Source: Mesorhizobium sp. B1-1-8
GTDB taxonomy: Bacteria; Pseudomonadota; Alphaproteobacteria; Rhizobiales; Rhizobiaceae
Length of the DNA stretch: 64,000 nucleotides
Assembly (NCBI RefSeq): GCF_006442795.2
Contig: NZ_CP083956.1
Location: forward strand, 2,767,501-2,831,500
Direction: 5' to 3'
Shown: positions 1 through 64,000 of the stretch, in pieces
Layout: each line of letters opens with the position of its first letter
How positions within the stretch are numbered: the first letter of the stretch is position 1
The notes under the pieces: generated by a model
The model's input: only the letters and a program-made list of their open reading frames with translations
Databases searched by the model: none
What the model was told of the DNA's origin: nothing
Program-made: the position numbers and the translations under genes

Positions 1-270
1 AGGCTCTTGGACAGCGAACGCCTGCGGTCGCAGCTAACCGGCCTCGAACGTCGCGTCGGCGAAGGCGGCCGGGAGCATGTCGACCACAGCCCCGGCGCTC
101 ACGACGACCTCTGCAACAGTGTGTGCGGGTTGCTCGTGCACATGGCCGACCTGCACGCCCGCGAGCCACGCGTTTCCCTTGTCGGGCCAAGCGTCATCAC
201 GTCAGACGGCTTGGATTCCTATGCACGGCGGCCCCGCGGCTTTCCCGACCCGTATTGGACGCCCGATTGA
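1..270 (+). CDS. Phage terminase large subunit, C-terminal fragment (5' end outside window)
   Basis: Frame 1 is open from the first base to a TGA at 268-270, giving 89 residues. The stretch with LTGLERR, then GGREHVDHSPGAHDD, matches the end of the RNase H-like nuclease domain of terminase large subunits, where the HDD aspartates bind metal. A short tail of about 45 residues follows. Terminases cut concatemeric phage DNA and drive it into the prohead. Only the C-terminus is visible, so whether the ATPase half is intact cannot be judged. The call rests on motif recognition. Confidence 0.65.
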   Translation, partial: RLLDSERLRSQLTGLERRVGEGGREHVDHSPGAHDDLCNSVCGLLVHMADLHAREPRVSLVGPSVITSDGLDSYARRPRGFPDPYWTPD

Positions 271-276
271 AAAGGG

Positions 277-780
277 ATGAATCCCATGCTGAAAGCTGCA
301 GTCAAAGCCAAAAGCCCCATGGGCAAAACGCTCTATGCCCAGCCAGGCCGCAAGGCCCATCTGTCTGCCTTGATCACAGATATCGAGGCCGAAATCCGCG
401 ACATCGACGAGGCAATCGACGGTCTCGCCTCGAACCAGGCTTTCATGGCGACATCAGGCCCGGTCGGCGGCATCCTGGGGGCCACCAGCGCCGACAGGCA
501 CGACGCATTCGCACGGATCAGGGGAATGCTGGCCGACGAGCTACGTCTTGCTGAAAACGAGCTTGCCCGCACAGTCGAGTCTTTGGTCAGCGAGGAAGAC
601 ATTGAGCGGTTTGAGCGCAGCCAGCGGGAGATCGAAATCGAGGTCGGAAGCAGAAGGGACACCTATGCGAGAGCGATAGCACAGTTTAGCCAGCAAAATG
701 ATCATCGCAGCGCCGCGACGTATGCCTTTGAGAGAGCAATGGCTCGAGCTGCGCTTGCCAAGCAATGGGAAGGACGATGA
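277..780 (+). CDS. Hypothetical phage-associated protein
   Basis: This predicted protein of 167 residues lies six bases after the terminase stop and overlaps the next gene by ATGA, so it looks translationally coupled inside a phage packaging operon. Residues about 25-60 and 85-130 are rich in Glu, Arg and Ala and look helical, perhaps coiled coil. A Gly-rich stretch (PVGGILGATS) separates the two parts. A second ATG nine bases downstream fits the AAAGGG ribosome site better than the first. I recognise no family. A portal gene would be expected at this place, but the protein is far too short for one. Confidence 0.6.
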   Translation: MNPMLKAAVKAKSPMGKTLYAQPGRKAHLSALITDIEAEIRDIDEAIDGLASNQAFMATSGPVGGILGATSADRHDAFARIRGMLADELRLAENELARTVESLVSEEDIERFERSQREIEIEVGSRRDTYARAIAQFSQQNDHRSAATYAFERAMARAALAKQWEGR

Positions 781-1214
781 GCGATTCCCTTGGTCTGATA
801 TTCGGCTGGGCTCTGGTCTCGGAGATCAACGGCGAACCGTACTACGACCTCCAAGGGGATTACGTTCCGCAGGATGCGATGTTGCGCGAGACCACGCGGT
901 TCATGGAAAACAATCGCATGGGCAAACTCATGCACGCCGGCGAACAGGTCGGCACCATCGTGCACAGCTTGCCCCTGACCGCCGACATCGCCAAGGCGCT
1001 CGGCATCAGTACCCGCAGGACGGGTTGGATCGTTGCCTACAAGCCCACCGACAGCAGTCTGGTCGACAAGGTCCATGCCGGCATCTACGGCGGCTTCTCA
1101 ATCGGTGGGACGCGAGGCGTCAAGGAAACGGAGACGCAAACAACAACGCGGACAACAGGAAAACGCAAACCGAACGGCTACTTTGCCGGGCTCGGGACCA
1201 GGAGATCAGGATGA
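777..1214 (+). CDS. XkdF-like phage serine protease domain protein
   Basis: The 145-residue product resembles the XkdF-type putative phage serine protease family, which is expected to process capsid proteins. Visible signs are a DLQGDYVP motif near the N-terminus, a GKLMHAGEQVGTIVHS block around residues 45-60 that carries the likely catalytic His, and a TGWIVAYKP then GIYGGFSIGG block near residues 82-108. The start at 777 overlaps the previous stop as ATGA. The end overlaps the next gene in the same way. The product is short for a prohead protease, and the following gene may hold what is normally its C-terminal part. Confidence 0.65.
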   Translation: MSDSLGLIFGWALVSEINGEPYYDLQGDYVPQDAMLRETTRFMENNRMGKLMHAGEQVGTIVHSLPLTADIAKALGISTRRTGWIVAYKPTDSSLVDKVHAGIYGGFSIGGTRGVKETETQTTTRTTGKRKPNGYFAGLGTRRSG

Positions 1215-1681
1215 CCACGAAACAGATACTCGACGATTTCGAAATCCGGGAGCTGTCGCTTGTCGATTCCCCGGCTCAGGAAGGCGCTCTTGTCGCCATC
1301 ACAAAGGCAAGGCCCGCGCCGATCATTGTCAGGCCTTACGAGGCGAAGATGCAGGAGACTCATCAGATGGAAAAGAAAGACGACGCGATCAGCTTCGGCA
1401 GTTTCGAGGAGGCCTGCGCACATCTGCGCAAGGCCGGTCTGGGTGGGGCGGAGGCGATGGTCGCCGCGCGCCAGCAGCATCCCGCCTTGTTCCAGAAGGC
1501 TCAGTCCCGCGAGCATGAGGTGACCGATCAGGAACAGGACCTCAAGAAGGCACGCGACGGGCGTGCCCGAATGAACCAAATCGACGCGTTGGTCCGCACA
1601 ACGGCTCTCGGCAAGGGCGTGAGCAGAACGGATGCCCTTCGAATGGTCAGGAAATTGAATCCGGCATTGTTCGACGACTGA
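1211..1681 (+). CDS. Hypothetical phage protein downstream of the protease
   Basis: The 156-residue product starts at an ATG overlapping the protease stop, with AGGAGATCAGG just upstream. The N-terminal stretch IRELSLVDSPAQEGA resembles the 'SLVD-PA' block often seen in phage prohead protease polyproteins, so this may be a split-off protease or scaffold segment. The rest (residues about 50-150) is a charged, helical region with ALRMVRKLNPALFDD at the very end. No capsid gene follows. Instead there is a terminator-like hairpin about 120 bases downstream. Function unknown. Confidence 0.55.
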   Translation: MTTKQILDDFEIRELSLVDSPAQEGALVAITKARPAPIIVRPYEAKMQETHQMEKKDDAISFGSFEEACAHLRKAGLGGAEAMVAARQQHPALFQKAQSREHEVTDQEQDLKKARDGRARMNQIDALVRTTALGKGVSRTDALRMVRKLNPALFDD

Positions 1682-2066
1682 TCATGATTCCGTGGCCGTT
1701 TTCGGGTTATCACGGTCACGGGATAGGCCCGCGGGGTTTTCGGTTCTTCCCCGCGTGACATCGCCTGCCTGACCGCGATGGGCCGCATGGTCGGGTAACT
1801 TGGGGAACGTCGGTTCCATCGCCAGTTACGGCCGACGTTCCCCCTTTTTCCAAAAGGGCACGCTCACCGATCCCTTGGTAGTGGGTCAGTGTGAATTGCC
1901 GGGGCTAGACGGTGCCGGGGCTATATAGTTGACAGACCCAACCGGATTCATAGCACCTAGCCATGGGTCTGGTTAGGGCGTAGGCTCATCTGGTCGCCCG
2001 CGCATAACCTGGCCAACGGACGCTTGGAAGAGACGATCAGGCTTTCGCCCCAACGGGAGGAAAGCC
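1682..2066. other. Non-coding stretch of 385 bases in the phage-like element
   Basis: No convincing reading frame is present on either strand. The one clear structure is the strong hairpin with a T tract at 1802-1850. A TTGACA hexamer near 1929 could be a -35 box for the small gene at 2067, but no good -10 box sits at the right distance. Expected phage structural genes are absent here. Confidence 0.5.
1802..1850 (+). terminator. Rho-independent terminator of the phage-gene operon
   Basis: GGGGAACGTCGG at 1802-1813 pairs perfectly with CCGACGTTCCCC at 1832-1843, a 12-bp stem with an 18-base loop, and is followed by CTTTTT. It lies about 120 bases past the last gene of the plus-strand phage operon and is well placed to end it. 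Confidence 0.75.
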
Positions 2067-2234
2067 ATGCCTAGCGATAGCGGCCGCGAGCATCAGACTG
2101 CTAAGGAAAGGCACGTCAACTGGCTTGTGGACAGAACCGGCATCACCCATACGCAGGCCCATGAGCTTATCGACTTGCTCGGTGTGGGCAATCTGTCGTC
2201 GCTGGTGCGTGAAGCGCTCTTGCTGAAAAAGTAG
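2067..2234 (+). CDS. Small hypothetical protein, 55 residues
   Basis: A 55-codon frame opens with ATG at 2067 behind a clear GGGAGGAAA ribosome site and ends with TAG at 2232-2234. The product has a hydrophilic N-terminus (SGREHQTAKERH) followed by two predicted helices (VNWLVDRTGITHTQAHELID, then VREALLLKK), an arrangement like a small helical DNA- or protein-binding fold. Similar short helical proteins are common in rhizobial genomes, but I cannot name a family with certainty. It lies alone between non-coding stretches of the integrated element. Confidence 0.55.
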   Translation: MPSDSGREHQTAKERHVNWLVDRTGITHTQAHELIDLLGVGNLSSLVREALLLKK

Positions 2235-2424
2235 TCCGCCCCTACTTCGACGGCCCCGTCCCGATATGGAACATTTCCCTGACTGTGGGATTAATCATTC
2301 TAGGCGGTTGGGGATGCAGCCGCCCGTTTCGAGAGTAACTCTCCTGGCAAGCCCGTCGCCTAGTTGGGTTAAGCGGCGGGCTGTTATCCCACTTGAGGCG
2401 AAGGTCACCAAACGGTTTCAAGCG

Positions 2425-2655
2425 TTAAGAACATTCGGGAAGCTTGCACTTTTTGAGATTTAGCTGTGCTCGGCTACACGCCAGCAGGGCTTCGGTCAGC
2501 TGTTTGTTATCCACATTCTTACCCGTGAACGCGCGCAGCAGTTCACTTGCTTGCTTTTCCCACTCGGTTTCGGGGGTGTCTTCGATGCTCGCCGTTAATG
2601 CGCGGCAGAGAATGTCAAAGTCGAATGCAGAAATCCCTGGACGGCTGCCGTTCAT
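2425..2655 (-). CDS. Hypothetical protein, 76 residues
   Basis: The reading frame has an AAGGAGCT ribosome site directly before its ATG, which favours a real gene. The product is soluble and mixed in charge, with a helix-rich middle (EKQASELLRAF) and two Cys pairs near the C-terminus (LLACSR, KKCKLPECS). I recognise no family. The gene lies on the minus strand, convergent with the small gene ending at 2234, and the intervening 190 bases contain only an imperfect GC-rich hairpin. Confidence 0.45.
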   Translation of the reverse strand: MNGSRPGISAFDFDILCRALTASIEDTPETEWEKQASELLRAFTGKNVDNKQLTEALLACSRAQLNLKKCKLPECS

Positions 2656-2856
2656 AGCTCCTTCTCCCCTAACCCTACCCGAGCCTTAATTGAATGACTC
2701 TCCGAGGAGTTGGCAATAATTTTTGTTAATATGTCCACTTGAAATATAGCGCTGGTTCTCGTTAGCGCTGTGAGACGGAAACGCATCGAAACGACCCCTG
2801 ACCTGATCGATGCCTCCGCTGCTTCTGTAGCGCCCCTCCCTGCTGTCGCAATCCGC

Positions 2857-2884
2857 AAAAAAGCCCCCGATGAAGGGGGCTTTT
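2857..2884 (-). terminator. Rho-independent terminator, minus strand
   Basis: GCCCCC and GGGGGC form a stem around a six-base loop. On the minus strand it is followed by six T residues (A at 2857-2862 on the plus strand). It lies 20 bases past the stop of the minus-strand basic protein gene at 2904. The plus strand also has four T residues, so it may work in both directions. Confidence 0.7.
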
Positions 2885-2903
2885 GCAATTCGATGATTTT
2901 TTG

Positions 2904-3329
2904 TCAGGCGTCGGTCTCGGTCTTGCTTTCAGACTCGACGGCTTTCGCGGCAACATCGGCTGCGGCGTCGGCGGCCGTCTCGATTGTTTGAATGCCCTTC
3001 GGCTTCTTCACGGTCTTCGGTTTCGCCTCGACAGGCTTCCACAGGCCTTTCGTCTTCCATTGCCGAATCCAACTCGTGATCGTTCCTTTGGCAAGGCCGA
3101 GTTGGATGCCCAGCTTCAACGCGGCATCAGCGCCTTTCGCCTTGAGTTCGATGGCGACTTTTTCCTTCCTGGTCCCGGCTACAACTCCGAACTCACCCTT
3201 GGTCTTCTTCGCAATCACGGGTGTTTCAGTTCCCGCTTTGTTCTCAGACGTCTTTACACTTTGCCGGCCCTTGGAATCGGCAGTCTTCGTAACGGGTTTG
3301 CCTGTTGCGGCTCCGGTCTTCTTAGCCAT
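2904..3329 (-). CDS. Small basic Lys/Ala-rich protein with a helix-turn-helix-like segment
   Basis: The likely start is the ATG at 3329, seven bases after GGAGAGAG, giving 141 residues. The first 55 residues are low-complexity Lys, Thr and Gly. Residues about 70-95 (LGIQLGLAKGTITSWIRQW) look like a helix-turn-helix. The tail is rich in Ala, Glu and Thr. The overall shape suggests a small nucleoid-like or DNA-binding protein, but this is inference. The same ribosome-site leader, GGAGAGAGCAAAT, precedes the integrase gene, so the two may share an origin or translational control. A terminator follows 20 bases downstream. Confidence 0.6.
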   Translation of the reverse strand: MAKKTGAATGKPVTKTADSKGRQSVKTSENKAGTETPVIAKKTKGEFGVVAGTRKEKVAIELKAKGADAALKLGIQLGLAKGTITSWIRQWKTKGLWKPVEAKPKTVKKPKGIQTIETAADAAADVAAKAVESESKTETDA

Positions 3330-3591
3330 TTGCTCTCTCCAATCGAAATCGCAGTTCCAATCAACTGCAAGTTGCATATATGCGACTGAGATGCAGGGAC
3401 AAGCCGAATGGGCACACTGAAAGCTGTCGAAAGCAGGGAGGGGCGCTGCAGAGGCGCGAGGAGCGACACGCACAGTGACGCAGGCGCCAAAGAGGAGGGC
3501 GTCCTGATCCCAGATTAACAAATGTTAATCGTCCAGCGGAACCTATACGAGCTTCGCCCGTTGCGGCTCGGGGGAATAGGGGCCCCAAACA

Positions 3592-3981
3592 ATGATTTCT
3601 GGTTCTGTGCTGGTTGTCGAGGACGAGTCTGTTGTGCTCCTTGACATTGACCACTCGCTTCAAGAGGTAGGATACAGCGTGATCACCGCCTATCGTGGCG
3701 CGGATGCGATAGAGGCGTTCGATGACCATCCCGAGCGTGTCCGAGGGCTCGTAACTGATATCAGGCTTGGCGATGACACTGACGGCTGGGCAGTGGCCAG
3801 ACACGTGAGGAGCGTCAATCCAGACCTTCCGGTGATCTACATGAGCGGCGATGGGGCGGTAGACTGGCAGACTGAGGGCGTCTCAAATAGTCTTATGATC
3901 GAGAAGCCCTTCGAGATGCAGCAGATCATCACTGGTCTGGCTGACCTGCTGAATGAGGCCCCAGTCGGGGCGTACCCATGA
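3592..3981 (+). CDS. Single-domain response regulator (CheY-like receiver)
   Basis: The 129-residue product is a lone receiver domain with no output domain. VVEDE near residue 10 supplies the acidic pocket, the Asp in VTDIRLG near residue 56 is the phosphate acceptor, YMSGD gives the conserved Ser/Thr position, and EKPF near residue 103 gives the conserved Lys. It probably acts by phosphotransfer or protein binding to an unknown kinase partner; no histidine kinase gene is in the island part seen here. A 20-codon frame overlaps its stop at 3978-4040 (ATGA) but has little support as a gene. Confidence 0.88.
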   Translation: MISGSVLVVEDESVVLLDIDHSLQEVGYSVITAYRGADAIEAFDDHPERVRGLVTDIRLGDDTDGWAVARHVRSVNPDLPVIYMSGDGAVDWQTEGVSNSLMIEKPFEMQQIITGLADLLNEAPVGAYP

Positions 3982-4071
3982 GTAACCTAAAGAGGAAAAG
4001 GGCAGGGACCGACGCTGTGGCGGAGGTAGCAGCGACATGATGACTTGTACGTCACGACGCCGAAAAGCGCC

Positions 4072-5295
4072 CTAGGCGCCGTGTATCGCCCCAATTCGAG
4101 CGATTTTGTCGTCATCGGGGCCGTGAACGATCAATGCGATCTCCGACGCGACGGCTTCAAGTGCCTGATCCACACGCGGGCCATATTCGCGCGGATCGTC
4201 ATAGACCGCCTGAATGCCTTTGATGCTGTGCCCGAGGGCACGTTCTGCAATCTCCGTTTCGACGTGACGACGAGTCATCAGCTTTCGGGCTGTTCGGCGC
4301 AAATCGTGATGAATCCAGTGCGGCATGTCGGTGGGCAATAGCTTATCGATTTCGGCCTTGCGTTGGCTGAATGCGTTGAACGCCTTTTTCCCCCGTCCGG
4401 CGAAGACATACGGGTTATCTGCCATCCTCGGGATTGTCGCGATGATGTCACGTGCCGCCTGCGACAGCGTGAGGGAAGGTGGAGTGCCCTTTTCACGGGC
4501 TTCATGAGCGATGGTCCAGATGCCCTTGTCGTCAACGTCCTCCCATTGCATCGTTGACAGCTTCTCGCGGCGCTGGCCCGTCAACAGCATCAGCCTGATC
4601 ATCGCGCCGTAAGGGCGATATAGATCCTCATGATCACACGCTGCCCACACGTTCCTGATCTCGTCGTCCGACAGCCAGCGCTCGCGTGGCTTGTATTCGC
4701 CGCGTTTCATGCCCCTGACCACAGGCGAAACGAACTGGTCATCGCGGCTCTCGTACCAACTGAACATCTTGCGGATCGTGGCAAGGACGGCGTCGGCCTG
4801 GCGTGCGCCGTGATCGTCTTCGATGTCGTCAAGGAGTTTGTTTACATCGCGGCGTTTGATGTCGAAGAAAGCTCGATCCTTCCATTTCGGGTAAACGTAG
4901 ACGTTCAGTTGGCGTTCGATCTCGCGCTTCGATCTCAGGCCCTTCTTGTCAACGTGGCGCTTGATGAAGTCTGCTGCGACTTCCGTGAACGTTCCGGCTT
5001 CCTTCGATGCGGTGTGTTGTTCGGGTTTGAACTTGCCAGCGGCTTTACGGGCATCGGCAACGCCCATGTCGGGGTAGGTGCCTAGCTTCGCTGATTTCGG
5101 CTTGCCGGCTTCATACCACAATGCCCGCCAAGACTTCGTTCCGCCGTGGCTGACGACAAGGACGAGGCTACGGCCACGTTCGAGGCGTTCGAGGAAGGAC
5201 CATTGGTTGGGCTTGTCGGTCTTCAAGGGCAATCGAACGTGTTTGATCCAGCGCTCCGTGAACGAGCCGCTGAAATCAGGTTTGTCGGTCTGCAT
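4072..5295 (-). CDS. Tyrosine-type site-specific integrase
   Basis: The 407-residue product begins at ATG 5295 behind GGAGAGAGCAAATC. Residues about 25-90 look like the N-terminal DUF4102-type domain of P4-like integrases (GGTKSWRALWYE, then LGTYPDMGVADARK). The catalytic domain shows LTGQRREKL with the first Arg, HDLRRTARK with the His-x-x-Arg pair, LGHS, and a Tyr in GIQAVYDD as the nucleophile candidate. The gene sits about 170 bases from the tRNA-Lys fragment at 5466-5512, the usual arrangement for a tRNA-targeting integrative element, so it should catalyse insertion and excision at that site. Confidence 0.92.
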   Translation of the reverse strand: MQTDKPDFSGSFTERWIKHVRLPLKTDKPNQWSFLERLERGRSLVLVVSHGGTKSWRALWYEAGKPKSAKLGTYPDMGVADARKAAGKFKPEQHTASKEAGTFTEVAADFIKRHVDKKGLRSKREIERQLNVYVYPKWKDRAFFDIKRRDVNKLLDDIEDDHGARQADAVLATIRKMFSWYESRDDQFVSPVVRGMKRGEYKPRERWLSDDEIRNVWAACDHEDLYRPYGAMIRLMLLTGQRREKLSTMQWEDVDDKGIWTIAHEAREKGTPPSLTLSQAARDIIATIPRMADNPYVFAGRGKKAFNAFSQRKAEIDKLLPTDMPHWIHHDLRRTARKLMTRRHVETEIAERALGHSIKGIQAVYDDPREYGPRVDQALEAVASEIALIVHGPDDDKIARIGAIHGA

Positions 5296-5361
5296 GATTT
5301 GCTCTCTCCTGCATAGTGAATGCATTAATGAATGTAATGCAGGAGCCTTCGCAAAACCATG

Positions 5362-5381
5362 CATGTTTGGTCATGTTTGGT
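5362..5381. repeat. Tandem 10-bp repeat beside the integrase, possible arm-type site
   Basis: CATGTTTGGT occurs twice in direct tandem. It lies between the integrase start and the tRNA-Lys fragment, where arm-type binding sites for integrase or excisionase usually sit. Nearby AT-rich sequence repeats TGAATGCATTAATGAATG-like words. Binding is inferred from position only. Confidence 0.4.
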
Positions 5382-5465
5382 CAACGCATTGAAATTTTTA
5401 TAGAAATAGTAACTGGGCAATGCGATATGACACGATGTGAATAACGCTGAAACGGTCACTCATGC

Positions 5466-5512
5466 GACTCTTAATCAGCGGGTCCACAGTTCGATCCTGT
5501 GCACACCCACCA
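5466..5512 (+). other. Attachment site: 3' fragment of a tRNA-Lys(CTT) gene
   Basis: The fragment carries the 3' side of the anticodon arm with loop CTCTTAA, a complete T arm (CACAG, TTCGATC, CTGTG at 5485-5501), the acceptor strand CACACCC and an encoded CCA at 5510-5512. The sequence before 5466 cannot form the anticodon 5' strand, D arm or acceptor 5' strand, so this is not a working tRNA. Such 3' fragments mark the far attachment site of elements that integrate into tRNA genes. The intact tRNA-Lys should lie beyond the left edge of the window. Confidence 0.75.
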
Positions 5513-5686
5513 AATCTTCCGCTGAAAATCCAAGCCGTTGACCGGAAAGCTTCACGAGAACAAGCTCGCATCCCAGTCTCATGGATAGGTCTCGCGTGAG
5601 ATTTTCTCGGTTGCCATGATGTTCAGGCCTCCTTGTGGTGCATCTTTTCCTTAGGTAGAACGACGCCGGGGTTGGGGGCGTTCGAA

Positions 5687-6433
5687 ATGCAGTCGTTTTA
5701 CATCAACTTGGCGGTCTCTGTTGACCGCCGGAACTGGTTTGATGCGCAAGCAGACCGGCTGGGCCTGGATATCGAACGATTTGACGCGGTGAGCAATGCT
5801 TCGATCGCGGACAGCGTGGCTGATCAGTTCAATGTCTCTAAGGAAGCGGTCGCCTGCTTCTTCAGTCATCGCGCGATTTGGAAGGAAATCGCCGCCGGGC
5901 GCGACAGGTTCGCCGCTATTTTCGAGGACGACGCGCATCTTGGCGCAGATCTGCCCGCGTTCTTGAATGATACGTCGTGGATACCGGCCGATGCCGACAT
6001 CGTTCATCTTGAAAAATTGGGAAAACGGTTTGTCGGCATCGAAACCGGGCAGAGACCACTGGGGAGAAAGCTCTATCAGGCGATCTCGGGTTTCGCCGGG
6101 ACGGCGGCCTACATCATTTCACGCGAATGCGCCGCGAAGCTGTCCGCCACCTTCACGGAAATCAATCAAGAGTTCGATCGGCACCTGTTCGAGGAGGGAA
6201 TGCCCGGCCTGAAGATTTACAAAATCGGTCCCGCGCTATGCATACAGGACCGGTTCACCGCCAAGCCACGTTTCGCATCGATGATCGTGCGCCCTGAGCC
6301 GCCAAAACGTGTTCGCGCTCCCGGCGCGGTATTGCGCGAGGCGGCAAGGATCTACAGGAGGCTGGCTTCCTTCATCGTCCGCTCCTTGCGGCCGCGCCGC
6401 CCCAGGATCATTGCCATCAAGATCAAGTGGTGA
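5687..6433 (+). CDS. Glycosyltransferase family 25 (LPS-type sugar transferase)
   Basis: The 248-residue product opens with FYINLAVSVDRR, the usual family 25 N-terminus, has CFFSHRAIWKEI near residue 67 and the DxD-like metal and nucleotide-sugar motif FEDDAHL near residue 88. Family members transfer galactose or related sugars during lipooligosaccharide synthesis. The start at 5687 is chosen because it places the family N-terminus at residue 3; an upstream frame adds 18 unrelated residues. The C-terminal 40 residues are strongly basic and may bind the membrane. No other polysaccharide genes are adjacent. Confidence 0.82.
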   Translation: MQSFYINLAVSVDRRNWFDAQADRLGLDIERFDAVSNASIADSVADQFNVSKEAVACFFSHRAIWKEIAAGRDRFAAIFEDDAHLGADLPAFLNDTSWIPADADIVHLEKLGKRFVGIETGQRPLGRKLYQAISGFAGTAAYIISRECAAKLSATFTEINQEFDRHLFEEGMPGLKIYKIGPALCIQDRFTAKPRFASMIVRPEPPKRVRAPGAVLREAARIYRRLASFIVRSLRPRRPRIIAIKIKW

Positions 6434-6532
6434 CACGGCGGGTGTCAGCCGGCGCACCCGGATCGGACCATGTCAGTGTTTCTTCAAATGTAGCGGTCCG
6501 GATGCGGTTTGGCTGGCCAATGGTACGATTGG

Positions 6533-6925
6533 TTACTGCGCCGTCTTGCTGAGGCCGACCTTGAATTTGACCTTCATGGTGATCTGTCCGGTCACCGTGA
6601 TCTGCGATCCATTATAGCCATCGAAATTGCGGTTGCGGCCATTGACGTTGGTCGTCATGCCGATGATCTCGCATGTATCGGCCACGGTCTCGACAACCAT
6701 GGCGCAGCTGCCGGCCGCGACCTTGTAGAAGGAGCGAAGCGCGACTTGCTGCTGTGCGGCGGCGTCTTCGTCATCCTTGACCGGAAGGCTCATCGAGAAC
6801 GAAGACTGGATCATGGCGGCCCCGTTGTCACCGGGACGAGGTGGGCGGATGTACTGATCCTGAGCAAAGGCCGGCAAAGCCGCACCGAAAAGAAATACAG
6901 CCAATATTAGGCCTTTGAAATACAT
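6533..6925 (-). CDS. Small secreted protein of unknown function
   Basis: The 130-residue product has a clear Sec signal peptide (hydrophobic core LILAVFLFGAALP, cleavage expected after AFA near residue 20). The mature part is about 110 residues with two Cys (GSCAMVVE and DTCEIIG) that could form a disulphide. The start at ATG 6925 is preferred because it gives the signal peptide directly and has GGGAG eight bases upstream. The mature sequence has alternating hydrophobic residues at its end (QITVTGQITMKVKFKVG), suggesting beta strands. No family recognised. Confidence 0.6.
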   Translation of the reverse strand: MYFKGLILAVFLFGAALPAFAQDQYIRPPRPGDNGAAMIQSSFSMSLPVKDDEDAAAQQQVALRSFYKVAAGSCAMVVETVADTCEIIGMTTNVNGRNRNFDGYNGSQITVTGQITMKVKFKVGLSKTAQ

Positions 6926-7016
6926 CGATCGATCTCCCTCGTGAAACATCTTGTCCATGGAATGATCAAGACGGCGTTATTTCAATGTTTCAACAGTGTT
7001 GAAATTTCGACGGAAT

Positions 7017-8027
7017 TTATTTTTCCGACACGCCGGCTTCGGCAAAGCTCGCCATCCTGGCATGGCATTCCAGCGCCGAGCGGACGATGTTGACGGCAAG
7101 GCACGCGCCGGAGCCTTCGCCGAGCCGCATGCCGAGGTCGAGCAGCGGCGGCAGGCCGAGCGCCTCGAGCAGGCGGCGGTGGCCGGCTTCGGCCGAGACG
7201 TGAGCGGCGATGGTGTGGGCGAGGCCGGTCGGATGCAGCCTTGCCAGCGGCGCCGCGGCAGCGGTGCAGACGAAGCCATCGAGCAGCACCGGCACATTAT
7301 TGCGGCGCGCGGCGAGCGTGGCGCCGAGGATGGCCGCGAGTTCACGCCCGCCCAGCGCGGCAGCAATCTTCAGCGGGTCCGACAGCGAATCGGCATGGCG
7401 CTTGAGGCCCGCCTCGATCGCAGTGATCTTGCGGATCATTCCAGCGTCATCGACGCCGGTGCCGCGGCCGGTCCATTTCTCGGCGCCGCCGCCGAACAGC
7501 GCCGTCGAGATCGCCGCCGCCGGCGTTGTGTTGCCGATGCCCATCTCGCCGAAGCAGACGAGGTCGAGGTCCTTAGTCACCGCGTCGTAGCCGGCCGAGA
7601 CGGCGGCGAGGAACGCCTTTTCGTCCATCGCCGGCACTATCGTGAAATCGCCGGTCGGATGGTCGAGGTCGAGCGGGATGACGTCAAGCCTGGCGCCGGC
7701 GACGCGCGCGAGCTGGTTGATGGCCGCGCCGCCGCCGGCGAAATTCGCCACCATCTGCACGGTGACTTCCGACGGATAGGCCGAGACGCCTTGAGCGGTG
7801 ACGCCGTGGTTGCCGGCAAAGACGAACACCTTCACGTCGTCGAGCTTGGGCATGTCGCGGCCCTGCCAGCGCGCCAGCCAGGCGGCGATGGTTTCGAGGC
7901 GGCCGAGGCTGCCCGGCGGCTTGGTCAGCGTGTCCTGGCGGCGGGCAACGGCATTGGCGGCGGTGTCGCTGCCGGCGGGCAGGTCGAGGCAGGCGGCGCG
8001 CAAGTCTTCGAGCGAATTGAACGACAT
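7017..8027 (-). CDS. cobT: Nicotinate-nucleotide--dimethylbenzimidazole phosphoribosyltransferase
   Basis: This enzyme makes alpha-ribazole phosphate from nicotinate mononucleotide and dimethylbenzimidazole for the lower ligand of cobalamin. The 336-residue product has the family features: KPPGSLGRLE near residue 33, FAGNHGVTAQGVSAYP, FGEMGIGNTTPAAA near residue 165, and GRGTGVDD. The C-terminal catalytic Glu lies in the GMRLGEGSGA block. It is the last gene of the minus-strand cobalamin cluster, 23 bases after cobS. In Pseudomonas denitrificans naming it is CobU. Confidence 0.95.
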   Translation of the reverse strand: MSFNSLEDLRAACLDLPAGSDTAANAVARRQDTLTKPPGSLGRLETIAAWLARWQGRDMPKLDDVKVFVFAGNHGVTAQGVSAYPSEVTVQMVANFAGGGAAINQLARVAGARLDVIPLDLDHPTGDFTIVPAMDEKAFLAAVSAGYDAVTKDLDLVCFGEMGIGNTTPAAAISTALFGGGAEKWTGRGTGVDDAGMIRKITAIEAGLKRHADSLSDPLKIAAALGGRELAAILGATLAARRNNVPVLLDGFVCTAAAAPLARLHPTGLAHTIAAHVSAEAGHRRLLEALGLPPLLDLGMRLGEGSGACLAVNIVRSALECHARMASFAEAGVSEK

Positions 8028-8050
8028 GGGGGCAAGGTCTCCAAAAGGAA

Positions 8051-8818
8051 TCAAGACAGGGAAACGGAAGCGACGAGCAGCACCATGATCTCGCCGAGCT
8101 GCTGCAGCGCGCCGATCGTGTCGCCGGTCTGGCCGCCGATCTGACTGAGGCAAAGCGCGCGGAAGGCGACGAAGAGCAGGGCGAGCAGGATCAGCGCTGC
8201 CAGCGCGCCGCCAAGGCCGAGCGCCAGCAGTGCGACGGCGCCGACCGCCGCGCCGACTGCGGCAGTTTCGGCGCTGACGGTCCCCGCGCTAGCCGACAGG
8301 CCATCGGTGCGAGCCGGCGGCAGAAAGTGCATGAAGGCGCCGAACAGGCCGCGCGAGGCGGCATGCGCGGCCAGCAGCGCCAGGAAGACATGGCCGGGGC
8401 CGGAAAGCTCGGCAAGCGCGCTCCAGCGGATCAGCTGCGACAACCCGAGCGCCGCTGCGCCATAGGCGCCGATGCGGCTGTCGCGCATGATGTCCAGCTT
8501 TCTCTCGCGCGTGCCGCCGCCACCGAAGCCATCGGCGATATCGGAGAGCCCGTCCTCATGCAGGCAGCCGGCGGCAAGCATCGTCGCGGCAAGCGCGAGC
8601 GCGGCGGCAGGGCCTGTCGCGAGACCGGCCTTGGCAGCGACGGCGTAGACGAGCGCGCCGAGGATCGCGATGGCGAGACCGGCAAAAGGTGCCGCCCAGA
8701 TCGCGTCGGCAAGGCTTCGGCCGCCGAAGTCGCGTGTTGGCAGCGGCAGCCGCGTGAAGAAGACGAGGCTGACCCAAATGTCGTCCAGGAACTGCCGGGG
8801 CGAGGGGCTTGCGGTCAT
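8051..8818 (-). CDS. cobS: Adenosylcobinamide-GDP ribazoletransferase (cobalamin synthase)
   Basis: This integral membrane enzyme joins adenosylcobinamide-GDP to alpha-ribazole to finish cobalamin. The 255-residue protein starts with FFTRLPLP, a family signature, and has HEDGLSDIADGFGGG near residue 86, where the acidic residues bind Mg, followed by RDSRIGAYG. Several hydrophobic segments rich in Ala, Leu and Gly fill the C-terminal half. Its start overlaps the cobB stop as ATGA, so the two are coupled. It is CobV in Pseudomonas denitrificans naming. Confidence 0.95.
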   Translation of the reverse strand: MTASPSPRQFLDDIWVSLVFFTRLPLPTRDFGGRSLADAIWAAPFAGLAIAILGALVYAVAAKAGLATGPAAALALAATMLAAGCLHEDGLSDIADGFGGGGTRERKLDIMRDSRIGAYGAAALGLSQLIRWSALAELSGPGHVFLALLAAHAASRGLFGAFMHFLPPARTDGLSASAGTVSAETAAVGAAVGAVALLALGLGGALAALILLALLFVAFRALCLSQIGGQTGDTIGALQQLGEIMVLLVASVSLS

Positions 8819-10131
8819 GCGGCCCTCGCAATGGCATGGAAGAACGTGCCGCTGACATGGCCGCGCCGGTAACCGGAAGCGCCGAGCGGATTGCCCTGGC
8901 CGTCGGCGAGGTCGGCCAGCGGCTCGTCATTGCCGGTGCCGGTCATCTGCGCATAATGGAATTCGTGGCCGCGGATCAGCGTGCCTTCGGCGCCGAGTGG
9001 GCAATCGGCGCGCAGGCGCGCCTCGCGGTAGCCGAGATTCATCTTACGCTTGGCGAAACTGGTCGAATGGCCGAGCAGGCCGAGCATCCGGTGGCTTTCG
9101 CCGGCCGCATCCTCCAGCGCCTCGCCAAGCACCATGAAGCCACCGCATTCGCCATGCACCGGGCGTGTTGCTGCGAAGGCCAGCATGCCGGCGCGGAAGT
9201 TGTCCGCCGCCGCCAACCGGCCCGCATGAAGTTCGGGATAGCCGCCGGGCAGCCAGCAGACATCGCAGCGGTCTTCGGGCGCTTGGTCGGCAAGCGGCGA
9301 GAACGGGACAAGCTCAGCGCCGGCGTTGCGCCAGTGCGCAGCGACATGCGGGTACAGGAAGGTGAAGGCGGCATCTTCGGCAAGCGCGATGCGCTGGCCG
9401 GGCGGCTGCAGCGCATCGCCGAAGTCTCCAATTTGCGGCTCCAGCGGTGTCGCCAGCGCGAGAATGGCGTCGATGTCGAGCGACTTTTCTACCATGTCGG
9501 CCAGCCGGTCGAGATGGGCCATCAGGTTCTCATACTCGCCGGCCTGGACGAGGCCGAGATGCCGTTCCGGCAGGTTGAGCGTCGGGTCGCGCATGATGGC
9601 GCCGACCACCGGCAGGCCGATCGCCTCGATGGCGTCGCCGCAGAGCCGGCGATGCCGCTCGCTGCCCAGCCGGTTGAGGATCACGCCGGCCATGCGCACG
9701 TCCGGATCATAGGTGGCAAAGCCCTTGGCCACCGCGGCTGCCGTCGTCGATTGCCCCGATACATCGAGCACCAGCAGCACCGGCAGGCCGTAAAGCCGGG
9801 CAAGATCGGCGGCCGAGCCCGACCGGCCTTCGGGCGCCGGGATGCCATCGAACAGGCCCATGGCGCTTTCGAGGATGACGAACTCGGCATCGTCGGCAGC
9901 TTGCGCGGCGAGGGCGTTGAGCAGCGAAGGCGACATCGCCCAGCTGTCGAGATTGACGCCGGACAGGCCGGTTGCGGCGGTGTGGAAGCCGGGGTCGATA
10001 TAGTCAGGTCCGGACTTGGCGCCGCGCACTTTCAGCCCGCGCCGGGCGAGTGCACGCAGCAGGCCGATGGTGACGCTGGTCTTGCCCGAACCGGAGCGCG
10101 GCGCGCCGATGATGATCGCCCGTGCTGTCAT
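8815..10131 (-). CDS. cobB: Cobyrinic acid a,c-diamide synthase
   Basis: CobB amidates carboxyls a and c of (hydrogeno)byrinic acid using glutamine and ATP. The 438-residue protein has a P-loop GAPRSGSGKTS at residues 9-19, SGPDYIDPGFH near residue 40, and a class I glutamine amidotransferase-like C-terminal domain with the nucleophile in HGECGGFM near residue 327 and the catalytic His in RGHEFHYA near residue 393. Gene overlaps of ATGA with both cobA upstream and cobS downstream place it in a tightly coupled run. Confidence 0.95.
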   Translation of the reverse strand: MTARAIIIGAPRSGSGKTSVTIGLLRALARRGLKVRGAKSGPDYIDPGFHTAATGLSGVNLDSWAMSPSLLNALAAQAADDAEFVILESAMGLFDGIPAPEGRSGSAADLARLYGLPVLLVLDVSGQSTTAAAVAKGFATYDPDVRMAGVILNRLGSERHRRLCGDAIEAIGLPVVGAIMRDPTLNLPERHLGLVQAGEYENLMAHLDRLADMVEKSLDIDAILALATPLEPQIGDFGDALQPPGQRIALAEDAAFTFLYPHVAAHWRNAGAELVPFSPLADQAPEDRCDVCWLPGGYPELHAGRLAAADNFRAGMLAFAATRPVHGECGGFMVLGEALEDAAGESHRMLGLLGHSTSFAKRKMNLGYREARLRADCPLGAEGTLIRGHEFHYAQMTGTGNDEPLADLADGQGNPLGASGYRRGHVSGTFFHAIARAA

Positions 10132-10943
10132 GTCTCGCCCGCCAGTGCCGCGCGCATGGCGACGATGCCGCCGACGACGATCAGCGCCGGCGAGGTGAGA
10201 CCGGCGGTCGCCGCCTCCTCGGCGATGGTGGCGAGCGTGGCGACGACGATGCGCTCCTGCGGCGTTGTTGCAGAAACGACGACCGCCGCCGGCGTCGACG
10301 GCGCCAGTCCACCCTCAAGCAGCGAAGCGGCAATCCGCGGCAGGTTGGCCATGCCCATATAGACGACGACCGGTTGGCCGGTGCGGGCGATCGCGCCCCA
10401 GTCGAGGTCGTCTTCGGTGCCGGCGGCGTGACCGGTGGCGAGGATGACCGCCTTATTGATGCCGCGCATGGTGGCGGGAATGCCGGTGGCGGCCAGCGCG
10501 GTGAGGCCGGAGGTGAGGCCTGACAGCACCCGAAACGGAATGGCTTCCCGCGCCAGCGCCAAAGCCTCTTCGCCGCCGCGGCCGAAAATATAGGGATCGC
10601 CGCCCTTCAGCCTGACGACGCGGCGGCCTTCGCGCGCCAGCCGCACCAGCAAGGCGGTTATGTCGTCCTGCTTCATCGACGGCTGGCCGCCGCGTTTTCC
10701 GGCGTAGAACAGCTCGGCGCCTTCCGCAACGGCAACGACATCGGGTGAGACGAGCGCGTCGTAGACCAGTGCATCGCATTGTCCGAGCGCGGCCAGCACT
10801 TCCAACGTCAGGCAGCCGGGATCGCCGGGACCGGCGCCGGCCAGCCAGACATGACCGGGCTCCAGTTCGCGCGGGTTGAAGTTCAGCCGCGCCAGCGCCT
10901 GCTCCACATTTGCCCGTCCGTTCGTATTGGCGCTGGCGTTCAC
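10128..10943 (-). CDS. cobA: Uroporphyrinogen-III C-methyltransferase
   Basis: CobA (SUMT) methylates uroporphyrinogen III at C2 and C7 to give precorrin-2, the entry step of the pathway. The 271-residue product shows the SAM-binding [14 protein letters not shown] near residue 34, YDALVSPDV, the [14 protein letters not shown] block, and [16 protein letters not shown] near residue 113. There is no CysG-type dehydrogenase domain, so it is the single-function form. The first 28 residues form a polar leader. It overlaps cobM and cobB by four bases each. Confidence 0.95.
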
Positions 10944-11704
10944 AATCCGTCCCGTCCGCGAAAACGCCGCTGGTAGTGGGCGTCGTAAAGTGAGCTTTCG
11001 CCGAAATCCCGTGCGGCCAATGCGCTGCCGACGAAGATGATCGCCGTGCGTTCCATCGGATTTTCCGCCAGCTGTGCCTCGATGGTCGAGAGCGTGCCGG
11101 TTACTACGCGTTCATCCGGCCATGAGGCGCGGAAAACGATCGCGACCGGGCATTCGGCGCCATAGAGCGGCGTCAGCTCGGCGACGACGCGGTCGATGGC
11201 GTGGATGGCGAGATGGATGGCGAGCGTGGCGCCGGTGCGGCCGAAGCCGGCCAGCGTCTCGCCGGGCGGCATCTTCGACGCACGGCCGGAGACGCGGGTC
11301 AGCACAAGGCTTTGGGCGAGTTCGGGAATGGTGAGTTCGCGCCGCAGCGCTGCAGCGGCAGCGGCGAAGGACGGCACGCCGGGCGTGAGCGTGTACGGGA
11401 TGCCGTGCTTTTCCAGCCGGCGGATCTGCTCGGCCACGGCGCTCCACACCGACAGGTCGCCGGAATGCAGGCGGGCAACATCGTGGCCTTCCTTGTGGGC
11501 GGCGACATATTCACCCTCGATCTCGTCGAGCGACATCGGCGCGGTGTCGATCAGTTTTGTTCCCGGGGCGCAGTGCTGCAAAAGCTCAGGCGCGACGATC
11601 GAGCCGGCGTAGAGGCAGACCGGGCAGCTGGCCAGCAGCCGGCTGCCGCGCAAGGTGATGAGGTCGGCGGCGCCCGGTCCGGCGCCGATGAAGTGGACGG
11701 TCAT
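10940..11704 (-). CDS. cobM: Precorrin-4 C11-methyltransferase
   Basis: CobM adds the C11 methyl group to precorrin-4. The 254-residue protein begins with [17 protein letters not shown], the SAM-binding loop of the tetrapyrrole methylase fold, followed by CLYAGSIV near residue 31 and [12 protein letters not shown] near residue 78, both typical of CobM/Cbi[13 protein letters not shown] near residue 107 completes the second SAM-contact region. Four-base overlaps with cobE before it and cobA after it indicate co-translation. Confidence 0.95.
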
Positions 11705-12087
11705 GCGGCGCCTCCACCAAGCGCGATGGCGCAGGTGACCGGGCCGACCACAGTACGCGGCCCGAGCAGTTGTGCGTTCTTGCCGGCCGCAGCGAGGGCG
11801 GCGGCTTCCGAAACCGATGGCGTGCGGGCATGGGCCTGCGACAGATCGGAATGGCTGGGCGTGGCCGATGAAGGTGCTTTCAGCGCCTCGTCATCGACGA
11901 CGATGAGCGGAAGGCCGAGTTGCCGTGCGGCGGCCATGATCGCTGCCTCGTCCTGCTTTAGCCTGGCGGTCGCCAGTGCCGAAAGCGCCGTCAGCGCCAG
12001 CCCATGCGCCTCCAACGCGGTCTCTACGGCCGCAAGCACGTCCTCGACGTTAATGCCCTTCCGGCTGCCTATGCCCGCGACCATCAT
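11701..12087 (-). CDS. cobE: CobE / CbiG C-terminal-like cobalamin biosynthesis protein
   Basis: CobE is a small protein of the aerobic pathway, related to the C-terminal part of CbiG; its exact reaction is not settled. The 128-residue product starts with [15 protein letters not shown], the family signature, and ends with [17 protein letters not shown] chose ATG 12087, which overlaps the cobL stop, with GGAG 12-15 bases upstream; an in-frame ATG at 12105 is an alternative that adds six residues. It lies between cobL and cobM. Confidence 0.88.
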
Positions 12088-13325
12088 GGCTTCACCCAGC
12101 TCCATTGCATCACGGGCATGGCCGGCCGCCATGCCTGCATCGTGCCGACGGGCGAAGCGCGAGAGAGCGCGATGCGGATCAGATCGCCGCCGTGCTTCGT
12201 GTGCTGTTCGAGCAGCAGCGTCTCCATTTCCAGCGTCACCGCATTGACGACGAGCCGGCCCCCGGCGCTTAGCGCTTTGATCGCGTTCTCCAGCACGCCG
12301 GCATCGCTGCCGCCACCGCCGATGAAAATCGCATCCGGCGTTTCCAATCTGGCCAGCGCCTTGGGCGCCGAGCCTTCGACGACGATGAGACCGGGAACAC
12401 CGCAGGCAGCCGCATTGTGCCGAATGCGGGCAGCGCGTGTCGGATCGGCCTCGATGGCAATCGTGCGCAGCGAGGGATGGGCGAGCATCCATTCGATGCC
12501 GACCGAGCCGGAGCCGGCGCCGATATCCCACAACAATTCGCCGCGCCTGGGGGCCAACACCGACAGCGTGATGGCGCGGACCTCGCGCTTGGTGATCTGA
12601 CCGTCATGCTCGAACAGATGATCGGCAAGGCCCGACGCCAGCGACAGGATGCGCGCGTCCGGCGTCGCTTCGATTTCCAGTGCCAGCACGTTGAGCGGAT
12701 TGATGTTTTCGAGATCGAAAGCATCGGCGCGGGCTGATCGCAGCGTTTCATGCGGACCGCCCAGGGCCTCCAGCACCGTCAGCGCCGACGCGCCGAAATC
12801 GAGTTCGGTGAGCAGGCGCGCGATCGCGGCCGGCGCATCGCCGTCGGAGCTCAACGCGAGAATACGCGCGCCCGGATGCAGGAGTGGCCGGATCAGGTCG
12901 ATCGGGCGGCCGTGCAGGGAGATGGTCTCGACATCCTGCAGCGCCCAGCCGAGACGGCAGGCTGCCAACGAGACCGACGACGGCGCCGGCAGAACGAGCA
13001 TCTGCTCCGGCCTCACCTTGCGGGCCAGCGTGGCGCCGACGCCGTGGAAGAACGGGTCGCCGGAGGCAAGCACGCAGACGTTCTTGCCCTCGAGCGCCAG
13101 CACGTCGCGCATTTCAGGGTCGAATGGGGTCGGCCAGCAGCGTGTATTGCCCTTGGCCAGGGACGCCACCAGGGCGAGGTGCCGCTTGCCGCCGAAGACG
13201 AATTCGGCCTCGGCGATCCGCCGCTTGGCCTCGTCGCCGAGACCCGCTACACCGTCCTCGCCGATGCCGACGATGGTGAGCCATTTTTTGCTGAGCCTGA
13301 CGCCGCGCGGACCCTTAGCAGGCAT
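12084..13325 (-). CDS. cobL: Precorrin-6Y C5,15-methyltransferase (decarboxylating)
   Basis: CobL is a two-domain enzyme. Residues about 13-215 are a tetrapyrrole methylase (CbiE-like; LTIVGIGEDGVAGL and ASGDPFFHGVG), and residues about 225-413 are a Rossmann methyltransferase (CbiT-like; ELLWDIGAGSGSVGIEW). It methylates C5 and C15 and removes the ring C acetate carboxyl. The 413-residue length is normal. The chosen start at 13325 faces the cobK start on the other strand with only a CATG between them; a start slightly further in, just before KKWLTIVG, is possible but lacks an ATG. Confidence 0.92.
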   Translation of the reverse strand: MPAKGPRGVRLSKKWLTIVGIGEDGVAGLGDEAKRRIAEAEFVFGGKRHLALVASLAKGNTRCWPTPFDPEMRDVLALEGKNVCVLASGDPFFHGVGATLARKVRPEQMLVLPAPSSVSLAACRLGWALQDVETISLHGRPIDLIRPLLHPGARILALSSDGDAPAAIARLLTELDFGASALTVLEALGGPHETLRSARADAFDLENINPLNVLALEIEATPDARILSLASGLADHLFEHDGQITKREVRAITLSVLAPRRGELLWDIGAGSGSVGIEWMLAHPSLRTIAIEADPTRAARIRHNAAACGVPGLIVVEGSAPKALARLETPDAIFIGGGGSDAGVLENAIKALSAGGRLVVNAVTLEMETLLLEQHTKHGGDLIRIALSRASPVGTMQAWRPAMPVMQWSWVKP

Positions 13326-14094
13326 GATGACGCACCGTATCCTGATCCTCGGCGGAACCACGGAAGCCCGGCAACTGGCGGCAAAGCTCGCCATGCGCCC
13401 CAATTCCGCAATCACGCTGTCGCTGGCCGGCCGCACTGAAAGCCCGGTTGCGCAAGGTGTGCCTATCCGCAGCGGCGGCTTCGGCGGTGCCGACGGGCTG
13501 GCGGTGTATCTCAAGGAGGCGGGCATCGATCTGCTGATCGACGCCACGCATCCCTACGCGGCGCGCATCTCGGCGAATGCTGCCGAAGCGGCCACGCGAA
13601 CCGGCCTGCCGATCCTTGCTCTGCGACGCCCCGCCTGGGAGCCTGCCGCGGGCGATCGTTGGACGCTCGTGGAAAATGTGGTGGAAGCGGTGAGGGCGCT
13701 CGGCAATGCACCCCGCAAAGTCTTCCTGGCGATCGGCAGGCAGGAGGCCGGCGCCTTCGAGGCGGCTCCGCAGCACCGCTATCTCATCCGCAGCGTCGAT
13801 CCGGTCGAGCCGAAGTTGGCACTGCCGGATGCGATCTATCTGCTGGCGCGCGGTCCGTTTCCGGAAGCCGACGAGCGTGCGCTGCTCGAAGAGCATGGCA
13901 TTGATGCCGTCGTGTCGAAGAACAGCGGCGGCGCGGCAAGCTACGGTAAGATCGCGGCGGCGCGGGCGCTCGGCATCGAGGTGATCATGGTCCGCCGGCC
14001 GTCTTTGCCGGCCGTCCCGTCGGCCGAAACCGTCGATCAACTGGCGGCAAAAGTCGATCATGCCCTGGAGCCCGCCGCCGAGCGCGGCGTGTAA
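13324..14094 (+). CDS. cobK: Precorrin-6A reductase
   Basis: CobK reduces precorrin-6A with NADPH to precorrin-6B. The 256-residue product begins HRILILGGTTEARQLA, the nucleotide-binding loop, and has IDATHPYAARIS near residue 77, AIGRQEAGAF near residue 138, and SKNSGGAASYGKI near residue 199, all family hallmarks. Two ATG codons stand in tandem at 13324 and 13327; either may be used. It is the only plus-strand cob gene here. Its start touches the cobL start and its last 37 bases overlap cobJ on the opposite strand. Confidence 0.93.
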   Translation: MMTHRILILGGTTEARQLAAKLAMRPNSAITLSLAGRTESPVAQGVPIRSGGFGGADGLAVYLKEAGIDLLIDATHPYAARISANAAEAATRTGLPILALRRPAWEPAAGDRWTLVENVVEAVRALGNAPRKVFLAIGRQEAGAFEAAPQHRYLIRSVDPVEPKLALPDAIYLLARGPFPEADERALLEEHGIDAVVSKNSGGAASYGKIAAARALGIEVIMVRRPSLPAVPSAETVDQLAAKVDHALEPAAERGV

Positions 14095-14822
14095 ACCAGC
14101 GACGGCTTGTCACCGCGCCGGATGATACGGGTCTCGGGCGATCCGATGATGATGCAGGTGGCCATGTCGGCTTTTTGCGCATCGACATCCGCCAGCAGGT
14201 GGACCTCGATGCGCTCGTCGGGCCGCCCGGCGGCGCGGCCGAAGATGACCGGCGTGGTGCCGGGCAGGATGGCGGCGAGGCATTCGAAGGCGCGGCTGAG
14301 CTGCCAAGGGCGCGCCTTGCTGATCGGGTTGTAGAGCGCGATGACGAATCCGGCGCCGGCCGCCGCCAGCAGCCGCAATTCGATCAGCTCCCACGGCTTC
14401 AGATTGTCGGACAGCGAGATGGCGCAAAAATCGTGGCCGAGCGGCGCGCCAATGCGGGCGGCGACGGCAAGCATGGCGGTGACGCCGGGCACGATGTCGA
14501 GGTCGATGGCTCGCCATTCGGCTGGACCGGCTTCGATCGCCTCACAGACGGCCGCTGCCATGGCGAAGACACCGGGATCGCCGCCGGAGACGACGGCAAC
14601 GTTATGGCCTTCAGCGGCTTTCATCAGGGCATCTTTGGACCGTGCCAACTCCTCGCGATTGTCGGAGGCGACGCGGGTCTGATCCGGGCGAAGCTCAAGC
14701 CGATCGAGATAGGGCTTGTAGCCGTAGAAGAATTCGGCTTCCGCTACTGCGCGGCTTGCTTCCGGCGTGACCTGATCGGCATTGCCGGGTCCAAGGCCGA
14801 TGACGGTCAGACGGCCGCTCAT
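14058..14822 (-). CDS. cobJ: Precorrin-3B C17-methyltransferase
   Basis: CobJ methylates C17 and contracts the macrocycle ring of precorrin-3B. The 254-residue protein has LTVIGLGPGNADQVTPEA at the N-terminus for SAM binding, YGYKPYLDRL near residue 33, VSGGDPGVFAMAAAV near residue 78, and IVPGVTAMLA. It starts in ATGA overlap with cobI. Its 3' end overlaps the end of cobK by 37 bases, so transcription of one is antisense to the other's end. Confidence 0.95.
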   Translation of the reverse strand: MSGRLTVIGLGPGNADQVTPEASRAVAEAEFFYGYKPYLDRLELRPDQTRVASDNREELARSKDALMKAAEGHNVAVVSGGDPGVFAMAAAVCEAIEAGPAEWRAIDLDIVPGVTAMLAVAARIGAPLGHDFCAISLSDNLKPWELIELRLLAAAGAGFVIALYNPISKARPWQLSRAFECLAAILPGTTPVIFGRAAGRPDERIEVHLLADVDAQKADMATCIIIGSPETRIIRRGDKPSLVYTPRSAAGSRA

Positions 14823-15568
14823 AGCTTGGCTCCGGGCCGGCCGGACCAGCCGGCCACCAGCACGATGGCGAAATAAGGGGCCTTATCGTCCGGCTTTTCG
14901 GCAAGCCGCATCGAGACGCTGCCCGGCATGGTGCCGCGCTCGACATAGACGGCTTTCGTCAGCTTGCCGGTCGCCTCCAGCGCGCGGCGAATTTTTGGCA
15001 GGTTACGGCCGACCTTCATGATGACGGCGGCATCGGTATCGGCGAGGCGTCGTGTCAATTCGAACTCGCTCATCGTGCCCGGCAGCACGGTAAGCACATC
15101 GTCGCCCTGGACGATCGGCAGGCCGGTCGCCGACCAGCAGCCGGACATGGCGGTGACGCCGGGAATGACTTCGGTAGAAAAACGATGCGCCAGCCGCACA
15201 TGCAGGTGCATGTAGGAGCCGTAGAAGAGGGGATCGCCTTCCGACAGGACGGCCACTATCCTGCCGGCATCGAGATGCCGGGCGACCTGTTCCGCCGACT
15301 GCTCGTAGAAGTCGGCAATCTGCGCGCGGTAATCGTCGTGATCCTTGTCGATCTCGGTCGTCACCGGATAGAGCAGCGGCAGCTCCAGCATGTCCGGCCT
15401 GAAGCGCGCCTCGACGATGGCGCGCGCATTGCTGTTGTTGCCGCGCTTGGCGAAATAGGCCACGACATCGGCCTCGGCCAGCGCCCGCGCTGCCTTCAGC
15501 GTCAAAAGCTCCGGATCGCCGGGGCCGGTGCCGACGCCGACCAACCGTCCTTTGACCGGCGCGTTCAT
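14819..15568 (-). CDS. cobI: Precorrin-2 C20-methyltransferase
   Basis: CobI converts precorrin-2 to precorrin-3A by methylation at C20. The 249-residue product has GRLVGVGTGPGDPELLTLKA at residues 7-26, YFAKRGNNSNAR near residue 38, and VLSEGDPLFYGSYMH near residue 100, all typical. I chose the ATG at 15568, in ATGA overlap with cobH, because it gives the normal family length; an open frame continuing upstream lies antisense-free but out of phase with cobH and is not used. Confidence 0.95.
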   Translation of the reverse strand: MNAPVKGRLVGVGTGPGDPELLTLKAARALAEADVVAYFAKRGNNSNARAIVEARFRPDMLELPLLYPVTTEIDKDHDDYRAQIADFYEQSAEQVARHLDAGRIVAVLSEGDPLFYGSYMHLHVRLAHRFSTEVIPGVTAMSGCWSATGLPIVQGDDVLTVLPGTMSEFELTRRLADTDAAVIMKVGRNLPKIRRALEATGKLTKAVYVERGTMPGSVSMRLAEKPDDKAPYFAIVLVAGWSGRPGAKL

Positions 15569-16197
15569 AGGCCCGGCCTCGCCAGTGCATTGAGCGCGGC
15601 GGCGGTCATGGCGCTGCCGCCCAGCCTGCCGCGCACGATGGCGTAAGGCACGCCATAGGAATTTTGCGCCAGCGCGTCCTTCGATTCGGCGGCGCCGACG
15701 AAGCCGACCGGCATGCCGATGATAGCCGCCGGCTTCGGCGCGCCGTCGCGCAGTTTTTCCAGCAGATAGAAGAGGGCGGTTGGCGCGTTGCCGATAGCGA
15801 CGATAGAGCCGGCGATGCGCTCGCCCCAGAGATCGATGGCGGCGGCCGAGCGCGTGTTGCCGATTTCCCTGGCGATGTCGTGCGTGCGCGGGTCGCGCAG
15901 CGTGCAGATCACCTCGTTGCCGGCGGGCAGACGGGCGCGGGTGACGCCGTGCGAGACCATTTCGGCATCGCAGAAGATCGGCGCGCCGGCGGCGAGAGCC
16001 GCGCGGGCGGCGGCCACGAAATCGGGCGAGAAGACGAAATTTCGGGCCGCTTCGACCTGACCGCAGGCGTGGATCATGCGGATGGCGACATCTGCCTCGG
16101 CCTCGGAAAAGCACGACAGGTCGGCCTCGGCGCGGATGATGGCGAAGGAGCGTTCGTAAATCGCCGTGCCGTCATGGATGTAGTCGTAGGCGGCCAT
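15565..16197 (-). CDS. cobH: Precorrin-8X methylmutase
   Basis: CobH moves the methyl group from C11 to C12 of precorrin-8X, giving hydrogenobyrinic acid. At 210 residues it has the usual length. Visible blocks are MIHACGQVE near residue 42, whose His is the catalytic residue, IFCDAEMVSHGV near residue 75, and IGMPVGFVGAAESK near residue 160. It follows the cobG stop by three bases and overlaps cobI. Confidence 0.95.
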   Translation of the reverse strand: MAAYDYIHDGTAIYERSFAIIRAEADLSCFSEAEADVAIRMIHACGQVEAARNFVFSPDFVAAARAALAAGAPIFCDAEMVSHGVTRARLPAGNEVICTLRDPRTHDIAREIGNTRSAAAIDLWGERIAGSIVAIGNAPTALFYLLEKLRDGAPKPAAIIGMPVGFVGAAESKDALAQNSYGVPYAIVRGRLGGSAMTAAALNALARPGL

Positions 16198-16200
16198 TCA

Positions 16201-17679
16201 TTAGTCCTGTCGATAGATTTCGGCGGCGCCGGCCGCGCCAAGCCTTGCCAGGCAGGCCGCGGCGGTTTCGCCGGGATGTCTTTGCCCGCGCACCGCGGCA
16301 AGGATGCCGCCGATGCCGCGCGCGGCGTCATAGCCCGGCCTGTATCCGGCAGGAAGTGCCTTCGCCGTCCCGTCCACGACAAGTCCGGCTCCGTTTTCGT
16401 CGCCGACCAAAGTGAGCGCCGCCGCGCCGGGGTGCGCGCAGCCCTTGGCACAGCCGGAAATGTGGAGGGTGAGAGAGGCATCGAAGAGGTCGGCGTTTTG
16501 CGAAGCGATGGTCTCGGCGATAGCGCGGGCGGCGATGCGGCCGGAGGCGCAGGCAGGAGCGCCGGGGCAGGCGGCGATACTGGTGCGCGGATCGGCGGGG
16601 GCGGTGACGAAGCCGAGGGTGGCGGCAAAGGCTTGCAGCGAGGCGCAGGCGGATGGGGTGAGGCCGAGGAAAAGCAGGGCGCGGCCGGGGGCTAGGCGGA
16701 TTTCGGTGACGCCGAGGTGTGAGGCTTGGCTGGCGAGATCGATGAGGTTTTGAGCGGGCATGCTTCCGAAGGGAAGGGCGATGCCGAGGGCGTAGCCGTT
16801 GTCCAGGTTGAATAAGCCAATGGGACTTCCCACAGGCTGGCGTTCCTGCGCCCCCCTCTCTGTCCTGCCGGACATCTCCCCCTCAGGGGGGGAGATTATT
16901 CCTTCACCTCGGCTTTCGCCAATTCTCAACGTTTTACGGGGGGGGCCGGCGGCGGAACTGCCAATCTCCCCCCTTGAGGGGGAGATGTCCGGCAGGACAG
17001 AGAGGGGGGCGACAGAGTGCCAACCTGCGAGCGAGGCCAGCTGCCGCTCCGACAGGTCTCTCGTATGCGCCTCGCGCCCTTTTTCAGCGACCATCCTAAG
17101 AGCCGCGACGGCAATGCTGCGCGCCGCATTTTCATCGACGGTCACGAGCGGCTTCGCACTTCGTGCGTCGCCAGCAACCGACACACTCCACTGGACGCCC
17201 GCATCGGCCCTTACTGCCCTCAGCCTCACATCTGCCGTCACCGCGTCCATCGCCAACTGCCCACCGCCATCGACAACCACCGACACCTTCGGCCCCAACC
17301 GCGGCGTCAGCCCAGCTTCCTCGATTGCTGCGCTTATCCGCTCTGCCAGGGGCCGCGGATCGGCAATTTCCTGCGGATCGATTCCCGCCAGCGGCCCGAC
17401 TTCGACCGGCACGCCGCTGCGCACTGCAATGCCAAGCGCATCCACCTCCGCCGCCAGCAGCCGCGCGCTGTCCGCCGTCAAACCACGGATCTGCAGGCTG
17501 CCGCGCGCCGTCACTTCCATGATGCCGTTGCCGTGGCGCAAAGCGGATTCACAGAGTCCGATCAGCAATTTCGGGACAAGTCCTCCAGCGACCGGGTTGA
17601 GCCGCACCAGCAAGCCGTCGCCGGTTTGCATCGGGGCGCTCAGGGCAGGGCAGGCGCCGCGGCGGGAGAAGGTGTTCAT
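16201..17679 (-). CDS. cobG: Precorrin-3B synthase, with an in-frame palindromic insertion
   Basis: CobG is the oxygen-dependent monooxygenase that makes precorrin-3B, so this is the aerobic pathway. It has the sulphite/nitrite reductase layout: a first ferredoxin-like half at residues 20-90 (GGLVPKLLIGLCE), a second near residues 290-345 (DNGYALGIALPFG), and Fe-S cysteines in CPGAPAC and SGCAKGC near residues 368 and 405. At 492 residues it is longer than usual: residues about 223-277 are encoded by a 163-bp palindromic repeat (16849-17011) in the linker between halves. The frame is kept, so the enzyme may still work. Confidence 0.92.
   Translation of the reverse strand: MNTFSRRGACPALSAPMQTGDGLLVRLNPVAGGLVPKLLIGLCESALRHGNGIMEVTARGSLQIRGLTADSARLLAAEVDALGIAVRSGVPVEVGPLAGIDPQEIADPRPLAERISAAIEEAGLTPRLGPKVSVVVDGGGQLAMDAVTADVRLRAVRADAGVQWSVSVAGDARSAKPLVTVDENAARSIAVAALRMVAEKGREAHTRDLSERQLASLAGWHSVAPLSVLPDISPSRGEIGSSAAGPPRKTLRIGESRGEGIISPPEGEMSGRTERGAQERQPVGSPIGLFNLDNGYALGIALPFGSMPAQNLIDLASQASHLGVTEIRLAPGRALLFLGLTPSACASLQAFAATLGFVTAPADPRTSIAACPGAPACASGRIAARAIAETIASQNADLFDASLTLHISGCAKGCAHPGAAALTLVGDENGAGLVVDGTAKALPAGYRPGYDAARGIGGILAAVRGQRHPGETAAACLARLGAAGAAEIYRQD
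16849..17011. repeat. Palindromic element inserted in frame in cobG
   Basis: Two 49-base arms (16849-16897 and 16963-17011) are near-perfect inverted copies around a 65-base centre. The arms contain CTGTCCTGCCGGACATCTCC and its complement. The element adds a peptide with SVLPDISPS, GESRGEGIISP and EGEMSGRTERG to CobG. A second copy of the same length lies in cobN at 19635-19797 with about eight differences by my hand alignment, in the same orientation and reading phase. Weaker similarity runs some 10 bases past the arms, so the true ends may be slightly wider. Confidence 0.9.
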
Positions 17680-20600
17680 GCCGCCACCCCGCTTGCCTGG
17701 GCCTCGGCGATCAGCGCCGCGAGATCGTCATCGATCGAATTCCTAAGCGGATGCCACAATCCGCGCCGCCGCGCCGACTGAAACCGCTCGGCGATGACCT
17801 TCGCCGCCGCCGGGTTCTCGCGCAGGATGAAGGCGCGAACCTCCGGATCGCCGACGTAAGCATCGTGAACCGCCTCGATCAGCGTTCCCGAAATGGCATT
17901 CGTGGTCTCGGCGAAGCCGACCAGGCGGTCGACCGTCTCGGCGAATTCCGAGGCGCCGCGCGGGCCGTGGCGCATCTGGCCGGCGATGAAGCGGGGATTG
18001 ACGGCGCGGGCGCGCACCACGCGGGTCACCGCCTCGCCGACCGAGCGCGGCTTCGGCTTTTTCGGGTCGGTGGTATCAAGCACGATGACGTCGGCATTCC
18101 TGCCGAGCGCGGCAAGGGCGGCCGAAAACCCGCCGATGAAGGCGACGTCGGCCGAGCCTTCGAGGATGTCGCGGCCCGGATCGTCGCCGGTGTGGACGAG
18201 AAGGTCGGCTTCGGCGATGCGGCCTTCGAAGGCGCCGGGCGCCGAGATCGCTTCGCCGTCGGCGCCGCCATAGGCATGCGAGGTGGCGTCGAGATAGGCG
18301 CGGCCGATCTCTTCGCGCGCGCCCCATTCGCCGCGCGACAGCAGGTCCTCGACACCGGCGCCATAGGTGCCGGGCGAGGTGCCGAAAATGCGCGGGGCGA
18401 TCTTGCCCTCGGCACGGGTCGCTGCTGCAAGCGGATTTTCGGAATCGTCCTCGTCGCGCGCGGCAACGGCGTTTGCGGCCGCATCGATAAGGGCGATCTG
18501 GGTCGGGAACATGTCGCGGAACAGGCCGGAAATGCGCCAGGTGACGTCGACGCGCGGGCGGTCGAGCGTCGCCGGCGGCAGCACCTCGATGCCGGTGACG
18601 CGGCCGGTCGCGCTATCCCACTGCGGCCGGCAGCCCATCAGCGCCAGGCCTTGCGCGATCTCCTCGCCGCCGGTGCGCAGCGAAGCCGAGCCCCAAAGGT
18701 CGATGACCAGCGATCGCGGCCAGTCGCCATGCGCCTGCATATAGCTGCGCACCACTTCTTCCGCTGCCGCCTGGCCAAGATCGTAGGCTGTTGGCGTCGG
18801 CATGGTGCGCGGATCGGAAGTGAAGAGGTTGCGCCCCGTAGGCAGCACGTCGGACCGGCCGCGCGCCGGCGCACCGGCGGGGCTTGCCTTGATGTGGCGG
18901 CCGTCGAGGGCGGCGAGCAGGGCCGATTTTTCGGCTTCGGCGCTTTGCCGGCGCAGCGGATCGGTTTCGTCTTCCGGCACGCGGCCGTAGACATGCAGCC
19001 CGTCCTTGACGGCGAAATCTTTCAGGTCGCAGAGCCAGGCGTCGATGCGGCGCAGCGCCTCGTCGGGCGCATCGGTGCCGGCAACGCCGGCTTCAGAAGC
19101 GAGGCCTGTCTTCTGCGCCGTTTCGACGATCAGCTTCGCAAGTCGGTCGCGGCGGCGCCGGTCGAGCCCGTCGGCTTGCGCATATTCATCTACAAGCCGT
19201 TCCAGCCGTTGCTGCGCTTCGTCGAGGCCGGCGCCGGTCAGCGGTGGCGGCAAATGGCCGAGCGTGACGGCGGCGATGCGCCGCTTGGCCTGCGCCGCCT
19301 CGCCGGGGTTGGAGACGATGAAGGGATAGATAACCGGCAGCGGGCCGGTGACGATCTCGGGAAAACAGTTTTCGGAGAGCGCAACCGTCTTGCCCGGCAG
19401 CCATTCCAGCGTGCCATGCGCGCCAACATGGACGATGGCATGGACGCCGAGCGATTTTTGCAACCAGAGGCCGAAAGCGATCAGCTCGTGACGGGGCGGC
19501 AGCGTCGGGTCGTGGTAGTCGGCGCGGCGATCGGCAGAGCGGCCGCGATCGGGGGCAAGCGCCACGGTGACGTTGCCGAAGGTGGCGGCACGGAAGGGGA
19601 AGTGGGGGCTTGCCTGCGAAGGTAGGCGTTCTGGCGCCCCCCTCTCTGTCCTGCCGGACATCTCCCCCTCAAGGGGGGAGATTATTCCTTCACCTCGGCT
19701 TTCGCCAATTTTCAGCGTTTTACGGGAGGAGCCGGCGGCGGAACTGCCAATCTCCCCCCCTGAGGGGGAGATGTCCGGTAGGACAGAGAGGGGGGCCTCG
19801 CGCAGACTTATCTCGTCCATCTTTCCCCAGGCCGCGTCGACGGCAGCCACCGCCTCAGCCGACAGATCCCTGGAGAATTTCAGATACGCCTCCAATCCGA
19901 GCCCTTCGCCACTTCGCTCCAGCGCATCCAGCAATTCCCTTGGCGATTGCGGAATCCCTTCAACCGCATAACCCTGTTCCCTCAGGTCGTGCAGCATCGC
20001 CAGCACGCTTGAAGGCACATCGAGGCCGACGGCATAACCGGTGCGGCCGGGGGCGCTCGGGTAATCCGGGATCAGGATGGCCAGCTTGCGCTCAGCCCGC
20101 TTCGCCCGCTGCAGCCGGATGAAAGCCGCGATGCGGGCGGCGACCTGCGCGACGCGATCCGGTTCCGGCCGGTTGGCGAACGCGCGGAAGGCCAGCGCCG
20201 GATCGGTTTCGATTTCGCCTTTGAAGGACACGGCGCCGGCGAGGATGCGGCCGTCGAGCTCCGGCAGCACGACATGCATGGCAAGGTCGGCCGGCGCCAG
20301 GCCGCGCTGGTTCTTCTCCCACACCTCGCGCCTGGTCGTCGCGACAATGACCTGGAAGACGGGCACGCCGGCACGGTCGAACAGAGTTTCTGTACCAGGC
20401 TCGGCGCCGGAGGCAAAGGCTGTGGCGGTGACGATGGCGGCGGGGTTCAATGTTGCGAGTGCGGTTTCGACGAAGGCGAGCGACGTCGGATCTTTCAGAC
20501 TGGAAACGAAGATCGGTACCGGGGTGAGACCTTGCAGCTTCAACGCTTCCACGAGAGCGTCGATCGGCGCTACGTCTGCCGCCAGCAGCATCGAGCGGTA

Positions 20601-21362
20601 GAAGAGGATGGGGATGATGGGCGCGACGTTCCCCTCCCCCTCGAGGGGAGGGTGGCCCGCAGGGCCGGGTGGGGTCGGGACGACCGGGCTGGATCCTTCA
20701 TCCTGTCGCCGCACTTCAGGGCGTTGGCGCGTTTCGCAGAGGACCCCACCCCCGGCCTGCGGCCGGATCCTCCCGTCAAGGGGGAGGGGGACGCCGCGCT
20801 CCACGACGCCAAATCCTGGCACGTAAAACCCAGCCTTCGGCACACTGACCGGCTCAGCCACGGCCGCATCCGACCCCGCCAGCCGTGCCAGCCTTTGCAC
20901 CAGCGCGTTCATATTGGCCGGCCCGCCCTCACGAAAATAACCGAGCAACGCATCAAGCTCCTCGCGCGGCAGCGTCGAGGCTTCGATCAGGCGCTGATCC
21001 TCGTCGTGACTCTCGCCCGGCAGCAGCGCCAGCTTGATGCCTCGCTCGCGCGCAACCGCTGCCAACTGGTCGCAGCCATAGCGCCACCAGTCGTAGCCGC
21101 CGAGGATGCGCACGAGGATGACCCTGGCATGCTTGGCGACGCTGTCGACCCAGAGGTCGACGGACATCGGATGGCGCAGGTCACGAAGCGCTGCGAGCCG
21201 CATCGATGGCAGGCGCTCCGCATCCGCCTTCCATGCCGCCGCCAGTCCGGCGAGATCACTGTCGGTGAAGGACAGGGCCACGACATCCGCAGGTGTCTGC
21301 CTGAGATCGATCGGCTCGGCGAGATCGTCGAGCGAGGCGGAGGTCGTGGTGAGGATATGCAT
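17676..21362 (-). CDS. cobN: Aerobic cobaltochelatase subunit CobN, with two in-frame palindromic insertions
   Basis: CobN is the large subunit that binds hydrogenobyrinic diamide and inserts cobalt together with CobS and CobT chelatase subunits, which are not in this window. The 1228-residue protein has the magnesium chelatase H-type fold; VHVGAHGTLEWLPGK near residue 645 and WGSASLRTGGEEIAQG near residue 893 are family blocks. Two repeat insertions interrupt it: residues about 191-244 (20630-20790) and about 522-576 (19635-19797). Both keep the frame. The 3' end overlaps cobG by four bases. Confidence 0.93.
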   Translation of the reverse strand: MHILTTTSASLDDLAEPIDLRQTPADVVALSFTDSDLAGLAAAWKADAERLPSMRLAALRDLRHPMSVDLWVDSVAKHARVILVRILGGYDWWRYGCDQLAAVARERGIKLALLPGESHDEDQRLIEASTLPREELDALLGYFREGGPANMNALVQRLARLAGSDAAVAEPVSVPKAGFYVPGFGVVERGVPLPLDGRIRPQAGGGVLCETRQRPEVRRQDEGSSPVVPTPPGPAGHPPLEGEGNVAPIIPILFYRSMLLAADVAPIDALVEALKLQGLTPVPIFVSSLKDPTSLAFVETALATLNPAAIVTATAFASGAEPGTETLFDRAGVPVFQVIVATTRREVWEKNQRGLAPADLAMHVVLPELDGRILAGAVSFKGEIETDPALAFRAFANRPEPDRVAQVAARIAAFIRLQRAKRAERKLAILIPDYPSAPGRTGYAVGLDVPSSVLAMLHDLREQGYAVEGIPQSPRELLDALERSGEGLGLEAYLKFSRDLSAEAVAAVDAAWGKMDEISLREAPLSVLPDISPSGGEIGSSAAGSSRKTLKIGESRGEGIISPLEGEMSGRTERGAPERLPSQASPHFPFRAATFGNVTVALAPDRGRSADRRADYHDPTLPPRHELIAFGLWLQKSLGVHAIVHVGAHGTLEWLPGKTVALSENCFPEIVTGPLPVIYPFIVSNPGEAAQAKRRIAAVTLGHLPPPLTGAGLDEAQQRLERLVDEYAQADGLDRRRRDRLAKLIVETAQKTGLASEAGVAGTDAPDEALRRIDAWLCDLKDFAVKDGLHVYGRVPEDETDPLRRQSAEAEKSALLAALDGRHIKASPAGAPARGRSDVLPTGRNLFTSDPRTMPTPTAYDLGQAAAEEVVRSYMQAHGDWPRSLVIDLWGSASLRTGGEEIAQGLALMGCRPQWDSATGRVTGIEVLPPATLDRPRVDVTWRISGLFRDMFPTQIALIDAAANAVAARDEDDSENPLAAATRAEGKIAPRIFGTSPGTYGAGVEDLLSRGEWGAREEIGRAYLDATSHAYGGADGEAISAPGAFEGRIAEADLLVHTGDDPGRDILEGSADVAFIGGFSAALAALGRNADVIVLDTTDPKKPKPRSVGEAVTRVVRARAVNPRFIAGQMRHGPRGASEFAETVDRLVGFAETTNAISGTLIEAVHDAYVGDPEVRAFILRENPAAAKVIAERFQSARRRGLWHPLRNSIDDDLAALIAEAQASGVAA
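19635..19797. repeat. Palindromic element inserted in frame in cobN (same family as in cobG)
   Basis: The same 163-base palindrome as in cobG, with 49-base arms at 19635-19683 and about 19749-19797. It encodes a near-identical peptide (SVLPDISPS, RKTLKIGESRGEG, EGEMSGRTERG) read in the same phase and direction. Both copies begin at the third position of a codon when counted from their gene start. This points to a mobile or spreading repeat that tolerates coding sequence when in this phase. Confidence 0.9.
20630..20790. repeat. Second-family palindromic element inserted in frame in cobN
   Basis: This is a different palindrome. CCCTCCCCCTCGAGGGGAGG begins it, a CCCGCAGGGCCGGGTGGGGT arm pairs with ACCCCACCCCCGGCCTGCGG, and CGTCAAGGGGGAGGGGG ends it. 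It adds a Pro/Gly-rich peptide with TPPGPAGHPPLEGEG to CobN near residues 191-244 without breaking the frame. Repeats with this wording are frequent between genes in rhizobia; a place inside a conserved gene is less usual. Confidence 0.8.
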
Positions 21363-21379
21363 CGCTTTTCGTGTTGACC

Positions 21380-22417
21380 TCAGCCGGCGAGGATACGCTC
21401 GATCGCCGGACGGTTCAGCCCCTTCAGGCCAATGACGACGAGGCGCGAGCGGCGGTTGTCTTCGGCCGTCCAGGCGCGGTCGTAATAGTGGTTGACGCGC
21501 GGCCCGACGGCCTGCAGCAGCAGCCGCATCGGCTTGCCGCCGACTTCGACGAAACCCTTCACCCGCAAGACGTTTTCCTGCTCGGCCGCCGTGGCGACGC
21601 GCCTGGCCAGTTCGTCCGGATTGGCGATCGACGGGATATCGATGACGAAAGAGTCAAAGTCGTCGTGCTCGTGGTCGAGCTCGTCATCGTGATGGGTCTT
21701 GCGGTTCTCGATATCATCCTCGACCGCAAGCCCGAGGCCGAGCAGCACCGACGGATCGACCTTGCCCTGCGCGGTGGGCACGACCTTGACCGCCCGCGCG
21801 ATATGCTCGCCGATGGCGGCGTTGGCGCGCGCCGAGCCCGCCGCATCCATCAAATCGCTCTTCGACAGGATGATCAGGTCGGCGCAGGCGATCTGGTCCT
21901 CGAACACTTCCTCGACCGGATCGTCATGGTCGAGGCTTTCGTCCTGCGCGCGCTGCGCCTGCAGCGCCTCCATGTCGGAGGCAACGCGGCCCTCGGCCAG
22001 CGCCGGCCCGTCGACCACGGCGATGACGCCGTCCACCGTGACGCGGCTTTTTACGCTCGGCCACTGGAAGGCCTGCACAAGCGGCTTTGGCAAAGCCAGG
22101 CCGGAGGTCTCGATCAGGATGTGGTCGACCTTGGGCGTGCGCGACAGGATCTGGTCGAGCGCCGGAACGAAATCGTCGGCGACGGTGCAGCAGATGCAGC
22201 CATTGGCGAGCTCGACGATGTTCTCCTCCGGGCAGCTGTCGATGCCGCAGCCCTTCAGGATCTCGCCGTCGATGCCGATGTCGCCGAATTCGTTGACGAT
22301 AATCGCCAGCCGCTTGCCCTTGGCGTTCTCAAGCAGGTTGCGGATCAGCGTCGTCTTGCCGGCGCCGAGAAAGCCGGTGACGACGGTGCAGGGGACGCGC
22401 GAAACGGAAGCGTTCAT
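21380..22417 (-). CDS. cobW: CobW-family GTPase, cobalt or metal chaperone
   Basis: The 345-residue G3E-family GTPase has a P-loop GFLGAGKTTLIR at residues 12-23, NEFGDIGIDGE, the CxCC metal-binding motif in NGCICCTV near residue 72, ETSGLA, and SKSDL near residue 189. A His/Asp-rich stretch near residues 240-260 (HHDDELDHEHDD) may hold metal. CobW is thought to deliver cobalt to the CobNST chelatase; it sits just before cobN, 17 bases away. The start at ATG 22417 follows the DUF1636 stop by two bases. Confidence 0.93.
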   Translation of the reverse strand: MNASVSRVPCTVVTGFLGAGKTTLIRNLLENAKGKRLAIIVNEFGDIGIDGEILKGCGIDSCPEENIVELANGCICCTVADDFVPALDQILSRTPKVDHILIETSGLALPKPLVQAFQWPSVKSRVTVDGVIAVVDGPALAEGRVASDMEALQAQRAQDESLDHDDPVEEVFEDQIACADLIILSKSDLMDAAGSARANAAIGEHIARAVKVVPTAQGKVDPSVLLGLGLAVEDDIENRKTHHDDELDHEHDDFDSFVIDIPSIANPDELARRVATAAEQENVLRVKGFVEVGGKPMRLLLQAVGPRVNHYYDRAWTAEDNRRSRLVVIGLKGLNRPAIERILAG

Positions 22418-22419
22418 GA

Positions 22420-22848
22420 TCAGTCCTTCAGCATGTCGAGGGGAGGAATGCGGGCAACAAGGCCGCGCTTCAGGCAATCGGGCCGGCCGCGCCAAGGGAT
22501 GAGACCGTCGGTGGAGGTGGCGAAAAGCTTTGCGCCGGCGACGAGGTCGGCGCCGCTGGTCGTCTCCAGGTCGCCGAAGACATAGCTCCAGCAGCCGTCG
22601 CGCAGGATCGCGGCACTGAGGCGGCGCTTGCAATTGCCGAGGCATTCGACGGTACGGATGCAAATGTTTTCGGGAGCCGCGGCCCGCCGGGCGTCTTCGG
22701 CCAGCAGCGCGCCGGCGCGGGGGTGCGCGTCGGAACCGGTTTCGTCGCGGCAGGAGACGCAGACGATGACGGTGACGCCGGCCAAGACATCGCTATCGCC
22801 GGACGCATTGTCCGCTGTGCCAGCCGAAAAACTGCTGTCTTGGTCCAA
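22420..22848 (-). CDS. DUF1636 metal-binding protein of the cobalamin operon
   Basis: The 142-residue product is of the DUF1636 type, often found with cobW. It has two Cys pairs, CVSCRDE near residue 30 and CLGNCKRR near residue 69, spaced as in thioredoxin-like [2Fe-2S] ferredoxins, so it may bind an Fe-S cluster or cobalt. The start codon is TTG at 22848, eight bases after a strong AAGGAG site; no ATG lies nearby. It is the first gene after the B12 riboswitch, so it and the following cob genes should share that control. Confidence 0.8.
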   Translation of the reverse strand: MDQDSSFSAGTADNASGDSDVLAGVTVIVCVSCRDETGSDAHPRAGALLAEDARRAAAPENICIRTVECLGNCKRRLSAAILRDGCWSYVFGDLETTSGADLVAGAKLFATSTDGLIPWRGRPDCLKRGLVARIPPLDMLKD

Positions 22849-22898
22849 AAATCAGGCTCCTTGCCCGGTAACCCGCCGGGCGATCGGATTCTTATGTC

Positions 22899-23080
22899 GC
22901 AGACGGCAGGTCTCCTGGCTCGCGGGTCATCGCCTTGGTAGCCGCCTTCCCGGGAATATCCCAGTGGCTTTCGGCCTTGGCTCTTCGCTCACAGTTGCGG
23001 GGACAGCCGCGGATTTGGGATTTTGTCCCGCACCGCATTCCCTCTTGGCTCCTCCCTTTGCCGAGAGGAGACCGTCTGCA
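22899..23080 (-). promoter_or_regulatory. Cobalamin (B12) riboswitch
   Basis: On the minus strand the order of conserved blocks is complete: a GGGAATGCGGTG block, GCTGTCCCCGCAACTGTGA, GCCACTGGG, a GGGAAGGCGG block, then the B12 box GCCAGGAGACCTGCC (22905-22919). The ends pair as helix P1 (GCAGACGGT with GCCGTCTGC). The leader ends 51 bases before the DUF1636 start. High adenosylcobalamin should therefore reduce expression of the DUF1636, cobW, cobN, G, H, I, J run. Confidence 0.93.
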
Positions 23081-23120
23081 CCGGATTTAGGCTTACGGGT
23101 GTAGGCGTGTCAACGCGCGG

Positions 23121-24320
23121 TTACGACGCGGCGATGTCGGCCAGCGCCGGCCCGAGATCGCCAGCCGGAGTCACCTCGATGCGCTCCAGGCCAAGCCAGC
23201 CCTGCATCTGCTTCAGTTCCTCGAAGAGCTGGGCGACTGTCTCCGGCGGGGCGCCGGGCTCAGTATAGGCGGCATGGACGCGCAACACACCGGCCGGACG
23301 GTCGGCCTTGAGGTCGATGCGCCCGACGATCCGGTCGCCGAGCAGGAACGGCAGCACATAATAGCCGTATTGGCGTTTTTCGGCCGGCGTGTAGATCTCG
23401 ATGCGATAGCGGAAATCGAACAGCCTTTCTGTGCGCGAGCGTTCGAAGACCACCGGGTCGAACGGGGCGAGCAGGGCGCGCGCCTCGATTTTTCGTGGCA
23501 GGCGGGCATCCCTATGAAGGTAAGCCGGCTTGTCCCAGCCCTCGACGCGCACCGGCAGCAACTCGCCCGTCTCGACCAGTTCCTCCAGCCGGCCTTTCAT
23601 GTCGGCGGGCGACAGGCGGAAATAATCGCGCAGGTCGCCTGCCGTCGCTATGCCGTGGGCGCGGGCGGAAATGCGCAGCAATTCGCGATGCGCATCCTCG
23701 GCCGCCGGCACCGGCAAGTCGAGGACCGCCTGCGGCAGAACGCGTTCCGGAAGGTCGTAGTAGCGTTCGAAGCCGCGCCGATAGGCGGTGGTGATGCGCC
23801 CGGCCCAGAACAGCCATTCGAAAGCGTGCTTGGCCTCGCTCCAGCCCCACCAGCCGCCATTGCCCTTGTGGCCCTCTATGCCGGAGGCGGCGATCGGCCC
23901 GCGCTCGGCGACCTGGTCATAGATATCCTTGATCAGTCCGGTCCGCTCGCGGCCCCATTTGGCCAGACCGAGATACATCTCGTCGCCTTGCTCGGCGCGC
24001 TGCATGCGCCAGCGCAGCAGCGGATAAGTCTCGACCGGCAGGAACGAAGCCTCATGCGCCCAATATTCGAAAACCGTGCGCTTGCGGTTGACGGCTGCGC
24101 TGTCAAGCAGCGAAAGCGGGTAGGGGCCGAGTCGCGAATAGAGCGGCATGTAGTGAGCGCGCACCACCGCGCTGACGGAATCGATCTGCAATAGGCCGGT
24201 GCGGGAGAGCACGCGGGCGAGATGGCGGCGATCGGGCGTGCCGGACGGCCGCGGATCGGTGAAACCCTGCGCGCCAAGCGCTATGCGCCTGGCCATGGCG
24301 AGCGAGATTTTTTCCTTCAT
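23121..24320 (-). CDS. YcaQ-like winged-helix DNA glycosylase (HTH_42 family)
   Basis: The 399-residue protein belongs to the HTH_42 family, whose E. coli member YcaQ unhooks DNA interstrand crosslinks. GLLQIDSVSAVVRAHYMPLYSR near residue 50 holds the Q-x-D catalytic-type motif, followed by EYWAHEASFLP near residue 93, RLWxWR-like sequence, and DFRYRIEIYTPAEKRQYGYYVLPFLLGD near residue 325, a family hallmark. The ATG at 24320, with AAGGCG before it, is chosen over an upstream extension without family sequence. The gene stands upstream of, and in line with, the B12 riboswitch and is divergent from nuoA. Activity is inferred from family. Confidence 0.85.
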   Translation of the reverse strand: MKEKISLAMARRIALGAQGFTDPRPSGTPDRRHLARVLSRTGLLQIDSVSAVVRAHYMPLYSRLGPYPLSLLDSAAVNRKRTVFEYWAHEASFLPVETYPLLRWRMQRAEQGDEMYLGLAKWGRERTGLIKDIYDQVAERGPIAASGIEGHKGNGGWWGWSEAKHAFEWLFWAGRITTAYRRGFERYYDLPERVLPQAVLDLPVPAAEDAHRELLRISARAHGIATAGDLRDYFRLSPADMKGRLEELVETGELLPVRVEGWDKPAYLHRDARLPRKIEARALLAPFDPVVFERSRTERLFDFRYRIEIYTPAEKRQYGYYVLPFLLGDRIVGRIDLKADRPAGVLRVHAAYTEPGAPPETVAQLFEELKQMQGWLGLERIEVTPAGDLGPALADIAAS

Positions 24321-24652
24321 CAAAACGCCTTGCCCGATCGTTTTACTCGAATTCCTGGCCGATGATTCCGGCCATGCTAGCAGGCCAGTGGCAGGATATG
24401 TGTCAGGAGAAAAAGTGGAGTAAAACATGAAGGAAATCAAACAGGAGCGGATCGGACCAGTTTGTTCCGATATGGCGTCCAGGGCCGCGAATTGAACAAG
24501 GTTTGACTTGCTTCGCCGAAACCGCTGCGCTAACCCTCGCCGCGTTGCAGCATAGGCGCCCTAAAACGGTTCAGCGGTAAATCTGTCACGCTTCCGCAAT
24601 AGGGTTGGTTGCTGTAATCAACGTTGATTGGCCGCCAAGGGAAAGCCGCTGC
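24321..24652. other. Divergent intergenic region before the nuo operon
   Basis: These 332 bases separate the YcaQ-like gene from nuoA and carry no gene. They must hold the main nuo promoter and the start of the minus-strand gene. A TTGACT hexamer near 24504 is a possible -35 box, but I see no convincing -10 box, so no promoter is assigned. Confidence 0.4.
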
Positions 24653-25018
24653 ATGAGCGCACTCCTGAGTTCGTATCTGCCCATCGTCCTGTTCATCGCC
24701 GTGGCGCTGGTCGTCGGTTTGGCGCTGATCATCGCGCCGTTTCTGGTCGCCTACCAGAATCCCGACCCGGAAAAGCTGTCTGCGTATGAATGCGGCTTCA
24801 ATTCGTTCGACGACGCCCGCATGAAGTTCGACATCCGCTTCTACCTTGTGTCGATCCTGTTCATCATCTTCGATCTCGAAGTCGCCTTCCTGTTCCCCTG
24901 GGCGGTGTCCTTCTCCAAGGTCGGCATGCTCGGTTTCTGGTCGATGATGGTGTTTTTGGCTGTGCTGACCATCGGCTTTGCCTATGAATGGAAAAAAGGA
25001 GCGCTGGAATGGGATTGA
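24653..25018 (+). CDS. nuoA: NADH-quinone oxidoreductase subunit A
   Basis: NuoA is a small membrane subunit of complex I at the junction of membrane and peripheral arms. The 121-residue protein has three hydrophobic segments and the conserved loop [21 protein letters not shown] near residues 46-65, with the Cys that lies near the quinone site. [11 protein letters not shown] follows in the second membrane helix. The start at 24653 removes an unrelated upstream extension. It overlaps nuoB by ten bases. Confidence 0.97.
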
Positions 25019-25590
25019 ACGACAGTTCAGGCACCCTCGTCGCGCCGAAGCCCAAGGGCATCATCGATCCCAACACCGGCCGGCCGGTGGGGGAGGATGA
25101 TCCCTTCTTTCTCGAAATCAACAATGAGCTGGCCGACAAGGGCTTTCTCGTCACCTCGACCGAAGCGCTGATCACCTGGGCGCGCAGCGGTTCGCTGATG
25201 TTCATGACCTTCGGCCTCGCTTGCTGCGCGGTCGAGATGATCCACACCTCGATGCCGCGTTATGACTCCGAGCGTTTCGGCGTCGCGCCGCGCGCCTCGC
25301 CGCGCCAGTCCGACATCATGATCGTCGCCGGCACGCTGACCAACAAGATGGCGCCGGCGCTGCGCAAGGTCTACGACCAGATGCCGGAGCCGCGCTACGT
25401 CATCTCGATGGGTTCCTGCGCCAATGGCGGCGGCTATTACCACTATTCCTATTCGGTGGTGCGCGGCTGCGACCGCATCGTGCCGGTCGACATCTACGTC
25501 CCCGGCTGCCCGCCGAGCGCCGAAGCGCTGCTCTACGGCATTCTTCTGTTGCAGAAGAAGATCCGCCGCACCGGCACGATCGAACGGTAA
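25009..25590 (+). CDS. nuoB: NADH-quinone oxidoreductase subunit B
   Basis: NuoB holds the terminal N2 [4Fe-4S] cluster that passes electrons to quinone. The 193-residue product has the ligands CC in GLACCAVEM near residue 70, MGSCANGGG near residue 138, and [13 protein letters not shown] near residue 168. The N-terminal 35 residues are a polar leader common in alphaproteobacteria. It overlaps nuoA and is followed by nuoC after four bases. Confidence 0.97.
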
Positions 25591-25594
25591 GCCG

Positions 25595-26197
25595 ATGACT
25601 CAGGCGTTTAATGAACTCTCCACCTATCTCGGCGAGAAGCTTACCGGCCGCGTCGGCGAGGCGGTGCTCGCCTATGGCGAGCTGACGGTTTCCGTCGAGC
25701 CGGGCAACCTGATCGAGGTGGCGACCTTCCTGCGTGACGATCCGCGTTGCCAGTTCATCTCGATCATCGACATCTGCGGCGCCGACTATCCGTCCCGCGC
25801 CAAGCGCTTCGACGTCGTCTATCACCTGTTATCGCCGAAGCAGAACGTGCGCATCCGGCTGAAGGTCCAGGCCGACGAGGAGACGCTGGTGCCATCGCTG
25901 ACGGCCGTCTATCCGGGCGCCGACTGGTTCGAGCGCGAGACCTACGATCTCTATGGCGTGCTGTTCTCCGGCCATCCGGACCTGCGCCGCATCCTGACCG
26001 ACTACGGCTTCGACGGTCACCCGTTGCGCAAGGATTTCCCGCTGACCGGCTTCGTCGAGGTGCGCTACGACGACGAGGCCAAGCGGGTCATCTACGAGCC
26101 GGTGGAGTTGAACCAGGAATTCAGAAACTTCGATTTTCTTTCCCCCTGGGAGGGTACGGATTACGTGCTGCCGGGGGATGAAAAGGCGAAACAGTGA
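25595..26197 (+). CDS. nuoC: NADH-quinone oxidoreductase subunit C
   Basis: NuoC is a structural subunit of the peripheral arm that packs against NuoD. The 200-residue protein has [15 protein letters not shown] near residue 52 and the family signature [20 protein letters not shown] near residue 110, then [10 protein letters not shown]. Its stop codon TGA lies inside the first bases of a GAGTAG-type repeat that begins the S23 gene cassette, so the cassette abuts the gene end without changing the protein. Confidence 0.97.
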
Positions 26198-26229
26198 GTA
26201 GGGAAGTAGTGAGTAGTCAGTAGGGAAGG
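26194..26229. repeat. Left end of the S23 cassette
   Basis: This end is built from GAGTAG words. It contains the nuoC stop codon (26195-26197) and provides AGGGAAGGA as the ribosome site of the S23 gene. Its inverted partner is at 26631-26656. Confidence 0.7.
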
Positions 26230-26231
26230 AA

Positions 26232-26609
26232 TTGGAAAAGCGGATCGAATCTTATCGCGACCTGATGGTGTGGCAATCGGCGATGGTTCTTGCCGAAGAT
26301 TGTTATCGCGTCACCAAAGGTTTTCCGAGGGACGAGATCTATGGAATGACCTCCCAGATGCGCCGCTCGGCGGTGTCTATCGCCGCCAATATTGCTGAGG
26401 GGTATGGTCGTGAGAACAGAGGTTCGTTCGTTCAATTTCTGCGCATGGCGCAGGGTTCGTTGAAGGAACTGGAAACGCATATATTGCTGGCATGCCGTGT
26501 CGGTATGCTGGAAAGAGGCAACGAGACTGAACTGCTGCTGAGATGCGAAGAGATTGGGAAAATGATGCGATCTCTTATCAGGACAGTGCAGGCAAAACAG
26601 GCGGAATAA
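26232..26609 (+). CDS. Four-helix-bundle protein, S23 / 23S rRNA intervening-sequence type
   Basis: The 125-residue product has the family pattern: YRDLMVWQSAM near residue 8, then YGMTSQMRRSAVSIAANIAEG near residues 38-58, then a third and fourth helix (FVQFLRMAQGSLKELETHILLA). This family includes proteins encoded in 23S rRNA intervening sequences and the Avd protein of diversity-generating retroelements; they are basic and bind nucleic acid in the Avd case. Start is TTG at 26232, with AGGGAAGGA inside the cassette end as ribosome site. It is not a complex I subunit. Function here is unknown. Confidence 0.85.
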   Translation: MEKRIESYRDLMVWQSAMVLAEDCYRVTKGFPRDEIYGMTSQMRRSAVSIAANIAEGYGRENRGSFVQFLRMAQGSLKELETHILLACRVGMLERGNETELLLRCEEIGKMMRSLIRTVQAKQAE

Positions 26610-26630
26610 GTAGGTTTTGAGATTGATGAT

Positions 26631-26656
26631 CACTACTCACTACTCACTACTGACTC
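26631..26656. repeat. Right end of the S23 cassette
   Basis: CACTACT units in tandem, the reverse complement of the AGTAGTG units at the left end. It ends 18 bases before the nuoD start, so the nuoD ribosome site (AGAGGCG) lies just outside the cassette. Confidence 0.7.
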
Positions 26657-26674
26657 TTCGCCAGAGGCGCCAGA

Positions 26675-27865
26675 ATGGCTGAAACTTCCGTCCGCAATTT
26701 CAACATCAATTTCGGACCTCAACACCCGGCGGCGCATGGCGTTTTGCGCCTGGTGCTGGAGTTGGACGGCGAAGTGGTCGACCGCGTCGATCCGCATATC
26801 GGACTGCTCCACCGCGGCACCGAAAAGCTGATCGAGCACAAGACCTATCTGCAGGCCGTGCCCTATCTCGACAGGCTCGACTATTGTGCGCCGATGAACC
26901 AGGAGCATGCCTTCGCGCTCGCCGCTGAGCGGCTGCTCGGCATCGAGGTGCCGAAACGCGGGCAGCTGATCCGCGTGCTCTACGCCGAGATCGGCCGCAT
27001 CATGTCGCACATCCTCAATGTGACGACGCAGGCGCTGGACATCGGCGCGCTGACGCCGCCGCTGTGGGGATTCGTCGAGCGCGAGAAACTGATGGTCTTT
27101 TACGAGCGCGCCTCGGGATCGCGCATGCATGCGGCCTATTTCCGGCCGGGCGGCGTGCACCAGGACCTGCCGCAGAAGCTGATCGAGGACATCGGCAAGT
27201 GGATCGATCCGTTCCTGAAGTCGATCGACGACCTCGACGCGCTGCTCACGCCCAACCGCATCTTCAAGCAGCGCAATGTCGATATCGGCACGGTGTCGCT
27301 GGCCGATGCCTGGGCCTGGGGTTTTTCGGGCGTGATGGTGCGCGGCTCGGGCGCTGCGTGGGATCTGCGCAAATCGCAGCCTTATGAATGCTACTCCGAG
27401 ATGGATTTCGACATTCCGATCGGCAAGAACGGCGATTGCTACGACCGCTATCTGGTGCGCATGGAAGAGATGCGCCAGTCGGCCAAGATCATGCGCCAGT
27501 GCGTCGATCGCCTGCTCGGCGCCGACAGCAGCGGACCGGTGTCCAACCTCGACGGCAAGGTGGTGCCGCCGAAGCGCGCGGCGATGAAGCGTTCGATGGA
27601 AGCGCTCATCCACCATTTCAAGCTTTATACCGAGGGCTACCGCGTGCCGGCCGGCGAGGTCTATGCGGCGGTCGAGGCGCCGAAGGGCGAATTCGGCGTC
27701 TACATGGTCTCGGACGGCACCAACAAGCCCTATCGCTGCAAGCTGCGCGCGCCCGGCTTCGCACACCTGCAGGCCATGGATTTCCTCTGCCGCGGCCACA
27801 TGCTGGCCGACGTAACCGCCGTGCTTGGCTCCCTCGACATCGTGTTTGGTGAGGTCGATCGCTAA
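26675..27865 (+). CDS. nuoD: NADH-quinone oxidoreductase subunit D
   Basis: NuoD forms the quinone-binding pocket with NuoB. The 396-residue product begins with [22 protein letters not shown], the signature with the conserved His, and has [12 protein letters not shown] near residue 48, [16 protein letters not shown] near residue 66, and [21 protein letters not shown] near residue 348. Length is normal. It follows the S23 cassette and precedes nuoE by one base. Confidence 0.97.
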
Positions 27866-27866
27866 A

Positions 27867-29177
27867 ATGTCAGTCCGCCGCCTCGCAGAAGCCCGCCTCC
27901 AGCCAGCCTCCTTCGCCTTCAACGAGACGAATGCGGCGGCGGCTCAGCAATGGATTGCCAAATATCCGAAAGGCCGCGAGCAGTCGGCGATCATTCCGCT
28001 GCTGATGCTGGCGCAGGAGCAGGAAGGCTGGGTCACCAAGGCGGCGATCGAGACGATCTGCGACATGCTTGAAATGCCGCGCATCCGCGGGCTCGAGGTG
28101 GCGACCTTCTACACGCAATACCAGCTCAATCCTGTCGGCACGCGCGCCCATATCCAGGTCTGCGGCACCACGCCCTGCATGCTGCGCGGCTCCGAAGCGC
28201 TGATGGACGTCTGCCGTTCGAAGATCCATCACGACCAGTTTCACACCAACGCCGATGGCACGCTGTCGTGGGAAGAGGTCGAGTGCCTCGGCGCCTGCGT
28301 CAACGCGCCGATGGTGATGATCTTCAAGGACACGTTCGAGGACCTGACGCCGGAACGGCTGGCCGAGATCATCGATCTCTACGAGGCCGGCAAGGGCGCC
28401 GAGGTCAAGCCGGGCCCGCAGAACGGGCGCACCGGCTCCGAGCCGGCTTCCGGCCTGACGACGCTGAAGAGCGAGAAGGCGATCCTGAAGTCGACCCGCG
28501 ACAAGGAAGCCAAGGCGGCGGCGAAGGCGGCCAAGGAGGCAGCTGCCGCGGCCGCGCCGGCTGCTGTACCCGCTGCTGTCGTGTCGCAGGCGCCTGCCGC
28601 GCCGGTACCTTCCGGCCCGGTCGGGCCGTCGAAATCCAGCAAGCCCAAGACCGATGCGCCGGAAACCAGCCCGGCATTGACGACTCCGTCGCCGGTCAAG
28701 GTTTCGCCGGCCACAGAGAAGGCGGCCAGCGTCAGGCCACCGCGCCACTCGGCAGCGAACGCCAACCAGGCTTCTCCGGAAGTCGAGGCGGTTTCGAAGC
28801 CGCGCAGCGGGCCGAAGAACAAGGCCGAACCGGCCGCCGCGTTCAAGTCGCCGGAAACCAAGCAGCCTGCCGCCAAGACGGCAAGGCCATCGCTTGATGA
28901 CGAGAACCGGCCGGCGGGCATCGAGCGGCCGTCAGCGGTCGACGATCTCAAGCTGATCTCCGGCGTCGGTCCGAAGATCGAAGGTATCTTGCATTCGCTC
29001 GGCATCTACACCTTCGCGCAGGTCGCCTCCTGGAAGAAGGCCGAGCGCGAATGGGTCGACGGCTATCTCAATTTCCGCGGCCGCATTGAGCGCGACGACT
29101 GGGTGAACCAGGCCAAGGCGCTCGCCAAGGGCGGTGTCGAGGAATACATCCGCGTCTTCGGCAAGAAGCCGGTCTGA
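27867..29177 (+). CDS. nuoE: NADH-quinone oxidoreductase subunit E with a long C-terminal extension
   Basis: Residues 1-175 are a normal NuoE with a thioredoxin-like fold and [2Fe-2S] ligands in [10 protein letters not shown] near residue 97 and CLGACVNAP near residue 139. After that the protein runs on to 436 residues: a Pro/Ala/Lys-rich linker at about 180-355, then an 80-residue domain starting [21 protein letters not shown] that carries a helix-hairpin-helix motif and ends with [14 protein letters not shown]. The same domain recurs in the protein at 30567. The extension's role is unknown; the electron-transfer core looks intact. Confidence 0.94.
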
Positions 29178-29187
29178 GGAACGAATG

Positions 29188-30492
29188 ATGCTGCAGGACA
29201 AAGACCGCATCTTCACCAACATCTACGGCCTGTTCGACAAGTCGCTGGCGGGAGCGCAATCGCGCGGCGCCTGGGACGATACCCCTGGCCTCATCGCCAA
29301 GGGACGCGACTGGATCGTCAACGAGATGAAGGCCAGCGGCCTGCGCGGCCGCGGCGGCGCCGGCTTCCCGACCGGCCTGAAATGGTCGTTCATGCCCAAG
29401 CAGAGCGACGGCCGCCCGAGCTATCTCGTCATCAATGCCGATGAATCCGAGCCCGGCACCTGCAAGGACCGCGACATCCTGCGCAACGATCCGCACACGC
29501 TGGTCGAAGGCGCCCTGGTCGCCGGCTTCGCCATGGGCGCGATCGCCGCCTATATCTACGTGCGCGGCGAGTTCATCCGCGAGCGCGAGGCGCTGCAGCG
29601 CGCCATCGACGAGGCCTATGAAGCCAGGCTGATCGGCAAGGGCAACACCTCCGGCTACGATTTCGATATCTATATGCACCATGGCGCCGGCGCCTATATC
29701 TGCGGCGAGGAGACGGCGCTGCTCGAAAGCCTCGAAGGCAAGAAGGGCCAGCCCAGGCTGAAGCCGCCGTTCCCGGCCAATGTCGGCCTTTATGGCTGCC
29801 CGACCACGGTCAACAATGTCGAATCGATCGCGGTGGCGCCGACCATCCTGCGGCGCGGCGCGGCCTGGTTCTCGTCCTTCGGCCGGCCGAACAATGCCGG
29901 CACCAAGCTGTTCTGCGTCTCCGGCCACGTCAACAATCCGTGCACCGTCGAAGAGGCGATGTCGATCCCGTTCCGCGAGTTGATCGAGACGCATTGCGGC
30001 GGCATTCGCGGCGGCTGGGACAATCTGCTGGCCGTGATCCCGGGCGGCGCCTCGGTGCCGCTGGTGCCGGCCGGCCAGATCATCGACGCACCGATGGATT
30101 TCGACGCGCTGCGCGACCTGAAATCCGGCCTCGGCACCGCGGCTGTCATCGTCATGGACAAGTCGACCGATATCGTGAAGGCGATCGCGAGACTTTCCTA
30201 CTTCTACAAGCATGAGAGCTGCGGCCAGTGCACGCCTTGCCGCGAAGGCACCGGCTGGATGTGGCGGGTGATGGAGCGGCTGGTGCGCGGCGAGGCGCAA
30301 AAGCGCGAGATCGACATGCTGCTCGATGTCACCAAGCAGGTCGAGGGCCACACGATCTGCGCGCTGGGCGACGCGGCGGCCTGGCCGATCCAGGGCCTGA
30401 TGCGGCACTTCCGCGGCGAGGTGGAGCGGCGCATCGACGAGTTTTCGCGCAACGCCCACCGGGTGGAACCGGTGATGGTTGCTGCGGAATAG
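29188..30492 (+). CDS. nuoF: NADH-quinone oxidoreductase subunit F
   Basis: NuoF binds NADH, FMN and the N3 [4Fe-4S] cluster. The 434-residue protein has [16 protein letters not shown] near residue 50 for [18 protein letters not shown] near residue 79, [19 protein letters not shown] near residue 167 for FMN, and the cluster ligands [13 protein letters not shown] near residue 346. Two tandem ATG codons exist at 29185 and 29188; the second gives better spacing from GAGG and matches the usual family start. Confidence 0.97.
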
Positions 30493-30566
30493 AAATTGGA
30501 ATGCGGGCAATTGCCCGGGACGAAAAGCAGGGGCGGGGCACACGAAGAAACGACCAGGAGATGTCT

Positions 30567-31253
30567 ATGGCGCCGTATTCGAAAGCCTACCCACTGATGC
30601 CCGATTTGGACCAATTCGAGAAGATGAACCAGGACCTGACCAAGATGATGCCCAAGGAGATGGCCAGCGCCGTCAACCTGATGGCGCATCCGGTCGCCGG
30701 CGCGGCGGCGATGTCGGCGCTCGGCATCGGTCTTGCCAACCAGGCCTTCGGCGTCTGGATGGGCGCGGTCACCGGCGCATTCGAAGCATCGCAACGTATG
30801 TTCCAGCCGATCTTCGAAGAATTCGAGACGCAGGCCGAAGCCGCCAATAACTCGTCCAAGGCCCGCAAGGCGACGGAGACGCTGATCGCCGAGGCGCAGA
30901 CCTTCGCCAGGGACGTGACCGACATTGCGGCGAACGCCACCGAGAAAGCGCATGACTCGACCGGCGCCGACATGGTTGCGCAAACGGCCGCGACCGGGCT
31001 GATGCCGGAAGATTTCAAGCAGCCCAAGGCTGTCGCGAAGCCGGCAAGGCCTTCAGACCTGAAGGCGATATCGGGCATCGGGCCGAAGCTCGAGAAGGTG
31101 CTCAACGGGCTCGGCATCTGGACCTATCGCCAGATCGCGGCCTGGACGTCGGAAGAGATTGCCTGGGTCGAGGATTATCTGTCGCTCGCCGGCCGCATCG
31201 GCCGTGACGACTGGACCGGGCAGGCGGCGGCGCTCGCGGCGAAGAAGAAGTGA
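30567..31253 (+). CDS. Helix-hairpin-helix protein encoded within the nuo operon
   Basis: The 228-residue protein lies between nuoF and nuoG. Residues about 1-80 have two Ala/Met-rich helices (AVNLMAHPVAGAAAMSALGIG) somewhat like phasins, residues 85-140 form an amphipathic, charged helix, and residues about 150-228 repeat the NuoE C-terminal domain (LKAISGIGPKLEKVLNGLGI, then RIGRDDWTGQA). Homologues are sometimes labelled complex I 41-kDa proteins, but no redox motif is visible. The ATG at 30567 is six bases after GGAG; an ATG at 30561 is closer. It may help assemble or tether complex I. Confidence 0.75.
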   Translation: MAPYSKAYPLMPDLDQFEKMNQDLTKMMPKEMASAVNLMAHPVAGAAAMSALGIGLANQAFGVWMGAVTGAFEASQRMFQPIFEEFETQAEAANNSSKARKATETLIAEAQTFARDVTDIAANATEKAHDSTGADMVAQTAATGLMPEDFKQPKAVAKPARPSDLKAISGIGPKLEKVLNGLGIWTYRQIAAWTSEEIAWVEDYLSLAGRIGRDDWTGQAAALAAKKK

Positions 31254-31311
31254 ATGAAATGCCGGGCGCGGCCTCGGTCGCGCCCGGAAATTGAGATTGG
31301 GTTTGAGGCGA

Positions 31312-33393
31312 ATGGCAAAGCTCAAGGTCGACGGGAAAGAAATAACGGTACCCGACCATTACACGCTGCTGCAGGCGGCCGAGGACGCCGGCGCGGAGGT
31401 GCCACGCTTCTGCTACCACGAGCGGCTTTCCATCGCCGGCAATTGCCGCATGTGCCTGATCGAGGTGAAGGGCGGGCCGCCCAAGCCGCAGGCCTCCTGC
31501 GCCATGGGCGTGCGCGACCTGCGCCCCGGCCCGAACGGCGAGCCGCCGGAAATCTTCACCAACACGCCGATGGTTAAGAAGGCCCGCGAAGGCGTGATGG
31601 AGTTCCTGCTGATCAACCATCCGCTGGATTGCCCGATCTGCGACCAGGGCGGTGAGTGCGACCTGCAGGACCAGGCAATGGCGTTCGGCGTCGATTCCTC
31701 GCGCTATCACGAGAACAAGCGCGCGGTCGAAGACAAGTATATCGGCCCGCTGGTCAAGACGGTGATGAACCGCTGCATCCACTGCACGCGCTGCGTCCGC
31801 TTCACCACCGAGGTCGCCGGTATTTCCGAGCTTGGACTGATCGGCCGCGGCGAGGATGCCGAGATCACCACCTATCTTGAGGAGGCGATGACGTCGGAGC
31901 TGCAGGGCAACGTCATCGACCTCTGCCCGGTCGGCGCATTGACCTCGAAGCCGTTCGCCTTCCAGGCGCGGCCCTGGGAACTGACCAAGACCGAATCGAT
32001 CGACGTCATGGATGCCGTCGGCTCGGCGATCCGCGTCGATAGCCGAGGCCGCGAGGTGATGCGCATCCTGCCGCGCGTCAACGAGGCGGTGAACGAGGAG
32101 TGGATTTCGGACAAAACCCGCTTCATCTGGGACGGCCTGCGCACGCAGCGTCTCGACCGCCCCTATGTGCGCAAGAACGGCAAGCTTGTCCCGGCAAGCT
32201 GGGCCGAGGCCTTCGCGGCGATCAAGGACGAGGTGGGCAAGACCGCGCCCGAGCGGATCGGCGCCATTGCCGGCGACCTCGCGGCGGTCGAGGAGATCTA
32301 TGCGCTGAAGCTCCTGATGGGCGCGCTCGGCTCGAAGAACATCGACTGCCGCCAGGACGGCGCAGCGCTCGATCCGTCGCTCGGCCGCGCCAGCTACATC
32401 TTCAATCCGACCATCGAAGGCATCGAACAGGCCGACGCGGTGCTGATCATCGGCGCCAATCCGCGTTTCGAGGCCTCGGTGCTCAATGCCCGTATCCGCA
32501 AGCGCTGGCGCGTCGGCAATCTGCCGGTCGGCGTCATCGGCGATGTCGGCGACACGCGCTACGACTACGAGTTGCTCGGCGCCGGTCCGGAATCGCTGAA
32601 GGACCTTGCCGACGGCAACGGCAAGTTCTTCGAAGTGCTGAGCAAGGCGACGCATCCGCTGATCATCGTCGGCCAGGGCGCGCTGGCGCGCACCGATGGC
32701 GCGGCGGTGCTCGGCCAGGCGGCAAGGCTGGCGGCCGCCGTCAATGCGGTCACGGCCGACTGGAACGGCTTTGCCGTGCTCCACAACGCAGCGGCCAGGG
32801 TCGGCGGCCTAGATGTCGGCTTCGTGCCGGGCGAGGGCGGCAAGAACGTCGCCGGCATGCTGGGCCAGACAGATCTGCTCTTCCTGCTCGGCGCCGACGA
32901 GATCGACATGGCCAGGACCGGCGGCGCCTTCGTCGTCTATATCGGCACGCATGGCGATGCCGGCGCGCACCGCGCCAACGTCATCCTGCCGGGCGCCGCC
33001 TACACCGAAAAATCCGGCACCTATATCAATACCGAAGGCCGCGTGCAGCAGACGAACCGCGCCGGTTTCGCGCCGGGCGAGGCGCGCGAGGACTGGGCGA
33101 TCCTGAGGGCGCTGTCGGACGTGCTCGGCAAGAAGCTGCCGTTCGATTCGCTGCCGCAGCTGCGCGCCAAGCTCTATGGCGAATATCCACATCTTGCCCG
33201 CATCGACCAGGTCGCCGCCGGCAGCGCCGACGATGTCGCCAGAGCGGCGAAGCTCGGCGGGCGGCTGAACAAGGGCGCCTTCACCTCGCCGGTAAAGGAC
33301 TTCTATCTAACCAACCCGATCGCGCGGGCGTCGGCCGTGATGGCCGAATGCTCGGCGCTGGCCAAGAGCGGCTTCAAGCAGGCGGCGGAATAA
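31312..33393 (+). CDS. nuoG: NADH-quinone oxidoreductase subunit G
   Basis: NuoG carries several Fe-S clusters of the peripheral arm. The 693-residue protein shows the [2Fe-2S] ligands in [15 protein letters not shown] near residue 34, the His-Cys cluster [19 protein letters not shown] near residue 103, [4Fe-4S] ligands in CIHCTRC near residue 155 and CPVGALTSK near residue 204, and a molybdopterin-oxidoreductase-like C-terminal half without a bound cofactor. The start at 31312 removes seven unrelated residues. It is followed by nuoH after two bases. Confidence 0.97.
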
Positions 33394-33395
33394 GC

Positions 33396-34439
33396 ATGGA
33401 AACCTTCCTCTCCTTCTACGTGCTGCCGGCGCTGCTGATCCTGGTGAAGTCGGTCGTGCTGATCGTCGTGCTTCTGATCGGCGTCGCTTATCTGCTCTAC
33501 GCCGACCGCAAGATCTGGGCGGCGGTGCAGTTGCGCCGCGGCCCGAACGTCGTCGGTCCGTGGGGAACGCTGCAGGCCTTTGCCGACCTTCTGAAATTCG
33601 TCTTCAAGGAGCCGGTGATCCCGTCGGGCGCCAACAAGGGCGTGTTCCTTCTGGCGCCGTTGGTTTCCGCCGTGCTGGCGATCTCGGCCTGGGCGGTCAT
33701 TCCGGTCAATGAGGGCTGGGCGATCGCCAACATCAATGTCGGCATCCTCTATGTCTTCGCCATCTCCTCGCTCGAGGTCTATGGCGTGATCATGGGGGGC
33801 TGGGCGTCGAACTCGAAATATCCGTTCCTCGGCGCGCTGCGCTCCGCAGCGCAGATGGTGTCCTACGAAGTCTCGATCGGCTTCGTTATCGTCACCGTGC
33901 TGCTCACCGTCGGCTCGCTCAACCTCTCCGACATCGTCATGTCGCAGCAGGACGGTCTCGGCACGCGGCTCGGCCTGCCCAACACCTTCCTCGACTGGCA
34001 CTGGCTGTCGCTGTTCCCGATGTTCGTGGTGTTCTTCATCTCGGCGCTTGCCGAGACGAACCGCCCGCCTTTCGACCTCGTCGAGGCGGAATCGGAACTG
34101 GTCGCCGGCCATATGGTCGAATATTCCTCGACGCCGTTCCTCTTGTTCTTCCTCGGCGAGTATGTCGCCGTCGTGCTGATGTGCGCGCTGGCCACCATCC
34201 TCTTCCTCGGCGGCTGGCTGCCGCCGTTCAACTTCGCGCCCTTCACCTGGGTGCCCGGGGTGATCTGGTTCGTGCTGAAGATCTGCCTGATGTTCTTCAT
34301 GTTTTCGATGGTGAAGGCTTTCGTGCCGCGCTACCGCTACGACCAGCTGATGCGGCTGGGCTGGAAGGTGTTCCTGCCGATCTCGCTGTTCATGGTCGTC
34401 GCCACCGCGGCCTTCCTCAAGATCACGGGGTTTGCGTGA
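33396..34439 (+). CDS. nuoH: NADH-quinone oxidoreductase subunit H
   Basis: NuoH is the membrane subunit that shapes the quinone tunnel with NuoB and NuoD. The 347-residue product has eight hydrophobic segments and the conserved blocks [22 protein letters not shown] near residues 30-51, [19 protein letters not shown] near residue 219, and [17 protein letters not shown] sequence ([15 protein letters not shown]) near residue 308. Its last base is the first base of the nuoI start codon. Confidence 0.97.
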
Positions 34440-34930
34440 TGTCCGCTCTTGGCCAAGCTGCAAAGGCGCTGCTGCTGAAGGATTTCGTCAGCGCCTTCTT
34501 CCTGTCGATGCGCCAGTTCATGGCGCCGAAGGAGACGATCAACTATCCGCACGAAAAGGGGCCGTTGAGCCCGCGCTTCCGCGGCGAGCATGCGCTGCGC
34601 CGCTATCCCAATGGCGAGGAGCGCTGCATCGCCTGCAAGCTGTGCGAAGCGATCTGCCCGGCGCAGGCGATCACCATCGAAGCCGGCCCTCGCCGCAACG
34701 ACGGCACGCGCCGCACCGTGCGCTACGACATCGACATGGTGAAGTGCATCTATTGCGGCTTCTGCCAGGAAGCCTGCCCGGTCGACGCCATCGTCGAGGG
34801 GCCGAATTTCGAATTCGCGACCGAGACGCGCGAGGAGCTCTACTACAACAAGGAAAAGCTGCTCGCCAACGGCGATCGCTGGGAGCGGGAACTGGCGCGC
34901 AACATCGCGCTCGACGCGCCGTATAGGTGA
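34439..34930 (+). CDS. nuoI: NADH-quinone oxidoreductase subunit I
   Basis: NuoI carries two [4Fe-4S] clusters (N6a and N6b) that lead electrons to NuoB. The 163-residue protein has [16 protein letters not shown] near residue 62 and [16 protein letters not shown] near residue 101, each with the four-Cys ferredoxin pattern. [13 protein letters not shown] precedes the first cluster. The start codon overlaps the nuoH stop as TGATG. Confidence 0.97.
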
Positions 34931-34938
34931 TTAGCGTG

Positions 34939-35062
34939 CTTCTCCCCGTTTGCGGGGAGAAGATGCCGGCAGGCAGATGAGGGGCGGCGCCAGCTTCTGG
35001 AACTTGGCGTTACCCCTCATCCGACCCTTCGGGCCACCTTCTCCCCGTAAACGGGGAGAAGG
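34939..35062. repeat. Palindromic repeat between nuoI and nuoJ
   Basis: Two small hairpins, CTTCTCCCCG-TTTG-CGGGGAGAAG at 34939-34962 and CCTTCTCCCCG-TAAA-CGGGGAGAAGG at 35037-35062, frame a larger imperfect palindrome with GATGAGGGG and CCCCTCAT. The 229-base gap it sits in breaks an otherwise packed operon. The wording is typical of rhizobial intergenic palindromes. Effect on nuoJ-N expression is unknown. Confidence 0.85.
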
Positions 35063-35159
35063 AACAAGAAAGTGGACGGCGCAACGTCGTCCGTCTAAGG
35101 AACACGCGGTTTCGAACCGGAGGCGGGTCGGAGTCGGAATTTGGAACCCGGGGAACCCC

Positions 35160-35780
35160 ATGCTGACTGGATTAGAGGCGGTCTTCTTCTACCTCTTCGC
35201 CTTTATCGCCGTGGCGTCGGCCTTCATGGTCATTTCGGCGCGCAACCCCGTGCATTCGGTGCTGTTCCTGATCCTGACCTTCTTCAACGCCGCTGGGCTG
35301 TTCCTGCTGACCGGCGCCGAGTTCCTGGCCCTGATCCTGCTCGTCGTCTATGTCGGCGCGGTGATGGTGCTGTTCCTGTTCGTCGTCATGATGCTCGACG
35401 TCGACTTCGCCGAGATGAAGCAGGGCGCGCTGCAATATGCGCCGATCGGCGCGCTGGTCGGACTGATCCTGGCGGCGGAGTTGATCGTCGTGCTCGGCGG
35501 CTACAGCTTCGCGCCGCAGCTGGCCTCGACCGTTGCACAGCATACTCCCGATCTCGCCGCGCGCTCCAACACGGCCGCGCTCGGCGACATCCTCTACACG
35601 GATTATCTCTACTACTTCCAGATTGCCGGCCTGGTGCTGCTGGTCGCCATGATCGGCGCCATCGTCCTGACGCTGCGCCACAAGCCGGGCGTCAAGCGGC
35701 AGTCGATCGCGGCACAGGTCGGCCGCACGCCGGCCACGGGCATGGAAATCCGCAAGGTCAAGTCGGGCGAGGGGATCTGA
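35160..35780 (+). CDS. nuoJ: NADH-quinone oxidoreductase subunit J
   Basis: NuoJ is a small membrane subunit of the proton-pumping arm. The 206-residue protein has five hydrophobic segments and the conserved stretches [20 protein letters not shown] near residue 25 and [21 protein letters not shown] near residue 51. The ATG at 35160 is the first residue of the family alignment; an open frame runs upstream through the palindromic repeat but has no family sequence there. It is followed by nuoK after one base. Confidence 0.96.
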
Positions 35781-35781
35781 G

Positions 35782-36090
35782 ATGGTCGTCGGCATTGCAC
35801 ATTATCTGACCGTTTCGGCGATCCTGTTCACGCTCGGTGTGTTCGGCATCTTTTTGAACCGCCGCAACATCATCGTCATCCTGATGTCGATCGAGCTGAT
35901 CCTGCTTGCGGTCAACATCAACTTCGTCGCCTTCTCGGCTGCGCTGCATGACCTTGTCGGCCAGGTGTTCGCCCTGTTCGTGCTGACGGTCGCGGCGGCC
36001 GAGGCGGCGATCGGTCTTGCCATTCTTGTCGTCTTCTTCCGCAACCGCGGCTCGATCGCGGTCGAAGACGTGAACCAGATGAAGGGTTGA
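35782..36090 (+). CDS. nuoK: NADH-quinone oxidoreductase subunit K
   Basis: NuoK, homologous to MrpC, contributes to proton translocation. The 102-residue protein has three membrane helices, with the conserved [15 protein letters not shown] near residue 36 (Glu in helix 2) and [18 protein letters not shown] near residue 67 (Glu in helix 3). Length and position between nuoJ and nuoL are as in other complex I operons. Confidence 0.97.
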
Positions 36091-36101
36091 CGGGAACAAC
36101 C

Positions 36102-38075
36102 ATGTACCAGGCCATCGTCTTCCTTCCGCTGCTCGGCTTTCTGATCGTCGGACTGTTCGGCAATTCGCTGGGCGCCAAGGCATCGGAATACATCACCTCG
36201 GGCTTCCTGGTGATCTCGGCGGTGCTGTCGTGGGTCGCCTTCTTCGCGGTCGGCTTCGGCCATGGCGAGGTGTTCACCGTGCCGGTGCTGCGCTGGATCC
36301 AGGCCGGCGGGCTCGATGCGGCGTGGGCGCTGAGGATAGACACGCTGACGGTGGTGATGCTGGTCGTCGTCAACACCGTTTCGGCGCTGGTCCATATCTA
36401 TTCGATCGGCTACATGCACTACGATCCGGACCGGCCGCGCTTCTTTGCCTATCTGTCGCTGTTCACCTTCGCCATGCTGATGCTGGTGACGGCCGACAAT
36501 CTGGTGCAGATGTTCTTCGGCTGGGAAGGCGTCGGCCTCGCCTCCTATCTCCTGATCGGCTTCTGGTACAAGAAGCCTTCGGCCAATGCCGCGGCGATCA
36601 AGGCCTTCGTCGTCAACCGTATCGGCGATTTCGGCTTCGCGCTCGGCATTTTCGGGGTCTTCGTGCTGTTCGGCTCGGTCAACCTCGGCACCATCTTCGC
36701 CAATGCGGCGACGTTCATTCCCGCCGAAGGCGCGCCGCAGGGTGCCGCCGTTTTGACCTTCCTCGGCCATGGGCTCGACAGGCAGACGGCCATGACCGTC
36801 GTGTGCCTGCTGCTGTTCATGGGCGCCATGGGCAAGTCGGCGCAGGTGCCGCTGCACACCTGGCTGCCGGACGCCATGGAAGGCCCGACGCCGGTCTCGG
36901 CGCTGATCCATGCCGCCACCATGGTGACGGCCGGCGTGTTCATGCTGGCACGGCTGTCGCCGCTGTTCGAACTGTCGCATTCGGCGCTGACCGTGGTCAC
37001 CTTCATCGGCGCCTTCACCGCCTTCTTCGCGGCGACCGTCGGCCTGGTCCAGAACGATATCAAGCGGGTCATCGCCTATTCGACCTGCTCACAGCTCGGC
37101 TACATGTTCGTGGCACTCGGCGTCGGCGCTTATGGCGCGGCGATCTTCCATCTTTTCACGCACGCTTTCTTCAAGGCGCTGCTATTCCTCGGCTCCGGCT
37201 CGGTCATCCATGCGGTCTCCGACGAGCAGGACATGCGCAGGATGGGCGGCCTCAGGGCCCTCATTCCGAAGACCTACTGGATGATGGTGGTCGGCACGCT
37301 TGCCCTGACCGGCGTCGGCATTCCGGTTACGGTCATCGGCACGGCCGGCTTCTTCTCCAAGGACGCCATCATCGAAGCGTCCTTTGCCGGCCACAATGTG
37401 TTTGCCGCCACCGCCTTCGTGCTGCTCGTCGTCGCCGCCTGCTTCACCAGCTTCTACTCCTGGCGGCTGATCTTCATGACCTTCCACGGCGAGCCGCGCG
37501 CCAGCCATGAGGTCATGCACCACGTCCATGAATCGCCGCCGGTGATGCTGGTGCCGCTCTATGTGCTGGCGGCCGGCGCGCTGTTTGCCGGCATCATCTT
37601 CCACGGCGCCTTCATCGGCGAGGGCTATGCCGAATTCTGGAAGGCGTCGCTGTTCACGCTGCCGGACAACCGCATCCTCCACGAGATCCACGAGTTGCCG
37701 CTGTGGGTGGAACTGGCGCCTTTCGTCGCCATGCTGATCGGCTTTGCTATCGCCTGGCAGTTTTACATCCGCCAGCCGGAATTGCCCCGGAGCGTCGCCG
37801 CCAATCACCGCTTGCTCTACGCCTTCCTGCTCAACAAGTGGTATTTCGACGAACTCTATGACATACTGTTCGTGCGGCCGGCAAAGCGCCTCGGCTCCTT
37901 CCTGTGGAAGACCGGTGACGGCACTATCATCGACGGGCTCGGCCCCGACGGCGTCTCGGCGCGCGTCGTCGACGTCACCAACCGGGTCGTCAAGCTGCAG
38001 ACCGGCTATCTCTACCACTACGCTTTCGCCATGCTGATCGGCGTGGCCGCTCTCGTCACCTGGATGATGCTCTGA
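36102..38075 (+). CDS. nuoL: NADH-quinone oxidoreductase subunit L
   Basis: NuoL is the distal antiporter-like proton channel subunit. The 657-residue protein has the family blocks [19 protein letters not shown] near residue 138, [30 protein letters not shown] near residue 245 with the channel Lys, [14 protein letters not shown] near residue 327, and the long lateral helix region in its C-terminal part. The ATG at 36102 replaces a spurious upstream extension. It overlaps nuoM by one base. Confidence 0.97.
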
Positions 38076-39580
38076 TGACCGACTGGCCAATCCTCTCGCT
38101 GGTCACCTTCCTGCCGCTGGTTGGTGTGCTGCTCATCCTGTTCATCAACGATGACAGCGAAAACGCGCGCCGCAACATCCGCTCGATCGCCTTCATCACG
38201 ACGGCGTTCACCTTCCTGATCTCGCTGTTCATCTGGAAGGGCTTCGACAACTCGCAGGCCGGCTTCCAGTTCGTCGAGAAATACGCCTGGCTCGACTCCG
38301 GCATCTCCTACCACATGGGCGTCGACGGCATCTCGATGCTGTTCGTCATCCTGACCACCTTTCTGATGCCGCTCTGCATCCTGGCCTCCTGGGAAGCGAT
38401 CGAGAAGCGGGTGAAGGCCTACATGATCGCCTTCCTGCTGCTCGAGACGCTGATGATCGGCGTGTTCTGCGCGCTCGACATCGTGCTGTTCTACGTCTTC
38501 TTCGAGGCCGGCCTGATCCCGATGTTCATCATCATCGGCGTCTGGGGCGGCAAGCGGCGCGTCTATGCCTCGTTCAAGTTCTTTCTCTACACGCTGGCCG
38601 GTTCGGTGCTGATGCTGCTCGCCATCATGGCGATGTTCTACCAGTCCGGCACCACCGACATCACCACGCTGTTGACGCACAATTTCCCGGCTAACATGCA
38701 GACCTGGCTGTGGCTCGCCTTCTTCGCCTCCTTCGCGGTTAAGATGCCGATGTGGCCGGTGCACACCTGGCTGCCTGACGCGCATGTCGAAGCGCCGACG
38801 GCAGGCTCGGTGATCCTGGCCGCCATCCTCCTGAAGATGGGCGGGTACGGCTTCCTGCGTTTCTCGCTGCCAATGTTCCCGCTGGCGTCCGAGACGTTCG
38901 CGCCGCTGATCTTCACGCTCTCCGTCGTCGCCATCATCTACACTTCGCTGGTGGCGTTGATGCAGGAGGACATGAAGAAGCTGATCGCCTATTCGTCGGT
39001 CGCCCATATGGGCTTTGTCACCATGGGCATCTTCGCCATGAACCAGGAAGGCGTGCAGGGCGCGATGTTCCAGATGCTCAGCCACGGCCTCGTCTCGGGC
39101 GCGCTGTTCCTGTGCGTCGGCGTCATCTACGACCGCATGCATACGCGCGAGATCGACGCCTATGGCGGGCTGGTCAACAACATGCCGAAATACGCCGCCG
39201 TGTTCATGATCTTCACCATGGCCAATGTCGGCCTGCCGGGCACCAGCGGCTTCGTCGGCGAGTTCCTGACCATGCTCGGCGTGTTCCGGGTCAACACCTG
39301 GGTGGCCTTCTTCGCCGCCACCGGCGTGATCCTGTCGGCGGCTTACGCGCTCTGGCTCTACCGCCGGGTGATCTTCGGCGCGCTAACCAAGGACAGCCTG
39401 AAGAACTTGCTCGACCTGTCGACGCGCGAGAAGGTGATCATCTACCCGCTGGTGGCGCTGGTCATCTTCTTCGGCGTCTATCCGGCGCCGGTGTTCGACG
39501 TCACGACGCAGTCGGTGAAGGCGCTCGTCACCAACGTCACCGCATCCATCAATTCCGCGCAGACCGCGGCGGCGAACTGA
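38075..39580 (+). CDS. nuoM: NADH-quinone oxidoreductase subunit M
   Basis: NuoM is an antiporter-like proton channel subunit. The 501-residue protein has [18 protein letters not shown] near residue 142 with the conserved Glu, [27 protein letters not shown] near residue 223 with the channel Lys, and [13 protein letters not shown] near residue 306. About 14 hydrophobic segments are visible. It shares one base with nuoL and precedes nuoN by 18 bases. Confidence 0.97.
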
Positions 39581-39598
39581 CCGGGGATATAGCGAACC

Positions 39599-41035
39599 AT
39601 GACGCCGGACCTTCTCTCCAGCCTTTCGCTCTCGACGCCGGAGCTGATCCTTGCCATCGGCGCGCTGGCGCTGTTGATGGTGGGTGCCTATTCGCGCTCC
39701 GACAACACGATGACGGTGACCGGCCTTGCCGTCGCAGTGCTGGTGCTCGCCGGCCTGTGGCTGGCGTTCTCAAGCGGCGGCGGTGACGCCTATGGCCGCG
39801 CCTTCGTCCAGGATTCCTTCGGCCGCTTCATGAAGATGCTGGCGCTGATCGGCTCGGCGGTGACGCTGGTCATGTCGATGCGCTTCGCCAGGCAGGAACA
39901 TTTCGACAAGTTCGAATATCCGGTGCTGATCGTGCTCTGCACGCTCGGCATGATGCTGATGATCTCGGCCAACGGCATGATCGGGCTCTATCTCGGGCTC
40001 GAGCTGCAGTCGCTGGCGATCTATGTGCTGGCGGCGATCAACCGCGACAATCTCCGCTCGACCGAGGCGGGCCTGAAGTATTTCGTGCTTGGCGCGCTTT
40101 CGTCGGGCATGCTGCTCTACGGCATCTCACTGGTCTATGGCTACACCGGCAATACCGGGTTCCACGAGATCGCGACGGCGCTGGGCAGCGGCGAACGGCA
40201 GCTTGGCCTCGTCTTCGGCCTGGTTTTCGTGCTTGCCGGCCTTGCCTTCAAGATCTCGGCGGTGCCGTTCCATATGTGGACGCCGGACGTCTATGAAGGC
40301 GCGCCGACGCCGATCACCGCCTTCCTCGCGGCCGCCCCGAAAATGGCGGCGATGGCGCTGATCGTGCGCGTCACCATGGGCGCCTTCAAGCCGATCGCCG
40401 CCGACTGGCAGCAGATCGTGGTTTTCATCTCGATTGCCTCGATGGCGCTCGGCGCCTTCGCCGCGATCGGCCAGACCAACATCAAGCGGCTTATGGCCTA
40501 TTCCTCGATCGGCCATATGGGCTATGCGCTGGTCGGCCTTGCCGCCAACAGCCAAGCCGGCGTGCGCGGCGTGGTCATCTACATGCTGATCTATCTGGTG
40601 ATGACGCTCGGCACCTTCGCCTTCATCCTCGCCATGCGTCGCAAGGAAGGCAATGTCGAGCAGATCAGCGATCTCGCCGGCCTCGCCTCGACCAACCCGA
40701 TCATGGCGACGATCCTCACGATCCTGATGTTCTCGCTGGCCGGCATTCCGCCGCTCGCCGGCTTCTGGGGGAAGTGGTACGTGTTCCTCGCCGCCATCAA
40801 TGCCAACCTCTACGCGCTGGCGATCATCGGTGTGCTGGCCTCGGTGGTGGGCGCTTACTATTATCTGCGTATCATCAAGATCATGTGGTTCGACGAGCCG
40901 GTCGGCGGCTTCGTGCCGATGGCCAGCGAACTGCGCCTCGTGCTCGGCGTCAGCGGCGCCTTCGTGCTGTTTTACGTGCTGATCGGCGGCCCGATCGGCA
41001 GCTATGCCGAAGCCGCCGCAAAAACCTTCTTCTGA
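39599..41035 (+). CDS. nuoN: NADH-quinone oxidoreductase subunit N
   Basis: NuoN is the antiporter-like subunit nearest the NuoK/J/A cluster. The 478-residue protein has [15 protein letters not shown] near residue 130 with the conserved Glu, [27 protein letters not shown] near residue 217 with the channel Lys, and [14 protein letters not shown] near residue 301. It completes a 14-gene set, nuoA to nuoN, with no subunit missing. Confidence 0.97.
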
Positions 41036-41039
41036 CGGG

Positions 41040-41861
41040 ATGGCATTTCGGCTGGCTCCAACCGCGGCGTCGGAAGGGTTCCGGCTCGAGGCCCATGACA
41101 GCGTCGGTTCCACCAACGCGCTGGCGCTGGACCATGCGCGGGCTGGCGATCCGGGCAAGCTCTGGGTCGTCTCGAAGAAGCAGGAAAGCGGCCGCGGCCG
41201 GCGCGGCCGCGCCTGGGCAACGCCGGAAGGCAACCTCGCCGCGACGCTGCTCGTCGTCCCCGGTGGGGAGTTGCGGCTGGCCGCGACGCTCGGCTTCGTC
41301 GCCGGCCTCGCGTTGGCGGACGCGCTCGATGCGGTGGTGCCGCAGGGCCGGATCGCCGTCGGCCTCGATGGAGCGAGCCAGGGGCGCAACCGCTTCGAGC
41401 TGAAATGGCCAAACGACGTGCTCGCCTCAGGCGCAAAGCTCGCCGGCATCCTGCTGGAATCGGCTATGCTGGAAGGCGGCCGTTTCGCGGTCGCCGTCGG
41501 CATCGGCGTCAATGTCGTGACCTACCCGCAGGATTTGCCCTATCCGGCGACATCGCTTCGGGCGCTGGGCGCCAATTGCGATGCGGAGATGTTGTTCCTG
41601 GCGCTGTCGGATGCCTGGAGCGAGAACGCCAGGCTGTGGGACGAGGGACGTGGGCTCCTCGCCATCCGGCGGCGCTGGCTTACCCGCGCGGCCGGTCTCG
41701 GCAGCGAGGTTGCTGTCAGAATTGACGGTAATGTGGTGCGTGGCGTCTTCGAGACCATTGACGAGGACTGCCGTTTCGTGATCCGCGACGATGCAGGGTC
41801 AGTTTTGACGATCGCCGCCGGCGACGTGCATTTCGGCGCCGTCGCGTCGGCCCGTGCTTGA
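41040..41861 (+). CDS. birA: Biotin--[acetyl-CoA-carboxylase] ligase, no DNA-binding domain
   Basis: This enzyme activates biotin with ATP and joins it to biotin carboxyl carrier protein. The 273-residue product has SVGSTNALAL near residue 18, the adenylate-binding loop SGRGRRGRAWATPEGNL near residue 48, and KWPNDVLASGAKLAGIL near residue 122 with the catalytic Lys. It lacks the N-terminal helix-turn-helix of E. coli BirA, so it should not act as a repressor. It starts four bases after nuoN, an arrangement common in alphaproteobacteria. Confidence 0.93.
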   Translation: MAFRLAPTAASEGFRLEAHDSVGSTNALALDHARAGDPGKLWVVSKKQESGRGRRGRAWATPEGNLAATLLVVPGGELRLAATLGFVAGLALADALDAVVPQGRIAVGLDGASQGRNRFELKWPNDVLASGAKLAGILLESAMLEGGRFAVAVGIGVNVVTYPQDLPYPATSLRALGANCDAEMLFLALSDAWSENARLWDEGRGLLAIRRRWLTRAAGLGSEVAVRIDGNVVRGVFETIDEDCRFVIRDDAGSVLTIAAGDVHFGAVASARA

Positions 41862-41910
41862 CGGACCTGGTTTGATTGACTTGGCCCGACCGGCCAGGAA
41901 GGAAAGATTA

Positions 41911-43581
41911 ATGGCGAATGCGAATAACGCCGAACTCGTTTTCGTGCCGCTCGGCGGCGTCGGCGAGATCGGCATGAACTTCGCCCTCTACGGCTACGGG
42001 CCGGCGGACGCGCGCGAATGGATCGTCGTCGATGTCGGCGTCACCTTTCCCGACAGCGCGCATCCGGGCGTCGACCTCATCCTGCCCGACACACGCTTCA
42101 TCGAGGAAAACCTCGCCGGATTGCGCGGCATCGTCATCACCCATGCGCATGAGGATCACTATGGCGCGCTGCTCGACATCTGGCCGCGGCTCAAGGCGCC
42201 GGTCTGGATGACGCCGTTCACCGCCGGCCTGCTCGAGGCCAAGCGGCAGGGCGAGCAGGGCGCGCCGAAGATCCCGGCGTCGATCTATCGGGCCGGCGAG
42301 AAATTCACCGTTGGGCCGTTCGAGATCGAGGCCATTCCGGTCGCGCATTCGATCCCGGAGCCGATGTCGCTGGCGATCACCTCGCCGGCCGGCACGGTGA
42401 TCCATACCGGCGACTGGAAGATCGATCCTGCGCCGACGATCGGGCCGAAGACCGACGAAGCGCGCTTCCGCGCCTATGGCGACAAGGGCGTGCTGGCGCT
42501 GGTCTGCGATTCCACCAACGCGCTGCGCGAAGGCGAGTCGCCGTCGGAAGTGGCCGTCGGCGAGGGGCTGAAGGGCGTCATCCAGAGCGCCAGGGGCCGC
42601 GTCGCGGTCACCACCTTCTCCTCCAATGTCGGGCGCATCGTCTCGATCGCAAAAGCGGCGCGCGATGCGGGGCGCCAGTGCCTGGTGCTCGGCCGCTCGC
42701 TGAAGCGCGTCATCGATGTCGCGAGCGAGCTCGGCTACATGGATGGCCTGCCGGAATTCATCGCCGAGGAAGACTACGGTTTTATCCCGCGCGAGAATTT
42801 AGTGATCATCTGCACTGGCAGCCAGGGCGAGCCGCTGGCGGCGCTGGCCAAACTGTCGCGGGACGAGATGAAGTCCGTGGCGCTGACGGCCGGCGACACG
42901 GTGGTGTTTTCCTCGCGCACCATTCCCGGCAACGAAAAGGGGATTCTCGAGATCAAGAACCGGCTGATCGACCTCGGCATGAAGATCATCGAGGACGGCG
43001 ACGCGCTGGTGCATGTCTCCGGCCACCCGCGCCGCAGCGAGCTGCGCAAGATGTATGAGTGGGTGCGGCCGCAGATCGGCGTGCCGGTGCATGGCGAGGC
43101 GGCGCATCTGGTGGCGCAGGGCTCGCTGATGTCGATGTCGGGCATCGGCCAGGTGGCGCAGGTGCGCGACGGCGATATGCTCAGACTCTGGCCGGGCGTC
43201 GCCACAATCATCGACCAGGTGCCTTTCGGCCGGCTTTACAAGGACGGCTCGCTGATCGGCACCGACCAGGCGATGGGCATTCGCGACCGGCGCAAGCTGT
43301 CTTTTGCCGGCCATGTCGCGGTCAATGTCGTGCTCGACGACAAATACGAGCTTGCCGGCGACCCCGACCTGGTGGCGATCGGCGTTGCCGAGGCCGATGC
43401 CAGCGGCGAGACGCTTGAAGAGCTGATGCTCGATGCGGCAATCGGCGCGGTGGACTCCATCCCCCGCCAGCGCCGAAAAGACCTCGACCTGGTGCAGGAG
43501 GCGGTGCGCCGCGCCGTCCGCGGCGCCGCCAACGAAGCCTGGGGCAAGAAGCCGCTGGTGACGGTATTCGTCACGCGGTGA
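41911..43581 (+). CDS. rnj: Ribonuclease J
   Basis: RNase J is a metallo-beta-lactamase / beta-CASP nuclease with 5'-3' exonuclease and endonuclease action in RNA processing. The 556-residue protein has the zinc motif THAHEDHYGAL near residue 75, GDWKID near residue 168, SDSTNA-like CDSTNALREG near residue 194, and VSGHPRRSEL near residue 370 in the beta-CASP part. ATG 41911 follows GGAAGGAAAG. A gene-less GAGTAG hairpin begins six bases after its stop. Confidence 0.93.
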   Translation: MANANNAELVFVPLGGVGEIGMNFALYGYGPADAREWIVVDVGVTFPDSAHPGVDLILPDTRFIEENLAGLRGIVITHAHEDHYGALLDIWPRLKAPVWMTPFTAGLLEAKRQGEQGAPKIPASIYRAGEKFTVGPFEIEAIPVAHSIPEPMSLAITSPAGTVIHTGDWKIDPAPTIGPKTDEARFRAYGDKGVLALVCDSTNALREGESPSEVAVGEGLKGVIQSARGRVAVTTFSSNVGRIVSIAKAARDAGRQCLVLGRSLKRVIDVASELGYMDGLPEFIAEEDYGFIPRENLVIICTGSQGEPLAALAKLSRDEMKSVALTAGDTVVFSSRTIPGNEKGILEIKNRLIDLGMKIIEDGDALVHVSGHPRRSELRKMYEWVRPQIGVPVHGEAAHLVAQGSLMSMSGIGQVAQVRDGDMLRLWPGVATIIDQVPFGRLYKDGSLIGTDQAMGIRDRRKLSFAGHVAVNVVLDDKYELAGDPDLVAIGVAEADASGETLEELMLDAAIGAVDSIPRQRRKDLDLVQEAVRRAVRGAANEAWGKKPLVTVFVTR

Positions 43582-43586
43582 CGAAT

Positions 43587-43680
43587 GAGGGAGTAGGGGA
43601 GTAGTGGAGTAGGGGAGTAGGGGAGTAGGGAAGAACGTTCAGTCTTGTTTTTCCCTACTTCCCTACTCCCTTACTCCCCT
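43587..43680. repeat. Gene-less hairpin of GAGTAG words after RNase J
   Basis: The left arm is a run of GGGAGTAGGGGAGTAG-like units to 43632; the right arm (43651-43680, ending CTTACTCCCCT) is its inverted complement, with an 18-base loop. The wording (GAGTAG, AGTAGGGAAG) matches the ends of the S23 cassette at 26194-26656, so this looks like the same element without its gene. It fills the gap between rnj and mce and could fold into a long hairpin in their transcript. Confidence 0.85.
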
Positions 43681-43695
43681 AAAGCGGAGCGCTTT

Positions 43696-44103
43696 ATGCT
43701 CGGACGCCTGAACCATGTCGCGCTTGCTGTGCCGGACCTGGCTGCTGCGACGGCGGCTTATCGCGACACGCTTGGCGCCACCCATGTGAGCGCGCCGCAG
43801 GCGTTGCCGGAGCATGGCGTGACCGTGGTGTTCGTCGACGTCGGCAACACCAAGGTCGAATTGCTGGAGCCGCTGGGCGAGGCTTCGCCGATCGCTGCGT
43901 TCCTCGAGAAGAATCCATCGGGCGGCATGCATCACGTCTGCTACGAGGTCGACGACATCCTCGCCGCGCGTGACCATCTCAAAGCGAGCGGCGCGCGTGT
44001 GCTCGGCGACGGCGATCCGAAAACCGGCGCGCACGGCAAGCCGGTGCTGTTCCTGCATCCCAAGGACTTCTTCGGCACACTGGTGGAACTGGAGCAGGCA
44101 TGA
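43696..44103 (+). CDS. mce: Methylmalonyl-CoA epimerase
   Basis: The enzyme interconverts R- and S-methylmalonyl-CoA, a step of propionyl-CoA use that feeds the B12-dependent mutase. The 135-residue vicinal-oxygen-chelate protein has the metal ligands in LNHVALAVPDL near residue 6, MHHVCYEVDD near residue 77, and FGTLVELEQ at the C-terminus. The start at 43696 lies behind GGAG; the longer frame is only repeat sequence. It overlaps the next gene by ATGA. Confidence 0.93.
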   Translation: MLGRLNHVALAVPDLAAATAAYRDTLGATHVSAPQALPEHGVTVVFVDVGNTKVELLEPLGEASPIAAFLEKNPSGGMHHVCYEVDDILAARDHLKASGARVLGDGDPKTGAHGKPVLFLHPKDFFGTLVELEQA

Positions 44104-44384
44104 ACTGGGTTTCGCTGGCGGCGCTGTTCTTCGTCACCTGGTGGCTGGTGCTGTTTGCCGTGCTGCCGTTCAGCCTGCGCACGCAGGACGAGGATGAGGA
44201 CGTGACGCTGGGGACTGTCTCCAGCGCGCCGCGCGGCCCGCACATGCTGCGCGCGGCCATTCGCACGACGATCGTCACGGCTGTCGTCATTGGCATTTTC
44301 TACGGCCTGACGAAGGGGCTGGGCTTCGGCTTCGACGACATCCCGCATATCGTGCCGGACTTTAGTCATAGCGACAGTCACTAA
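44100..44384 (+). CDS. DUF1467 family membrane protein
   Basis: The 94-residue product has two membrane segments (VSLAALFFVTWWLVLFAVLP at residues 4-23 and TTIVTAVVIGIFYGL near residue 57) separated by an acidic loop with RTQDEDEDVTLG. This is the DUF1467 pattern. In alphaproteobacteria it commonly sits between mce and proS, as here. Function unknown; overlap with mce suggests co-translation. Confidence 0.85.
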   Translation: MNWVSLAALFFVTWWLVLFAVLPFSLRTQDEDEDVTLGTVSSAPRGPHMLRAAIRTTIVTAVVIGIFYGLTKGLGFGFDDIPHIVPDFSHSDSH

Positions 44385-44520
44385 AAGTCCTACACAGTTT
44401 TCGCAAGTATTGAGCAACCAGCGCAGTTGCTGGTTGAAATCGGAAGCCGGCTTCCGATTTTGGCGGCTAAATACGGGTAATGCTGTGCGGCAGATGGTCG
44501 TGCTAAGCAGATGATTGCAC

Positions 44521-44549
44521 AAAAAAAATGCAAGGCACGAGGCCTTGCA
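44521..44549 (-). terminator. Rho-independent terminator on the minus strand without an assigned gene
   Basis: TGCAAGGC at 44529-44536 pairs with GCCTTGCA at 44542-44549 around a five-base loop, and eight A residues at 44521-44528 become eight T residues after the stem on the minus strand. The 8-bp perfect stem and T tract are textbook. No minus-strand gene is recognised within 400 bases upstream. Confidence 0.75.
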
Positions 44550-44637
44550 ATTTAAACGCGTCCGATCTGTTTCCGGTGTCCGGCGGCAGCGAGTAACCGC
44601 GCCTAGATCGCATCCTCCCAAGACTTTGACCGCGTAG

Positions 44638-44661
44638 GAGGGCGGATTTTTCTCCGCCCTC
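44638..44661. other. Perfect 9-bp hairpin, candidate element of a small RNA
   Basis: GAGGGCGGA and TCCGCCCTC enclose a six-base T-rich loop. It lies about 90 bases upstream, in minus-strand sense, of the terminator at 44521-44549. On the plus strand no T tract follows, so it is not a plus-strand terminator. Confidence 0.45.
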
Positions 44662-44958
44662 TCGGTTATCGAGGCACACTAGACCAACGCAGGTGAAAAT
44701 GTCACGAAGAATTTTGCCTCCAAACAGGCAATATCGTGCTGCACTGCACAATAGTGCGGCAGGCCTTGCTTGTGAATCGATCAAATGGCCATCTGGAGCA
44801 CTTTCGGGCCAAAACGCCCTCTTTGGTAAGGTGCAGAAGGCCCCCGATACTTTGGGGCACTCGGGTTTCAATTCCGTCACGAAATAGCTATGAAGCCGGG
44901 GCAAGCAGCCTCGGCTGCGCCGATTCCGGCGCCGCCATCCTCACTCACGGACCAGTCC

Positions 44959-46287
44959 ATGCGTTTGTCGCGCTACTTCCTGCCTATTCTCAAAGAAAAT
45001 CCTCGCGAGGCCGAAATCGTCTCGCATCGACTGATGCTGCGCGCCGGCATGATCCGCCAGCAGGGGCAGGGCAGCTTCACCTGGCTGCCGATCGGCAAGC
45101 GGGTGCTGGACAAAGTCTGCCGGATCATCCGCGAGGAGCAGAACCGGGCCGGTGCGCTGGAGATCCTGATGCCGACCATCCAGTCGGCCGATCTTTGGCG
45201 CGAAAGCGGCCGCTACGACGATTACGGCAAGGAGATGCTGCGCATCAAGGATCGCCAGGACCGCGACATGCTCTACGGTCCGACCAACGAAGAGGTGGTC
45301 ACCGAGATTTTTCGCGGCTACGTCAAGTCCTACAAGGACCTGCCGCTCAATCTCTACCATATCCAATGGAAGTATCGCGACGAGGTGAGGCCGCGCTTCG
45401 GCGTCATGCGCAGCCGAGAGTTCCTGATGAAGGACGCCTATTCCTTCGACCTCGATTTTGAAGGCGCCAGGGCCGCCTACAACCGCATGTTCGTCTCCTA
45501 TCTCAGGACGTTCACGCGCATGGGCCTGCAGGCCATTCCGATGCGCGCCGACACCGGCCCGATCGGCGGCGACCTCAGCCACGAGTTCATCATCCTGGCC
45601 GACACCGGCGAGAGCCAGGTGTTCTGCGACCGCCAGTATCTCTCGCTCGATGTGCCGGGGGCGGATACCGACTTTTCGAACGACGCCGAGATTGCCGGGA
45701 TCGTCAAGACGTGGACGACGCCTTACGCCGCCACCGACGAGATGCATGACGAGGCAGCCTGGGACAAGCTCGCCGAGGACACCAGGGTTTCGGCGCGCGG
45801 CATAGAAGTTGGCCATATTTTCCACTTCGGCGAGAAGTATTCCAAGCCGATGGGCGCCAAGGTGACCGGGCCTGACGGCAAGGAGCATTTCGTCTCGGGC
45901 GGCTCCTACGGCATCGGCCCGTCGCGGCTGGTCGCGGCGATCATCGAGGCAAGCCATGACGAGAACGGCATCATCTGGCCGCAATCGGTGGCGCCGTTCG
46001 ATATCGGCCTGATCAACATGAAGGCCGGCGACGCCGAATGCGATCGCGTCTGCGACGAGCTCTACGCGGCGCTGGCTGCTGCCGGCAAAGACGTGCTTTA
46101 CGACGACACCGACCAGCGGCCGGGCGGCAAGTTCGCCACCGCCGACCTGATCGGTCTGCCCTGGCAGGTGATCGTCGGCCCGCGCGGCGTCGCCGCCGGC
46201 GACGTCGAAATCAAGAACCGCAAGAGCGGTGAGCGTGAGACGCTGCCGATCGCGGAAGCCAAGAAGCGCCTGGGTATCGCCGCATGA
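44959..46287 (+). CDS. proS: Prolyl-tRNA synthetase, short alphaproteobacterial form
   Basis: The 442-residue protein charges tRNA-Pro. It has the class II motifs, with [21 protein letters not shown] near residue 31, [17 protein letters not shown] near residue 95, and [28 protein letters not shown] near residue 137. It lacks the editing insertion of longer bacterial forms, as usual in alphaproteobacteria. The start at 44959 ([14 protein letters not shown]) matches the family; a longer frame adds a Pro/Ala-rich leader of 23 residues. It overlaps the lolC-type gene by four bases. Confidence 0.95.
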
Positions 46288-47570
46288 GCGAGGCGGCGGC
46301 AGCGGCCCGATCACCGGCAGGCGCCTTTTCGGGCTTCGAGCGCATGGTGGCGTGGCGCTATCTGCGTTCGCGACGCAAGGAGACGGTGATCTCGGTCATC
46401 GCCTCGATCTCCTTCCTCGGCATCATGCTGGGCGTCGCGACGCTGATCGTCGTCATGGCGGTGATGAACGGTTTTCGCGCCGAGCTGCTCACCCGCATCC
46501 TCGGCGTGAACGGCCATCTGATCGTGCAGCCGTTGGATTCGCCGCTGGAGGACTATGCCCAGGTGGCGAGCCGCATCAACGGTGTGTCCGGCGTCAAATA
46601 CGCCATCCCGCTGATCGACGGGCAGGTGCTGGCGCAAGGCAATGTCGGCGGCGGCACCGGCGCGCTGGTGCGCGGCATTCGCGGCGACGACCTCGGCAAG
46701 ATCGCCATCGTCGCCAGCAACATCAAGGAAGGCACGCTCGACGGCTTCGACGCCGGCGAGGGCGTGGCGATCGGCAAGCGCATGGCCGAGAATCTGGGCC
46801 TCGTGCTCGGCGACACCATCACGCTGATCTCGCCGGATGGCGACGTCACCCCGCTCGGCACGAACCCGCGCATGAAGGGCTACAAGGTCACGGCGATCTT
46901 CGAGGTCGGCATGTCGGAATATGACAGCTCGATCGTCTACATGCCGTTTTCCGAGGCGCAGCTCTATTTCAACATGGACGGACGGGCGCAGACCATCGAG
47001 ATCTATGTTGACAACCCAGACAATGTCGACGCGCTGAAGCCGCTGGTCGAACAGGCGGCGCAGCGGCCGATCGATCTCGTCGACTGGCGCCAGCGCAACG
47101 AAACCTTCTTCTCGGCCTTGCAGGTCGAGCGCAACGTCATGTTCATGATCCTGACGCTGATCGTGCTGGTGGCGGCGCTCAACATCATCTCGGGCCTGAT
47201 CATGCTGGTGAAGGACAAGGGCCACGACATCGCCATCCTGCGCACGATGGGCGCCTCGCGTGGCGCCATCCTGCGCATCTTCCTGATGACGGGGGCGGCG
47301 ATCGGCGTCACCGGCACCATTGCCGGTGTGCTGCTCGGCGTCGTCATCTGCCTCAACATCGAATCGATCCGCCAGTTCTTCTCCTGGATGACCGGGCGGA
47401 TCCTGTTCAACCCCGAGCTCTATTTCCTCAGCCAGCTGCCGGCGAAGATGGATCCGCGCGAGACCACCTATGTCGTCATCATGGCGCTGGCGCTGTCGTT
47501 CCTGGCGACGGTGTTTCCGGCCTGGCGGGCGGCGCGGCTCGATCCCGTCGAAGCCTTGAGGTACGAATGA
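46284..47570 (+). CDS. lolC: Lipoprotein-releasing ABC transporter permease, LolC/LolE family
   Basis: The 428-residue inner-membrane protein is the permease of the Lol system that releases lipoproteins toward the outer membrane. It has an N-terminal membrane helix after [10 protein letters not shown], a large periplasmic domain (residues about 60-280), and three C-terminal helices, with [21 protein letters not shown] near residue 312 in the cytoplasmic coupling region. One permease gene next to lolD is the usual alphaproteobacterial setup, so it may act as a homodimer. Both ends overlap neighbours as ATGA. Confidence 0.93.
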
Positions 47571-48250
47571 TGGCCGACGCCATTATCGAGCTCAAGGGCG
47601 TCGAGCGGCACTATGTCCAGGGGCCGCGCAAGCTCACCATTTTGAACGGCGCCGATTTCTCGCTGAAGCGCGGCGAGATGGTGGCGCTGGTGGCGCCGTC
47701 GGGCACCGGCAAGTCGACCTTGCTGCACACGGCAGGCCTGCTCGAGCGGCCCGACGCCGGCGACGTGGTCCTGAGCGGGCGCGCCTGCGGCCGGCTTTCC
47801 GACGAGGAACGCACCGCCATCCGCCGCAACGATGTCGGTTTCGTCTACCAGTTCCATCATCTGCTGCCGGAATTCTCGGCGCTCGAAAACATCATGATGC
47901 CGCAGCTGATCAAGGGTCTGGGACGCAAGGACGCCTCCGAGCGGGCGGCGCAGCTTCTCGACTATATGCAGATCGGCAAGCGCGCCCAGCACCGGCCATC
48001 CGAGCTTTCGGGCGGCGAGCAGCAACGTGTCGCAATTGCCCGCGCGGTCGCCAATGCGCCGCTGGTGCTGCTGGCCGACGAGCCGACCGGCAACCTCGAT
48101 CCGGCAACCGCGTCTTATGTCTTCGACGCGCTGGAGGCGCTGGTCAGGCAGTCGGGGCTCGCGGCGTTGATCGCCACCCACAATCACGAGCTGGCCGGGC
48201 GCATGGACCGGCGGGTGACATTGGCAGAGGGCAAGGTGGTGCCGCTTTAG
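47567..48250 (+). CDS. lolD: Lipoprotein-releasing ABC transporter ATPase
   Basis: The 227-residue ATPase has Walker [20 protein letters not shown] near residue 41, the Q loop [15 protein letters not shown] near residue 91, the signature [14 protein letters not shown] near residue 146, and Walker [12 protein letters not shown] near residue 167. [13 protein letters not shown] is typical of LolD and MacB-type ATPases. It overlaps the permease gene by four bases. Two tandem ATG codons (47567 and 47570) are possible starts. Confidence 0.95.
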
Positions 48251-48587
48251 GGTATGTTCCCCCAACGTCGTCATCCTAGGGCGAAGCTCCGCGAAGCGGA
48301 GCGTAGACCCTAGGATCCATGCCGTTACTTTCGAGACAAATGCTGGGGTCAGGATAAGGGACCTCTATCAGAGCGATAGTTTTGCACCGTAGCATAACAT
48401 CTATGTCACGGCATGGATCCTAGGGTCTGCGCGCGTCGCTTCGCTCTGGGATGACGAAGCGATGGGTATGCTGACCAATCGCAAAGGCGTGCGGCTGTCC
48501 GATAGCACTATTCGACGCCTCGTCAACCTTTCCTTAACCGTGCCCAAATGGACAGCCCAATTCACTCCGTGGGGCTCTCTGTGATCG
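48251..48587. other. Intergenic region of 337 bases, mostly a repeat element
   Basis: Most of this gap between lolD and the SOS promoter is the palindromic element at 48269-48456. The rest, 48457-48587, shows no gene and no strong structure. Confidence 0.5.
48269..48456. repeat. Palindromic MITE-like element, copy 1
   Basis: The ends are CGTCATCCTAGGG and GGATGACG, inverted. Inside, CCTAGGATCCATGCCGT is met by ACGGCATGGATCCTAGGGTC. A second copy with the same ends and inner arms is at 62564-62720; the centres differ in length and sequence. No open frame is inside. The two copies lie in intergenic gaps after plus-strand operons. Confidence 0.85.
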
Positions 48588-48622
48588 TTGACATTCGAAC
48601 AAAATTAGAACAAAATACGAAC
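48588..48622 (+). promoter_or_regulatory. LexA (SOS) operator with three GAAC half-sites over a -35 box
   Basis: GAAC occurs at 48597-48600, 48608-48611 and 48619-48622, giving two overlapping copies of the alphaproteobacterial LexA box GAAC-N7-GAAC with exact spacing. TTGACA at 48588-48593 is a perfect -35 box; CAAAAT 17 bases later is a possible -10. The operator therefore covers the promoter. It lies 22 bases before the start of the 28-codon membrane peptide gene. Confidence 0.85.
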
Positions 48623-48644
48623 ATGTTAACAACAGGAGAGAGTT

Positions 48645-48731
48645 ATGGCCGATCTGGTGCAGGATGTCGTCTCGCTCGTCTGCATGAGCACCTTCCTCGT
48701 TTCCATGGCGATGTGGATTGGCGCCATGTGA
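48645..48731 (+). CDS. SOS-controlled 28-residue membrane peptide, possible SidA-like division inhibitor
   Basis: A 28-codon frame opens with ATG behind AACAGGAGAGAG, an excellent ribosome site, and ends at TGA 48729-48731. The first nine residues (ADLVQDVV) are polar, and residues 9-28 form one hydrophobic membrane span (LVCMSTFLVSMAMWIGA) rich in Met. A double LexA box sits directly upstream. In Caulobacter the 29-residue LexA-controlled membrane protein SidA blocks cell division; size, topology and regulation agree here, but sequence homology has not been tested. A TisB-like toxic peptide is the alternative. Confidence 0.75.
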   Translation: MADLVQDVVSLVCMSTFLVSMAMWIGAM

Positions 48732-48784
48732 GAATGCGGCTTCTGCCGCCGCTGTTTTCGGGCGGGCAAACGGCCCGCTCTCGA

Positions 48785-48852
48785 GACGGCAAGAGCCCGC
48801 CCGTGGGACAGGCAAGGGCCTGCCGTCGGGACGGGCAAGAGCCCGCCCGTTG
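48785..48852 (+). repeat. Tandem array of three short hairpin units
   Basis: Three units of 22-23 bases, at 48785-48806, 48807-48829 and 48830-48852, share the pattern GAC-GGC-AAG-AGCC(C)GCCCGT and each folds on itself (for example CAGGCAAGGGCCTG). A fourth, more diverged unit (GGGCGGGCAAACGGCCCGCTC) precedes them at about 48760. They follow the SOS peptide gene and may act in termination or RNA stability. No spacers are present, so this is not CRISPR. Confidence 0.7.
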
Positions 48853-48911
48853 TTAAGCCTTTCTTGCCGCACCGCCGCTAGGTTTGCCCGAAGCACAGGG
48901 AGTAGCATCGC

Positions 48912-50162
48912 GTGTCGGTCATCGTCACGGTCATCCTGGTGGCCGGAAATCTTGGACTGATCTTTCTCTTGATGACGGTGCCGCTCGGGCTGCGCACGGT
49001 CCGGGTCAGCCGCGTGGTGGCGGCCGACCGGCATCGCCTGTGGCAGGCGCTGTGGCCGTTCGGCAGCGACGCCGGCTGGTCGGGCGAAATCCTCTCGGCC
49101 GAGCCGCTGGACTGCGAGGGCATGACCCTGGTCAAACTGTCCTGGGAGGGCAGGGACGGCCAGCCGATCGAGCGCAAGGCGGTGTTCGAGGATGTCGTGG
49201 AAGAGAGCCGTTTTTCGATGCGCGTCATCGACGATACTGCGCTCGATCCCTCGTTCTGGGCCAATTATCGCGAGACCGCCGAGCTGGTGCCCGAGGGCGA
49301 TGCAACGCGGGTCACCCTGACGCAGACCGACCGCTATCGCGGTCTCGCCTTCCTGATCTTCCGCTATTTTGCGCTGCGCCGCGAGCTCGGCAAGCTGCAG
49401 CTCTGGGTGCGGACTGGCGAGTTTCGCAAGGGCGGCTGGTTCGAGCATCCGCTCAGCCAGGTCGGCTTCGCCGTGCTTTCGGCTTTCATCCTGTGGCCGT
49501 TCTTCGGCCTCAACCCCGGCGGACTGATCCTGGCCGCCATCCTGACCTCGGTGGTGGCGCTGCACGAGCTCGGTCATATGGCGGCGTTCCGGCTGACGGG
49601 GCATCGCCGGGCGCGGATGATCTTCATCCCGCTGCTTGGCGGCATCGCCATCGGCGGCAGGCCCTATGACAGCCGCTTCGAGGTCGCCTTCGTGGCGCTG
49701 ATGGGCGCCGGCTTCTCCGCCTTCCTGGTGCCGGTGCTGATCGCGGCCAGCGGCTTCGTCGGCGGCGAGGGACATCGCCTGGCGGCGGCGCTTCTGGCCA
49801 CACTTGCCGGCTGCGCCTCGCTGTTCAACATCGCCAATCTGGTGCCGGTGTGGAAATTCGACGGCGGCCAGGTGCTGCGCCAGATCTGCCCCGGGCCGGT
49901 CGTGCTCGCGGCGGCGTCGTTCTTCCTGCTGTTCGCCCTGCTGGCGCTCGGCTGGCGGGCCGGCTTCTCGTCCAGCTTCTTGCTGATTGCCGGCGCGGTG
50001 TTTTCGATTCTCAGCCTGATCACCATGGGCAGCGGCGTGAAGCCGCGCCACGAGCTGAAGCCGATCCAGTCTTTCGATCGTCTCGCCATGGCCGGCGCGT
50101 TGCTCGCCGTTTTCGCCATCCACGGTTATGGCCTGCTGTGGGCCGCGGCGCAGCTGGCCTGA
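48912..50162 (+). CDS. M50 (site-2-like) membrane metalloprotease with N-terminal SRPBCC-like domain
   Basis: The 416-residue protein starts at GTG 48912. A first membrane helix (residues 3-24) is followed by a soluble part at about 30-165 that resembles SRPBCC/polyketide-cyclase folds (VVAADRHRLWQALWPFG, then RYRGLAFLIFRYFALRRELGKL). Residues 180-416 form a polytopic domain with the zinc motif HELGHMAAF near residue 217 and ANLVPVWKFDGGQVL near residue 309, where the Asp is the third ligand. M50 enzymes cut membrane proteins such as anti-sigma factors; no such target is adjacent. Convergent with lipB. Confidence 0.8.
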   Translation: MSVIVTVILVAGNLGLIFLLMTVPLGLRTVRVSRVVAADRHRLWQALWPFGSDAGWSGEILSAEPLDCEGMTLVKLSWEGRDGQPIERKAVFEDVVEESRFSMRVIDDTALDPSFWANYRETAELVPEGDATRVTLTQTDRYRGLAFLIFRYFALRRELGKLQLWVRTGEFRKGGWFEHPLSQVGFAVLSAFILWPFFGLNPGGLILAAILTSVVALHELGHMAAFRLTGHRRARMIFIPLLGGIAIGGRPYDSRFEVAFVALMGAGFSAFLVPVLIAASGFVGGEGHRLAAALLATLAGCASLFNIANLVPVWKFDGGQVLRQICPGPVVLAAASFFLLFALLALGWRAGFSSSFLLIAGAVFSILSLITMGSGVKPRHELKPIQSFDRLAMAGALLAVFAIHGYGLLWAAAQLA

Positions 50163-50180
50163 CGCTTCCGGGAAGCAGGT

Positions 50181-50924
50181 TCAGCCTGCCTTGCGAACTG
50201 CCTCGACGAGTGGCACCGCCGCCGGCCCGAACACATCCTCGAAGGCGGATTTCAGCGCCAGGTCGAGATCGGCCATGGTGACGGGCAGGCCGAGATCGAC
50301 GAGGCTGGTCACGCCATGATCCGAAACGCCGCAGGGCACGATGCCGCTGAAATGGCCAAGCTCGGGTTCAACGTTGATGGCGATGCCGTGAAAGCTCACC
50401 CAGCGCCGCAGTCTGATGCCGATTGCCGCGATCTTGTCCTCGGCCAGTGAGCCGTCAGGCAGGGCAGGGCGGTCCGGCCGCACTACCCAGACGCCGACGC
50501 GGTCCTCGCGCCGTTCGCCGCGCACGTTGAAGGCGGCGAGCGTGCCGATGATCCAGTGTTCGAGCGCGGCGACAAAGGCGCGGACGTCCTCGCGCCGGCG
50601 TTTCAGGTCAAGCATGACATAGGCCACGCGCTGGCCGGGGCCGTGATAGGTGTATTCACCGCCGCGCCCGGCGGCGAATACCGGAAACCGGTCCGGCTCG
50701 ATGAGATCCTCGATGCGGGCGCTGGTACCGGCCGTATAGAGCGGCGGGTGCTCGACCAGCCAGACCATCTCGCCGGCCGCGCCTGAGCGGATTGCCTCTG
50801 CCCGCGCTTCCATGACGGCAAGCGCATCGGGATAGGCGGTAAGGCCGGGCTCGATCACCCATTCGACCGGCGCCGAACCGGGCAGGGGCAGGAACGACGT
50901 GGCGATCTGGCTGCGTTCTGTCAT
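50181..50924 (-). CDS. lipB: Octanoyltransferase
   Basis: LipB moves octanoate from acyl carrier protein to lipoyl domains. The 247-residue protein has [16 protein letters not shown] near residue 53, [22 protein letters not shown] near residues 82-103 with the conserved His-Gly-Pro-Gly, and the catalytic pair near [12 protein letters not shown] (about residue 173) and [15 protein letters not shown] with Cys and Lys-equivalent positions near residue 192. The start at 50924 removes a short polar extension. Ends 18 bases from the convergent protease gene. Confidence 0.94.
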
Positions 50925-51149
50925 GGCTGTTCGTTTTAGCTCATGCATGCCCAAACCGCCTTACGTTTCCGGCGACATGCATTTGCCTTCATATGGCGGC
51001 AAATGGTCAAAACGTCCAGTTCCGGCGGCGCGCCGGGAAGGTGCCGTGCGTTGTGCCAATCCGCGGCGAATATTCCGCATGGCGCACTTGTTTCGCCGGA
51101 AACGATTTGCTACAGGCCGCGGGCCGGTCCGTTCCGGCTCCTACCACGT

Positions 51150-51234
51150 GCGGTCGTGGCGGAATTGGTAGACGCGCAGCGTTGAGGTCGCTGTGGGGCA
51201 ACCCGTGGAAGTTCGAGTCTTCTCGACCGCACCA
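51150..51234 (+). tRNA. tRNA-Leu(GAG)
   Basis: Acceptor GCGGTCG (51150-51156) pairs with CGACCGC (51224-51230), followed by A and encoded CCA (51232-51234). The anticodon stem is CAGCG/CGCTG with loop TTGAGGT, anticodon GAG at 51184-51186. A long variable arm and the 85-base length fit tRNA-Leu. The T arm contains GTTCGAGTC. Confidence 0.95.
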
Positions 51235-51309
51235 AATCTCCTCCCGGCGGTACGCGATTAGCCTTGGGCGATGATACGAGTGATGTAAGTGGCTTGGCAA
51301 AAACCGGGC

Positions 51310-53991
51310 CTATCCCGTCCACCCAAGGCCAGCCGAGATGCAATTGATCGATACGAGCAGAGCGTCGGTCGCCCTTTTTTGATCCGCTGTGCCGATATTT
51401 GCACGAACTTCACGCAGCAGATCGACCTGCAGCCGGTGAATGTCGTCCATCTGCCGCCGCAGATTGTCGAAACGCCGCTTGAACATCGGAAAGCGCGCGG
51501 AAAGATCGCCTCCTGTGAGGTCGCCAATCAGGCGTCGCGTCAACTCGTATTCGGCGGCGATGCGGGCGTGGATTCGTCTGGCCGCATCGCTGTCGGACAC
51601 CAGGCTGGCGTAGAGCCGCGCGATCTCCATGTCGGACTGGTAAAGCGTCTTCTCGGCCTCGTCGACGATCAGGCGGAAGAAGCGCGAGTGTTCGAACATG
51701 CGCGCCAGAAGTTCGCGCCCGGCCTCGCCGCGCACTGTGACGAAGGAGCTGAGCGCGCTGCCGATGCCATACCAGCCGGTCAACAAATGACGGTTCTGGC
51801 TCCAGGCGAACACCCATGGAATGGCGCGCAGGTCGGCAATGCCGCTGGCGCCGAAGCGGCGATCCGGCCGTGAGCCCATTTTCAGGAGCGCCAGTTCCGC
51901 GACGGGGCTCGCCCGGTTGAAATAATCGAGGAAGCCGGGCTCAGCCATCAACCCGGCATAGGATGCCTGCGACATGCCTGCCAGCGCTTCCAGCGCTTCG
52001 TCAAACTCGGGCGTTTCCTTCGGCTCGACATCGTCGGGCGATCGGACACCGTGGGCCAGCACGGCAGCGGCGAGTATCTCGAGCTGGTTGAGCCCCGTGC
52101 CACGATTGGCGAACTTCGAAGATGCGACCTCGCCCTGCTCCGTTACCCGCATGCTTCCGGCGACAGTGCCTTGCGGCTGCGCCGCGATCGCCCGGCCGGT
52201 CGGTGCGCCGCCACGGCTGACAGAGCCGCCGCGACCGTGGAAGAAACTGATCCTGACGTTATGCTTGCGCCCGACGGCAGCGAGGCGCTTTTGCGCTTTT
52301 GCCAGTTCCCAATTGGAAGCGAGGAAACCGCCGTCTTTGTTGGAATCCGAATAGCCAAGCATGATTTCCTGGCGCGCGCCGAAATCCCCCACCGTACGCC
52401 TCACCAGCGAAACGCCGAGCAATCCGTTCAGGATGCCGGGAGCGGCCTGCAGATCGGCGATGGTCTCGAACAATGGCACGATCCGCAGCCGGATTGTGCC
52501 GCTGCCGGGCGCGGTCGAAAGTCCACAATATTGCGCCAGCAGATAGACCGCGAGCAGGTCGTCGGCCGAGCGGGTCATGCTCAGCACGAAAGAGCCGACA
52601 GCGTCGGCATCCGAGCCGGAGATATGCTCGCGGATGACGGCGAATGTCGAAAGCAGTTCAGCTGCTTCAGGCGAGAGCCGGCTTGCGTCGATCTCCAGCC
52701 GCTCGCCCCCACTTAGGGCCGAGCGGATGCGCGCCGACCATTGCGGTGTACCGGCCGCGACCGGATCGGCGGGATTTGTCAGCGCAAACAGCTCGGCCAG
52801 CACCCGGTTGACGATCGTGGAGTTCTGCCGGATGTCGAGCGAGACTGTGTGGAAGCCGAAGCTTCCGACTTGCCAAAGCAGAGGCTGGACGAAACGCTTG
52901 GCTACCGCGCGCCCTCCGATCGCTTCGAGAACGGAAGACAGCGCGTTCAGATCGGCACGAAACGCCTCTGCCGAAAGGTACGCCGCCGCACCGCCGTCCC
53001 GCGTGGCCACCAGCCGGGCAAGCAAGGCCGAGGCGAACTGGCGAAGCGGTTCGTCAGGGTTACGGGCGGCGATCATTTGCGCCTGTCCGCTTTTATCGAG
53101 CGCCGTTTGCAGCATCGGCTTGAAGCTGGCCGGCAGGTCGATGACGTTCGAACTGGCGCTGAGCACCGTCACCAGCCGCTGCACCTGCGCCAGATACCAG
53201 CCTATGGCGGTATTGCGGTATTCGGCCATGGCATGGTCGGTGACCGCAGCCGTCACATTTGGATTGCCATCGCGGTCGCCGCCGATCCACGAGGCATAGC
53301 GCATGAAGGAGGGAATTCTGATCGGCTTTCCCGGATAGTGACGCTCGAAGGCGCCTTCAAGCTTGCCATAGAGCTGCGGCGTTGCCTCGAAGATGACTTC
53401 GCGAAAGAAATGCAGGCCCCAGGCGATTTCGCGCTCGACCGTCGGGCGCTCCAGCCGCAGCTCGCCCGTCATCCACAGAAGCTCGATCTCGCTTTCCAGA
53501 TCAGCGACCAACAGGTCGCGTTCGCGCGGCGCCCAGCGCGGCTGGTCGAGCTCGGTCAGCTTGCGATAGATACGGCGGTGGATCTCCAGCACCGTGACGC
53601 GTTTGGCCTCCGTCGGGTGCGCGGTCATGGTCGGCCCGACGCAAAGCTCATCGAGCGTCGCCTGGACTTCCTCCGCCGAGTGCCCATTCGCCGCCATCTG
53701 CGCGATCACGCTGGCGAAGCACCCGGGCACTTCATCGACACCCGCGCCTTGTTCGAGTTCGCGTCGCGCCCGCATGGCAAGCAACTCGTCGGCAATAGTC
53801 AGCAACTGGAACCATACGCCGCTCGCCTGAAGCGCCGGGATGCGCTGCTCCGCGGCGAGGGAGACAAGCGACCTGCGTCCGCCCAGAACGGCGGCGATCT
53901 CGGGCTCACGCGCGCTGGCGACCTGAAGCAGCAGGCGCAACAAAAGGCTGCGCTCGTCCTCGCGAAACTTGATGCGTCTGCTCTGTTCCAA
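51310..53991 (-). CDS. ppc: Phosphoenolpyruvate carboxylase
   Basis: Ppc adds bicarbonate to phosphoenolpyruvate to make oxaloacetate, the C1-fixing step of the serine cycle. The 893-residue protein has TMTAHPTEAKRVTVLE near residue 120 with the catalytic His, MRYASWIGGDRDGNPNVTA near residue 230, GYSDSNKDGGFLASNWEL near residue 546, and FFHGRGGSVSRGGAPTGRAI near residue 578. The start codon is TTG at 53991; no ATG fits the family N-terminus. It is the last gene of the serine-cycle operon, 76 bases after the dehydrogenase pseudogene. Confidence 0.93.
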   Translation of the reverse strand: MEQSRRIKFREDERSLLLRLLLQVASAREPEIAAVLGGRRSLVSLAAEQRIPALQASGVWFQLLTIADELLAMRARRELEQGAGVDEVPGCFASVIAQMAANGHSAEEVQATLDELCVGPTMTAHPTEAKRVTVLEIHRRIYRKLTELDQPRWAPRERDLLVADLESEIELLWMTGELRLERPTVEREIAWGLHFFREVIFEATPQLYGKLEGAFERHYPGKPIRIPSFMRYASWIGGDRDGNPNVTAAVTDHAMAEYRNTAIGWYLAQVQRLVTVLSASSNVIDLPASFKPMLQTALDKSGQAQMIAARNPDEPLRQFASALLARLVATRDGGAAAYLSAEAFRADLNALSSVLEAIGGRAVAKRFVQPLLWQVGSFGFHTVSLDIRQNSTIVNRVLAELFALTNPADPVAAGTPQWSARIRSALSGGERLEIDASRLSPEAAELLSTFAVIREHISGSDADAVGSFVLSMTRSADDLLAVYLLAQYCGLSTAPGSGTIRLRIVPLFETIADLQAAPGILNGLLGVSLVRRTVGDFGARQEIMLGYSDSNKDGGFLASNWELAKAQKRLAAVGRKHNVRISFFHGRGGSVSRGGAPTGRAIAAQPQGTVAGSMRVTEQGEVASSKFANRGTGLNQLEILAAAVLAHGVRSPDDVEPKETPEFDEALEALAGMSQASYAGLMAEPGFLDYFNRASPVAELALLKMGSRPDRRFGASGIADLRAIPWVFAWSQNRHLLTGWYGIGSALSSFVTVRGEAGRELLARMFEHSRFFRLIVDEAEKTLYQSDMEIARLYASLVSDSDAARRIHARIAAEYELTRRLIGDLTGGDLSARFPMFKRRFDNLRRQMDDIHRLQVDLLREVRANIGTADQKRATDALLVSINCISAGLGWTG

Positions 53992-54067
53992 ATCCGTGCG
54001 CTTTCTTTGGTCCGTCGCGTCGGTTGCCGCCGCGGCCGCGCCCTGGATTGAGGGTTGGCGCGGACTG

Positions 54068-55035
54068 TCAGGCGACCCTGTCCGGGACCGGCCGGCCTTC
54101 GAAGAAGGCGGTCAGGTTCTCCACCACCTTCATGCCCATCGCGACCCGCGTCTCTTCCGTCGCACTGCCGAGATGCGGCAACAGCACGACGTTCTCCAGC
54201 CGCTTGAGCGCCTCCGGAACCGCAGGCTCCTCGGCAAAGACGTCGAGGCCTGCCCCGGCAATGTCGCGCCGTTCCAGCGCACCGATCAGCGCATCCTGGT
54301 CGACGACATCGCCTCGCGCGGTGTTGATCAGAAAGGCGCTGCGGTTCATGCACCGCAGGCTTCGCGCATTGATGAGATGACGGTTCTCGGCGCCACCCGG
54401 ACAATGCAGCGACACGAAGTCGGAGGCCGCGAGCAGGTCATCGAGGGTCGGCATCTGGACCGCACCCATGGCGCGCGTCTCGTCGTCATCGACCGGCGAC
54501 CGGTTGAAGAACACGATCTTCATGCCGAAGCCGAAATGCGCGCGCCTGGCAGTCGCCTTGCCGATGCGCCCATGCCGACAATGCCCAAAGTCTTGCCCGA
54601 TACCTTCGCACCGGCCATGTGGGTCGGCGACCAGCCACGCCATTGTCCGGCGCGCAGCTGCCGCTCGCCTTCACCGGTCCGGCGCGCGACAGCCAATATG
54701 AGGCTGAGCGCAAGGTCGGCGGTGCAATCGGTCAGCACGCCCGGCGTGTTGGTCACCACGATGTCGCGGTCACGGGCCGCCGCGACATCGATATGGCTGA
54801 AGCCGACGCCGAAATTGGCGATGATCCGGGTGCGGGCGTCGCCTTCGGGAAACACCGCGGAAGGCAGGCGGTCGCTAACCGTTGCCAGGATCGCGTCAAA
54901 ATCCGCGAATGCCGATGTCATTGCGGCAGGGCTCAGCGGCGTGTCGCTGGCGTTGAGCGTCGTGTCGAAGCGCTCGGCAAGGATCGCTTCAACAGCGGCT
55001 GGCCATCTGCGGGTGACAATCAAACGCGGTTCCAT
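54068..55035 (-). pseudogene. D-2-hydroxyacid dehydrogenase (hydroxypyruvate/glyoxylate reductase type), frameshifted
   Basis: Two frames together make a full dehydrogenase of about 322 residues. The first (from ATG 55035) covers the N-terminal part to KTLGIVGMG; the second continues as RIGKATARRAHFGFGMKIVFFNRS, with TARGDVVDQDALI, DVFAEEP and VLLPHLGSAT. The break falls inside the nucleotide-binding GxGxxG motif near 54566-54571, where one G appears to be missing. In the serine cycle this enzyme would turn hydroxypyruvate into glycerate. The lesion could be a true mutation or a sequence error; family role is inferred from position and motifs. Confidence 0.8.
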
Positions 55036-55131
55036 CGAGTTTCCTGGCAATCGAGGAGTCGCCGCGATGCTTCCGCGGACCCCAGAACAGACTTCATGTT
55101 TTGCGCCGCGTGGTCTTCACCCGGTCGGCCA

Positions 55132-56031
<900 letters not shown>

Positions 56032-56044
56032 TTTTCGACCTCCC

Positions 56045-57229
56045 TCAGGCTGCTTTTTTCTTGGCGGCCGCGCGCCAGGCGGCGACGGCTTTTTCGGCGG
56101 CTTCGGCCAGCGTTTCGGCGACAATCACCGCTTCGCCGGAATCGGCCAGGATGCGGCGTCCTTCCTCGACCTTGGTGCCGGACAGCCGCACCACCAGCGG
56201 CACGTCGACGCCGACCTCGCGGATCGCCTTGATGACGCCTTCGGCCACCCAGTCGCAGCGGTTGATGCCGGCGAAGATGTTGACCAGGATGGTCTCGACG
56301 TTCTTGTCGCCGAGAACGGCGCGGAAGGATTTCGCCACCCGCTCCGGCGAGGCGCCGCCGCCGATGTCGAGGAAGTTGGCCGGTTCGCCGCCGGCAATCT
56401 TGATCATGTCCATCGTCGCCATGGCGAGGCCTGCGCCGTTGATGATGCAGCCGATGTTGCCTTCCAGGCCGACATAGGAGAGGCCGCGGTCGCTGGCGAA
56501 AGTCTCGCGCGGGTCTTCCTGGCTCTTGTCGCGCAGTTCGGAAATTTCCGGCCGCCGGAACAACGCGTTCTCGTCGAACGACATTTTTGCGTCGAGCGCG
56601 ACAAGGCTGCCGTCGCGGGTCACCACCAGCGGGTTGATCTCCAGCATCGAGGCGTCGTAGTCGCGGAACACCTGGTAGCAGCCGAGGATGGTTTCGGTCG
56701 TCTTGCCGATCAGGTTGCTTTCAAGTCCGAGGCCGAAGGCGATCTCACGCGCCTGGAACTGCTGCATGCCGACACCGGGATCGACGGTGGCGCGGATGAT
56801 CGAACCCGGCGCCTCCTCGACGATATCCTCGATCTCCATGCCGCCAGCGGCCGACGCGACGATCATGACGCGCTCTTCTTTGCGGTCGAGCACGAAGCCG
56901 AGATAGAGTTCCTGCGCGATGTCGACCGCCTCCTCGAGATAGAGGCGCGAGATCAGCTTGCCGCGCGGGCCGGTCTGCTGGGTCACCAGCTTGCGGCCGA
57001 GCATCGCTTCCGCCGCGTTGGAGATCTCCTCGTCATTGGCGCACAGCTTGATGCCGCCGGCCTTGCCGCGGGCGCCGGAATGAACCTGCGCCTTCAGCAC
57101 CCATTTCGAGCCGCCGATCTCGCGCGCCCGGTATGTGGCCTGCTCGGGGCTGTAGGCGAGGCCGCCGCGCGGCACATGCACGCCGTGACGGGCGAGCAGT
57201 TCCTTGGCCTGATATTCGTGAATGTCCAT
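56045..57229 (-). CDS. mtkA: Malate--CoA ligase subunit beta (malate thiokinase), succinyl-CoA ligase family
   Basis: The 394-residue protein is the ATP-grasp subunit: [16 protein letters not shown] at the N-terminus, [20 protein letters not shown] near residue 43, [12 protein letters not shown] near residue 197 with metal-binding residues, and [16 protein letters not shown] near residue 262. Together with mtkB it makes malyl-CoA from malate, CoA and ATP. Neighbouring mcl cleaves the product. Specificity for malate is inferred from this neighbourhood. Confidence 0.9.
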
Positions 57230-57248
57230 TTTTTCCTCCCGATATTTC

Positions 57249-58208
57249 CTACCGCGCGGCGTGCGTTTGGCCGGCGCGTTCGATCGCCTCGCTTACCGCC
57301 AGCACGTTGCGCGCCATGCGCTCCGACGCCGCGTCGATCATCTTGCCGTCGAGCGCTGCGGCGCCCTTGCCGAGCGCCTCCGCCTCTTTGAGCACCTCCA
57401 GGATGCGCCTGGCGCGGGCGACTTCCTTTTCCGGCGGCGAAAACACATCGTTGGCAAGCGCGATCTGCGAGGGATGGATCGCCCATTTGCCCTCGATGCC
57501 GAGCGCGGCTGCGCGTCTGGCGGCGGCCGTATAGCCTTCGGGATCAGAGAAGTCGCCGAACGGACCGTCGATGGCGCGCAGGCCATAGGCGCGGCAGGCG
57601 ACCGTCATGCGCGCCAGGGCAAAATGCCACTGGTCGCCGGGATAGTCGGGGTTGAGGCCGCCGATGTTGACGGTTCGGGCCTTGTTGCTGGCGGCATAGT
57701 CGGCGACGCCGAAATGCATCGCCTCCAGCCGGCCGGGCGCGGCGGCGATCGCCTCGACATTGGCCATGCCGAGCGCGGTCTCGATCAAGGCTTCGAGGCC
57801 GACGCGGGTCTTGAAACCCTTGGCCATCTCGATCTGGTTGACCATGGCCTCGACCATATAGAGGTCGGCTGGCACGCCGACTTTCGGCACCAGGATGGTG
57901 TCCAGCCGGTCGCCGGCCTGCTCCATCACGTCGACGACGTCGCGGTACATGTAATGCGTGTCGAGGCCGTTGATGCGCACCGAGACGGTCTTGCCCCTGG
58001 CGCGCCAGTCGATGTCGTTCAACGCCTGGATGATGTTCTTGCGGGCGCGTTCCTTGTCGGGCGGGGCGACGGCATCCTCGATGTCGAGGAAGACGAAGTC
58101 GGCGGCGCTGTTCGCCGCCTTGTCGATCATCTCGGGGCTGGAGCCCGGAACTGCCAGCTCGCTGCGCTGCAGCCGCAGTTTCTTGAGGTGGTTGATGGTA
58201 TGGCTCAT
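57249..58208 (-). CDS. mcl: Malyl-CoA lyase
   Basis: The 319-residue TIM-barrel enzyme of the CitE-like family splits malyl-CoA into acetyl-CoA and glyoxylate. [18 protein letters not shown] near residue 15, [15 protein letters not shown] near residue 38 with metal-binding acid residues, SVRINGLDT near residue 75, and [18 protein letters not shown] near residue 137 with the catalytic Glu are visible. KWAIHPSQI is near residue 252. The start at ATG 58208 is 12 bases after sga. The upstream open frame contains only out-of-phase sga sequence. Confidence 0.93.
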
Positions 58209-58219
58209 GGTCGGCTCCC

Positions 58220-59410
58220 TTATGCCGCTTCGGCGACCGGCAGCTGCGCGGAGGCGCGGAAGTGCTGGATGGCCGCGCCGACGCCCGAGCCCGGCGCGAG
58301 ACGGACGCCGCAGTCGAGCAGCGCCATTTCCGCCGCCGATAGCGAGGCCAGCACCATCACCTCGTTCAGCCAGCCGAGATGGCCGATGCGGAAGACCTTG
58401 CCGAACACCTTGTTGAGGCCGCCGCCGAGCGAGGTCTGGTAGGTGCCGTAGGCGCGCTTGACCACGTCGCCGCTGTCGATGCCCTCCGGCACCAGGATGG
58501 CGCTGACCGTGTCGGAATGCCATTTCGGCGCCCTGGCGCAAAGCTTCAGGCCCCAGGCGTCGACTGCCTTGCGCACGCCTTCGGCCAGGCGATGGTGGCG
58601 GGCGAAGATGGCGTCCAGCCCTTCCTCGACGATGAGGTCAAGCGAGGCGCGCAGGCCGCGCAAAAGCTGCGTCGCCGGCGTGTAAGGGAAATAGCCGGCA
58701 TCGTTGGCGCGGATCATGTCCTCGAAGGAGAAGAAGCAGCGCCGGTGGGTGGCGACCCGCGACGCGGCGAGCGCTTTCTTGCTGACCGACAGGAAGCCGA
58801 GGCCGGCCGGCAGCATAAAGCCTTTCTGCGAACCGCTGACAGCGCAGTCGACGCCCCATTCCTCCTGGCGGAAGTCGATCGAGCCGATCGAGGAGACGCC
58901 GTCGACGAAGAGAAGGGCAGGGTGGTCGGCGGCGTCGAGCGCGGCGCGGCAGCCGGCGACGTCGCTGGTGACGCCGGTCGCGGTCTCGTTCTGGGTGCAG
59001 AACACCGCCTTGATGCGGTGCGCCTTGTCGGCCTTCAGTTTCTCGGCATAGAGGTCGAGCGGCACGCCGGTTCCCCATTCGCAGTCGATGACGTCGACCT
59101 CGAAGCCGAGGCGCTCGGCCATGTCGACCCACAGATGCGAGAACTGGCCGAAGCGCGACATCAGCACCCGGTCACCGGGGCTGAGCACATTGGTCATCGC
59201 CGCTTCCCAGGCGCCGGTACCGGAGGACGGATAGATGAAGACGCGGCCGGTCTCGTTCTTGAATACTCGTCTGATGTCCTCGAACAGCGGCAGCGTAAGA
59301 TCGGGGAAGGAGGCGGCGCGCATGTCCTCCATCGGCAGGTTCATGGCTTGCCGAACCTGTTCGGGAATGTTGGTGGGGCCTGGGATGAAAAGATGGGTGA
59401 ACCCAGCCAT
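58220..59410 (-). CDS. sga: Serine--glyoxylate aminotransferase
   Basis: The enzyme transfers the amino group of serine to glyoxylate, giving hydroxypyruvate and glycine. The 396-residue fold-type I aminotransferase has FIPGPTNIPEQVRQAM near residue 8, GRVFIYPSSGTGAWEAAM near residue 54, LLFVDGVSSIGSIDFR near residue 153, and AVSGSQKGFMLPAGLGF near residue 196 with the PLP-binding Lys. It opens the serine-cycle operon, 121 bases downstream of the LuxR-type regulator gene. Confidence 0.93.
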   Translation of the reverse strand: MAGFTHLFIPGPTNIPEQVRQAMNLPMEDMRAASFPDLTLPLFEDIRRVFKNETGRVFIYPSSGTGAWEAAMTNVLSPGDRVLMSRFGQFSHLWVDMAERLGFEVDVIDCEWGTGVPLDLYAEKLKADKAHRIKAVFCTQNETATGVTSDVAGCRAALDAADHPALLFVDGVSSIGSIDFRQEEWGVDCAVSGSQKGFMLPAGLGFLSVSKKALAASRVATHRRCFFSFEDMIRANDAGYFPYTPATQLLRGLRASLDLIVEEGLDAIFARHHRLAEGVRKAVDAWGLKLCARAPKWHSDTVSAILVPEGIDSGDVVKRAYGTYQTSLGGGLNKVFGKVFRIGHLGWLNEVMVLASLSAAEMALLDCGVRLAPGSGVGAAIQHFRASAQLPVAEAA

Positions 59411-59531
59411 GCGAACGCCTCCGATCGTTTTCAGGATTGTGGAGGGATTGTCGTTCCGGCGACGAGGCGCGACAACACCTTGCCGGGTAAGTTGTCGCCG
59501 CGCGCGGGTAGGCCCGGCCTACCCGGCCGTC

Positions 59532-60203
59532 CTACCCGAAAGGCGGTTTGGGGCTGCGGCGCTTCTCGCTCGCATAGAGCGCCACCGCCATGGCGCGGTT
59601 GCGGACGTCGAGCTTGTCGTAGAGATTCTTGAGATGGTACTTCACCGTGTTCTCGGATATCCCGGTCCGCGTCGCGATCTGGAGATTGGTCCAGCCGTCG
59701 GAAAGCACCGCCAGCAATTCACGTTCGCGCACGGTAAGCTGCGACAGCGGCGTGTCATTGACCTTGTTGATGTCGATGTAAGGGATGCAGATGCGGCCAT
59801 GCGCCACCGCCAGGATCGTCTCGAAGATGATTGCCGGGTCGTCGAACTGGAAGCAGTAGCCCTGAGCCCCGAGGCGCACGCACTGCTTTAAAATGCCGAT
59901 GTCATGGTCGTTGGAAAAGACCGTGATGCGCATGTCGAGCTTGCGGTTCTGGACCTCGGCCAGGATGTCGGCGCCGTCCATGTCGGCGAGCTTCCAGCCG
60001 ATGACGGCGACATCGAAGCTGGTCTCTGCCGCCATTTCCAGGAATTGCTTGCCGCTTTGCAAGGCGCCCAGCAGTTCGAAACGCCCGTCGCAGTCCAGCA
60101 TTTCGCGGAGCGCCGAGATGACGAGCGGATTGCGCTCGGCGACGACAACGCGAATGCGCCGCTCGCCGATTTCATTGCTCGTTTTCCCGGACTTGATGTG
60201 CAA
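59532..60203 (-). CDS. LuxR/NarL-type transcriptional regulator with a degenerate receiver domain
   Basis: Residues 18-130 align with a response-regulator receiver, but the acidic pair is replaced (VVVAERNPLV in place of V-DD-P), the phosphoacceptor Asp position reads Gly (FDVAVIGWKLADMDG), and the conserved Lys region reads CFQFDDP. Residues about 153-212 are a normal LuxR helix-turn-helix (LTVRERELLAVLSDG, TRTGISENTVKYHLKNLYDKL). It therefore probably works without phosphorylation. The start codon appears to be TTG at 60203. It precedes the serine-cycle operon in the same direction and is the likely regulator of it. Confidence 0.83.
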   Translation of the reverse strand: MHIKSGKTSNEIGERRIRVVVAERNPLVISALREMLDCDGRFELLGALQSGKQFLEMAAETSFDVAVIGWKLADMDGADILAEVQNRKLDMRITVFSNDHDIGILKQCVRLGAQGYCFQFDDPAIIFETILAVAHGRICIPYIDINKVNDTPLSQLTVRERELLAVLSDGWTNLQIATRTGISENTVKYHLKNLYDKLDVRNRAMAVALYASEKRRSPKPPFG

Positions 60204-60558
60204 GGGCCGTCGGTTCTCCCCGCCTGATTTTGTGCCTCAATGGTCCGACCTCGCGGCCGGACCTGTGTCATGACAATTCTGCCTCAACCGCAAGAGTGTG
60301 CTCTTTCCCCAGCGACATGCGCTGTCGCGCCGGCTGAACCGGGATCGCCATGCAGTCGGCTCGTCTCAGAGGTGTCGGGCGGGCGCATTTTCGCCGGATA
60401 TTCCGCGTGTTAGCGCCACCTCTTCGCAAGACGAATCGCATCGCGGCCCTATCTGCCCGTATAAGCATCGGATTTCCCGAAAAGCGGTTTCCCCTTTTCG
60501 GGATCATGCTCTAGACCTGATTCAACACCCTTTCCGGATTCCTGAGGCGGAGGCGCTG
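60204..60558. other. Divergent intergenic region with a CCCGAAAAG palindrome
   Basis: These 355 bases lie between the LuxR-type gene and mgtE and contain no supported gene. A 9-bp inverted repeat, CCCGAAAAG at 60476-60484 and CTTTTCGGG at 60494-60502, is followed by ATCATGCTCTAG, a word often found with this palindrome in rhizobial intergenic regions. Its role is unknown. Confidence 0.5.
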
Positions 60559-61977
60559 GTGGAAGGCCAGGACAGACAGATGACCGGCGCCGGGATCGCC
60601 GACGAGCACCACGCCGACATCTATGGCGAGGACGGCGCCGTTCGATCGTCTTTCCTTGCCCGGATCGGCGCGGCGATCGCCGACCGCGACACGCTCACCT
60701 TAAAACGCGAAGTCGACGACCTGCACCAGTCGGAGCTCGGCGACCTCATCGAGGCGCTGCATCCCGAGCAGCGTCGCGCCCTGGTCGAGCTGCTCGGCGC
60801 CGATTTCGACTTTTCCGCGCTGACCGAGGTCGACGAAGCGATCCGCATGGATATCGTCGACAACCTGCCCAATGCGCAGATCGCGCAGGCGGTGCAGGAA
60901 CTCGATTCCGACGACGCCGTCTACATTCTCGAGGATCTCGACCAGGAGGATCAGGACGAGATCCTGTCGCAGCTGCCGTTCACCGAACGCATCCGGCTCA
61001 GGCGCGCGCTCGACTATCCGGAAGAGACGGCCGGCCGGCGCATGCAGACGGAATTCGTCGCGGTGCCGCCGTTCTGGACGATCGGCCAGACCATCGACTA
61101 CATGCGCGAAGACAAGAACCTTCCCGAGCGCTTCAGCCAGATCTTCGTCATCGATCCGAGCTTCAAGCTGCTAGGGGCCATCGACCTCGACCAGATCCTG
61201 CGCACCAAGCGGGCGGTAAAGGTCGAGGAGGTGATGCATGAGACGCGGCACGCCATCCCGGCCACCATGGACCAGGAAGAGGCGGCGCGGGAATTCGAGC
61301 AGTATAACCTGCTCTCCGCCGCCGTAGTCGACGAGAACGAGCGGCTGGTCGGCGTGCTCACCATCGACGATGTCGTCGACGTCATCCAGGAGGAGGCAGA
61401 GGAGGATCTGCTGCGCATGGGCGGCGTCGGCGACGAAGAACTATCGGACACGGTGTTTGCCACCTCGCGCTCGCGCGTGCCCTGGCTGCTGGTCAATCTC
61501 CTGACTGCCTTCCTCGCCGCATCGGTGATCGGCCTGTTCGACCGCACGATCGAGCACATCGTGGCGCTGGCGGTGCTGATGCCGATCGTCGCCGGCATGG
61601 GCGGCAATGCCGGCTCGCAGACCATGACGGTCACCGTGCGCGCCCTGGCGACGAGAGATCTCGATATCTACAACGCCTCGCGCATCATCCGTCGCGAGCT
61701 GGGCGTTGGCTTCATCAACGGCATCGTCTTCGCAGTGCTGATCGGCATCGTCGCGGCGACCTGGTTCCGCGATCCCAATCTAGGCGGGATCATCGCGGCG
61801 GCGATGATCATCAACATGTTCGCGGCCGCCTTGGCCGGCATCCTGATCCCGCTGCTGCTCGATCGTCTCAAGATCGATCCGGCGGTGGCCTCGGCGGTCT
61901 TCGTCACCACCGTCACCGACGTCGTCGGCTTCTTTGCCTTTCTTGGACTGGCGACGTGGTGGTTCAGCATTCGCTAA
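60559..61977 (+). CDS. mgtE: Magnesium transporter MgtE
   Basis: The 472-residue protein has the full MgtE layout: a cytosolic N domain at about residues 40-150 (EALHPEQRRALVELLG and LEDLDQEDQDEILSQLP), a CBS pair at about 160-280 that senses Mg, and a five-helix membrane domain from residue 305 with PIVAGMGGNAGSQTMTVTVRALA near residue 344. GTG 60559 follows GGAGG by five bases and is preferred; ATG 60580 is the alternative. It is divergent from the LuxR-type gene. Confidence 0.92.
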   Translation: MEGQDRQMTGAGIADEHHADIYGEDGAVRSSFLARIGAAIADRDTLTLKREVDDLHQSELGDLIEALHPEQRRALVELLGADFDFSALTEVDEAIRMDIVDNLPNAQIAQAVQELDSDDAVYILEDLDQEDQDEILSQLPFTERIRLRRALDYPEETAGRRMQTEFVAVPPFWTIGQTIDYMREDKNLPERFSQIFVIDPSFKLLGAIDLDQILRTKRAVKVEEVMHETRHAIPATMDQEEAAREFEQYNLLSAAVVDENERLVGVLTIDDVVDVIQEEAEEDLLRMGGVGDEELSDTVFATSRSRVPWLLVNLLTAFLAASVIGLFDRTIEHIVALAVLMPIVAGMGGNAGSQTMTVTVRALATRDLDIYNASRIIRRELGVGFINGIVFAVLIGIVAATWFRDPNLGGIIAAAMIINMFAAALAGILIPLLLDRLKIDPAVASAVFVTTVTDVVGFFAFLGLATWWFSIR

Positions 61978-62128
61978 AGCAATAGGTCGCCGTCAATTGA
62001 CTTTTACGTAAATGCCGTGCGACGCTGGCTCGGGGTCACGTGCCGATTCCGGCACATGACGGGGTTTTGATCGGAGGAAGGGCGACGCCGCTGGCGGCCA
62101 TCGCGCTGACGTTCGGGATGGAGCGGGA

Positions 62129-62515
62129 ATGCGGGAATATTACACGATCACCGAGCTGACGCGCGAATTCGACGTGTCGACGCGCACGCTTCGCTTCTAC
62201 GAGGACGAAGGGCTGGTGCAGCCGATCAGGCGCGGCCGGACGCGGCTGTTCCGTCCGTCCGACCGGCATCTCATCCGCCAGATCATGCGGGGAAAAAGGC
62301 TCGGCTTCTCGATCAACGAGATCCGCGAGATCATTCAGATGTACAAGGAGCCGCCCGGCGAGGTCGGCCAGCTCAAGCTGATGATCAGGCGCATTGAGGA
62401 AAAGCGCGAGGATCTGAGGCAAAAGCGGCGCGATCTCGAAGAGACGCTTGCCGAACTGGATCAGGCCGAGGAGTCGTGCGTGGAGCGGCTGGCCGAGCTC
62501 GGCGTGAATACATAG
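62129..62515 (+). CDS. MerR family transcriptional regulator
   Basis: The 128-residue protein begins with YYTITELTREFDVSTRTLRFYEDEGLVQP, a MerR winged helix-turn-helix (residues 5-75), followed by a long charged coiled coil (residues 80-118, IRRIEEKREDLRQKRRDLEE) for dimerisation. The C-terminus has a single Cys (ESCVERL) and no metal-binding set, so the ligand is probably not a metal. Regulators of this form control fatty-acid or branched-chain amino-acid breakdown in some proteobacteria; no such genes are adjacent. Confidence 0.9.
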   Translation: MREYYTITELTREFDVSTRTLRFYEDEGLVQPIRRGRTRLFRPSDRHLIRQIMRGKRLGFSINEIREIIQMYKEPPGEVGQLKLMIRRIEEKREDLRQKRRDLEETLAELDQAEESCVERLAELGVNT

Positions 62516-62563
62516 GGATCCTGCATAGCGAACGTCGGCAGTTGGCCTGAGCGTCCTGAACTT

Positions 62564-62720
62564 CGTCATCCTAGGGCGGAGCAAGGAGCGAAGCGACGCG
62601 CGCAGACCCTAGGATCCATGCCGTGAAGCTAAAGCGTTGCAACGATTGCAGAATTCTGCGCCGTTGCGCTCGATGACGGAGGTTACGGCATGGATCCTCG
62701 GGTCAAGCCCGAGGATGACG
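62564..62720. repeat. Palindromic MITE-like element, copy 2
   Basis: This copy has the same ends (CGTCATCCTAGGG and GAGGATGACG) and inner arms (CCTAGGATCCATGCCGT and ACGGCATGGATCC) as the element at 48269-48456, but is 31 bases shorter and different in the centre. It fills the gap between the MerR gene and the convergent membrane protein gene. Confidence 0.85.
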
Positions 62721-62803
62721 ACATTCGGAACGTTTCGGCCAATCGCCGAGGTCTTCGATCTTGTTTCCTAGCGACCTGCTGATGGGAGCCGAGCCGAGCC
62801 AAC

Positions 62804-63283
62804 TCAAATCCACCGCCGCACTCGCTTGGCGTAGTCACGGTATTTCTTGCCGAACTTTGCCGCCAGCATCTTTTCTTCTTTCTCGATCGCCATCTTCTGC
62901 GTCGCGAAGCTGGCGATGAAGGCGAACAGCAGGAACCAGGCGATACCGGTGATGAAGGCGACGCCGATCAGAAGCAGCGTATTGGCGAGATACATCGGGT
63001 TGCGGGTGATGCCGAACGGGCCCGACGTCACCAGATGGTCCGGCTCGGCGTTGGGATCGAGCGTCGTCCTGGCGCGGATCATTGTGCGGATCGCGGTGAC
63101 CCAGAGCGCGGCGACGCCGAACAGGGCCACCCAGCCGACGCCGAACAAAAGGCCGCCAAAAATGTCGCCGATCCACGGCAGCGGATAGAGCATGCCGAGT
63201 ACGATGCTGGCGACGATCGCCACGACGTAGATCACCGGCGGCCAGGGGATGATCCCATGCTTGGGCTTGGTCGTGCCGGTCAT
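62804..63283 (-). CDS. Isoprenylcysteine carboxyl methyltransferase-like membrane protein
   Basis: The 159-residue protein has four hydrophobic segments and the ICMT/PEMT family C-terminal pattern: LVTSGPFGITRNPMYLANTLLLIG near residue 84, where His/Arg-Asn-Pro-Met residues bind SAM, then EKEEKMLAAKFGKKYRDYAKRVRRWI at the end. Such bacterial proteins methylate unknown small or lipid substrates. Its start overlaps the stop of the upstream acyltransferase gene by four bases. Confidence 0.82.
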   Translation of the reverse strand: MTGTTKPKHGIIPWPPVIYVVAIVASIVLGMLYPLPWIGDIFGGLLFGVGWVALFGVAALWVTAIRTMIRARTTLDPNAEPDHLVTSGPFGITRNPMYLANTLLLIGVAFITGIAWFLLFAFIASFATQKMAIEKEEKMLAAKFGKKYRDYAKRVRRWI

Positions 63284-64000
63284 TGCTGCCCTCCCTCCAT
63301 CTTGCTTTCGGTCGCGGCGGTGCAGGTGCTCGCGAGATCCTCAAGATGCGATTTCCAGATGCTGGTCTGGTCGTTGCCGTAGAGTTTGTCGAGCGATCCT
63401 TCGCCCTTCAGCGTGTCCAGCATGCAGCCACAATAGCTGGAACAGAAGTTGGTGTCCCGCTGCTGTTCGCATTGCGCCTGGCAGGCCGGCAGGAAGCCGG
63501 CTTCCTTGTCCTGGGGGGCGGCCGGCATGACCTGCGAAAACAGCCAGACCGAGCCGAACAGCAGCGGCTGGTGGATCAGGTAGAAGGCGAGGCTGTGCTG
63601 GCCGATGAAGGTGAGCGGGCGCGACCAGCGGCCGGGCGTCAGGGCGCCCAGCCGGGCAAGCAGGCCGGAAGCGGAAGCGAACTTTGCCACGGCAATGCCG
63701 GCGAGCACCGCGCCGAACCAGGGGAACAGCGGCACATAGTCGTTGGAGCGCGGGTTGGTCGCCGAAAGGCCGACCCACCACAGCCACGGGTGGTCGAAGA
63801 ACTCCGATCGCAGATAGAAAGGCGCCGCGATGACGAGCGCTGCAACAATTGCCGTCAGCAGCGCCGGCAGCCTGAGAAAAGCGAGGCCGAGCAGGCTCGC
63901 CAGCGCGATCTCATGCAGGATGCCGAAAAAGATGAAGCCGTCCGGCGTGACAAACCAGGTGACGGCCGAGATGGCGATCGCCGCCCCGGCGACCATGGCA
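63280..64000 (-). CDS. DUF1624-type membrane acyltransferase, C-terminal part (5' end outside window)
   Basis: The frame is open to the right edge of the window. The visible 239 residues have membrane segments with FGILHEIALASLLGLAFLRLP, NDYVPLFPWFGAVLAGIA and FIGQHSLAFYLIHQPLLFG, a pattern of heparan-alpha-glucosaminide N-acetyltransferase-like (DUF1624) proteins, including the His near the end. The last 75 residues are a soluble Cys-rich tail (ACQAQCEQQ, then FCSSYCGCML, then STCTAA). The N-terminus lies outside the window. Confidence 0.75.
   Translation of the reverse strand, partial: AMVAGAAIAISAVTWFVTPDGFIFFGILHEIALASLLGLAFLRLPALLTAIVAALVIAAPFYLRSEFFDHPWLWWVGLSATNPRSNDYVPLFPWFGAVLAGIAVAKFASASGLLARLGALTPGRWSRPLTFIGQHSLAFYLIHQPLLFGSVWLFSQVMPAAPQDKEAGFLPACQAQCEQQRDTNFCSSYCGCMLDTLKGEGSLDKLYGNDQTSIWKSHLEDLASTCTAATESKMEGGQQ

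Follow-up and report, generated by a model that had tools for sequence, protein, structure and literature searches.

The window analyzed here, a 64,000-nucleotide stretch of the Mesorhizobium sp. B1-1-8 genome, contains a 28-codon open reading frame (ORF; 48645-48731, forward strand) that, judging from its sequence and setting, is a probable divergent rhizobial ortholog of Caulobacter sidA. We consider it likely that this gene encodes a LexA-released inner-membrane peptide that holds the late divisome inactive after DNA damage. Computational comparison revealed conservation of its frame, operator and neighbourhood, a profile relation to SidA and, for some copies, a phage context. With less assurance, we favour a broader scenario in which an SOS checkpoint gene of ancient origin in the Alphaproteobacteria, ancestrally placed between lolD and dnaE1 and controlled by LexA, would survive in Caulobacter as sidA, in rhizobia and in several further lineages, would have disappeared from many others, and would have been taken up by temperate phages to serve as an early-operon inhibitor of host division.

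The gene lies within a small, complete transcription unit (48588-48759, forward strand) comprising a promoter, two overlapping operators, a Shine-Dalgarno sequence, the 28-codon ORF and a terminator-like hairpin. A promoter scan identified a sigma-70-type promoter (48588-48616), with TTGACA (48588-48593) and CAAAAT (48611-48616) separated by a 17-nt spacer, as the single promoter-like site on either strand of the 48200-49000 region (0.3 expected). The three GAAC half-sites with exact 7-base gaps reported in an earlier note on this DNA are indeed present (48597-48600, 48608-48611 and 48619-48622), and compose two overlapping predicted LexA operators of the form GAAC-N7-GAAC-N7-GAAC (48597-48622, forward strand). 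That note had them overlapping the -35 TTGACA; they start instead 3 nt past the hexamer, and occupy the promoter spacer, the -10 element and the base pairs immediately past it. The distance of 22 bases it gave to the frame is correct when measured from the end of the final half-site to the ATG.

The Shine-Dalgarno sequence AGGAGA (48634-48639, forward strand) sits 5 nt upstream of the ATG, and purine-rich sites resembling it precede the start codon, by eye, in most of the relatives listed. The ORF encodes a sidA-type peptide of 28 aa (MADLVQDVVSLVCMSTFLVSMAMWIGAM) with a conserved aspartate at position 7 (D7), for which Pfam returned no match. Its best 17-residue Kyte-Doolittle mean (1.97) points to a single hydrophobic span. 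Four nt past the stop codon lies the hairpin GCGGC-TTCT-GCCGC with a T-rich tail (48736-48759, forward strand), where a terminator scan yielded two overlapping matches (0.6 expected); the earlier note does not mention it. Promoter, ORF and hairpin therefore delineate an apparent self-contained monocistronic unit of ~170 bp.

The GAAC-N7-GAAC pattern has four matches in the window versus 1.4 expected from shuffled sequences, and the overlapping pair accounts for two of the four. The same operator element, GAACACAACTGGAAC, is found upstream of lexA in the window's own genome, supporting the notion that it is the host's LexA operator. Genome-wide, the pattern shows no enrichment (131 matches versus 158 for a reversed control) and by itself therefore says little; at the sequence level, the case for the operator depends on position, overlap and conservation rather than on pattern count. 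The genome also contains a second, weaker LexA_DNA_bind match (26.5 bits, cut-off 23.7) on its second contig (G000:C2:480690-480869, locus L230).

The peptide gene is preceded by lolD, identified by domain and sequence match as an ABC transporter ATPase gene (47567-48250) and a common upstream neighbour among its relatives, and by a lolE/lolC gene with MacB_PCD and FtsX permease domains (46284-47570). Downstream, an M50-type membrane protease gene (48912-50162) occupies the place held by dnaE1 in other lineages; all of these genes lie on the forward strand. At the window locus lolD adjoins the peptide gene and dnaE1 does not, the only dnaE match listed for the genome being located at C1:3257317. 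What disappeared in the window lineage is apparently the adjacent dnaE, not the peptide gene. The region also shows repeated sequences. The stretch separating lolD from the promoter holds a long interrupted palindrome (48268-48457), with 28-nt arms 93% complementary and 26-nt arms 85% complementary, that resembles a mobile intergenic repeat element. Downstream of the peptide gene, GGCAAGAGCCCGCCCGT occurs twice, in exact copies, at 48788-48850, and similar GGGCGGGC...TTGCCCG repeats are visible 3' of the gene in several relatives within the genus.

The earlier note had proposed conservation of frame and operator in related genomes as a check. Both are kept within the genus and are also found in the family and the order. 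All 28 residues are encoded in each of 61 same-genus genomes, its own included (E <= 4e-10), and 30 genus loci yield a dS of 0.37 and a dN of 0.032, the resulting dN/dS of 0.087 indicating purifying selection on the peptide. A family search matched 146 of 297 genomes at E <= 1. We inspected 155 loci, encompassing 30 from the genus, 25 from the family and 100 retrieved as regions, of which two belong to other families of the order. Five matches judged false positives (L168, L175, L176, L184, L185), ten copies of a second, box-less peptide type (L125, L140, L146, L159, L160, L164, L166, L172, L178, L181) and L183, from another family, were left out of operator counts. At least one exact operator is present in all 30 genus loci (26 of them with two) and in 102 of the 109 other family loci, one of the seven exceptions (L119) lying at a contig end. 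Among the 132 box-bearing loci, the first operator starts 44-56 nt upstream of the start codon in 104, and TTGAC occurs no more than 14 nt upstream of the first half-site in 92. Conserved residues are few (D7 and F17), position 7 being acidic (D or E) in 131 of the 132 peptides of 28 aa. Judged by this sequence conservation, the ORF is a real gene.

Gene order was assigned across the 155 loci by taking the nearest of dnaE, M50 and lipB within 1.7 kb. The arrangement lolD-peptide-dnaE was found in 23 loci, lolD-peptide-M50 in 33 and lolD-peptide-lipB in 23; lipB, often the downstream neighbour, lies on the opposite strand. Overall, 98 of the 155 loci, false positives and cut loci included, have lolD (>45% identical) no more than 1.5 kb upstream.

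Profile A1, derived from 44 peptides of the family, had matches at E <= 0.1 in 64 of 249 genomes of the order. The 24 newly fetched loci comprised three from the window's own family and 21 from other families. An exact operator occurs within 130 nt in 16 of these 21, and four more (L188, L204, L205, L207) show, by eye, a one-letter operator variant; one match (L202) was judged a false positive. The peptides in these loci outside the family are mostly 32 aa long, and lolD lies in the 1.5-kb flank of 13 of the 21. Going by these sequence matches, the gene is older than the family.

Searches across the class gave mixed results. Profile A1 matched 20 of 289 class genomes at E <= 0.1, one of these matches being the window gene, and the six inspected among the other 19 (L210, L211, L212, L214, L223, L226) contained no operator and no comparable gene. 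The NCBIfam SidA model NF033228 matched 107 of 289 genomes at E <= 1, mostly partially and in none of the 289 above its cut-off; 30 loci were fetched and 17 of them inspected, operators being present just in L243 and L247. As a locator for Caulobacteraceae, Rfam RF01867 proved unusable, matching 61 of the 289 class genomes. Profile A3, which adds three SidA-type sequences to profile A2 (37 rhizobial and order-level peptides, no SidA included), matched 107 of 289 genomes at E <= 1. Thirteen of its 28 new loci were inspected, and seven carry an operator, an ORF of 29-47 aa and dnaE, five of these seven also having lolD. The loci added by A3 come from families f42, f55, f61 and again f115. In two loci from f61 (L276 and L277) the frame is extended N-terminally (47 aa, ...WFQDIAALASVAAMGWTVLLWSEIAKAAVAG), and operator, lolD and dnaE are kept.

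A complementary view was obtained from the region preceding dnaE. The DnaE N-terminus matched 171 of 177 class genomes searched, and up to 1.7 kb upstream of dnaE was taken from 100 of them down the similarity-ranked list, mostly one per family; the window's own genome was excluded, as were families f61 and f115, in which the gene had already been found. With lolD found upstream of dnaE in 59 of the 100 regions, we scanned the interval from lolD to dnaE or, where no lolD was found, the last 900 nt (60.6 kb in total). The forward operator was detected in 12 regions versus 0.9 expected from simple base counts, and in 11 of the 12 a hydrophobic ORF of 26-35 aa starts 44-60 nt after the operator start; the twelfth (L303) has a hydrophobic ORF of 38 aa with its start 47 nt downstream of a reverse operator. 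Two backwards-read control motifs hit one and three regions, none with such an ORF. The 15 operator-linked ORFs (overlapping frames included) outscore 332 other small ORFs on profile A2 (p 2e-6), six of them exceeding all 332, and are also more hydrophobic (p 3e-6). Reverse operators occur in nine of the 100 regions, two with such an ORF (L303, L325) and seven without, so an operator before dnaE is not a sufficient sign of the peptide. The forward operator is absent from 88 of the 100 regions, most families being without the gene here; many lineages have lost, moved or never acquired it. On the sequence evidence, operator-linked relatives are present throughout the family and the order and in some alphaproteobacterial families outside it. 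In L314, L321, L327, L341, L354 and L365, reverse operators (GTTC-N7-GTTC) lie 61-91 nt before the dnaE match with no peptide, and dnaE1 itself may be under LexA control in these genomes.

In Caulobacter, SidA is a 29-aa, LexA-regulated inner-membrane protein that inhibits division and has FtsW and FtsN as interaction partners (PMC4211646), and cells without lexA become filamentous via sidA (PMC12700426). We searched four named Caulobacter genomes, located via RsaA, with profile A2, obtaining six matches at E <= 10. One was full length (Caulobacter sp. 602-1, E 0.78), and the matched ORF is SidA according to NF033228 (73.4 bits, cut-off 35), a model whose cut-off is also exceeded in the control C. 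vibrioides. Taken by itself this E-value is weak for a genome search, and A2 listed SidA in this one genome although all four carry it. The match is in frame, ungapped and begins at the first residue, and it hits the one gene predicted beforehand. SidA scores 14.9 bits on A2, a value reached by 3 of 20,000 SidA shuffles, and for three Caulobacter SidA variants 1, 1 and 3 of 10,000 shuffles score as high. A GAAC-N7-GAAC operator lies upstream of sidA, and dnaE follows it, in all four genomes; lolD lies within 1.5 kb before sidA in one, Caulobacter sp. 602-1, whose locus reads lolE-lolD-sidA-dnaE1 and whose LolD is 59% identical to that of the window.

The window peptide and SidA share an operator type just upstream, a length of 28-29 residues, a single hydrophobic span and an ungapped profile alignment in which position 7 is D or E and position 17 is F. 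Their loci agree in part: dnaE1 comes after sidA and after some relatives of the window peptide gene, and lolD precedes the window gene and one of the four Caulobacter genes. The two also differ. The window has two overlapping operators, its peptide lacks basic residues whereas SidA carries R3 and R6, and the A3 alignment shows 18% identity between them. The curated model is likewise blind to the rhizobial peptide: NF033228 does not match the window peptide, nor is the peptide listed at E <= 1 in a search of its own genome, where two matches lie elsewhere. The analogy to SidA drawn in the earlier note is strengthened by operator type, size, a partly shared neighbourhood and ungapped profile alignment to probable orthology.

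For the window peptide, LexA binding, SOS induction, membrane insertion, target and division arrest are what we infer from the sequence and from this relationship. In an undamaged cell, LexA bound to the two overlapping operators between -35 and -10 would block the promoter; upon DNA damage, RecA-stimulated cleavage of LexA would free it, and the short leader and strong ribosome site would allow rapid translation. As proposed from SidA, the peptide would insert in the inner membrane as a single helix with the acidic D7 where the span begins, bind FtsW and its partners FtsI/FtsN and keep them inactive, so that septation would wait for repair. Copies in temperate phages would probably hit the same target, stopping host division during induction.

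TisB and DinQ of E. coli are small SOS-induced membrane peptides with a type I toxin architecture that includes an antisense RNA. A peptide of this kind, an SOS-induced helix lowering the membrane potential and leading to dormancy, was the alternative raised in the earlier note. Size class, single hydrophobic span and LexA operator fit it, and DinQ provides a precedent as an SOS-controlled, toxic single-span peptide with antisense-RNA type I architecture (PMC3567139). Signs of a structured leader or antisense RNA are, however, absent at the window locus: the 22 nt between the last half-site and the ATG leave little room for such a leader, Rfam has no match in 48000-49200, and the single promoter-like site in 48200-49000 is not antisense; an antisense RNA of an undescribed kind is still conceivable. 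The probable orthology with SidA also argues against a depolarising peptide, and D7 and F17 are so well conserved as to suggest that the peptide contacts another protein. We thus regard this alternative as unlikely, and as less likely than the SidA reading. Large membrane proteins are often bound by small membrane peptides, and with LolDE and an M50 protease as neighbours the product could conceivably be an SOS-induced regulator of some other membrane protein, such as a transporter, protease or envelope-stress factor. This too we consider improbable, given that the downstream neighbour varies (M50, lipB, dnaE) while peptide and operator stay, and that the scanned phage-type copies have other neighbours.

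A role as a leader peptide or upstream ORF regulating the downstream gene has a parallel in the translated small ORF reported in the dnaE1 5'-UTR of S. meliloti (PMC10117765), but is very unlikely here: what lies downstream differs between loci and is frequently lipB in the opposite orientation, the ORF is followed by a terminator-like hairpin, and the peptide is under purifying selection. Short ORFs abound, 116 of at least 25 aa overlapping the surrounding 10 kb, and the operator pattern is not enriched in the genome; even so, a chance ORF beside a chance operator is refuted by how many genomes keep the frame, the operator and the neighbourhood, and its probability is negligible.

Beyond SidA itself, the inhibitor of the late divisome that we favour invites comparison, by description, with other small inhibitors. 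Caulobacter DidA, also a small membrane protein induced by damage, inhibits division through the FtsW/FtsI/FtsN complex, but has 71 residues and is SOS-independent, being activated by DriD (PMC4211646). YneA of Bacillus, which interacts with FtsW (PMC13396833), and SosA of Staphylococcus (PMC6851548) are SOS-induced division inhibitors from different phyla. Among the open-literature matches listed, titles and abstract beginnings name no peptide of this kind outside Caulobacter, and no rhizobial SidA homologue or SOS division-inhibitor peptide; the means by which rhizobia and most other Alphaproteobacteria halt division upon DNA damage appears undescribed there. A small-proteome study of S. meliloti reports the dnaE1 5'-UTR sORF mentioned above, sORF25, and SEP6, a peptide of <30 aa from the membrane fraction, encoded by an sORF conserved within Hyphomicrobiales; the words LexA and SOS do not appear in its main text (PMC10117765). 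That sORF25 or SEP6 might correspond to a gene of the window type is a guess. As the gene is <100 bases long and has a LexA operator at a predictable place, our reading is testable in S. meliloti and Mesorhizobium, and natural variation among >100 of these peptides could serve to locate a contact with FtsW.

The ten box-less matches from the family search represent a second peptide type. Five of these loci were scanned (L125, L140, L159, L178, L181), revealing RecT, exonuclease VIII (DUF3799), CI-like repressors, PAPS reductase and DUF5131; phage signs are weaker in L125, with a weak repressor match and DUF5131. By gene content, the scanned box-less copies sit among phage early genes. A search of IMG/VR contigs with a degenerate DNA pattern fixing the start MRDL matched five viral contigs (L401-L405), each with an ORF of 32-33 aa; L401 is the same DNA as L140, leaving four additional contigs. 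Of the four viral contigs scanned (L401, L402, L404, L405), exonuclease VIII is nearby in three and RecT in two of these, and the neighbours in L405 are all genes of unknown function. A tblastn search with the phage-type peptide found no match among annotated phages and plasmids, nor did one with the window peptide among plasmids.

Many phage-type peptides start with MRDLL and have no LexA box, which such copies would not need if expressed on phage induction, itself often triggered by damage. Kil of phage lambda is a small inhibitor of host division encoded in the early operon near recombination genes, and acts on FtsZ. The phage-type copies, which adjoin RecT, exonuclease VIII or CI-like repressor genes in most scanned cases, and RecT and/or exonuclease VIII in several, are candidate Kil-like inhibitors of host division by virtue of gene context. 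These phage-borne versions suggest that viruses use the same switch.
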